Source of the DNA: Candidatus Dormiibacterota bacterium
GTDB lineage: Bacteria > Chloroflexota > Dormibacteria > Aeolococcales > Aeolococcaceae
Direction: 5' to 3'
Assembly (NCBI GenBank): GCA_003131685.1
Contig: PKWB01000112.1
Location: forward strand, 179-35,572
Length of the DNA: 35,394 nucleotides
Shown here: positions 1-35,394 of the stretch, in pieces
Layout of the letters: every line of letters begins with the position of its first letter
Numbering within the stretch: the stretch's first letter is position 1
Translations under genes and position numbers: made by a program
Notes under the pieces: generated by a model
What the model was told of the DNA's origin: nothing
Seen by the model: the letters and a program-made list of their open reading frames with translations, nothing else
Databases searched by the model: none

Positions 1-1430
1 CCGAGGCTGTCGTTGACGGTCTTGAAGTCGTCGATATCGATGAAGAGCACGCCGACGTGCTGTCCCGTCTGCGCCAGCGCCTGCTCGACGCGCGAGCCGA
101 AGAGGAGCCGGTTCGCCATGCCGGTGAGTGGATCGTGCGACGCCTCGTGCTGCAGCTGCGCCTGGAGCACGGTGAGCTGCGACAGCGAGTGCTGCAGGCG
201 TCCGCGTTCGAGGATCACGCCGGTCTGGTTGGCGAGCATCTCGAGGAGGCGCAGGTCCTCGTCGTCGAAACCCGTGACCTCGCCGAGCCGGTTGGCGATG
301 AGCATGGTGCCGACCATGTTGTTCTCGCCGCGCAGCACGACAGCCATCGCATCGCGCAGTCCGCGCTGTTCGAGGAACCCTCCGGGGTCGCCGTCCGTCC
401 GGCCGTGCGTGCTCAGCAGCAGCGGCGAGTCGAGCAGCAGCCTGCTCATGAACTGCAGCTCGATGTCGTCGAGGGTGACCGGCGTCATGAAGAGCGTCGT
501 CTGCTCCTTGTCGACGGCGGTGCGAACCACGGCGTCGCGCTCGCGGGTTGGAAGGAAGGTGATCTCGGCTCGCTCCGCACGGAAGACCTCGCACGATTTG
601 GTCAGCAACGCGGCGACCGCATCGTCGACGGCCTCGGTGCGCTGCAGCTGTTTGCTCGACTGATAGAGGAAGTCGACCTGGTCGCGCTTCTCGCGCTCGG
701 CGACATAGAAGCGATAGGCGACGAAGACGCCCACGGTCGGAACCGCGAGCAACCAGAGCTCGGCCGGGTTCTCCCAGACGATGCGCACGCCGATCAGCGC
801 GAGACACGTGTTGACCAGCGTGGCCGCCTGCGCGAATCCAAAGGTCGAGGCGATTCCGGCGCGATCGACGCGCCCCTCGGAGAACGAGATGGCCACTAAG
901 ATCACCAACGACTGAAGCACTCCGCCCGCAAGGATCGCCACCAGGGTCCCGAGGAAGCTGATCGCGCTCAATGGATCGTGGTGATCGACGAGGCGCATGA
1001 AGAGCACCGCGGTGACGCTGTTGGCCACCGTGAAATTGGCGAGGTTGAAGGCCAGCTTCAGCGGTGACTGGCGGCGATGGACCTCCAGCGCCAGCGCGGT
1101 GCCGGCGACCATCGCGAGCACCACCACCAGCGGCGGTGCGAAGAAGAATCCGACGACCAGCGGCAGTTCACTCAACGAGAAGGAATGGGCGTCGCGCCGG
1201 AACTGGATGTGGACCACGAACACCTCTGCCGCACAGAACAGCGGGATGAGCAGCCACCAGGGAATCTGGCGCGGTGCGGGGATGACGTGGAGCTTCGAGA
1301 CGACGTCGACCAGCAGGAAGATGGCGGTCGCCACGAGGACCACGGTCAGAAGGTGGACTCGGTGTCCCCTCCGACCTGCAGCGGTGTGACCCGGGCCGCC
1401 CTCCGGCGCCTGGGCCTCGACCTCGGCCAT
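1..1430 (-). CDS. Diguanylate cyclase: N-terminal membrane region, GAF-like domain, GGDEF domain; C-terminus cut by window edge
   Basis: Reverse-strand reading from ATG at 1430 is open to the window edge; hydrophobic N-terminus, then ...NNMVGTMLIANRLGEVTGFDDEDLRLLEMLANQTGVILERGRLQ... (GAF-like), then HDPLTGMANRLLF...HVGVLFIDIDDFKTVNDSLG (GGDEF start). Absent from the ORF track because it is open-ended. Confidence 0.85.
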   Translation of the reverse strand, partial: MAEVEAQAPEGGPGHTAAGRRGHRVHLLTVVLVATAIFLLVDVVSKLHVIPAPRQIPWWLLIPLFCAAEVFVVHIQFRRDAHSFSLSELPLVVGFFFAPPLVVVLAMVAGTALALEVHRRQSPLKLAFNLANFTVANSVTAVLFMRLVDHHDPLSAISFLGTLVAILAGGVLQSLVILVAISFSEGRVDRAGIASTFGFAQAATLVNTCLALIGVRIVWENPAELWLLAVPTVGVFVAYRFYVAEREKRDQVDFLYQSSKQLQRTEAVDDAVAALLTKSCEVFRAERAEITFLPTRERDAVVRTAVDKEQTTLFMTPVTLDDIELQFMSRLLLDSPLLLSTHGRTDGDPGGFLEQRGLRDAMAVVLRGENNMVGTMLIANRLGEVTGFDDEDLRLLEMLANQTGVILERGRLQHSLSQLTVLQAQLQHEASHDPLTGMANRLLFGSRVEQALAQTGQHVGVLFIDIDDFKTVNDSL

Positions 1431-1548
1431 GCCCGAATACTGCGTGACGCCGACCAGCGCGGCACCCGTTGTGCCAGCCCTGTTTCCAAGCGGTAGCAGG
1501 GCTATCGGGAGCGCGACCTTCAACCTGCCGAAACGACGGAAAAGATCG

Positions 1549-3357
1549 CTAGCTCCAGTCGTACTCGGACCAGCTCGATCCCGACCAGGACGACCCCGAC
1601 CAGGACGCTCCCGACCACGAGGATCCCGACCACGAGGCGCCAGACCAGGACGATCCAGACCATGAGGATCCTGACCACGAGCCGCCGGACCAGGACGAGC
1701 CCGACCAGGACGAACCGGACCACGAGGACCCCGACCACGACGAGCCGGACCACGACGAGCCGTTGAAGATCCCGCCGTTCCAGGCGGTCCCGTTTGCCTC
1801 GGCCGCGGCGAGGGCCGTCGTGTCGACCGTGTTGCCGAAGATGTCCTGCTCGCCGTTGAGCTGGTTGCCGTTCATATCGACGACGTGATCGGTACCGCGC
1901 GACGCCTCGAGGCTGCCGGTGCCGTTGGACGTGGGCCACGTCTGCGCGGCGCTCGGCGTCGGCGCGTTGAGCACCCCCGCGAGGTTCAGCTCACCGCTGC
2001 CCTTGAGGTCGGTTGGGCCGTACATCTGATGCGTATTGGTGTCGAGGAGCGCCTTCACCTGGTCAGGCGTGAGGTTGGGCCGCTGGCTGAGCAGGAGAGC
2101 CGCCGCGCCCGAGACGACGGCGGCTGCCTGCGACGTTCCGCTCCCGAGGAAGAAGCGGTTGCCGACGGTGGCTGTGGATCCGTAGGTGTCGTCGACGAAC
2201 GATCCCGGGTCGCGCAGCGACACGATGTGGGTGCCGGGGGCAGAGAGGTCTGGATTGCGCGTGCCGTCGCCCTCGCTCGTGAAGGACGCGGGCCGGTGGT
2301 AGCGCACGTTCATGGTGTTCTCGGTGTTGGATGCACCGACGGCGATCACGTAGGGGTCGATCGCTGGGTCGTCAAGTCCGTTGGACCAGTTGCCCTGGTT
2401 GCCCGCGGCGACGACCACCACGATGCCGTGCAGCCACGCCTGCTCGGCGGCATATGCGACCGGATCGAGCACGTAGCTCTGGTTGCTGTCGGTGCCGTAC
2501 GACAGGTTGAGCACGCGGATGTTCATGCCGTTGTCGTGCTGATGCTGCACCACCCAGTCGATGGCGGCGAGCACTTGCGACACGTCGGTCTGACCGAGCG
2601 CATCGGCGACCTTCACGCTCACGATCTGCGCGTCGGGCGCCATACCGAGGAAGTGAGTGGAGTCGCTCGAGCTCACCGACGTCACCGCATTGTCGCGGCC
2701 GGCGATGATGCCGGCCATGTGCGTGCCATGGCCGAACGTGTCGAGATACTCGAGCGACGGGACCTGCGATTCGAACGAGAGATCAGGGCCGTTGACCACC
2801 TTGCCCGGGGTGCTGAGGCCGTCGACCGGGGTCACGCCCGAGTCGATCAGCGCAACGCCGACTCCCTGGCCCGTGAAGCCGGCGTTCCAGTAGGCGTGGG
2901 CCCCGTCCATCTGCTCGATGTTGTACATGGAGTTGACGTCGGTGGCCGCGTTGTACGCGTTGCTCTGCGTGCCCCAACCGTCGCCCTGGAGTTGCACCGG
3001 GGCGTTGAGCGTCACCTGCGCAACGGCCGGGTTGGTTTCGAGCTCGGGGACCGCGCCGGCCGGGACGTCCGCGACGATCGCATTGATGAGCGAGATGTGC
3101 TGCTGAATGTGACCGCCGAGCGACGTGATCTCCTGGTCGGCAGCGGCGATGTCGGTGGGCTGGGCTCGCACGATCACGGAGACGAGATTCGTGCCGGCAG
3201 CGGCGTGCGCTGTGGTGGCCAGAGCGCCCGCGCTGAGCATGAGAGCCGTGGCGGTCGCCATCGCGCTGACGCTGCGGCGCTTGCGATCGTCCCAACTGAT
3301 GCCGTGTACCGGAGCCATCCCCTGGCAACCCCCCGTTCTCGTGCCGGCTTGCGGCAC
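1549..3357 (-). CDS. Secreted S8 (subtilisin-like) serine peptidase with C-terminal SGSSW repeat tail
   Basis: Signal peptide; catalytic motifs ALIDSGV, GHGTHMAGIIAG and GTSQAAAVVSGAAALL; C-terminus (SGSSW)n. Start may be the internal ATG at 3318. Confidence 0.92.
   Translation of the reverse strand: MPQAGTRTGGCQGMAPVHGISWDDRKRRSVSAMATATALMLSAGALATTAHAAAGTNLVSVIVRAQPTDIAAADQEITSLGGHIQQHISLINAIVADVPAGAVPELETNPAVAQVTLNAPVQLQGDGWGTQSNAYNAATDVNSMYNIEQMDGAHAYWNAGFTGQGVGVALIDSGVTPVDGLSTPGKVVNGPDLSFESQVPSLEYLDTFGHGTHMAGIIAGRDNAVTSVSSSDSTHFLGMAPDAQIVSVKVADALGQTDVSQVLAAIDWVVQHQHDNGMNIRVLNLSYGTDSNQSYVLDPVAYAAEQAWLHGIVVVVAAGNQGNWSNGLDDPAIDPYVIAVGASNTENTMNVRYHRPASFTSEGDGTRNPDLSAPGTHIVSLRDPGSFVDDTYGSTATVGNRFFLGSGTSQAAAVVSGAAALLLSQRPNLTPDQVKALLDTNTHQMYGPTDLKGSGELNLAGVLNAPTPSAAQTWPTSNGTGSLEASRGTDHVVDMNGNQLNGEQDIFGNTVDTTALAAAEANGTAWNGGIFNGSSWSGSSWSGSSWSGSSWSGSSWSGGSWSGSSWSGSSWSGASWSGSSWSGASWSGSSWSGSSWSEYDWS
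1553..1764 (-). repeat. 15-bp-period tandem repeats encoding SGSSW pentapeptides
   Basis: Repeated gaccaggacga/gaccacgagga-type units on + strand; minus-strand translation SGSSWSGSSWSGSSWSG... Confidence 0.85.
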
Positions 3358-3503
3358 CGTGTTCCCGCCTCTGATCCGCCTGGGGTGAACGCTAACGGCG
3401 CAAGGTCAGGGGAAATCCGGCCGCCATCGTTCTGCGACCGGGTGATCGGATTTTGGAGGCGCGGATCGGATGTCGCCGGATCGGCCGCCGGGGGTCCGGT
3501 GTC

Positions 3504-3884
3504 TCAGTGGATCACGGACAGGACGTTGCCGGCAGGATCCAGGAACCATGCGATATCGGGACCGGTGTTGTGGTCGCGGCCGCGCATGATGCCCTTCGCG
3601 TCCATCCCCGGAATGCCCTCGTAATGTTCGAATGTCACGCCTCGGCTGGTGAGATCGTCAACCGCCGCGTCGATGCCCTCCACCGCGAAATTCAGGATGG
3701 TAAAGCTCGCCGGCTGGTGGTCCTCCTTGGGATAGACGAACACGGTGCCGCCGCCGGGCAGGTGCAGCCGTGCCCCGACACCGTCGGGGTCCACGGTGAG
3801 GCCCAGGGTCGTCGCGTAGAACTCCTTGGCGGCTGCAAGGTTGTCAACTGAGAAGCCGCTGAACGCTGATGTTGGATTGAACAT
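3504..3884 (-). CDS. VOC (glyoxalase/bleomycin resistance fold) family protein
   Basis: 126 aa, FSGFSVDNLAAAKEFYATTLGLTVD...GNVLSVIH pattern. Confidence 0.85.
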   Translation of the reverse strand: MFNPTSAFSGFSVDNLAAAKEFYATTLGLTVDPDGVGARLHLPGGGTVFVYPKEDHQPASFTILNFAVEGIDAAVDDLTSRGVTFEHYEGIPGMDAKGIMRGRDHNTGPDIAWFLDPAGNVLSVIH

Positions 3885-3985
3885 CCTGTTGCTCCTGTGT
3901 CTGATTCGAGCGGATCGACCCGCCGCTACTTGATGAAGAGATCGCCCGAGTGCGCCGGAATCGTCTCCGAGGTCACGGTCTTGCT

Positions 3986-4780
3986 TCAGCCATAGCCCGC
4001 GGCGTCGGATGCGACGCGCTGAGCGAGGTAGACGGGAATCGCGGACGCGATGATCACGCCGAGTGCCACCGCATTGACAATGGGCAGCTGATTCGGGCGC
4101 GAGAGGTTTGCGACGATCCAGATGGGGAGGGTCTCATTGAAGCCCGCGGTGAACGTGGTCACGATGATCTCATCAAATGAGAGCGCGAAGGCGAGGAGCG
4201 CCCCCGCGATCAGCGCGGACCGAATCACCGGCAGCGTGACAAATCGAAACGTCTGGAGGGGATCCGCGCCCAGGTCGGCCGAAGCCTCGACCAGCGATCC
4301 AGGGGTGCGACGCATTCGGGCGATGACGTTGTTGTAGACCGTCACCACACAGAAGGTGGCGTGGCCGACGATCAAGGTGAAGAGGCTGAGCCCGCCGAAC
4401 AGCGTGCGGAAGGTCGTGTTCAAGGCGATGCCGGTGACGATGCCCGGGAACGCGACGGGAAGGATCACCAGGAAGGACACGACATTGCGACCGAAGAAGT
4501 GATAGCGGTGCACCGCAGCGGCGAGCAGACTGCCGAGCACCAGTGCGATCCCTGTGGCGATCAATCCAACCTGGACGGAGAGAACCAGCGCGCTCCTCGC
4601 GCCGGGATTCCCGATGGCTGCCTGGATCCACTGCAGCGTGAGGCCCGTCACCGGCCATTTCTGACTCTTCGATGGATTGAAGGCATAGAGGACGATGAGC
4701 AGGATCGGCACGTAGATCACGACGAGGAGGCATCCCGTGGAGCCCACCAGCACCACGCGGAGTCGTCGCGAGAGCTGCAC
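3986..4780 (-). CDS. potC: ABC transporter permease, PotC-like (spermidine/putrescine type)
   Basis: GTG start at 4780; multiple TM segments; EAA-type motif LVEASADLGADPLQTFRFVTLPVI. The 542-aa track ORF starting at 5614 is an extension of this frame over potB. Confidence 0.85.
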   Translation of the reverse strand: MQLSRRLRVVLVGSTGCLLVVIYVPILLIVLYAFNPSKSQKWPVTGLTLQWIQAAIGNPGARSALVLSVQVGLIATGIALVLGSLLAAAVHRYHFFGRNVVSFLVILPVAFPGIVTGIALNTTFRTLFGGLSLFTLIVGHATFCVVTVYNNVIARMRRTPGSLVEASADLGADPLQTFRFVTLPVIRSALIAGALLAFALSFDEIIVTTFTAGFNETLPIWIVANLSRPNQLPIVNAVALGVIIASAIPVYLAQRVASDAAGYG

Positions 4781-4782
4781 GC

Positions 4783-5682
4783 CTAGAGGGCCTCGAAGGC
4801 GCCGGCCCGGCGCGCGAGCAGCAGATAGACGACCATCACGAGCACCGGGACGGTGGCGAACGCCGCTGCCAGCGGGAGGTCGCCCACGACACCGAGGTTG
4901 TCGTAGATGACACTCCCGATGAACTGCGTGCTCGATACCTGGCTCACGGCGATGTAATCGCCGAGCGTCAGCGAGAAGGTGAAGATCGATCCGGCCACGA
5001 GTGCCGGGAACACCAGTGGCAGGACCACCGAGCGGAACGTGTGCCAGGTGCGAGCGCCGAGGTCGGTCGACGCCTCGAGAAGCGAGGTGGGCACGCGTTC
5101 GAAACCGGCCGCGAGCGGCAGGATCATGTACGGGAGCCAGATGTAGGAAAGGACGAGGTAGACAGCCACCTCGCCGAACCCGGGCCCGGACAGGTGGAGC
5201 GGCTTCAAAAGCCAGTTGAGGACACCGCCGTCGGAAAGGATGAGGCGCCAGGCGAGGATCTTGACGAGGTAGCTCGTCCAGAGCGGCATCAAGACCAGGA
5301 CGCCCAGGACCGACCGGAGCTTGGGGCCGGCGAGCTTTCCCATCACGAAGGCGATCGGAAAGGCGAGAACGGCATCGGTGATGTTGACCAGCGCCGCGAT
5401 CATCACCGTCCGTCCCGCGATGCTCCTGTACACCGGGTCGGAGATCAACGCCACGAAGTTCTCGAAGCTGAAGGTCTTGGTGATCGTGAAGGTGATGTTT
5501 GCGTCGTAGTGCCAGAACGCTGCGGCGAACAGCACCGCGAGCGAGCCGAGGTAGAACACAACCAGCCACCCGACTGGCGCGGCGAGCAGGGAGGCAACCC
5601 GGATCCTCGGCCACCGGGCGAGGATCCGGGCGATGCGGCGGGTCAGCGTCGGCCGGGTGGTCGACAGCTGGCCGGCGCTCAT
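4783..5682 (-). CDS. potB: ABC transporter permease, PotB-like
   Basis: 299 aa, TM segments, EAA motif LLEASTDLGARTWHTFRSVVLPLVFPAL; 2-nt gap to potC. Confidence 0.87.
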   Translation of the reverse strand: MSAGQLSTTRPTLTRRIARILARWPRIRVASLLAAPVGWLVVFYLGSLAVLFAAAFWHYDANITFTITKTFSFENFVALISDPVYRSIAGRTVMIAALVNITDAVLAFPIAFVMGKLAGPKLRSVLGVLVLMPLWTSYLVKILAWRLILSDGGVLNWLLKPLHLSGPGFGEVAVYLVLSYIWLPYMILPLAAGFERVPTSLLEASTDLGARTWHTFRSVVLPLVFPALVAGSIFTFSLTLGDYIAVSQVSSTQFIGSVIYDNLGVVGDLPLAAAFATVPVLVMVVYLLLARRAGAFEAL

Positions 5683-5703
5683 CTCAACACCCGGCGCCGA
5701 TGT

Positions 5704-6888
5704 CTATCCCTTGATGTCGGTCCAGGCATGCAGCCAGTCCGAGTAGCCCTTGCAGACGTTGCCTCTGCTGTCGCCGCAATTGGTGAGCGGAACCTTCCAG
5801 AGCGCCAGGTTGTGCAGGTAGATCGCATCACCAACGTGGTACGTCGCGCAGAACGTGGGGTCGGTCTTGGCGATGATGTCGCAGGCCTTGAGGTTCGCGG
5901 GAGCCTCTCCGAACCACTGGGCGACCTGCGCCTGCACGGCGGGGCTGGTGATCCAGTTCATCCAGAGGTACATGCAGTTCGGATGCGCAGCATGCGAGTA
6001 CATCATCCACGTGTCGGACCACCCGGTCGATCCCTCCTTGGGGACTGTGACCGCGACTGGGGTCGGGTTCTTGTCGGTGAGGAGGAGGTTCGCGATGACC
6101 TGCCACGTGGTTCCGACCACCGAGTCGGCGTTTGCGAATGCGGACTGCTCCTTGGTGTAGTCGGACCAGTACGTGCCGATCACCGTGTGCTGTGCCTTGA
6201 GCAGGTTGACCGTCGCGTTGAACTGGGTCGTGTCCAGCTCATAGGGATCGGTGATGTGCAGGTCGGGTCGCGTCGATTTCAGGTAGAGCGCCGCATCCGC
6301 GATGTAGATGGGATCGTCGTAGGCGGTGATCTTTCCCTTGTAGGGAGAATTGGGATCGAAGACGACGCCCCACGAGTCCGGCGCCGGCTTGACGATATCG
6401 GTACGCCACATCAGCAGGTTGGCGCCCCAGCCGTGCGGCACGCCATAGTGCACGCCGTTGTATGTGTTGTACGGCTGGTCCTTGAGGCTCGGGTTGATAT
6501 CCGCGTAGTTGGTCAGCAGGTTGACGTTGATCGGCGCGGCAGTGCCACCGGCCATGAGCCGCAATGTGGCGTTGCCCGACGCCGAGACGCCGTCATATTG
6601 GCCGGTCTCCATCAGCGCGACCATCTCGTCGGATGTATTGGCGATTTTGGCGTTGACCTTGCACCCTGTCTGATTCTGGAACGGCGTCACCCAGTCGACG
6701 GTCGGGTCGTCCTGTCCCGCCTCTGCGTAACCGGCCCATACGATGATGTTGAGCGCACCCTCGCCGGGGCCGATCTTGGTGAGCATGGCGGGCCCGCTGC
6801 TGCCGCCCGGCGATGCGGAGCCGCATGCGGCGATGCCCAGGGATGCGCACGCTGCGCTGACCCATAGTCGCGACCTGCGAGTGATCAT
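5704..6888 (-). CDS. potD: Extracellular solute-binding protein, PotD-like lipoprotein
   Basis: Lipobox-like ASLGIAACGS; ALNIIVWAGYAE...; position within pot operon. Confidence 0.85.
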   Translation of the reverse strand: MITRRSRLWVSAACASLGIAACGSASPGGSSGPAMLTKIGPGEGALNIIVWAGYAEAGQDDPTVDWVTPFQNQTGCKVNAKIANTSDEMVALMETGQYDGVSASGNATLRLMAGGTAAPINVNLLTNYADINPSLKDQPYNTYNGVHYGVPHGWGANLLMWRTDIVKPAPDSWGVVFDPNSPYKGKITAYDDPIYIADAALYLKSTRPDLHITDPYELDTTQFNATVNLLKAQHTVIGTYWSDYTKEQSAFANADSVVGTTWQVIANLLLTDKNPTPVAVTVPKEGSTGWSDTWMMYSHAAHPNCMYLWMNWITSPAVQAQVAQWFGEAPANLKACDIIAKTDPTFCATYHVGDAIYLHNLALWKVPLTNCGDSRGNVCKGYSDWLHAWTDIKG

Positions 6889-8087
6889 GTTCCTGCCTCC
6901 AATTGCGTTCCTGGTGAACCCGGGCCGAGTGCCATGGTCTGATCACGCTGCCAGACGAGGCGCACCTCGCGGCCCTTCTGCGCTCGCGCATCCGTAGCTG
7001 TGGCGTTGACGTTCTGGGTGACGACGCTGAGCGTGTGGTCGGGTGAGACGGCCACGACGTACACCGTCTGCGCGCCGAGGTAGACGATGTCCCGTACCGT
7101 GCCAAGGACCGTGCATTCACCGTTGGCAATCGGCTCAGCCACGCCGACCATGCGGATCTTCTCCGGACGGATCATGAACCGGCGGCGCTCACCGATGATG
7201 CGAGCAGCGAGGTCGTCGTCGACGAGATTTGATGCACCCACGAACCCTGCTACGAACGGGGTCGCCGGACGCTCATAGATCTCCGACGGCGTGCCCACCT
7301 GCTCGATGCGGCCGGCACCGAACACGGCGATGCGGTCGCTGAGCGCGAGCGCCTCGTGCTGATCGTGGGTGACAAAGATGAACGTGATACCGGCGCCCCG
7401 CTGCACATCCTTCAGCTCTCCCTGCATCTCCTCACGAAGCTTGGTGTCGAGCGCCCCGAGGGGCTCGTCGAGCAGGAGCACGCGAGGGCGGTTGATGAGC
7501 GCGCGCGCCAGTGCAACACGCTGACGCTGCCCACCACTGAGCTCAGATGGCTTGCGCTTCTCGAAGCCGCCGAGGCGCATGGTCTCGAGGGTCTCCGACA
7601 CTCTCGCAGCGCGATCGCGACGGGGCACGCGGCGCACCCGCAGGCTGTAGCCGACGTTGTCCCCAACCGTCATATGGGGGAACAGGGCGTAGTCCTGGAA
7701 GACTGTATTGACGTCCCGCTCGAATGGGGGAATCTTGGTGACGTCCTTTCCGTGCAGCCGGACACTGCCGCTGGTCGGCCGCTCGAAGCCGGCGATGAGG
7801 CGAAGGGTCGTCGTCTTGCCCGACCCCGATGGGCCCAGGAGTGAGAAGAACTCGCCGTCCGCGATGTCCAGCGAGATGCCGCTGATTGCGACCTGGTCGC
7901 CGAATCGCTTGGTGAGAGCGACCAGGGACACAGCCGCCGGCGCGGCCACGCCGGTCGACCGACGCTCGCTTCCCTCCGCCACGTCCTCCCGAGCCAGCAA
8001 TGCTATTCCCCAAGTTCGGCGCGTGCGACGGGCTTCGGCAACCCGGTTCGCAAGCGCGTCGGTCGAGATGCTCGTCGCTGAGATCAC
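6885..8087 (-). CDS. potA: ABC transporter ATP-binding protein, PotA-like (with TOBE-like C-terminus)
   Basis: Walker A GPSGSGKTT, signature LSGGQRQRVALARAL, Walker B VLLLDEP; 4-nt overlap with potD. True start may be downstream of 8087. Confidence 0.88.
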   Translation of the reverse strand: MISATSISTDALANRVAEARRTRRTWGIALLAREDVAEGSERRSTGVAAPAAVSLVALTKRFGDQVAISGISLDIADGEFFSLLGPSGSGKTTTLRLIAGFERPTSGSVRLHGKDVTKIPPFERDVNTVFQDYALFPHMTVGDNVGYSLRVRRVPRRDRAARVSETLETMRLGGFEKRKPSELSGGQRQRVALARALINRPRVLLLDEPLGALDTKLREEMQGELKDVQRGAGITFIFVTHDQHEALALSDRIAVFGAGRIEQVGTPSEIYERPATPFVAGFVGASNLVDDDLAARIIGERRRFMIRPEKIRMVGVAEPIANGECTVLGTVRDIVYLGAQTVYVVAVSPDHTLSVVTQNVNATATDARAQKGREVRLVWQRDQTMALGPGSPGTQLEAGT

Positions 8088-8275
8088 CTCACGGGGGCGT
8101 TAAGTAGATTCGGCTGAGCGGTGTCTCGGGCCACCCCCTCGGCAGCTGGGGTGACGGTGGAAAGGGCGCGGTCGAGCGACAACCACCGCGGGGCCTGGGC
8201 CTACAATGCGGGACCGCATTCGCCTGGGCAGCGACGATTTACAACCCGTCCCTCCAAGCACCAAGGAAACAAATC

Positions 8276-8818
8276 ATGAAAGCGATTTGCATCAGCGTCG
8301 CGGCTGCAGGCGTCCTCGTCCTCGCAGCGTGCGGTGGCACCACGCCGACGGCGCAGAACTCGGGTACCGCGGCTCCCGCGTCGTCGTCGGCAGCGGGGTC
8401 GACGTCCGCCCACAATCCATGCACCCTCGTCACCGCGGCGCAGATCGAGCCTATCAACGGCGGCAGCGGCCTGACCTCGAGCAGCACGCCCAACGGAACC
8501 ACGTGCAACTGGATCGACCCGACCAACGCGGTCGACACCGCCGAGGTCGCCGTGCTGCCCTTCTCCGGCACACCAACTGCGGCCCAATTGCAGACGGCGG
8601 TGACCAATGCGGTGGGGGGCGCCACCGGAGGGAACGGCACGCCCGTGTCCGGCATCGGCAGCATCGCGCTCAAGGCGATCGCGGCGGTTTCGGCCACCTA
8701 TGCGTTTGCGGCGAACAACAGCATCGTCATCATCGCGGTGTTCTCGCAGAGCAACCCCGGGTCGGCGATGGATGCTCAGGTGCAGACGCTGGCGCAATCG
8801 GTCGCAGGTCAGATCTGA
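8276..8818 (+). CDS. Small putative lipoprotein, DUF3558-like
   Basis: Signal/lipobox VLVLAACGG; NPCTLVTAAQIEPINGG...TTCNWIDP pattern. Confidence 0.65.
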   Translation: MKAICISVAAAGVLVLAACGGTTPTAQNSGTAAPASSSAAGSTSAHNPCTLVTAAQIEPINGGSGLTSSSTPNGTTCNWIDPTNAVDTAEVAVLPFSGTPTAAQLQTAVTNAVGGATGGNGTPVSGIGSIALKAIAAVSATYAFAANNSIVIIAVFSQSNPGSAMDAQVQTLAQSVAGQI

Positions 8819-8865
8819 TTCGTCGGGGCGACTGACGATTCGTGTCATAACCGGCTGGCTAGGGC

Positions 8866-9172
8866 GTCGTGGGCACCGTCGTCGGCCTGGCGAGCGGCAG
8901 CGCCCGGCTGGGCCTGCTGGACGGCACCATCCCCACGGCGGTGTTCGGCGCCCTCTGTCTCGGCCCGCGTTGAGCCGCCCCTTGATGTTCCGCTTCGCGC
9001 TCGAAACCATCGGAGCTGAGACACCCAAGGGTCGTGACTTCGCCGACAGGTGGCGCTATCAAGGGTTCCGCCACGCCTTTCAGGTGACGACCGTGGCCTG
9101 GGGGCTCGCGTTTCTGGCAGAAGCGCTATGCAAGCCTTTATCGTCGAGGTGGCGCGTCAGGTCGCTCGACGA
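8866..9172 (+). pseudogene. Frameshifted remnant of VC0807-type membrane protein
   Basis: VGTVVGLASGSARLGLLDGTIPTAVFGALCLG in one frame, then ALSRPLMFRFALETIGAETPKGRDFADRWRYQGFRHAFQVTTVAWGLAFLAEAL in another, then MQAFIVE in a third; in-frame TAG upstream. Confidence 0.65.
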
Positions 9173-9264
9173 TGACTAGTCGATCAACTAGACAGTCGAC
9201 GGCATCCGTCATCGGGCATGTGAGCCGCGGACCCACCGAGGATTCCATGAGAACGGCCCGCCAC

Positions 9265-9294
9265 TTGACGCCCCCCCCCGCGCGAGACTAATGT
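9265..9294 (+). promoter_or_regulatory. Putative sigma70-like promoter (TTGACG-18-TAATGT) for leader copy 3 / liv operon
   Basis: TTGACG 9265-9270, TAATGT 9289-9294; predicted TSS near 9301-9303, where the leader begins. Confidence 0.5.
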
Positions 9295-9302
9295 ACGCCC
9301 CG

Positions 9303-9451
9303 GTTGTCCCCAGCGCTCGATCACTGTCCGTACGACAGTGGGGTGCTGAAGTCGGCCGCTACCCCCGGGGAACCTTCCTCAGAGAGCGGGCAGCGGCAGA
9401 ACGAGGCTCTGCCTCATCTAGCTGTCTGGTAGCTGTCTGGAGGAGCTCTGG
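9303..9451 (+). ncRNA. Candidate structured leader, copy 3 (diverged), upstream of liv operon
   Basis: 5' hairpin CACTGT/ACAGTG followed by GGGGTGCTGAAGTCG (compare copy 1 GGGGTGCCGGGAGTCG); ends with GGAGG 8 nt before a GTG; 149 nt = 138 + an 11-nt exact tandem duplication. Confidence 0.45.
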
Positions 9452-9577
9452 GTGATCCGTGTGGTGTCGCAGCCAATGACGGCGGGGCATGAGTGTCGGC
9501 GTTGTCGCTTCGTATGGGGGCCCCGATCCGGCACGTCCACCCACCGTCCGTTACGACCTAGCCGTCGCTTCACCTGA
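9452..9577 (+). CDS. Short ORF (41 aa) after leader copy 3, possibly translationally coupled to livH
   Basis: GTG 8 nt after GGAGG; TGA 9575-9577, 4 nt before livH ATG at 9582, which lacks its own SD. Confidence 0.35.
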   Translation: MIRVVSQPMTAGHECRRCRFVWGPRSGTSTHRPLRPSRRFT

Positions 9578-9581
9578 AATT

Positions 9582-10490
9582 ATGTCCACATTCCTGCCTC
9601 TTTTCATCTTCGGACTGATCGATGGAGCCATCTTCGCGGTGGCAGCGCTCGGCTTCACGCTCCAGTTCGGCATCACCAACGTCGTTAACTTCGCTTACGG
9701 CGAATTCATCACGTTTGGGGCTTACGGAGTCGTCATTGTCAACGCACTCGGCGTCCACATGAGCTTCTGGCCGACTCTCATCGTCGGTGGGCTCTCTGGA
9801 GCCGTCCTCTCCTTCGTTATCGGTCGCTTTCTCTACGGCCCGTTCTTCAAGCGGCGCTCGCAGCTGCTCTTCTCCCTCGTGTTGACATTCGCCGTTTCGC
9901 TGATCCTCTTCAATCTGTACCTCGTGATCTGGGGAAGTGGGTTTCGCGTCCTCGACACGTCGTCGTATCCCGCAGGAAGCGCCGATGTGCACACAGTGGC
10001 AGGCGTCACCGTGACCACCCTGCAGGTGCTGTTCGTCGTGTATGCGGTCATCTGCCTCGTCGGCGCGCACTTGGTGCTGCGGTACACGCGGCTGGGCAAG
10101 TCGATGCGAGCAATCGCCGACAATCGCGACCTGGCGACGGTTTGCGGACTCAACCTTTCCAGAATCACCAATGTCACCTGGTTGATCACAGGTTTTCTCG
10201 CCGGCTCGGCGGGCATCGTGGAAGCCCTTCAGACGACCAGCTTCGCTCCCAACCTCGGCGACACGTTCCTGTACCTCGTGTTTGCATCTGTCGTCCTGGG
10301 GGGAATCGGTCGCCCGGTCGGAGCGGTGCTCGGCGCGGTCATCATCGGCCTGGTCACGCAGCTGTCGGTACCCATCGTTGGATCGGAAGTGTCGCCGGTC
10401 TCCGTGTTCGTTGTCCTGGTGGTGCTGATGCTCTTCCGGCCGCAGGGTCTGTTTGGCTCGACCGGTCGCACCAGCTTCGCCGGAGGGTGA
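9582..10490 (+). CDS. livH: Branched-chain amino acid-type ABC transporter permease
   Basis: MSTFLPLFIFGLIDGAIFAVAALGFTLQFGITNVVNFAYGEFITFGAYG is LivH-like. Confidence 0.88.
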   Translation: MSTFLPLFIFGLIDGAIFAVAALGFTLQFGITNVVNFAYGEFITFGAYGVVIVNALGVHMSFWPTLIVGGLSGAVLSFVIGRFLYGPFFKRRSQLLFSLVLTFAVSLILFNLYLVIWGSGFRVLDTSSYPAGSADVHTVAGVTVTTLQVLFVVYAVICLVGAHLVLRYTRLGKSMRAIADNRDLATVCGLNLSRITNVTWLITGFLAGSAGIVEALQTTSFAPNLGDTFLYLVFASVVLGGIGRPVGAVLGAVIIGLVTQLSVPIVGSEVSPVSVFVVLVVLMLFRPQGLFGSTGRTSFAGG

Positions 10491-10640
10491 CCACGATGCC
10501 CGATCGAGTTGCCCTGGTCATCACATCCATTCATCGCAATCGTGTCGCTAAGAGTGATCTCGCGTCGGGCCCAGGGCTTGGCAGTCGCGGTCAGCTACCC
10601 ACAGGGCACGATCAACGGATCGAACATCGAGGAGGCAGAC

Positions 10641-11900
10641 ATGGCGCGCATTAGCCAAAGACATGGTGGCCTTCTGGCCCGTGTCGCGGTGGGCACCTCC
10701 CTGGTGCTCGGGATAGCCGCTTGCGGGCAGTCGACATCGACGGCGAGCGGACCGGTCAACGTGGGAGTGCCGGCCGGATACAGTGGCACGACGATCATCT
10801 ACGGCACGCCGTGGTTTGACGGCGTTCAGACCGCTGTGAACTACATCAATAAGTACGGCGGCGCCGATGGTCACAAGATCCACCTGATACCCGTCAACAC
10901 CGCGTCAGATCCGGTGGATGCCGTCACCGCGATCCGTCAGATGCTCGCAGCCGACAACATCGTCCTGTCGATTGGCCTTGCGGCTCTGGACTGGACGGAC
11001 GCTCTTCCTATTCTCAACCAACAGAAGATGGTGAGTTTCACTCACATCGGGTCACCGGCCATCGACAAGTTGAACATGCCGTACAGCTACAGCACCGGGC
11101 CGTCGGATGCGGTTGAAGGCGCAGCGGTTGCTGAGTACGCGAACAGCAAGGGCTATCACAACGTCGCTGTCGTGTTCGATGCATCACAGTCTGCGCAGAC
11201 GCTCGTCCCGAGTCTGACCCACGCCGCAGGTGTCCTCGGGATGAACATCGTGACCCAACCCTCGATCCCCGTTGGCGCTCCATCGTACGAAGCGGAAGTT
11301 CAGCAGATCATCAACTCCCATCCTGATGCCATCCTGTTGCAGCTGGATCCGGGGACGTCGGGAACCTTCTTTCCAGAGCTACGAGCACTCGGGGGCGCGA
11401 ACATTCCCATCATCGCCACTGATGTCAGCCTGGATCCGAACTGGGTCAAGGCGGTCGGCGCTTCGTACTACGCCGCTCATGTCACCTCCATCGAGGCTGC
11501 CACGCAAGCCACCGGACCCGGGCTTGCGACCTTCAACAGCGGATTTGAGGCTCAGTATCACAAGGCGGCCGCGTTCCTCTCCATTTACGGGTACGACGGC
11601 ATGACCGTTGCGGCGCTGGCAATGGACGAGGCGAAGTCCACCGACCCGAGTGTGTACTACAGCCATGTGCTGGATGTCACGACGCCGGGCCCGGGTATCA
11701 CGAACGTCTATACCTACCAGCAAGGAGCGGCGCTGCTCGCGCAGGGCAAGAAGATCAAGTATGTCGGCGTGGGGTCTCCGGACACGTACAACCAGTTCCA
11801 TCGCGTGGCCGCCACCTTTGCCGCTGAGCAACTCCAGCCGAGCGGAACGGTGACGTTGATTCAGAACATCCCGGCCATCAGCCTGCAGCCCCTTCTGTAA
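10641..11900 (+). CDS. ABC transporter substrate-binding lipoprotein (LivK/periplasmic-binding type 1)
   Basis: SD ggagg-cagac-ATG; lipobox VLGIAACGQ; periplasmic-binding type fold sequence. Confidence 0.87.
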   Translation: MARISQRHGGLLARVAVGTSLVLGIAACGQSTSTASGPVNVGVPAGYSGTTIIYGTPWFDGVQTAVNYINKYGGADGHKIHLIPVNTASDPVDAVTAIRQMLAADNIVLSIGLAALDWTDALPILNQQKMVSFTHIGSPAIDKLNMPYSYSTGPSDAVEGAAVAEYANSKGYHNVAVVFDASQSAQTLVPSLTHAAGVLGMNIVTQPSIPVGAPSYEAEVQQIINSHPDAILLQLDPGTSGTFFPELRALGGANIPIIATDVSLDPNWVKAVGASYYAAHVTSIEAATQATGPGLATFNSGFEAQYHKAAAFLSIYGYDGMTVAALAMDEAKSTDPSVYYSHVLDVTTPGPGITNVYTYQQGAALLAQGKKIKYVGVGSPDTYNQFHRVAATFAAEQLQPSGTVTLIQNIPAISLQPLL

Positions 11901-11941
11901 GCTGAGTTGGTTGTGGTGCCCCGAATGTTGGTGAGGCGTTC

Positions 11942-11967
11942 CCCCGGCGCTCCGATGAGCGCCGGGG
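11942..11967 (+). terminator. Strong intercistronic hairpin (11 bp, CGAT loop), no U-tract
   Basis: CCCCGGCGCTC-CGAT-GAGCGCCGGGG perfect inverted repeat between the SBP gene and livM. Confidence 0.55.
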
Positions 11968-12015
11968 TGGCGCACGCCTCGGCCTGTGAATTGCGACCCC
12001 GGAGCGGCCTCTAGG

Positions 12016-13011
12016 ATGTGGCTCTACTACGGTCTCACCCTCGGCATCTACGGATGCCTCAACGGGATCCTGGCGCTTGGGTTCAACCTGCAATTCGGGC
12101 AAACGGGCATCATGAACCTCGCCTTCTTCCTGTTGGTCGCCGTCGGCGCCTACATGACTTCAATAGCCGGTGTCGGGCCGCCGCCAAATGACGGCGTCAC
12201 CCACTACATCGGTGGGTTCGGATGGGCGTTCCCCTGGGATCTCCTCTTCGGTGTGGCGTGCACGGTGGTGTTCGCCCTTGTGTTGGGAGGAGTTGCGCTG
12301 CACCGTCTTCGCAACGATTACCTGGCTCTGACGCTTGTCGCCATCGGTCAAGGCTTTCTGGTCCTGGCCACCAATGACGTCGGCCTCTTCAACGGTACGG
12401 CCGGGGTGAACGGCGTGGCCGGGCCGTTCCCACAGGCGTCAGTCGCGGACTACGAGTGGATATTCCTCGGTGTGTCATTCATCGCACTCGTGATCGTCTT
12501 TCTCGTCATCGCGAGGTTGGTGCGATCTCCGCTCGGCCGAGCCATGAAGGCCGTGCGTGAGGAAGAGGGCGCCGCGTCATCGCTGGGCAAGAACCCCTGG
12601 CGCCTGAAGATGATCGCCTTCGCAGTCGGCGCGGGCGCCGCTGGACTGGGTGGCGGTCTGTTTGCCATCTATGTCGGTGGCTGGAACGTTCAGGCGTGGC
12701 AACCGGGGGAGACGTTGATTCTGCTGGCCGCCGTGATCGTCGGTGGTCGTGGGCGCAATCTTGGAGCGCTCGTCGGATCCCTCATCGTCCTGGAAGGAAT
12801 CGTCACCGTCAGCAACTTCCTTCCTGCAATCGGCAGCGTGGAAATCCTGCCGAATCTTCAGAGCATCGCGATCGGGGTGCTCCTCCTGGCCTTCTTGTGG
12901 TGGCGTCCCCAGGGCATCCTTCCGGAGCAGAAGGAAAAGTTCCCACCGGCAGTGGTGCAATCCGAAGCGAGGCCGGGCGCGACGCCGCAGCAGTCGCCGG
13001 TCAACCCATGA
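12016..13011 (+). CDS. livM: Branched-chain amino acid-type ABC transporter permease
   Basis: MWLYYGLTLGIYGCLNGILALGFNLQFGQTGIMNLAFFLLVAVGAY; LivM-like. Confidence 0.87.
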   Translation: MWLYYGLTLGIYGCLNGILALGFNLQFGQTGIMNLAFFLLVAVGAYMTSIAGVGPPPNDGVTHYIGGFGWAFPWDLLFGVACTVVFALVLGGVALHRLRNDYLALTLVAIGQGFLVLATNDVGLFNGTAGVNGVAGPFPQASVADYEWIFLGVSFIALVIVFLVIARLVRSPLGRAMKAVREEEGAASSLGKNPWRLKMIAFAVGAGAAGLGGGLFAIYVGGWNVQAWQPGETLILLAAVIVGGRGRNLGALVGSLIVLEGIVTVSNFLPAIGSVEILPNLQSIAIGVLLLAFLWWRPQGILPEQKEKFPPAVVQSEARPGATPQQSPVNP

Positions 13012-13841
13012 CCGGACTTGCCGTGGATGGAGATTCCGCGCCGACCGCGGTTGGCCAATCGCAGGCAACGGCAACGGCAACGGCGGCAAGCATTCGGCTT
13101 GACGATATTCGTTGCGCGTACGGCGGTGTCCAGGCCGTCAACGGGGTGAGCTTCGAAGTTCCGGCTGGGGCGTTCATCGGTTTGATCGGACCCAATGGAG
13201 CGGGAAAGACCACCCTGTTGGACTGCATCTCCGGGTTCAACCGAGGGTATTCCGGACACGTGTATCTCGGCGGCCAGGACATCTCACGGTGGGCGCCGCA
13301 CAAGATTGCGTCCAAGTCGCTGGTCAGGACGTTTCAGACGCCGCGACTGTTCCGCGGTATGACGGTGATGTCCAACCTCATGACGGCACCACCACGCCAG
13401 ATCGGTGAGACAATTCGTGGTGCCATCTTCGGGTCGTGGAAGGATGAGGAGCAGAAGAATCTTGTACATGCCCGAGAGGTGGCTGCAAGCTTCTCGTTGC
13501 AGCGTGTTCTCGACAACTACTGCTCCGAGTTGTCAGGCGGCCAGGAGCGTATCGCCGAACTCGCGCGGACGCTCATGGCGGACTGCAAGGCCATCCTCCT
13601 CGACGAGCCGTTCGCGGGCGTGAGTCCTGCCAACCGCGTGCGGCTTGCAGAGCATCTCGTCCGTCTCTGGCAGGAGCTCGGGGTGACCATCATCATGGTC
13701 GAGCATCGGCTGGAGTGGATCGAGCAGCTGTGCAGCTCAGTTCAGGTCATGGCCAATGGACGCATCCTCGCGAGCGGCACCATGAACGAGTTGAGGAAAG
13801 ATCGCCAGGTGCTCGAAGCGTATCTGGGAGCAGCACCATGA
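13008..13841 (+). CDS. livG: ABC transporter ATP-binding protein
   Basis: GPNGAGKTT, LSGGQERIAELARTL, ILLDEPFAGVSP; ATGA overlap with livM. Confidence 0.88.
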   Translation: MTGLAVDGDSAPTAVGQSQATATATAASIRLDDIRCAYGGVQAVNGVSFEVPAGAFIGLIGPNGAGKTTLLDCISGFNRGYSGHVYLGGQDISRWAPHKIASKSLVRTFQTPRLFRGMTVMSNLMTAPPRQIGETIRGAIFGSWKDEEQKNLVHAREVAASFSLQRVLDNYCSELSGGQERIAELARTLMADCKAILLDEPFAGVSPANRVRLAEHLVRLWQELGVTIIMVEHRLEWIEQLCSSVQVMANGRILASGTMNELRKDRQVLEAYLGAAP

Positions 13842-14611
13842 GCGACGCCATCGAACCGGCCACCGGCGACTCGGGTCAGGCTCGGTTGGAGGTCCAGAAA
13901 CTCTGCGCCGGATATGGGCGGCAGGACATTCTCTTCGACATCTCTGCGTCCTTTCCGAGCGGCCGCGTGACCACCATCATCGGACCCAACGGGGCCGGGA
14001 AGTCGACGTTCATCAAAGCGCTCTACGGGCTCGCTCGAGTGACGTCAGGCACTATCCTCCTTGAAGGAAAGCCGATACGTCCGGAAGCCCGCAACCTCGT
14101 CAAGTTGGGAATCGCGTATGTCCCCCAGGTTCGCAACGTTTTCGGCACCCTCACGGTGCAGGAGAATCTGGAAATTGGTACCTACGTGCGCACAGCCGGA
14201 TCGATGGACCGGGTTATGGAGCTGTTTCCCGACCTACGTGGCTTGCTGAAGCGTCACGCAGGCAAGCTCAGCGGCGGGCAGCGGAACATGCTCGCGGTTG
14301 GTCGTGCGCTGATGAGTGATCCGGTGGTTCTGTTGCTCGATGAGGCGACCGGTGGTCTTGCCCCGATGGTCGCCCGCGACCTCTGGGAGCACGTGGTCGC
14401 GCTCGCGAGAACTGACGGCGTTGCAGTGGCGGCCGTGGAGCAGAACGTGCGGCTCGCAATGGAGTTCAGCGACACGGTCTATGTGTTCGGCAGTGGGCGC
14501 AATCTCATTCACGGCTCATCGGCTGAGCTTCTGGCTCGCCCCGATTTCGAAGACCTGTTCCTCGAGTCGCAGAGCCAAGTCAATAAGCTGGCCCCGACGG
14601 CTGGCAATTGA
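13838..14611 (+). CDS. livF: ABC transporter ATP-binding protein
   Basis: GPNGAGKSTFIKALYGL, LSGGQRNMLAVGRALM, LLLDEATGGLAP; ATGA overlap with livG. Confidence 0.88.
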   Translation: MSDAIEPATGDSGQARLEVQKLCAGYGRQDILFDISASFPSGRVTTIIGPNGAGKSTFIKALYGLARVTSGTILLEGKPIRPEARNLVKLGIAYVPQVRNVFGTLTVQENLEIGTYVRTAGSMDRVMELFPDLRGLLKRHAGKLSGGQRNMLAVGRALMSDPVVLLLDEATGGLAPMVARDLWEHVVALARTDGVAVAAVEQNVRLAMEFSDTVYVFGSGRNLIHGSSAELLARPDFEDLFLESQSQVNKLAPTAGN

Positions 14612-14650
14612 CACACGACCCTCCCCTGAGGGGCGATCGCCTGATCGGCT

Positions 14651-15568
14651 CTAACTCGAGAAGGGGTGAGCGCGTGACCATTCGGCGAGCTCGCCACTGC
14701 GAGTAACTGCATTCAACAGCTCGGGCGTCGCGCGAAGGGAATCGAGTTCATCAAGACGTCCGCCCGCCTTCAGGTGCTCCAACGAGTCGTAGATCGTCTT
14801 GACGGCCATGCCGTGCACGGGTTGGCCGAAGTAGCGGATACGAACGGCGTTGCGCTCGAGGAAGTCTCGGTCCTCGATCATCTCCTGAGTGAGGCCCACC
14901 ACGCACAGCGGCAACGCGGTGACCTCGTGAACCGCTTCGATGAGTGAGCGCGTCTTGGGAGCAATGCCGGGAAGCATGAGGGCGTCTACCCCACTCCCCG
15001 CGTAGGCTTCGATCCGCCGCAGCGCCTCTGGCAACGGCAGCTCGCTCAGGGCGCTGGTCCGCGCGATGATCACCGTTGATGCATCACGCCGCGCCGCAAT
15101 CGCCGTCTTGAGCTTGTCGACCTGTTCGTCTGCTGGGATGAGCTGCGAGTGGCGACCTTCCGCGCTCCCCAACTCACGGGGAACCAGGTTGTCCTCGATC
15201 TCGATGGCCGAGACGCCGACCGCCTCCAGATCGCGGATCAATCGGTACACCTGCAGCGGGGTTTCGCCCGCGTCATCGACGTCCACCATCAGGCTCGTCT
15301 CGATCACCCGATTGATACGCCGGCAGATCTCAACCATATCGGTGGCATTGGTGAGGGGCACACCGTCGGGCAAACACAGTTCGGTGGCTTTGGCCACTGA
15401 GCCCGCCAACTTGCACACGCGCCATCCCGACATCTCGGCGATCCGCGCCGAAAGAGGGTCGAAGATCGGCGCCGCAGGCAGGCAGCCAGGTCCGCGAAGT
15501 ACATCCCTGAGACGCTCGCTACGTAGTGACACGTTTCGACCCCCGCGACGTGAAGCGTGCAGCACCAA
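14651..15568 (-). CDS. Isocitrate lyase/PEP mutase family protein (oxaloacetate decarboxylase / mutase-like)
   Basis: FDPLSARIAEMSGW, SLMVDVDDAGETPLQVYRLIRDLEAVGVSAIEIEDN, IIARTSAL, AYAGSGVDALMLPG. Confidence 0.82.
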   Translation of the reverse strand: MVLHASRRGGRNVSLRSERLRDVLRGPGCLPAAPIFDPLSARIAEMSGWRVCKLAGSVAKATELCLPDGVPLTNATDMVEICRRINRVIETSLMVDVDDAGETPLQVYRLIRDLEAVGVSAIEIEDNLVPRELGSAEGRHSQLIPADEQVDKLKTAIAARRDASTVIIARTSALSELPLPEALRRIEAYAGSGVDALMLPGIAPKTRSLIEAVHEVTALPLCVVGLTQEMIEDRDFLERNAVRIRYFGQPVHGMAVKTIYDSLEHLKAGGRLDELDSLRATPELLNAVTRSGELAEWSRAHPFSS

Positions 15569-15688
15569 AGACGGCGCAACACCGGATGAAACTCACGAGT
15601 CCAGGGCCGATTTTACCATGGGTTGATCGCGCTCTTCATATACAGTCTCCCGCTGGTGAGCCTCGTCCGGAGCGTCTACAATCGGACC

Positions 15689-16036
15689 ATGGACGTCTGG
15701 CCACGCTACCTTCTTTCCGGACATGCGAAGCTGCCGCAGGACGCGGTCGCCCGGTCGGTGTATGAAATTCTCACGGTTGTGGTCACCGTCGATCCCGAGA
15801 CGGGGACGATCCTCGACGTCGGGTGCAGCATGGTGACCCGGCCGGCGCAGGAATTCGTCCATCACCTGCTTCTTGGTGTCTCGCTCGATGACCCTCAACA
15901 ACGCGTCTTCGATCTCTTGCAGAAGTACTACCTGGGGGGATCGCGCAAAGCACTTGCGGCGGCCATTCGAGACCTCTACAATTCATGGGCAGAGCTACGC
16001 ACCGGGACGGCGCAGAACACCCCATCCAGTGCGTAG
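15689..16036 (+). CDS. DUF3870 family protein
   Basis: YLLSGHAKLPQDAVARSVYEILTVVVTVDPETGTILDVGCSMVTRPAQEFVHHLLLGVSL...KYYLGGSRKALAAAIRDLY. Confidence 0.75.
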   Translation: MDVWPRYLLSGHAKLPQDAVARSVYEILTVVVTVDPETGTILDVGCSMVTRPAQEFVHHLLLGVSLDDPQQRVFDLLQKYYLGGSRKALAAAIRDLYNSWAELRTGTAQNTPSSA

Positions 16037-16174
16037 GTCGACGGCGCCGAGCGACTGCCGAAGGGCAGTGGGGTGCCGGGAGTCGAGCTCAGACCTCGGA
16101 GGTCGCAAACCTCGGAGAGCGGTCGAAGGCACCTAGGGCTCCAGATCCGGGTCAACTCGGCTGGAGGATACCGT
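16037..16174 (+). ncRNA. Candidate SD-sequestering structured leader, copy 1, upstream of sucC-like gene
   Basis: About 80-85% identical by hand to 34501-34638(-), with a 43-nt perfect block (16126-16168). Hairpins ACTGCC-GAAG-GGCAGT, GAGGT-CGCAA-ACCTC and CTCCAG-AT-CCGGG-TCAA-CTCGG-CTGGAG, the last covering SD GGAGG (16163-16167). Confidence 0.75.
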
Positions 16175-17320
16175 GTGGCACAGCTCACGGAGCACCTGTC
16201 AAAGGGGCTGCTCGAGCGCTTTAAGGTTCCGATCGGCACTGGGGAGTTAGTCAACAGCTCCGCATCAGCAAGGGCCGCTGCCGCACGAGCCGCCAGCCCT
16301 GTTGCCGTCAAAGCACAGATACCGGTTGGCTCGCGCGGCAGGGCTGGCGCCATCATTCGCGCTGAGAGCCCCATGGATGCCGGCGCAGCCTTTGACATTG
16401 TTACCGGTATCCGCATGGACGGTCTCCAGGCGCATGAGGCTCGGATCGAGCCGTGGCAACGGATACTCGATGAGCTCTACATGGCTGTCTCATTCGATTC
16501 CACCTTGCAAGCCCCTGTGCTGCTCTTCAACCCCTTTGGCGGCGCCGACTTGGAGTCGCACCCCGAGAGCCTGCGCATCATGGCGATTCCCGTTGATCAC
16601 GAGGTGTCGTTCGCATACGTTCGTGAGCACGCGGACCTGAGTGGACTCGCGTCGGCTGCCACTGACTCGCTGGCTACCATCGCACGCGATCTGATTCACG
16701 CATTCTTCGCGCTCGAGGCGCGCATGATCGAGCTCAACCCACTCGGTCAACTCGAGGATGGTGAGTGGATCGCGCTTGACGCTCGTATCGTCCTCGACGA
16801 CAACGCACTGTTCCGCCATCCAGATCTCCAGGGGCTCGTCGGGGCGATGAGCCCTCGTCGAGCGGAGGACATCGTTCGCGAGACGACGCGACTGGAATTC
16901 GTCCCACTGGACGGGTCCATCGCCGTGATCAGCGGCGGAGCCGGCATGACCATGGCGGTGATGGATCTCATCGCTGATCGAGGCGCTTCAGCCGCGTGCT
17001 TCCTCGACTGCAGCGCCGACGTGACGCCACGGGGATATCGTGCGGCGCTCGATCTTGTCTTGAGCATCCCTCGGATCACGAGCATCCTCGTCAGCGTCTT
17101 CGGCGGTCTGACCCGCGTGGATCGGGTTGCCTCCACATTCATCGATCTCCTCGCCGGCACGCCAGTCGAGCTACCGCTGACATTCCGCCTGATGGGGACG
17201 AATTTGCAGGAAGCGGACGACATCCTGGCAAGCGCGGGGCTCGACAACCATCATGTGCTCGAGGCTGCCGTCGAGGCGGCAGTTCGATCGGGGCAACAAT
17301 CGAGGGAGGGCTCTTCGTGA
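16175..17320 (+). CDS. Succinate/malate-CoA ligase beta subunit-like ATP-grasp protein
   Basis: LLERFKVPIGTG, VAVKAQIPVGSRGRAGAI, MIELNPLG...ALDARIVLDDNALFRHPDL; GTG start 7 nt after GGAGG. Confidence 0.82.
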   Translation: MAQLTEHLSKGLLERFKVPIGTGELVNSSASARAAAARAASPVAVKAQIPVGSRGRAGAIIRAESPMDAGAAFDIVTGIRMDGLQAHEARIEPWQRILDELYMAVSFDSTLQAPVLLFNPFGGADLESHPESLRIMAIPVDHEVSFAYVREHADLSGLASAATDSLATIARDLIHAFFALEARMIELNPLGQLEDGEWIALDARIVLDDNALFRHPDLQGLVGAMSPRRAEDIVRETTRLEFVPLDGSIAVISGGAGMTMAVMDLIADRGASAACFLDCSADVTPRGYRAALDLVLSIPRITSILVSVFGGLTRVDRVASTFIDLLAGTPVELPLTFRLMGTNLQEADDILASAGLDNHHVLEAAVEAAVRSGQQSREGSS

Positions 17321-18201
17321 GCGCGGTCGTCGACCGGATGACGAGGGTGGTCGTTCAGGGATTGACGGGACGCCAGGCCACCTGGTCGAGCCAGGATATG
17401 GGTGCCTATGGGACTCGTCTCGTTGCCGGAGTTGTACCCGGAAAAGGAGGTCAGATCCATCTCGGGATCCCGCTGTTCGACCGTGTCGACGACGCCGTGC
17501 GCGCCACAGGGGCGAATGCTGCTCTCGCATATGTGCCCGCGTCAGTTGCAGCGCACGCAGTCGTCGAGGCACTTGAGGCAGGGTTGCCTCTGGTGATCTA
17601 TCCGGGCGATGGGCTCCCGATTCACGATGCCCTGCGCCTTCGAAACCTCGCACTCAGCGTGGGAAGCTCGTTCGTCGGTCCGAACACGCCGGGGGTGATC
17701 TCCCCCGGCGAGTCAAAGCTCGGCTTCATGCCCTCGTACTGCTTCACGCGAGGATCCCTTGGAGTCGTCACGAAGAGTGGGTCGTTGTCGTACGAAGTCT
17801 GCCTGCGGTTGACACAAGCTGGGATCGGACAATCGACGGTCATTGGGATCGGCGGAGATCCGATCAAGGGAACGACGATGCGAGAAGCGCTTGCGCTGCT
17901 CCACCGAGATCCGGAAACCAGCGCCATCCTGGTACTGGGTGAAATCGGTGGAGTGGACGAGTACGACGCCTGCGCCTATGCGCAGGAGCCAGACGCGAAG
18001 CCACTCGGCGCATTCCTCGTCGGCCGGACCGCTCCGCGGGGTCGCAAGCTCGGGCATGCAGGTGCGCTCATCGATTCTGACCGGTCCGGGTTCGAAGCCA
18101 AGGTCGCGGCCCTGGAACTCGCCCATGTCCCGGTCGCCGCGACCTTGGCAGAAGTCGTCCCAATCGCTGCACAGCTGTGTGCCGGAGGTCAACACCGATG
18201 A
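17317..18201 (+). CDS. Succinate/malate-CoA ligase alpha subunit-like protein
   Basis: VVQGLTGRQATWSSQDMGAYGTRLVAGVVPGKGG, VGPNTPGVI, RKLGHAGALI (phosphohistidine region); GTGA overlap with previous gene. Confidence 0.87.
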   Translation: MSAVVDRMTRVVVQGLTGRQATWSSQDMGAYGTRLVAGVVPGKGGQIHLGIPLFDRVDDAVRATGANAALAYVPASVAAHAVVEALEAGLPLVIYPGDGLPIHDALRLRNLALSVGSSFVGPNTPGVISPGESKLGFMPSYCFTRGSLGVVTKSGSLSYEVCLRLTQAGIGQSTVIGIGGDPIKGTTMREALALLHRDPETSAILVLGEIGGVDEYDACAYAQEPDAKPLGAFLVGRTAPRGRKLGHAGALIDSDRSGFEAKVAALELAHVPVAATLAEVVPIAAQLCAGGQHR

Positions 18202-19418
18202 TCGACAAACCGACTGCAGTTGAGCCGTCTCAAACGGTCACCGACGCCATCGTGGAAGGCCGCATCACCGACGAGGCGATCGAGAATGCGCGACAGATGA
18301 TCGGCACCATTCTTCGACCCGAAGGCCCGTATCTCCAGGATGCGACACAGGACACGCTTCGCAACTTCTGCAACGGTATTGGAGATCTCAATCCCCTCTT
18401 TCGCGACACCGAGTATGGGCGCGAGAGTCGCTATTCGAGCATGGTGGCCCATCCCATGTTCCCCTATGCCTTCGGCTGGCCGGGGCGGAGCCGCTGGGGC
18501 CTTCCCGGCGTCCACGGTTTCTTTGTCGGCAACGACTGGGAGTTTTTCCGCCACCTTCGCCCCGGCGATCGAGTCTCGTGCGTCGAGCGAGTGGTTGGCG
18601 TGGAGGAGAAGACCGGTTCGTTTTCAGGCAGACTGGTGATCCAGTACGTCGAGTCGAGTTTCTTCAATCAGCGCGACGAGCTGGTTGCTCGCGTCCTCGG
18701 CTGGACGACGCGTCATGAGCGCCAGGCCGCTCGCGACAACGCAAAGTACTCCCAGATCCAGCCATACACCTATACGGACGCCGAGCACGACGCAATCGAC
18801 GATGCCGTGCTCTCCGAGCGCGACCGAATCAGAGGGGCGCCGCCTCGCTACTGGGAGGACATGGAGGTCGACGAGGCGATCCCGGCGGTCGTGCGCGGAC
18901 CCCTTTCTCTGATGGACACCATGGGATTTCTCGTCGGCTGCGGCCGCGGCTATACGCACGGCGTGCTCCTCGATTCAGCCGTGCGGCACCCGAGCCACTA
19001 TTTCCGTAATCCGGAGGCCGGCGGGGGTGTTGAGTACACGGGGATCGGTCACCATCGAGACTCGGTGGCCCGCCAAGTCGGGGTCCCAGGTACCTACGAC
19101 TATGGGCCCCAGCGCACCGCGTGGATGTGCACGCTGATCACCAACTGGATGGGTGATTCGGCGTTCATCAAGCGGTTGCGCGCCGACCTGCGCCGTTTCA
19201 ACGTCGTGGGCGATACAACCTGGTGCCGTGGGAAGATCGTGAAGAAGTACGAGAGCTGCGGTCAACGCCTGGTGGACCTTGAGATCTGGGCCGAGAACCA
19301 GCGCAACGAAGTGACCACCAAGGGTGTCGCCACCGTGCTCCTCCCCTCGCGGGACACTGCTGTCGGGGTGGCGATGGACGGCAGCCAGGTGGATCTCCAG
19401 TTACCGCAGGTTCGGTGA
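18198..19418 (+). CDS. Double hot-dog / FAS1-like MaoC-type dehydratase
   Basis: GDLNPLFRDTEYGRESRYSSMVAHPMFPYAFGW...LRPGDRV; ATGA overlap. Confidence 0.78.
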   Translation: MIDKPTAVEPSQTVTDAIVEGRITDEAIENARQMIGTILRPEGPYLQDATQDTLRNFCNGIGDLNPLFRDTEYGRESRYSSMVAHPMFPYAFGWPGRSRWGLPGVHGFFVGNDWEFFRHLRPGDRVSCVERVVGVEEKTGSFSGRLVIQYVESSFFNQRDELVARVLGWTTRHERQAARDNAKYSQIQPYTYTDAEHDAIDDAVLSERDRIRGAPPRYWEDMEVDEAIPAVVRGPLSLMDTMGFLVGCGRGYTHGVLLDSAVRHPSHYFRNPEAGGGVEYTGIGHHRDSVARQVGVPGTYDYGPQRTAWMCTLITNWMGDSAFIKRLRADLRRFNVVGDTTWCRGKIVKKYESCGQRLVDLEIWAENQRNEVTTKGVATVLLPSRDTAVGVAMDGSQVDLQLPQVR

Positions 19419-19427
19419 CGTAATCCC

Positions 19428-21107
19428 ATGCGCGTGTACGAGCAGGTCGCGGAAGAGCTCCAGCAACAGGGCGTCACCACGGTCTTCGGACTGATTGGAC
19501 AGGACACCATGCGCCTTGCGGCCGTCGCGGCGACCCGAGGGTTGCGGTATGTCGCTACACGGCACGAGATGGGCGCGGTCACCATGGCCGCGGGATATGG
19601 GCGGGTCACGCATACAGTCGCTGTGGCGATCGTGAGTCGTGGCCCTGGGCTCACCAACGCAATGAGCGGCATCGTGGGTGCGGCAAAAGCCGGGACCCCG
19701 CTCATCGTTCTGAGTGGCGACGAACCACTGCTGGAGGGCCGCGGTCGCGATCCGAAGTATGTCGACCAGAGCGCAATGCTTGGTGCCGCCGGGGTGCGCG
19801 TCACGCATCCAGAGTCGGCTGAAACGGCGCAGGCTGAGCTGCGCGACGCGTTTGATCAAGCCCGCCGGGGGCTGACGGTCGCCGTGCTGATCCCACTTGA
19901 CGTCCTCGAGGCAGATTCCCAGCCGCTCGGCAAGGTGCCTCAGGCGAAGGCGCCCGAGCAGTCGCTGAGGGCCAATGCTGCAAGCGTTCATGCAGCCGCC
20001 GACCTGATTGAGGGTTGCGGAAGCGACGCAAGGATCGCGATCGTCGCCGGCCGAGGGGCAATCGCACCCGACTCGGTGGCCGCGTTGGCGCAGCTCGGAG
20101 AGATCACGGGTGCGCTCATGGGAACGACGATCATGGCCAAGTCGCTGTTCGACACGTCCGGCAATAACCTCGGGGTGGTGGGCACATTCTCCTCGACAGC
20201 GACGCGGGAGTACCTGGCAGGCACACATGTTGTTATCGCAGCGGGCGCATCCCTCAATCCGTTCACCACCCAGAAAGGAGCGCTCTTCCCAGGTGCGGTT
20301 GTGATCCAGATTGACGTGGATCACGACGCCTTCGGTCGCTACATCACGCCGAACGTGCCCATCCACGCCGACGTCCGCAGCGGCGCCGCCGACCTTGCTG
20401 CCGAGCTGGAGCGGCGCGGCTTCCATGGTCGCGGTCGTGACGACGGAATCTTCGCGCCAAGATCGCCGCTCTCGACGGCTAACGGAACTTCCTCCACGAG
20501 CGACGAAGGCGACGTGCTCGACCCCTATGAGCTGATGCGGCGACTTGATCGCATCCTCCCGAAAGAGCGCATCGTCGCCGTCGATGCCGGTCATCAGCTG
20601 ACCTTCGCATGCGCAGTTCTTTCGGTACCAGATCCAGACGCATTCCTGTTTCCCATTGAGTTCCAGTGCATCGGGACTGCGCTGGGAATGGCGATCGGCG
20701 CGGCAGTGGCGCGACCCGATCTCCTCACGGTCGTGTCATTGGGCGACGGTGCGTTGATGATGGGCCTCGGCGAGCTCGACACAGCCATACAGCTGGGTCT
20801 GCGCCTCCTGCTTTTGATTATCAACGATGGCGGATTCGGCGCCGAACGCCACTACCTCGACATGCTGGGACTTCCTGCCGACACGGCGCGATTCGTCAAT
20901 CCTGTATTCGAGGACATCGCCCTTGCTATGGGAGCCGATGCGATGACGCTTCACAACCTCAACGATCTTCCAGCCCTTGCCGCCAAGCTCGATTCCAGGC
21001 TGATGCGTCCGTTGCTCGTCGATTGCTTGATCGACGGCCGCGTGCGGGGGGAGTGGCTGGATTCGAACCTTCGACGCGAGCCTGCGCCCTCGGTCGCGCT
21101 CAGTTGA
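19428..21107 (+). CDS. Thiamine diphosphate-dependent enzyme (acetolactate synthase/benzoylformate decarboxylase-like)
   Basis: RHEMGAVTMAAGYGR (conserved Glu), GDGALMMGLGELDTAIQLGLRLLLLIINDGGFGAE (ThDP-binding GDG...N motif). Confidence 0.87.
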   Translation: MRVYEQVAEELQQQGVTTVFGLIGQDTMRLAAVAATRGLRYVATRHEMGAVTMAAGYGRVTHTVAVAIVSRGPGLTNAMSGIVGAAKAGTPLIVLSGDEPLLEGRGRDPKYVDQSAMLGAAGVRVTHPESAETAQAELRDAFDQARRGLTVAVLIPLDVLEADSQPLGKVPQAKAPEQSLRANAASVHAAADLIEGCGSDARIAIVAGRGAIAPDSVAALAQLGEITGALMGTTIMAKSLFDTSGNNLGVVGTFSSTATREYLAGTHVVIAAGASLNPFTTQKGALFPGAVVIQIDVDHDAFGRYITPNVPIHADVRSGAADLAAELERRGFHGRGRDDGIFAPRSPLSTANGTSSTSDEGDVLDPYELMRRLDRILPKERIVAVDAGHQLTFACAVLSVPDPDAFLFPIEFQCIGTALGMAIGAAVARPDLLTVVSLGDGALMMGLGELDTAIQLGLRLLLLIINDGGFGAERHYLDMLGLPADTARFVNPVFEDIALAMGADAMTLHNLNDLPALAAKLDSRLMRPLLVDCLIDGRVRGEWLDSNLRREPAPSVALS

Positions 21108-21123
21108 GCGCGGCAGCGCCGTC

Positions 21124-21714
21124 ATGACCGCGGAACGGCCGTCCGTACGATCGGACGAAGGATGGCACGGGCGCTACTACGAGGATTTCCGGGTCGGCGC
21201 TGTGTACCGGCATCCGCTGGGCCGAAGCATCACGGCGACGGACAACATCTGGTTCACACTTCTGACCCAGAACACCGCGGCTCTTCACTTCGATCACGTC
21301 TACGCGGCCCAGACCGAATTCGGCCGTCCGCTGGTGAACTCCTGTTTTGTGCTCTCGCTGGTCACCGGCCAAAGCGTCACTGACGTCTCTCAGAACGTCA
21401 TGGCCAACCTTGGCTGGGACGAGGTCACGTTACCCCATCCCGTCTTCGAGGGCGACACGATCTATTCCGAGTCCGAAGTCTTGACCAAGCGACCGTCGAC
21501 TTCGCGTCCAAACGTCGGGGTGCTCACGGTTCGGACCGAGGGATTCAACCAAGACCTGGCAACGGTGATCACGTTTCGCCGTACGCTTCTCGTCTACCGT
21601 CGCGGCTTCGGTCCAAGGATACCGCAGCGCTCTGCCGTCGACAGACCCGCGACGCGAACCGCCGCGGAGTCGCGCGCTGATGAGTCCCCATCACCGGATA
21701 CGGCCGGCGGTTGA
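21124..21714 (+). CDS. MaoC family dehydratase (mesaconyl-/methylmalyl-CoA hydratase-like)
   Basis: GRYYEDFRVGAVYRHPLGRSITATDNIWFTLLTQNTAALHFDHVYA...FGRPLVNSCFVLSLV. Confidence 0.8.
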   Translation: MTAERPSVRSDEGWHGRYYEDFRVGAVYRHPLGRSITATDNIWFTLLTQNTAALHFDHVYAAQTEFGRPLVNSCFVLSLVTGQSVTDVSQNVMANLGWDEVTLPHPVFEGDTIYSESEVLTKRPSTSRPNVGVLTVRTEGFNQDLATVITFRRTLLVYRRGFGPRIPQRSAVDRPATRTAAESRADESPSPDTAGG

Positions 21715-21785
21715 TCCTGGTTGAGAGTGGGTCGTGACGATCTCGCGCAGCATCGATTGGAATCAGTCTTGTGGAGGCGTTGCTG

Positions 21786-22211
21786 ATGGAAAGTTTTGGT
21801 GAGCTCGAGTCGCGGCTGAGTGACCGGCACATCCCCGCAATGCCGTGGGGAAAGGTCTTCTACGAATTCGACCCCGGCATGTACAAGGCGTACGTGGAAT
21901 GGACGACGCGCGCCCGCCAGCACGTTGAGCTGGAGCCGAAGATTCGGGAGATGGTGGCCATCGTCGTCAATTGCGTCGTTGCCTGGCCATCCCCATACGC
22001 CGATGTGCATTTCCATCGCGCGCTCGAGGAGGGGGCGACGGTACAGGAGCTCGCTGACGTGATTTTGGCGACCGGCCGCATGGTTGGGCCGCACGCGTAC
22101 ACGCATGGGTTCAACCTGCTTGCCAAGGTCCTCGACGAGCGTGAGCGCGACGGTCAGCCTTCTCCGCGCAGTCGGAGCGACCTGCCGAAGGTCGTGGAGG
22201 ACGAGCAATGA
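21786..22211 (+). CDS. Carboxymuconolactone decarboxylase (AhpD-like) family protein
   Basis: VELEPKIREMVAIVVNCVVAWPSPYADVHFHRALEEGATVQELADVILATGRMVG; SD ggagg upstream. Confidence 0.72.
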   Translation: MESFGELESRLSDRHIPAMPWGKVFYEFDPGMYKAYVEWTTRARQHVELEPKIREMVAIVVNCVVAWPSPYADVHFHRALEEGATVQELADVILATGRMVGPHAYTHGFNLLAKVLDERERDGQPSPRSRSDLPKVVEDEQ

Positions 22212-22963
22212 CAGCCGGGGAGCTCACGGGCAAAGTCCCTGCGGCGTTCGTACATACGGTCGCGCGGCTGGTTTCCGATGAAATCCTCGATGGCTATCGT
22301 GGACTGGACGACCTCGCCGGCACCATCTCCGACGCCCTCGATGAGGCGGGCCTCTTGGGTGCGGTGGGAGCGTCAACCCTGCGACCGACCATCAGTGGCG
22401 CACGCGTGGTCGGCCGAGCCGTGACGGTTCGCAACATCCTGCAACGTTCTCAGCCGTACTCGAGTGCCCTGCAGCACACGTCGCGGCTTGCGGAGATCGA
22501 GGGGCACAATCAAGCGCAACCGGGAGACGTCCTTGTGATCCAGGGAGTCAAGGGCGTCTCGAACATGGGAGGCATCTCGGCCTCGATCGCCAGCCGTCAG
22601 GGTGAGATCGGCGCGGTCGTGGACGGCGGCATTCGTGACGTCACGTGGCAGCGGTCAATCGGTTTCCCGATCTGGTCCCGCGAGATCACCCCTGTCACCG
22701 GGAAGTGGCGCGCCGAGACAGTCGAGATCAACGGCACGGTCTCCATTTGCGGGGTCACGGTCCGTGCCGGCGACCTCGTCGCAGCGGACGACACCGGCAT
22801 CTGCGTGGTCCCGGCCGAGCTCGCAGCCGACATCCTGACGCGTTGCCAGGAGATTGCCGCAGGCGAAGCCCGTCGTCACGACGACATCGATTCCGGGATG
22901 AGCGTCCCCGATCTCGCCAACCGCACCTATGTCTATCAATTCAGCCAGGAAGGCGGAGCGTGA
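22208..22963 (+). CDS. RraA family protein (HMG aldolase/oxaloacetate decarboxylase-like)
   Basis: GRAVTVRNILQ, GDVLVIQG, GEIGAVVDGGIRDVTWQRSIGFPIWSREITPVTGKWR, VRAGDLVAADDTGICVVP. Confidence 0.85.
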   Translation: MTAGELTGKVPAAFVHTVARLVSDEILDGYRGLDDLAGTISDALDEAGLLGAVGASTLRPTISGARVVGRAVTVRNILQRSQPYSSALQHTSRLAEIEGHNQAQPGDVLVIQGVKGVSNMGGISASIASRQGEIGAVVDGGIRDVTWQRSIGFPIWSREITPVTGKWRAETVEINGTVSICGVTVRAGDLVAADDTGICVVPAELAADILTRCQEIAAGEARRHDDIDSGMSVPDLANRTYVYQFSQEGGA

Positions 22964-24336
22964 CCAACCGACCGCCCGAGACGGTCGAGGACAACCGCGA
23001 GCGTCATGTGGGCCACCAATTCAGCGATGGTGACGCAATCCGTCTACTCGCCGAAGGCTGCTCGGCAACCACCCTCGGATCACTGGATGCGGCGCAGCGT
23101 GCGTTCCTCGACAAGATCATCCGGTGCTGCCTGTATTGCATCGGCGTGGGTGCTGCGTATGGGGACGACGAGACCGCCCCGTTGATGCAGGAACTCGGTC
23201 CGCAGACTCGGGGCGATCCCAAGGGGTGGCCCGATTGCATCCTTACCGCCTTTCTTGACGCAACCGTCGGCGCCGCCTCAGATCTCGACCCACTCGGAAG
23301 CGGCCCCTCACATACCGCCCTCCCCGCAACTGTTGCCGCGTGTGTGGCTGCCCAGCTCGTCGGCGCGAAGTCTGATGAAGACATTGCGACCGCGGTGCTT
23401 GCCGGTATCGAGACCGCGTCTCGCTTGCGGATGGCGATTTCAGGCGTGCGCCCGGGTATCGGCTTCCACAGTTCAGGCACCTTCGGGACGATCGCAGCCG
23501 CGGCAAGCGTGAGCCGTCTTCTGGGCGCGGACACGGCACAGGTGAGCAAGGCCCTCGCAATCGCCCTCACCCGGATGAGCGGTCTCAGCACCAACAGCAG
23601 CTCAGCCCGCATCTGCCTCACCCAGTTCGGCTGGGCTGCAGCCCACGGTCTCGAGGCCGCGTGGCTCGCCCTGCGCGGTTGGACCGCGTCGATGGATCTC
23701 GAGACCGCGCTTGAGAGTTACTTCCCGGATCACGTCTTCGACTCCGCTCTGCTCGATCCGGGAAGCGCCACAGTCACGTTCGAGCCTCTCTCCACGGTTT
23801 TCAAGCTGTATCCATGCAACCTGTTTCTCAATCCGCTGTTTCAGGCGCTCGCGGGTGATGGACCAATTGACGGACCAATCCACATCCGCATCCCCGCGAT
23901 CCCACATCTGGACCAACCTGCACCTCGCAGCGCTCGAGAGGCGCGCTACAGCGCGCAGGCGGTCGCGACGCTGGCGGCCAACTATCCTGCGGCATATCGG
24001 TCCTTCACCGACCCGGAGCTGCATCTCAACGACAACGCTCACCTCGCCCGCTTGGTGCAACGGGTAACGGTCTCACTCGACCGGGATATCCCGACTCGAT
24101 TCGAAACGACCTATGTGCAGATCCAGACCGCCGACGAACAGGGATCACGCGCTTACTACCTCCGTGACCTCAGACCGTGGAACCGCGCCCATGCGTCCGA
24201 GTTGCTCGCGGGCATGCCGAGTACCGACTGGGTGCCGCAGGTGTTCGATCTACCCTACCTTGCCGCATACACCGTCGCTCGCGAGAACGTGCCGACAGCC
24301 ACAACTGCAGCAGTTGGATCGGGTGAACCTTCGTGA
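22960..24336 (+). CDS. MmgE/PrpD family protein
   Basis: IRCCLYCIGVGAAYGD, AFLDATVGAASDLDPLG...HTALPATVAACVAA, GFHSSGTFGTIAAAASVSRLLGAD; GTGA overlap. Confidence 0.82.
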   Translation: MTNRPPETVEDNRERHVGHQFSDGDAIRLLAEGCSATTLGSLDAAQRAFLDKIIRCCLYCIGVGAAYGDDETAPLMQELGPQTRGDPKGWPDCILTAFLDATVGAASDLDPLGSGPSHTALPATVAACVAAQLVGAKSDEDIATAVLAGIETASRLRMAISGVRPGIGFHSSGTFGTIAAAASVSRLLGADTAQVSKALAIALTRMSGLSTNSSSARICLTQFGWAAAHGLEAAWLALRGWTASMDLETALESYFPDHVFDSALLDPGSATVTFEPLSTVFKLYPCNLFLNPLFQALAGDGPIDGPIHIRIPAIPHLDQPAPRSAREARYSAQAVATLAANYPAAYRSFTDPELHLNDNAHLARLVQRVTVSLDRDIPTRFETTYVQIQTADEQGSRAYYLRDLRPWNRAHASELLAGMPSTDWVPQVFDLPYLAAYTVARENVPTATTAAVGSGEPS

Positions 24337-25916
24337 GGGCGCCAGTCGTGGTTGCCCCCCCGGGGCTCGACGAACGCACGACGACCGTGCTGAACCGGGA
24401 GGCTCTGGAATTCGTCGGGGACCTGCATCACAACTACGACGCGACACGCATGGCTCTGCTGCGACGCAGACAGGACCGCCAGCGGCTCGCTGCGGAAACC
24501 GGCCGTCTCGACTTCCTCACCGACACGCGAGAGATTCGCGATGACGGTTCGTGGAAGGTCGCGCCCCCGGTAGAGCTGGCCGATCGTCGTGTCGAGATCA
24601 CCGGACCGACTGATGCCAAGATGATGATCAACGCGCTGAACAGCGGAGCGCGCGTCTTCATGGCGGACTTCGAGGACGCCAACAGCCCGACCTTCGAAAA
24701 TATGGTGCACGGTCAGCTGAACCTCATCGACGCCCTCGACCGGCGTCTGAAGTACACCTCGCCGGAGGGTAGGGTCTACCAACTCGGCGACACCGTGGCA
24801 ACGCTGATGCCGCGGCCGCGTGGGTGGCACCTCATCGAGAAGCACGTTCAGATCGATGGCGAGAGCATCTCAGGTGCGCTCTTCGACTTTGGTCTCTTCG
24901 TATTCCACGCAGTTAGAAAGCTGGTGGACCAGGGCAAGCATCTGTATCTCTACCTTCCCAAGATGGAGAGCCATCTCGAGGCTCGACTCTGGAACGACAT
25001 ATTCAGTCATGCGGAGGGCGTTCTCGGCGTTCCCACCGGCACCATTCGTGCAACGGTGCTCATCGAAACAGTTCCCGCGGCGTTCGAGATGGAAGAGATC
25101 CTTTTTGAACTTCGGGACCACTGCTACGGACTGAATGCCGGTCGATGGGACTATCTCTTCTCCATGATCAAGACATTTCGCGGCCGGCCCGAGTTTCTGC
25201 TTCCCGACCGCAACTCCGTCACCATGACCGTCCCGTTCATGCGCGCATACACGCGTCAGCTCGTCTCGGTCTGTCACAAACGGGGCGCATTCGCCATGGG
25301 AGGCATGGCGGCATACATCCCAAATCGGAACGACCCGGAGTTGAACGAGACAGCGCTCCAACGCGTTCGCGACGACAAACTTCGAGAGGCGACCGACGGA
25401 TTCGACGGTACATGGGTCGCGCACCCCGGACTGGTCCAAGTGGCGATGCAGGTCTTCAATGAGCAATTGGGGTCGCGACCAAATCAGATCGCTGACCAGC
25501 GCGAGGTGATCACCCGAAGCGAGGATCTGCTGGACGTCAGCGCCACACCCGGCCAGCCGACACTTGACGGCCTGCGCAGCAACATCGCCGTCGGGCTTCG
25601 ATATCTCGACTTGTGGCTCCAGGGGATCGGAGCAGCCGCGATCAACAACCTGATGGAAGACGTGGCGACCGCAGAAATCGCCCGATGCCAAGTCTGGCAA
25701 TGGTTGCACGTCCCGGCGACGATCGATGGCGCCCCACTCACGATCGGCGCTGTGGATCGACTGATCGAGACCTCCTACCAGGAGGTTTATCAGGAGCGTC
25801 TCGGCGCCGGGCTACCCGTGAGCCGTCTGCCCGACGCACTCGAAGTATTCAAGCAGGTGGCGCTGGCGGACGATTTCGTCGAGTTCCTCACGTTTCCGGC
25901 GTACAACCGTCTCTGA
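24333..25916 (+). CDS. aceB: Malate synthase A
   Basis: ITGPTDAKMMINALNSGARVFMADFEDANSPTFENMVHGQLNL, ATVLIETVPAAFEMEEILFELRDHCYGLNAGRWDYLFSMIK; GTGA overlap. Confidence 0.95.
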   Translation: MRAPVVVAPPGLDERTTTVLNREALEFVGDLHHNYDATRMALLRRRQDRQRLAAETGRLDFLTDTREIRDDGSWKVAPPVELADRRVEITGPTDAKMMINALNSGARVFMADFEDANSPTFENMVHGQLNLIDALDRRLKYTSPEGRVYQLGDTVATLMPRPRGWHLIEKHVQIDGESISGALFDFGLFVFHAVRKLVDQGKHLYLYLPKMESHLEARLWNDIFSHAEGVLGVPTGTIRATVLIETVPAAFEMEEILFELRDHCYGLNAGRWDYLFSMIKTFRGRPEFLLPDRNSVTMTVPFMRAYTRQLVSVCHKRGAFAMGGMAAYIPNRNDPELNETALQRVRDDKLREATDGFDGTWVAHPGLVQVAMQVFNEQLGSRPNQIADQREVITRSEDLLDVSATPGQPTLDGLRSNIAVGLRYLDLWLQGIGAAAINNLMEDVATAEIARCQVWQWLHVPATIDGAPLTIGAVDRLIETSYQEVYQERLGAGLPVSRLPDALEVFKQVALADDFVEFLTFPAYNRL

Positions 25917-25964
25917 CGACGTTGGCGACATCCGCTGGCAGGCTCCCTGCAGCATCGTTGCGAT

Positions 25965-27404
25965 TTAGATCAGGGGCTCAGCCTCACGCGTCGCGCTGCG
26001 GGCGGGATCCTCAGGAACTCCAACAATCGCGGGGGTCACTGCCAGCAGCAGAAGCCCCAGAACAAGAAAGATGAGCGGCAACGCGCGCGGGCCGGTCGCG
26101 CTGGTCCCGACAATCGCTGCTGCGATCGTGATCGCAACGATGCCACCGATCTGCCGGAACATGGCTCGCAAGCCAACGATGGCACCAATCTGCGCCGGCA
26201 TCAGCTGGATGTTGGCGTTATTGGACGGCGGACCCGCAATGCCAACGCCGATTCCGGACACCGTGGATGACACGGCGAGCCACGCGAACGCCGAAAGCCC
26301 ATGCGGCGGAGTCGCAAGCATGATCAGCCCCGCAGCCGAAACCACGAACCCGACCGCCATGGGAAGTCTGTAGCCGAACCGGCGGATCACCAGCACCGAT
26401 GTCAGCGCTGCCAAGACGGCCATGACGCCTGCTCGTATCGCGAGGAGCGCGCCCGCCTCGAGCACCGGCATCCCAAACGTGACCTGCGCATAGAGCGGGA
26501 CGAGGCTGAAGATGCCGAAGATTCCAGCACCGTAGAGCAGATTGATGCCATTCACCAGCGCAAACGAGCGCTGCCTGAGCAGCACTGCGGGCAGGATCGG
26601 CAACGACGCGTGCCGCTGCCGGACAAAGAACATCGCCCCGAGCACGATCGCAGTACCCAGCAACGCGAACGGCGTGAGGGTCAGGGTGGTGGAGCGGCCG
26701 ATCTCGCCGATCCCCAGCATGAGCGCCAGTATCGAGAGGCACATCAGCACAGCACCAGGCACATCCACCCGCAATCGCCCGGGCTGCGCCGGCGGGTCGG
26801 CCGGTACGAGCCTCGCGAGCAAGACCATGAGCAGGATCCCAATCGGGACATTGATGAAGAAGATGAACCGCCATGAGAAGTAGGTGACGATGACACCCCC
26901 CACAGCGGGTCCGATCAAAGCCCCCAGTGGATAGATGCTGGTCATGAGTCCGATCGGCCGGTCTCTCTCCGAGCCGTAGAGATCTGAGACGACCCCGGTG
27001 ACTGACGGAACCAGTCCACCGCCGCCGAGCGCCTGGACGAAGCGAAAGCCGATCAGCTCGTAAATGTTGGTCGAAAGGCCGCACAGCAGCGACGCACCGG
27101 TGAAGATCGAGATGAAGATGAAGAACATTCGCTTGCGTCCCAATGCGTCGCTCAGCCGACCGGCGATCGGCAGGGCGGTCACCGAACCGAGTTGGTACGC
27201 AGAGATCGTCCATGCACTCCAATCGACCGTCGCACGAAGGTCTGTACTGATGGCGTCGAGTGCCGTGGCGACAATGGTGATGTCGATGGAGATCATGAGC
27301 AGCGCCAGCGACATACCAGCGAAGACCAGGCCGCGCGAGCGTTTCGCTCGCCGGACTACGACTGCCGGCTCAACCATTCCCGTGCCAGGTTTGGGGTCCT
27401 GCAA
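25965..27404 (-). CDS. MFS transporter, DHA2/EmrB-like
   Basis: LALLMISIDITIVATALDAI...WSAWTISAYQLGSVTALPIAGRLSDALGRKRMF. Start may be 27377. Confidence 0.88.
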   Translation of the reverse strand: MQDPKPGTGMVEPAVVVRRAKRSRGLVFAGMSLALLMISIDITIVATALDAISTDLRATVDWSAWTISAYQLGSVTALPIAGRLSDALGRKRMFFIFISIFTGASLLCGLSTNIYELIGFRFVQALGGGGLVPSVTGVVSDLYGSERDRPIGLMTSIYPLGALIGPAVGGVIVTYFSWRFIFFINVPIGILLMVLLARLVPADPPAQPGRLRVDVPGAVLMCLSILALMLGIGEIGRSTTLTLTPFALLGTAIVLGAMFFVRQRHASLPILPAVLLRQRSFALVNGINLLYGAGIFGIFSLVPLYAQVTFGMPVLEAGALLAIRAGVMAVLAALTSVLVIRRFGYRLPMAVGFVVSAAGLIMLATPPHGLSAFAWLAVSSTVSGIGVGIAGPPSNNANIQLMPAQIGAIVGLRAMFRQIGGIVAITIAAAIVGTSATGPRALPLIFLVLGLLLLAVTPAIVGVPEDPARSATREAEPLI

Positions 27405-27440
27405 TCGGAGTTCAAGGACGCCTTGACGTGTTCTTCCGGG

Positions 27441-27794
27441 TCACCGGTGCGGCCAATCCGCGGCGGTCAGGATCTCCGCCTGACGGGGAAAGACTTTCGC
27501 CATGAGGACGTGGTGCACCTCCGGGTCTGAGTCGTCACAGCAATCCGAGAGGACCTTGAGCCCGTAGTCACGATCCGCCGCCTCTCTGAGCGTCGAGAGC
27601 ACAACGCCGCTGGTGGCGATGCCGGCAAGCACCAGCGTACTGACGTCGTTGGCTCGGAGCACAACCTCGAGATCGCTCCCCGCGAACGCGCTGACACGTC
27701 GCTCGGTCACGATGATGTCGCCGGACCGCGGGGCGACTGCCGGGACGATCTGCGCGGCCATCACGCCATCGGGCGCCATAGTGAGCAGCCTCAT
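27441..27794 (-). pseudogene. N-terminally truncated isochorismatase-like (cysteine hydrolase) remnant
   Basis: Only the C-terminal part, VAPRSGDIIVTERRVSAFAGSDLEVVLR...AGIATSGVVLSTLREAADRDYGLKVLSDCCDDSDPEVHHVLMAKVFPRQAE; no N-terminal DxQ segment, K->E in the vTKRRvSAF motif. Confidence 0.6.
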
Positions 27795-27829
27795 CTCGGG
27801 TTCGCCGCGCTCCAGACAGCCACTGGCAC

Positions 27830-27967
27830 CTGACTACCTCCACGCGTTCCGAACGACGATGGAGCGTCGGACACCGCCGCCCGGTGGAGAGGAGGGCTCC
27901 TCTGGGGCGGTGGCTTGCTCCCAACACCCACCTGCCGTCAGGCAGTCGTAGAGGTGTCGGCGGCGAC
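27830..27967 (-). ncRNA. Candidate structured leader, copy 4, upstream of isochorismatase-like/MFS operon
   Basis: 138 nt from GTCG to GTG, as in copies 1 and 2; CGACTGCC-TGAC-GGCAG hairpin, GGTGTTGGGAG, AGAGGA-GCCC-TCCTCT hairpin, CTCCA...TGGAGG terminal stem, GGAGG 7 nt before GTG. Confidence 0.6.
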
Positions 27968-27973
27968 CGGACT

Positions 27974-28002
27974 ACTCTACCGTCGGCTCAAGTGGTCGTC
28001 AA
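27974..28002 (-). promoter_or_regulatory. Putative sigma70-like promoter (TTGACG-17-TAGAGT) for leader copy 4
   Basis: Reverse strand TTGACG (28002-27997), TAGAGT (27979-27974); predicted TSS coincides with leader start about 27967. Confidence 0.55.
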
Positions 28003-28011
28003 GCGAGCGAC

Positions 28012-28794
28012 CTATCGTCCCGCGACGACACGATTGCGCAGGACGCCAATCCCGCTGATCTCGACCTCAACCGTGTCACCCACCTTCATGTTCGCCGGGA
28101 GCCCATCGGTTCCCATCCACATGACGTCACCGGGTTCTATCGTGACGTACTTGGTCAGCTCGCTGACGTAGGTTGCGACGTCGAAAATCATGTTCCCCGT
28201 GGCGAACTCGTCCATGACAATCCCATTGAGCCTGACGGTCGTCGTCATGTCGCTCGGATCCAACCCCGTTACGATCCACGGACCCATCGGCTTGAACGTA
28301 TCCGCGTTCTTCGCTCGCCACAGTGTGCGGTCACTTGCCTGCCACGTTCGCTCAGTGACGTCGTTGCCGATGGTCCAACCAAGGATGCAATCGAGTGCCT
28401 CGTCCCTGGAGACGTGCTTCGCTCGCTTCCCGAACACGGCAACCAACTCACCCTCATACTGAAACTCCTCCCCCGAGTCACCGGGCTTGACGATGTCGTC
28501 GTCGTGTGCAATCAGCGCGTTGTTTGCGCGATAGCCGATATCCGGCTTCTCGGGAAACACGGGGGGCCGGCCGAGCAAGCTGGCTCGCCGGATGACGTGG
28601 TCGGCGTAGTTGAGGCCGATACAGAAGAACGTCTTCGGTATCACCGGCACGAGCAGCTTCGTCTTGGGCAGGTCATGGCTCACCGAAGAAATCGTGTTCT
28701 CGCCGAAGAGATCTCCCTGCAATTCACGAATCCGATCGCCGTCCACCAGGCCATACGCGACCCTGCCATCGACCTCGAACCGACACCAAATCAT
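28012..28794 (-). CDS. Fumarylacetoacetate hydrolase family protein
   Basis: FFCIGLNYADHV, EFQYEGELVAVFGKRAKHVSRDEALDCILGWTIGNDVTER, EPGDVMWMGTDGLP. Confidence 0.9.
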   Translation of the reverse strand: MIWCRFEVDGRVAYGLVDGDRIRELQGDLFGENTISSVSHDLPKTKLLVPVIPKTFFCIGLNYADHVIRRASLLGRPPVFPEKPDIGYRANNALIAHDDDIVKPGDSGEEFQYEGELVAVFGKRAKHVSRDEALDCILGWTIGNDVTERTWQASDRTLWRAKNADTFKPMGPWIVTGLDPSDMTTTVRLNGIVMDEFATGNMIFDVATYVSELTKYVTIEPGDVMWMGTDGLPANMKVGDTVEVEISGIGVLRNRVVAGR

Positions 28795-28803
28795 CTCAAC
28801 GCC

Positions 28804-29868
28804 TCACGCAACAACACCAGTCTCGAGGATCTCAAGGCACCGGCGATTGATGCGAGCGGCTACTGCCTCGGTCGTCGCCTCTTCCGCGGGGACCGCTGCA
28901 AAGTCGCCGGTCCATGGCCCCTCGTGCATCGCGCCATCCACCGCGAGTTTGACGGCGCGACCGAACACGGCCGTCTCTTGGAACCACTCGGCCAATGCCG
29001 CGAGCGCGAGGTAAGCCCCGACCGGGTTGGCGCGGTGCGTGCCCACCAGGTGAGGCGCTGTTCCGTGAACCGGCTCGAATATCCCGACGCACCTCCCGCA
29101 CGCCGGAGCACCCGGGTGAACGCTCGCCGACGAGCACAGCGCGATGGAACCCGAACGACCTGCGGCGAGGTCACTCAAGATGTCGCCAAAGATGCCTTCG
29201 GTCATGATGACTGCATTAGGCAAATCACGTTGAGCGAGTTCGAAGGCACAGCGGTCTATGAGGCGGTGCAGAATGGTCACTCCTCGCCGCGTTGCAACGT
29301 CGCTCGCGATGCTTCGCCACAGTCGCCCCGTCGCCCAAAGATTGGCTTTGTCTGCGGAGATGATCACAGTGCCCGGGTGTCGAGCGGCGAAGTCGCACGC
29401 GATGTTTGCGACTTCCTCGATCCGACGGGGCTCCAGCACAATCAGATCCGATGCCGGCGATATGCCGTCACTCTCGATGTGTGTGTCTCGCGGACCGTAG
29501 GCGCCCCCGAGGAGATTGCGCACGAAGGTCAACGGCTGGCCTTCTCCACGCCACACGTGACGAATGCTGATGCGCAGGTCGAAATGCGCCCGTAAGTCCA
29601 GGAGCGCGGCCTCGCTACGCTGGCCGCCGAGGTCCACGCCCGGGTGATCACCGACTGCTCCGAGAAGAACGGCGTCAGCGTCTTCGCACGCTGCCAGCGT
29701 CCGTCTCGGCAGGAGGTCACCGCATTCGACGTACCCCGTGCTACCGACCGGCCACGTCCCGGTCACCTCGATGGGAACTTGACTCTTGGTCGCCTCGAGC
29801 AACTCCGCAGGGCCCCGCATGACTTCGGCACCGATTCCGTCCCCGGGAAGCAACGCGACCCTGATCAC
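28804..29868 (-). CDS. Isocitrate/isopropylmalate dehydrogenase family protein (LeuB/tartrate dehydrogenase-like)
   Basis: VALLPGDGIGAEVM, DAVLLGAVGD, ADKANLWATGRLW, MTEGIFGDILSDLAA, FEPVHGTAPHLVG. Confidence 0.88.
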   Translation of the reverse strand: MIRVALLPGDGIGAEVMRGPAELLEATKSQVPIEVTGTWPVGSTGYVECGDLLPRRTLAACEDADAVLLGAVGDHPGVDLGGQRSEAALLDLRAHFDLRISIRHVWRGEGQPLTFVRNLLGGAYGPRDTHIESDGISPASDLIVLEPRRIEEVANIACDFAARHPGTVIISADKANLWATGRLWRSIASDVATRRGVTILHRLIDRCAFELAQRDLPNAVIMTEGIFGDILSDLAAGRSGSIALCSSASVHPGAPACGRCVGIFEPVHGTAPHLVGTHRANPVGAYLALAALAEWFQETAVFGRAVKLAVDGAMHEGPWTGDFAAVPAEEATTEAVAARINRRCLEILETGVVA

Positions 29869-30680
29869 AACGACAGGAGCTCGCGGCCGGATATCGTCAT
29901 GATCCTGGTGGCCGTCGTCTCACCGACGATCCGAATCAGCTCCGGCAGCCACTGGTCAATCCCATCACTGAAGGTTGGGTGATCCGCATGCCCCAGGTCA
30001 CTTCCGAACGCAAGGAGTCGGTCAGGATAGACGCGAGCCAGGCGCTGAGTCGGTTTCGGCTCGGCGCCGGCGATGAGATCGACCAGAATGCCCACCTCAA
30101 GATAAGCGCCCAGTTCAACAAACGAAGTCACGTGATCGTCGCGCCAACCCAGGAAGGGCATCAAAGGGTGATTGACCAAGAAGCGTCGTACACCCATTGC
30201 TTGCGCGGCCTTGAAGGCTATGACGGTTTCATCCATCGAGACGTGACCCGACGCCAAGACCATATCTGCCGCCGCAACCTCCTCGAAGACCTCGTTCCAC
30301 GCATCATCCAGGCGACCGTTTGGGCATACCGGAACCGTTCTGAACCGAAGCTCGCGATGAACACTGAGCTCTTGGTTCTGGCTTGCGCTCTGATGACACT
30401 GGGAAGAAATCGTGGGCAGCCACACGACTCTGGCTCCGAGCAGCCTGGCCACTCGCACAGCATCAGGGTTTGCACCCCCGACGGTGCTGTTCATGACAAT
30501 TCCACCGACCGCACCGTTCTCGGCGAGCAAGGCTCGCTCGGCCGTCGACCCCTCGTGAGCCTTCAGAACCAGCGTACTGACTCCCGCTTGCCTCGCTGCG
30601 CGCGCCGTGTCGTAGTCGTTGGCATGGCGGGGAAGCAGGCTCGGCGCCGAGTGAACATGGAGATCAACGATCCCATTCAC
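29865..30680 (-). CDS. Amidohydrolase-fold protein resembling DUF6282
   Basis: VDLHVHSAPSLLPRHANDYDTARAARQAGVSTLVLKAHEGST; LVNHPLM; FGSDLGH. Confidence 0.65.
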   Translation of the reverse strand: MNGIVDLHVHSAPSLLPRHANDYDTARAARQAGVSTLVLKAHEGSTAERALLAENGAVGGIVMNSTVGGANPDAVRVARLLGARVVWLPTISSQCHQSASQNQELSVHRELRFRTVPVCPNGRLDDAWNEVFEEVAAADMVLASGHVSMDETVIAFKAAQAMGVRRFLVNHPLMPFLGWRDDHVTSFVELGAYLEVGILVDLIAGAEPKPTQRLARVYPDRLLAFGSDLGHADHPTFSDGIDQWLPELIRIVGETTATRIMTISGRELLSL

Positions 30681-32167
30681 AGTGTGATGTGGTCCAGCGC
30701 CGGGCTGTCAGCCAACTCGCGCCGTCGCAACTTCCCGACCCCGGTGTCGCGCGGGAGAGCCGCCACCCTGATAACGGCGCGAGGTCTCATGAAGTCCGGC
30801 AAGGTCTGGGCTGTGCGGCGCAGGTCGTCGATGGGGAGCGAATCGCCAACCGCGTACAGGATGAGCTCGTCGTCACCCAACTCCCCCGGCCGGCGCCATA
30901 GCGCTACCTCGTCGAGGCTATCGATGGCCGCAAACGCCGTTTCCACGTAACCGATCGGGACAAACTCTCCCTTCACGCGGATCGATTCTGAAGCTCGCTC
31001 GACGAAGATCAGGTTGCCGACTTCGTTGATCTGGCCCAGGTCTCCGGTGTGGAACCAACCGTCCTCATCAAGCGCCGTGTCGATATCGGCGCCCCGTACG
31101 TATCCCGAGAACAGCGTTCCGGCCTGGAGCTCCTTCACAAGGATTTCTCCGTCGCCGTTCAAACGCCAGGTGAGATCGTCTCTGCACCGGCCCCCATATC
31201 GAGCGATGACCTCGCCGGGAGATGCGTCCTGGCCCTGACGCCAGATCCACGTGTGGCTGAGGCCACCTGCCTCGGTCGATCCGTAGCACGAGACACCCAA
31301 TGGCACGCCGAACCGGGAGAGAAATGATCCGTCCGCGTAGAAGACCAGGCGAACGCGATGGTCGCGTGCGTCCGCCTCTGTGGATGCGCGATTCAAGATT
31401 GCCACGTGTGGTGCGTGCAGGATCAGGACCGTGGTCCCGGTCGTGACCACCGTCGGCCAGAATGCGCTCGCTGAGAACCTTGCAACGGTCAGGATGTCCG
31501 AATTCCCGGTCAGCCCGGCCACCACACCGTAACCGAGCGGGTTGATATGAAACATCGGAAGCGGCGCCAGTACCGTATCCGCGCGCGACAAGCAGAGCGA
31601 GTCGGCCACGAATCGGCCAAGGCGCACGAAGTACTCGTGCGTTTGGACGCAGAACTTTGGTACGCCACTCGTGCCCGACGTGTGCATGTACCCCGCCGTA
31701 TCGAGTGGGTTCCGTTGGAGGCCGAGAGGAGGCCGGGAGCTGGGCTCGATCGGGATCGGTGTCCCATCGATAGAGAGGATCAGTTGATCCAGATCGTCGG
31801 CGTGGATGTGGCGCACGCCTGCCGGGGCCGCGTGCGCTTCTGATCGCCGTACACAAATCACGGTCTCTGGACGCAAGTCGCTCATCATCTGGGCCAGAAG
31901 TTCATCTGGGTATTGCGGGTTGAGGAGGGCAGCTTCAGCTCCAAGGAGTTGCAGTGCCAGCCACGCGAGCAGGTAGCTCATCGACGTTCCGCCAATCAAC
32001 GCAACTCGGCTCCCCGGCACTACCCCATGCGCACGCAACGCCTCCGCGGCGCCGATGGACGCGCTGACTGCGCGCCCGAGCTCCCATGTGGACTCCGCAA
32101 TTCCAAAGCGCGCGTCCGGGCGGCGCCGGCCGGCGGAGAGAATGAGCTCCGCGAGGTTTCGCGTCAC
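30677..32167 (-). CDS. AMP-dependent acyl-CoA synthetase/ligase
   Basis: YMHTSGTSGVPK (A-motif), YGSTEAGG, GWFHTGDLGQINEVGNLIFVERASESI. Confidence 0.88.
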   Translation of the reverse strand: MTRNLAELILSAGRRRPDARFGIAESTWELGRAVSASIGAAEALRAHGVVPGSRVALIGGTSMSYLLAWLALQLLGAEAALLNPQYPDELLAQMMSDLRPETVICVRRSEAHAAPAGVRHIHADDLDQLILSIDGTPIPIEPSSRPPLGLQRNPLDTAGYMHTSGTSGVPKFCVQTHEYFVRLGRFVADSLCLSRADTVLAPLPMFHINPLGYGVVAGLTGNSDILTVARFSASAFWPTVVTTGTTVLILHAPHVAILNRASTEADARDHRVRLVFYADGSFLSRFGVPLGVSCYGSTEAGGLSHTWIWRQGQDASPGEVIARYGGRCRDDLTWRLNGDGEILVKELQAGTLFSGYVRGADIDTALDEDGWFHTGDLGQINEVGNLIFVERASESIRVKGEFVPIGYVETAFAAIDSLDEVALWRRPGELGDDELILYAVGDSLPIDDLRRTAQTLPDFMRPRAVIRVAALPRDTGVGKLRRRELADSPALDHITL

Positions 32168-33303
32168 AGGCCCAGGGCCTCCGGATGGCGCAGTATGCGA
32201 CGCGCAATGTAGTTACGCAACACCTCGAGGGAGCCGCCGGCCACGCGAAGCACCTTGATGTCCTGCAGCATGTCGCCAAAGTCCTGCTCTCTATAGAGCC
32301 CATGGGCGCCTACCAGTGCGAAGACCTCGTTGATCGTGTGTTCCGCTGCATTGACGGCCAGCATCTTCGCGAGAGTCGTCTCGAGGGAATGCTCGGTACC
32401 CTGGTCGCTGAGCGTCGCAGCGTGATCCCGCACGAGGGAGGCGGCGTAGAGTTCCGCGTACAGGTTTGCAACCGTCCATTGAATGCCCTGAAAGTCCGTC
32501 ACCATACCGTCGCCAACGCGGCGCTCGGCAGCGTAGGCGATCGCTTCCGCTAGCGCTCGGCGGCCCCAACCGATGAGCTCTGACGCATTGCCGAGACGAC
32601 TGAGGTTGAAGGTGCTCAGAAAGGTCTGCATCCCCATTCCGGGTTCGCCGAGCAGGGCGGTGTCCGGTACCCGAACGTTGTCGAACATCACATCAGCCGT
32701 GGGAATCATCCGAAGGCCGATGGGGTCGGTCTGTCGCGTCGACAGCCCGTGCGTGGTTCGGTCCACCAGGAATGCCGTGAGACCCGCATCCGTCATGGCG
32801 TACACGAGGGTCACGTCGCACTGGTGGCCCAGATTGACATGGCACTTGTGGCCGTTGATGACCCAGCCATCTGCGTCCCGCGTGGCCGTCGCCCTCATGA
32901 GCTTGAGCGACGAGCCCACCCCCGGCTCGGAGATGCTCTCGGAGAAGATGCATTCACCGGTGGCTATGCCTGGGAGGTATCGCTGTCTCTGCTCCGGGGA
33001 GCCCCAGGCCAGGAGCCAGCATTGGCCTTGGATCGAGATCTGCGGCGATATCAGACGGTGGCGTCCAACCTCTTCCTCAACGAGGCAGTATTCAGCGACC
33101 CCGCCACCGCTGCCACCATCGGCAATCGGTGTCATGGGTCCAACCCATCCCCTCCTGCCCATCTCGACGTAGAGGTCGCGCGGAAACCGGGCGTCGCGGC
33201 TGGCGGAGTCAAGTTCGGATCGGTGCTCGATGCCGAAGGCCGCCATGTCGCGAATCGTGACCGCCGCCCATTCGGGGTTTGCCGGATGGAGCTCGACGTA
33301 CAT
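32164..33303 (-). CDS. Acyl-CoA dehydrogenase family protein
   Basis: SISEPGVGSSLKLMRATATRDADGWVINGHKCHVNLG; AEHTINEVFALVGAHGLYREQ; C-terminal region. Confidence 0.9.
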   Translation of the reverse strand: MYVELHPANPEWAAVTIRDMAAFGIEHRSELDSASRDARFPRDLYVEMGRRGWVGPMTPIADGGSGGGVAEYCLVEEEVGRHRLISPQISIQGQCWLLAWGSPEQRQRYLPGIATGECIFSESISEPGVGSSLKLMRATATRDADGWVINGHKCHVNLGHQCDVTLVYAMTDAGLTAFLVDRTTHGLSTRQTDPIGLRMIPTADVMFDNVRVPDTALLGEPGMGMQTFLSTFNLSRLGNASELIGWGRRALAEAIAYAAERRVGDGMVTDFQGIQWTVANLYAELYAASLVRDHAATLSDQGTEHSLETTLAKMLAVNAAEHTINEVFALVGAHGLYREQDFGDMLQDIKVLRVAGGSLEVLRNYIARRILRHPEALGL

Positions 33304-33315
33304 CAGGCAGTCGAC

Positions 33316-34323
33316 TCAGACGTTGACCGCAACAGCCGCGATCGAACCGATGTCCACGGTGCCGATCTCGCTGAGCACCTCACGAGCGTCCGCCATGTCG
33401 AGCTCCGAAGCGGCGCTGATCGGGGCGCGGACCGGGCCCCCCGCCATTCCCAAGAGCTCGGTGATGTATTTGACGAGGGCGACATTATGCCCACCCCTAT
33501 TGACAAACCGGTTGTGCAGTCGGTTCGCAGCCCAGAGGATGGGTCGTAGTGCAGCCGCTGCATTCTCCACGTTCCCGGCCTTGAGCGCGGATGCGAAGTG
33601 CTCGCAATACGGGAAACGCGTGTTCTGGACGTAGAAGGGCCGCGAACTTCCGAGCAGGACCGGCGGTACGTGCGACGTGCCGAAGGTCGCCAATCCAAAG
33701 AGGGTGTACTCCTCGAGCGGACAGCTGACCACGATGGTCTCGCCGACTGCGGAGAGCATGTCCGCATATCCGCTGAGGCTTCGCGACGCCTCCTTGAGGC
33801 CGCTGAATGTATCGATAGCGGCCATTCGGGTGGCGAGCTGTGGCGTGATGTAGAAGCCCACCTCCGACACCGTCGTGCTGTATGAGCAGATCGCGAGATC
33901 CGAGACTTCTGCGACGCTCTCGAAGTAGCTGAGGACGCCCGCGTCATCTCGGGAACCGTAGTACGGAGGCCACAGCATCAAGGCGTCGGCACCGCTGCGC
34001 TCAGCGGATCGCGCCAGTTCCTGCGAGTCTCTCGCGCATGTGCTGGTCACCCCCACCATTACCTTGAGGCGACCAGCGGCAGCATCAACTACCGTTTCCG
34101 CAATCAGTTTCCTCTCGTCAAGGGTCAGGGTCCAGAACTCCTGATAGTTGGACCCAACGTAGAGTCCGGTGACTCCAGGAATCTGCAGGCTCAGTTCAAC
34201 GTTACGACGCAATCCGTCGACATCAATGGTTCCGTCAGCGCTGTAAGGCGTCGTGACGATCAGCAAGTATCCGGAGATACTGCGCAGCCACGCCTTGGCT
34301 TCCGATCTCGAGTATTCAGCCAC
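33316..34323 (-). CDS. Dihydrodipicolinate synthase/N-acetylneuraminate lyase family aldolase
   Basis: VTTPYSADGTIDVDGLRRNVELSLQIPGVTGLYVGSNYQEFWTLTLDERKLIAETVVDAAAGRLKVMVGV. Confidence 0.85.
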   Translation of the reverse strand: MAEYSRSEAKAWLRSISGYLLIVTTPYSADGTIDVDGLRRNVELSLQIPGVTGLYVGSNYQEFWTLTLDERKLIAETVVDAAAGRLKVMVGVTSTCARDSQELARSAERSGADALMLWPPYYGSRDDAGVLSYFESVAEVSDLAICSYSTTVSEVGFYITPQLATRMAAIDTFSGLKEASRSLSGYADMLSAVGETIVVSCPLEEYTLFGLATFGTSHVPPVLLGSSRPFYVQNTRFPYCEHFASALKAGNVENAAAALRPILWAANRLHNRFVNRGGHNVALVKYITELLGMAGGPVRAPISAASELDMADAREVLSEIGTVDIGSIAAVAVNV

Positions 34324-34368
34324 GGGTACCTCCTTTGGTCAGGCGGAATTTGTCTGGGGTGGGTAGCG

Positions 34369-34500
34369 TCAAGTTGCCTCCACTGGTCGACCTGGGTCGA
34401 GTGGCAGCGCCACGGGGTGTGGTCCGGGGGCGCCAGCGCTCACTGGGGCGTTTGAGCGCTCAAGGAGACGATCCAAAACACGCCCTGCCAGTTGCACCAC
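34369..34500 (-). pseudogene. 43-aa ORF resembling the N-terminus of the sucC-like gene at 16175 (remnant)
   Basis: VVQLAGRVLDRLLERSNAPVSAG... versus VAQLTEHLSKGLLERFKVPIGTG...; GTG 7 nt after GGAGG, same geometry as 16175. Confidence 0.5.
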
Positions 34501-34638
34501 ACTGCGTCCTCCAGCCGAGTTGACCCGGATCTGGAGCCCTAGGTGCCTTTGACCGTTCTCCGAGGTTTACGCCTCGCAGGTCTGAGCTCGACTCCCGACA
34601 CCTCTCTGCCCAGCGAGCAGTCGGACGGTGCCTTCGAC
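34501..34638 (-). ncRNA. Candidate SD-sequestering structured leader, copy 2
   Basis: Same 138-nt length as copy 1; 43-nt identical block at 34507-34549; hairpins CTGCTC-GCT-GGGCAG, CGAGG-CGTAAA-CCTCG and CTCCAG...CTGGAG preserved with compensating changes. Confidence 0.75.
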
Positions 34639-34687
34639 GTATGTAAAGGATAGGCGTTTCCCGACCGCTTCGCTACTGCGCGTTGAT

Positions 34688-35394
34688 TCAGTCGCTGAAC
34701 CTTGGTGGACGCCGCTGCCGAAAGGCCTCCCACCCCTCGGCGGCATCGGCGCTCTCCTGCGACATCGCCTGCGTGAGCGATTCAAGCTCCACCGTCGCCG
34801 CGAAGGTCGTGTCCAGAGTGATCGCCAGGGTTCGTTTGGTTGCCCGAACGGCCTGAGGCGAGTTCGCGGCGATAGCCGTGGCGAGCTCGATGGCCGATGT
34901 GACGGCAGCAGCGTCATCGACCACGCGGTTCACCAAGCGCACAGCGAGCGCACGGTCCGCATCAACCGGAAGGCCCGACATCAACATTTCGGCGGCCACT
35001 CCCGACCCCACGAGGCGTGTGAGGAGATAGGTTGTCCCCCCGCCCGGATGGATGCCCAAATGGACGAAGGACGCCGCGAAGCGTGCCGATCGCGCAGCAA
35101 TTCGAATGTCGCAGCTCAGCGCGAGATTGAGGCCGGCCCCGACTGCCGCTCCATTCACCGCAGCGATCACCGGCATTCGAAGTTCCCGGAATCCCAGAAA
35201 CACCTCGTAGAAGCATCGCAGCAGGTCGCGGCCTCCCATCGCATCCCGCTTCGGTTGGTCCCGCAGTGCTCCAAGATCGGCACCCGAACAGAAGGCCGTT
35301 CCATTTCCTGTTACGACGACGCACCGCACCGTCGGGTCCGATCGAAGATTCGACACAGCCGCAACCAATGCCTGCACAAGTGGCGGGTCCAGGG
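34688..35394 (-). CDS. Enoyl-CoA hydratase/isomerase family protein (N-terminus beyond window)
   Basis: VVVTGNGTAFCSGADLGAL, MPVIAAVNGAAVGAGLNLALSCDIRIAARSARFAASFVHLGIHPGGG; frame remains open upstream of 35377 (LDPPLVQALVAAV). Confidence 0.9.
   Translation of the reverse strand, partial: LDPPLVQALVAAVSNLRSDPTVRCVVVTGNGTAFCSGADLGALRDQPKRDAMGGRDLLRCFYEVFLGFRELRMPVIAAVNGAAVGAGLNLALSCDIRIAARSARFAASFVHLGIHPGGGTTYLLTRLVGSGVAAEMLMSGLPVDADRALAVRLVNRVVDDAAAVTSAIELATAIAANSPQAVRATKRTLAITLDTTFAATVELESLTQAMSQESADAAEGWEAFRQRRPPRFSD

Follow-up and report, generated by a model that had tools for sequence, protein, structure and literature searches.

A candidate family of cis-regulatory leader RNAs private to one catabolic gene cluster of a Dormibacteria genome

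Two similar 138-nucleotide (nt) segments, each ending one base before a GTG codon, lie ahead of catabolic genes in a 35,394-nt stretch of contig PKWB01000112.1 from a Candidatus Dormiibacterota bacterium (this whole stretch is called the window below). They raise the question of whether a structured leader RNA, outside the known classes, controls translation of these genes by hiding their Shine-Dalgarno (SD) sequence.

Four leaders at the gene starts of one cluster

Both 138-nt leaders described in the first-pass annotation were confirmed (copies 1 and 2 below), as were the 43-nt block identical between them and, in each, a GGAGG followed by 7 nt and the GTG. Their identity had been put at 80–85% and is in fact 86–88%, with 120 of 139 aligned columns identical; a blastn alignment that includes about 20 nt upstream matched at 134 of 159 positions (84%, E 2e-45). 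Two leaders had been claimed, and both are real, but the family has four copies, the other two being diverged members found by a covariance model.

16037 to 16174, plus strand: leader copy 1, 5' of a SucC-like (ATP-grasp_2) gene and directly after the DUF3870 stop codon
34501 to 34638, minus strand: leader copy 2, 5' of a 43-codon open reading frame (ORF) and a DHDPS-like operon
27830 to 27964, minus strand (covariance-model match 27827 to 27964): leader copy 3, new, 5' of a 12-codon ORF and an isochorismatase-like gene
9306 to 9460, plus strand (covariance-model match 9306 to 9463): leader copy 4, new, 5' of a 38-codon ORF and a LIV-type ABC permease gene

Model R1, built from copies 1 and 2 only, matched copies 3 and 4 at full length in the window with 29.4 and 26.0 bits, the best other match in 1.3 Mb of the same genome scoring 16.2 bits. 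These diverged copies show 50–64% identity, and blastn of the 3.78-Mb genome bin returned no leader copies beyond 1 and 2. Model R2, built from all four copies, scored them at 149, 142, 117 and 91 bits, which are scores on its own training set, with the next match in the same 1.3 Mb at 15.4. A pattern combining the P1a hairpin with GGAGG had exactly four matches in the genome, the four leaders; it gave five single matches in 109 other genomes of the class, and a reversed control gave 13 across 110 genomes. All four leaders are intergenic, lie on the sense strand, run to a GTG and stand upstream of genes of one catabolic cluster.

It is conceivable that the true duplicated leader is limited to copies 1 and 2 and that copies 3 and 4 are chance matches, given that scores of 23–31 bits do arise somewhere across hundreds of genomes (L033, L088). 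Within this genome, however, the comparison is 26 against 16 bits, and both copies fall in the same 35 kb, intergenic, in sense and ending at a GTG, each with a well-placed promoter. We consider chance matching extremely improbable.

27974 to 28002, minus strand: copy 3, sigma-70-like promoter TTGACG-17-TAGAGT, whose end lies 10 nt upstream of leader nucleotide 1, 9/12 matches
9265 to 9294, plus strand: copy 4, sigma-70-like promoter TTGACG-18-TAATGT, whose end lies 12 nt upstream of leader nucleotide 1, 8/12
34647 to 34675, minus strand: copy 2, weak promoter-like site TAGCGA-17-TATCCT, whose end lies 9 nt upstream of leader nucleotide 1, 7/12, alone not significant

At copy 4, an overlapping ACTAAT hexamer with a 16-nt spacer scores 9/12, and 9/12 matches occur in 0.4% of random 80-nt stretches. 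No promoter could be recognised at copy 1; beginning directly after the DUF3870 stop codon, this copy might be intra-operonic and read from upstream. No intrinsic terminator (hairpin plus U run) was found on the leader strand between leader and gene at any of the four loci.

Constraint, covariation and the Shine-Dalgarno hairpin

Differences between copies 1 and 2 avoid the helices (2 of 58 helix positions against 17 of 84 others, Fisher p 0.005). Two single-base indels separate the copies, both in hairpin loops; their effect is that the frame lying open across copy 1 meets a stop codon in copy 2. Third codon positions just downstream match at 6 of 23, a saturated, chance level, whereas the leader itself is 88% identical, so that the leader RNA is constrained as non-coding sequence; the sole alternative that we see is gene conversion restricted to the leader. 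For their composition the leaders have an unremarkable total folding energy (z −0.89 and 0.08 for copies 1 and 2), which on its own proves nothing, and no compensatory double changes separate the two copies. For these two reasons the case for an RNA from copies 1 and 2 alone is suggestive at best.

Covariation among further homologs, which the first-pass annotation had looked to for its structure, was found once copies 3 and 4 were added: across the four sequences, all from one genome and aligned by fitting to the model, a small base for such a measure, 97% of cells were paired and 12 of 29 pairs were doubly changed. None of 500 shuffles scored as high, and slid controls were 37–47% paired. 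This paralog covariation supports three elements, a 5' hairpin (P1/P1a), an internal stem-loop (P2/P3) and the SD hairpin.

16043 to 16077, plus strand: P1/P1a hairpin of copy 1, GGCGCC/GGTGCC closing CTGC/GCAG, paired in 4/4 copies
16139 to 16168, plus strand: SD hairpin of copy 1, CTCCAG-AT-CCGGG-TCAA-CTCGG-CTGGAG-GA

The 5' hairpin aligns nearly gap-free and is the cleanest part of the alignment. Considered by itself, its covariation is modest: it is 100% paired, with three double-change pairs in copies 3 and 4 (replacements of G-C by A-U and of C-G by U-A), a result equalled by 36 of 500 shuffles. One helix of the original proposal did not survive. The outer stem GGTGCC/GGCACC carries no double changes, loses two pairs in copy 4, is mostly wobble in copy 3 and competes with a local hairpin; P1, formed by GGCGCC (leader nucleotides 7–12) and GGTGCC (36–41), takes its place. 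The two pairings are mutually exclusive, since GGTGCC can pair with either GGCGCC or GGCACC. The motif GTCGA-(A/C)GGC(A/G)CC occurs twice in the leader (window positions 16037–16048 and 16122–16133), and either occurrence could pair with the GGTGCC segment. A two-state arrangement of these sites is possible judging by the letters, and covariation does not support it.

Could the repeats act as DNA, with the RNA structure incidental? A mobile repeat or DNA-level operator would also come in several copies with inverted repeats, and the first-pass annotation had named scattered genomic hits as a sign of the former. The matches in the bin are instead exactly four, all in sense at the gene starts of one cluster; several helices carry compensatory changes, which point to pairing and not to a fixed DNA sequence, and conservation extends to the SD and GTG. 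This alternative is accordingly very improbable.

The last stem was proposed to bury the SD in copies 1 and 2, and it does so in the computed folds: the hairpin CTCCAG-AT-CCGGG-TCAA-CTCGG-CTGGAG is identical in both, has a folding energy of −15.3 kcal/mol and leaves GGAG with an unpaired probability of about 0.1 or less. Copy 3 keeps the hairpin with another inner stem (CGTT-CGG-AACG) and has its GGAGG 7 nt before the GTG; here the SD is paired in the covariance-model fold and in the full-leader fold, and a short folding window gives a competing fold. The SD region of copy 4 is rearranged, with about 20 nt inserted and the GGAGG 17 nt upstream of the GTG, so that occlusion is not clean. The SD is thus clearly paired in the default fold of copies 1 and 2, the hairpin is kept in copy 3, and copy 4 is ambiguous. 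Within the rearranged region of copy 4, an 11-nt sequence (TAGCTGTCTGG) is repeated twice in tandem (window 9419–9440, plus strand).

A structured leader of this kind need not switch. It could be one part of a constitutive 5'-UTR module, a duplicated promoter plus an mRNA-stabilising, translation-limiting leader conserved for expression level. P1 lies at the predicted 5' end, as stabilising hairpins do, copies 1 and 2 are clearly one duplicated unit that includes the SucC-like N-terminus, and no alternative (ON) fold has been demonstrated. Against this, structure is kept between copies just 50–64% identical, and a strong SD-burying hairpin before catabolic genes is easiest to understand as one that can be relieved. 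We regard a constitutive module as improbable. That the four copies form a real, constrained leader family is, in our judgement, very likely.

Short ORFs and the catabolic genes

Direct control of the first enzyme gene by the SD would fit copy 1, where the GTG starts the SucC-like gene; in copies 2–4 the GTG opens a short ORF of 43, 12 and 38 codons, respectively, and it is this ORF that the SD would control.

16175 to 17320, plus strand: SucC-like ATP-grasp/CoA-ligase beta subunit, first gene after leader 1, from its GTG
34369 to 34500, minus strand: 43-codon ORF that follows leader 2; codons 1–23 are homologous to the N-terminus of the SucC-like protein
33316 to 34323, minus strand: DHDPS-family gene, first full gene after leader 2, starting at 34323 with its own SD (AAAGGAGG)
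27791 to 27829, minus strand: 12-codon ORF after leader 3, its stop overlapping (ATGA) the ATG of the next gene at 27794
27441 to 27794, minus strand: isochorismatase-like fragment after leader 3, covering profile positions 71–175 of 175, with an MFS gene next
9461 to 9577, plus strand: 38-codon ORF after leader 4, ending 4 nt before the likely permease start ATG at 9582
9582 to 10490, plus strand: LIV-type ABC permease (BPD_transp_2) following leader 4, its start ATG at 9582 lacking an SD

Compared with the SucC-like N-terminus, the 43-codon ORF matches at 16, 17 and 6 of 23 first, second and third codon positions (shuffle p 0.003), and it looks like a relic of a SucC paralog or else a leader peptide that has been kept. 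A likeness between its tail (PVALPL) and the SucC C-terminal PVELPL was rejected as not significant (shuffle p 0.18). The isochorismatase-like ORF, which lacks the N-terminal half, may be a fragment or a remodelled gene. Judging from the layout of the reading frames, translation after leaders 3 and 4 seems to be coupled between the short ORF and the gene that follows; for copy 4, termination-reinitiation coupling is suggested by an ORF that ends 4 nt before a start codon that has no SD. The peptide sequence of the short ORFs is not conserved across the four copies, and conservation lies in the RNA before the ORF.

The gene sets behind the leaders make up a cluster for organic-acid catabolism. 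Leader 4 precedes a LIV-type ABC transporter (from 9582, plus strand); leader 1 precedes SucC/SucD-like, MaoC, TPP-enzyme, RraA-like, PrpD-like and malate-synthase genes (from 16175, plus strand); leader 3 precedes the isochorismatase-like fragment and an MFS transporter (from 27794, minus strand); and leader 2 precedes DHDPS, acyl-CoA dehydrogenase, AMP ligase, DUF6282, IPMDH-like and FAH genes (from 34323, minus strand). A scan of cluster genes between 9489 and 35377 turned up no transcription-factor domain. A second catabolic cluster, without a leader, adjoins the window (L084, C105:35400-55000) and holds DHDPS, SDR, thiolase, ECH and AMP ligase genes, an IclR regulator and another LIV-type transporter.

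Distribution, known systems and a possible role

Rfam 15 (4227 models) gave no match in the window at the gathering cut-off, and permissive Rfam searches round all four copies returned unrelated sub-threshold matches only. The family is known from one genome bin, which is 76% complete. Pattern searches of about 575 other genomes of the phylum and covariance-model searches of 200 turned up no relative, and R1 gave no match at E≤1 in 148 kb from related genomes. The negatives of the R1 genome search are weak, since few candidates were scored per genome and copies 3 and 4 were themselves missed at first. Among relatives of the SucC-like protein, identity did not exceed 38% in the phylum genomes searched or 35% on the plasmids listed, and no leader was found at the loci of those relatives that were examined. 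No second genome with a conserved aptamer core was found, the GTDB-wide scan having used a pattern specific to copies 1 and 2. As no homolog was found in other genomes, the data give no sign that this regulation is old or under selection elsewhere.

Several outside candidates were rejected. Among 61 genomes, blastn returned the two known copies and noise, including a partial match (L005) apparently inside coding sequence. The top R1 matches in 201 genomes were weak or antisense to coding sequence (L033), and R2 on 39 genomes gave three weak matches (L086–L088), of which L088 is antisense to a long ORF. The GTDB-wide scan with the copy-1/2-specific core had one match, in Ozemobacter, and an IMG/VR pattern search also had one; both were judged chance. 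A blast match on an Embleya plasmid looks like part of a coding sequence, and its R2 score was nil.

The closest parallels are orphan riboswitch candidates. The dauA and livJ motifs occur (mostly) in Streptomyces, and livJ precedes LIV-type transporter genes with its SD in an internal bulge of P1 (PMC11109978). Compared by layout only and not by alignment, the leaders described here resemble both in being structured, in lying just 5' of transporter or metabolic genes, in holding the SD in a helix and in their narrow distribution, and they share with livJ a place ahead of LIV-type transporter genes. Unlike in livJ, the SD lies in a separate 3' hairpin, and unlike either motif the family consists of four copies in one cluster of one genome. 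The aceE-II motif, found upstream of aceE only, in Thioalkalivibrio (PMC11109978), resembles the family, in a comparison by description only, as an orphan, genus-restricted leader of a central-carbon operon. In Salmonella, a small intergenic ORF controls a Mg2+ transporter (PMC8092293); copies 3 and 4 likewise place a short ORF ahead of a gene to whose start it appears to be coupled, although here the RNA before the ORF is conserved across the four copies and the peptide is not.

The first-pass reading of a conserved, structured, SD-sequestering leader outside known classes agrees with the lack of an Rfam match, the covarying homologs and the confinement to one cluster. With moderate confidence, we interpret the four elements as a new cluster-private family of cis-regulatory RNAs that controls translation through access to the SD, and we infer that the leaders regulate expression. 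Each would act near the 5' end of an mRNA from the same catabolic cluster. An aptamer-like 5' domain would comprise the P1/P1a hairpin, a partly conserved linker (GGGAGUCG) and the P2/P3 stem-loop, and the hairpin that buries the SD ahead of the GTG would serve as expression platform. Translation would be off in the default fold until a cluster-specific signal, most likely a substrate or intermediate bound by the 5' domain, opened the hairpin. Copy 1 would control translation of the SucC-like gene directly, copies 3 and 4 would act by way of a short ORF, with termination there coupled to the gene that follows, and the path from copy 2 is less clear.

That the signal is a small molecule is our guess, and direct sensing of a metabolite by the leader is a tentative reading. 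A trans-acting protein or sRNA could instead open or lock the SD hairpin with no small-molecule aptamer involved. The same structure and positions would then be expected, the partly conserved single-stranded stretches could form a protein site, and the neighbouring cluster, just outside, has an IclR gene (L084:6357-7181), though its product is of a DNA-binding type. The cluster genes scanned include none recognised as an RNA-binding regulator, however, and a protein site is usually smaller than a 130-nt multi-helix element, and we rate control of this kind as unlikely, if the most serious of the alternatives.

Orphan leader RNAs are usually found through comparison of several species. The present family is visible because four diverged paralogs belong to one pathway in one genome, and since it can be seen through paralogs only, standard pipelines would miss it. 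It may possibly represent a new class of riboswitch confined to one cluster, itself acquired horizontally or evolving fast, whose own RNA regulon stands in for a transcription factor. Such a class, which we put forward with equal reserve, would sense the cluster's substrate or a CoA-ester or organic-acid intermediate and, through the opened SD hairpin, turn on the four mRNAs, partly via the coupled ORFs. The four gene sets (importer, CoA-ligase, hydrolase/MFS and DHDPS/acyl-CoA) limit the candidate ligands to one pathway, and the family suggests that cluster-private RNA regulons exist.

Follow-up and report, generated by a model that had tools for sequence, protein, structure and literature searches.

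The question raised by this locus is whether a structured RNA leader lies at positions 27830-27967 of the DNA analysed here, to what family it would belong, and what it might do. The window is a stretch of 35,394 nucleotides from Candidatus Dormiibacterota bacterium, the genome of which is a 3.78 Mb draft in 210 contigs, about 76% complete. The original prediction placed here a leader with its own promoter, the third and a diverged member of a family held under structural constraint. The surroundings are those of a catabolic cluster. Besides the genes described below, it encodes malate synthase A, MaoC-type and mesaconyl-CoA-hydratase-like proteins, a TPP enzyme, RraA-like and MmgE/PrpD proteins, a PEP-mutase-like protein, an acyl-CoA dehydrogenase, an AMP ligase, a DUF6282 protein, a relative of isopropylmalate dehydrogenase and an FAA hydrolase. 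This gene content suggests that the cluster may break down a branched or hydroxylated acid via CoA esters, glyoxylate being one of the products. Past the window, an IclR-like regulator gene (L100:6757-7581, plus strand; family assigned by reading only) is divergent from the continuing catabolic operon.

Copies of the leader

All of the strings that had been named for the element at 27830-27967 (copy 3, or e3) are present on the minus strand at their places. It carries CGACTGCC-TGAC-GGCAG, then GGTGTTGGGAG, and also AGAGGA-GCCC-TCCTCT; CTCCA (27865-27861) stands opposite TGGAGG (27842-27837), and GGAGG lies 7 nt upstream of GTG (27829). The GTG is where it was said to be, but it starts a 12-codon ORF (GTG...TGA, VPVAVWSAANPR; 27791-27829, minus strand) and not the isochorismatase gene; the stop of this ORF overlaps the next ATG (ATGA). 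The isochorismatase-family gene itself (27441-27794, minus strand) matches Pfam PF00857 at profile positions 71-175 only and, being without about 70 N-terminal profile positions, represents a gene remnant or else a short form. Downstream of it is an MFS transporter gene (25965-27404, minus strand). ORFs overlapping e3 have no Pfam match.

The promoter proposed for e3 has a good -35/-10 pair, TTGACG (28002-27997) and TAGAGT (27979-27974) separated by a 17 nt spacer (27974-28002, minus strand; 9/12 consensus matches). It is the sole sigma-70-like site in 27700-28200, where shuffled sequences lead one to expect 0.0, and it is a plausible promoter with a predicted transcription start. In the same scan around all four copies of the leader, such a site was found for e3 only, and copies 1 and 2 have none. 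The distance of 138 nt from transcription start to GTG, which had been presented as common to the family, therefore rests on a start site predicted from a promoter that is absent at copies 1 and 2; it is approximately the extent of the conserved element, and the covariance-model match to e3 spans 27824-27974.

Three family members had been claimed, and the count is now four. Copy 1 (e1; 16037-16174, plus strand) lies behind the gene for a DUF3870 protein (15689-16033, plus strand) and immediately before a succinate-CoA-ligase-beta-like gene (16175-17320, plus strand), the product of which falls under the curated cut-offs of the named families. Copy 2 (e2; 34501-34638, minus strand) is 88% identical to e1 over 132 nt and is followed by a 43-codon ORF (34369-34500, minus strand) and then by a DHDPS-family gene (33316-34323, minus strand) with its own AAGGAGG. 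The start of the 43-codon ORF resembles that of the CoA-ligase gene behind e1 (33/60 bases), and blastp gives no significant match; this ORF may encode a leader peptide or represent a truncated duplicate. Copy 4 (e4; 9301-9451, or about 9300-9460, plus strand) is new. It was discovered by a local-alignment scan of the contig, as the top non-self match of both e1 and e3, and precedes an ABC transporter operon of the branched-chain-amino-acid type. The 41-codon ORF behind it (9452-9577, plus strand) ends 4 nt before the ATG (9582) of a livH-like permease gene, the start of which has no evident Shine-Dalgarno (SD) sequence. An 11-bp tandem repeat (TAGCTGTCTGG x2; 9419-9440, plus strand) lies just upstream of the SD of e4, GGAGGAG (9439-9445), and because of this repeat the 3' part of e4 is longer than that of the other copies.

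That e3 belongs with the others is established by several measures of unequal weight. Global alignment of e3 with copies 1 and 2 gives scores of 78 and 69. Shuffled sequences average about 41 and 39 and reach at most 71 and 69, so that these scores by themselves would be borderline. The motif GACTGC-N4..8-GCAG-N1..4-GGTG-NN-GGGAG, taken from the first 30 nt, has three matches in the window and none in 100 shuffles, and with its second gap set to 3 it occurs just at the places of the three copies among 400 genomes of the phylum; the pattern was drawn from these same three copies, however, so these counts speak of rarity and not of significance, and leave-one-out tests weigh more. A sequence profile of copies 1, 2 and 4 finds e3 as its best new match (14.8 bits, E 0.0056; next background 9.4), against a background that included loci fetched for their resemblance to copies 1 and 3. 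A profile of copies 1, 2 and 3 recovers e4 from sequence alone (26.1 bits, E 1.9e-6), and a profile of copies 3 and 4 recovers both copy 1, with E 0.00085, and copy 2, with E 0.087. None of 1000 dinucleotide shuffles of e3 or e4 reaches the real profile score. A covariance model (R2) was built from copies 1, 2 and 4; its structure was drawn after e3 had been seen but was restricted to helices with support from copies 1 and 2. It finds e3 at 40.1 bits (E 3e-7), the next match on the 96-kb contig having 11.2 bits. With base pairs removed from the same alignment (R3), e3 scores 23 bits (E 6e-6), and structure therefore contributes about 17 bits to its recognition. The original prediction of a diverged third member under structural constraint is borne out by these models.

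There is also evidence of selection on the leader itself. Between e1 and e2 the leader is identical at 120/139 positions (86%), and at 45/48 over the last 48 nt, whereas the flanks are only about 50% identical (36/68 upstream, for 60 nt, and 15/30 for the first 30 coding bases), from which it follows that the leader is what selection has acted on. Recent duplication cannot, on these sequences, give such a pattern, and constraint on the leader can.

The distribution of the family is narrow, its rarity being relative to the genomes scanned. In this genome a covariance model (R1) finds the four copies only, the next match having 15 bits (E 1.6), and no further copy at a convincing score is present in the genomes scanned from the phylum (400), the family (32) and the class (110). 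In relatives the model has weak matches of 18.9-24.8 bits, which coincide with long ORFs and are without most of the model or its pairs; these were set aside as chance, as was a blastn match (E 8e-7) in one relative to 27852-27802, which lies inside an SDR-type gene on the other strand. Nine exact matches to the motif in viral contigs are near the estimated expected number, and none scored with the model; a plasmid search gave short matches only. Relatives of the CoA-ligase gene led to no further leaders: those in the class are 30-38% identical, apart from one 50% match on a fragment, which its upstream gene abuts, and two distant proteobacterial loci yielded none.

The shared fold

The four copies can be given a common fold (alignment A2) with two upstream domains and a helix that takes in the SD. 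In e3 the first hairpin, P1/P1a (27923-27958, minus strand), consists of GACACC (27958-27953) paired with GGTGTT (27928-27923) around CTGCC (27945-27941) and GGCAG (27936-27932). The outer stem originally put forward for e3, TGTTGG/CCGACG, gives way to this better-supported pairing, which aligns with GGCGCC/GGTGCC of copy 1. The counterparts in e4 are AGCGCT (9312-9317)/GGTGCT (9342-9347) for P1 and ACTGTC (9323-9328)/GACAGT (9334-9339) for P1a. The six pairs of P1 are standard in 24/24 cells across the copies, two of them with double changes, and the outer two vary between G-C, G-U and A-U; in P1a, a C-G pair is U-A in copy 4. This hairpin is compact, its strands CGACTGC/GGCAG being constant and its loop varying, and it is the best-conserved part of the leader.

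The second domain, P2 (27873-27914 in e3, minus strand), comprises P2a (GCCACCGCCC/GGGCGGCGGU), P2b (AGAGGA-GCCC-UCCUCU) and a 3' bulge, CCACC. P2a is a ten-pair helix in both e3 and e4, where it is formed by GCCGCTACCC (9355-9364) and GGGCAGCGGC (9388-9397), in matching registers, and its inner four pairs share their register with GACC/GGTC in copies 1 and 2. C-G in e3 is replaced by U-A in e4, and A-U in e1 and e2 by C-G in e3 and e4. P2b is GAGG/CCTC enclosing a 6-7 nt loop, with its register shifted in e3. The last helix, P3 (27837-27865 in e3, minus strand), pairs the anti-SD strand CTCCA with the SD strand TGGAGG in the same alignment columns as in copies 1 and 2, and that of e4 fails to align column by column with the others.

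As for the strength of this fold, 85% of the cells are paired in standard fashion, against 35-44% when the partners are slid, and its covariation score exceeds those of all 500 shuffles; it has six pairs with double changes, a number that is reached by 22/500 shuffles. The alignment consists of four sequences, all from one genome and two of them closely similar; the covariation is accordingly modest, and the support for the fold may be called good but not overwhelming. Energy folding yields P1/P1a in copies 1, 2 and 4, and in copy 3 it yields P2a; other folds of full-length e3 and e4 are lower in energy than the shared one, and for this reason minimum-energy folds of single copies are not relied on. 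What is present, beyond chance, is four homologous copies of a leader with a common fold, and it is by homologous copies with conserved secondary structure that a cis-regulatory structured leader RNA is recognized. Their placement before an SD and a start codon fits a transcribed 5' leader.

No family of Rfam 15 matches anywhere in the window at the gathering score, nor does a relaxed search around copies 1 and 3, with E allowed to reach 10, give a match, e2 and e4 being covered at the gathering level only. The leader is new as a family, although of a known kind, that of structured and probably cis-regulatory RNAs. Like the candidate RNAs of comparative genomics, among them the pan and Chloroflexi-1 motifs from Chloroflexi (PMC2864571), it was found by shared structure before related genes, with its function unknown at discovery; those of the candidate RNAs that are in Rfam 15 give no match here.

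Control of translation as the proposed function

The copies sit just before the ribosome-binding sites of the transporter, CoA-ligase and DHDPS-family operons and of the isochorismatase/MFS unit. We consider it probable, with some reserve, that the four structured leaders jointly control these transcription units of one catabolic cluster, and that they do so on translation through the binding of an inducer. All four end in an SD of the GGAGG type ahead of a start codon, and intrinsic terminators were found near none of them; control of translation is therefore likelier than attenuation. The SD lies opposite CTCC in copies 1-3 and opposite GGCTC in copy 4. Its predicted pairing is 0.98 in e1, 0.99 in e2, 1.0 in e3 and 0.81 in e4, values that are reached by 12.5%, 8%, 0.5% and 45% of shuffled leaders respectively, and only e3 (shuffle mean 0.72) stands out from the shuffles.

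In the default state, the SD would be held in helix P3 by the upstream CTCC (GGCTC in copy 4). The P1/P2 part would bind a pathway inducer, either the substrate or an intermediate, upon which the conserved GGGAG that follows P1, or else the strand following P2, would re-pair and free the SD. The alternative pairings that might serve as the switch can be seen in the sequence: GGTGYC in copies 1 and 2 is able to pair within P1 or with GGCACC behind P2, and GGGAG is able to pair with the same CTCC that masks the SD, which makes both of them candidates. Once freed, the site would drive the short ORF in copies 3 and 4, and since each of these ORFs stops on the start of the real gene or shortly ahead of it, translation would be handed on to that gene by coupling. 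A small molecule is our first choice of inducer and a protein the second. The leaders resemble translational riboswitches that sequester the SD, such as yjdF and preQ1, in having a structured upstream part, an SD opposite a complementary strand and no terminator; they differ in having no Rfam match and in occurring as four copies in one cluster of one genome. The more specific proposal of a new orphan riboswitch class, sensing a substrate or intermediate of the cluster and turning on uptake together with several enzyme units via translation, is a possibility that we hold only tentatively.

Alternative readings

A trans-acting RNA-binding protein could instead recognize P1/P1a of all four leaders and open or block the ribosome site, which we regard as rather unlikely. 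In its favour, the leader is most conserved in the compact P1/P1a hairpin, where the strands CGACTGC/GGCAG are fixed and the loop is variable, and the ANTAR proteins, which serve several leaders of the eut cluster (PMC3369931), are a precedent for a single regulator acting on more than one transcript of a cluster. As there, several transcripts of one catabolic cluster share an RNA motif suited to coordinated control. However, the ANTAR targets recognized by EutV are two small hairpins that precede an intrinsic terminator and have A1 and G4 in their hexaloops (PMC3369931), whereas e1-e4 are without terminators and neither their loops (CGAAGG, CTGACG, TCGCTGG and CCGTACG) nor those of P2b have the conserved A1 and G4; their identity as ANTAR targets was accordingly rejected. 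A search of the genome (76% complete) found no ANTAR protein, and the controls likewise gave none. The cluster proteins, scanned with Pfam, show no known RNA-binding domain; the DUF3870 protein is a candidate binder of P1/P1a by position only.

The inverted repeat ACTGYC-N4..5-GRCAGT might also be a DNA operator for a transcription factor, the remainder of the leader being sequence inherited by duplication. The near-perfect palindromes of e1 (ACTGCC-GAAG-GGCAGT) and e4 (ACTGTC-CGTAC-GACAGT) could be so read, and the IclR-like protein encoded further along the contig at L100:6757-7581 (by reading) would be a possible partner. Against this, P1 lies outside the palindrome, across an asymmetric internal loop, and still pairs in 24/24 cells; P2a covaries 40-60 nt away; and distant base pairs contribute the 17 bits mentioned above, which makes an operator improbable. 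Weakest of all is the view that a promoter-leader segment was copied during reshuffling of operons and that the copies are no longer functional, the isochorismatase gene without its N-terminal profile positions (copy 3) and the 43-codon ORF that begins like the CoA-ligase gene, though blastp is not significant (copy 2), being debris: the identity of 86% within the e1 and e2 leaders against about 50% in their flanks already makes this unlikely for that pair, and with compensatory changes among all four copies we give it very little credence.

The best reading of e1-e4 is that of a cluster-specific cis-regulatory RNA, possibly a riboswitch, that gates translation. Should the leader prove to sense a metabolite, a single RNA class would here serve four or more transcription units of the same catabolic cluster, a probable transporter included, which is rarely seen, and the ligand would point to the compound that the cluster degrades. 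Even when other species carry no copies, paralogues within one genome can bring a rare RNA family to light.
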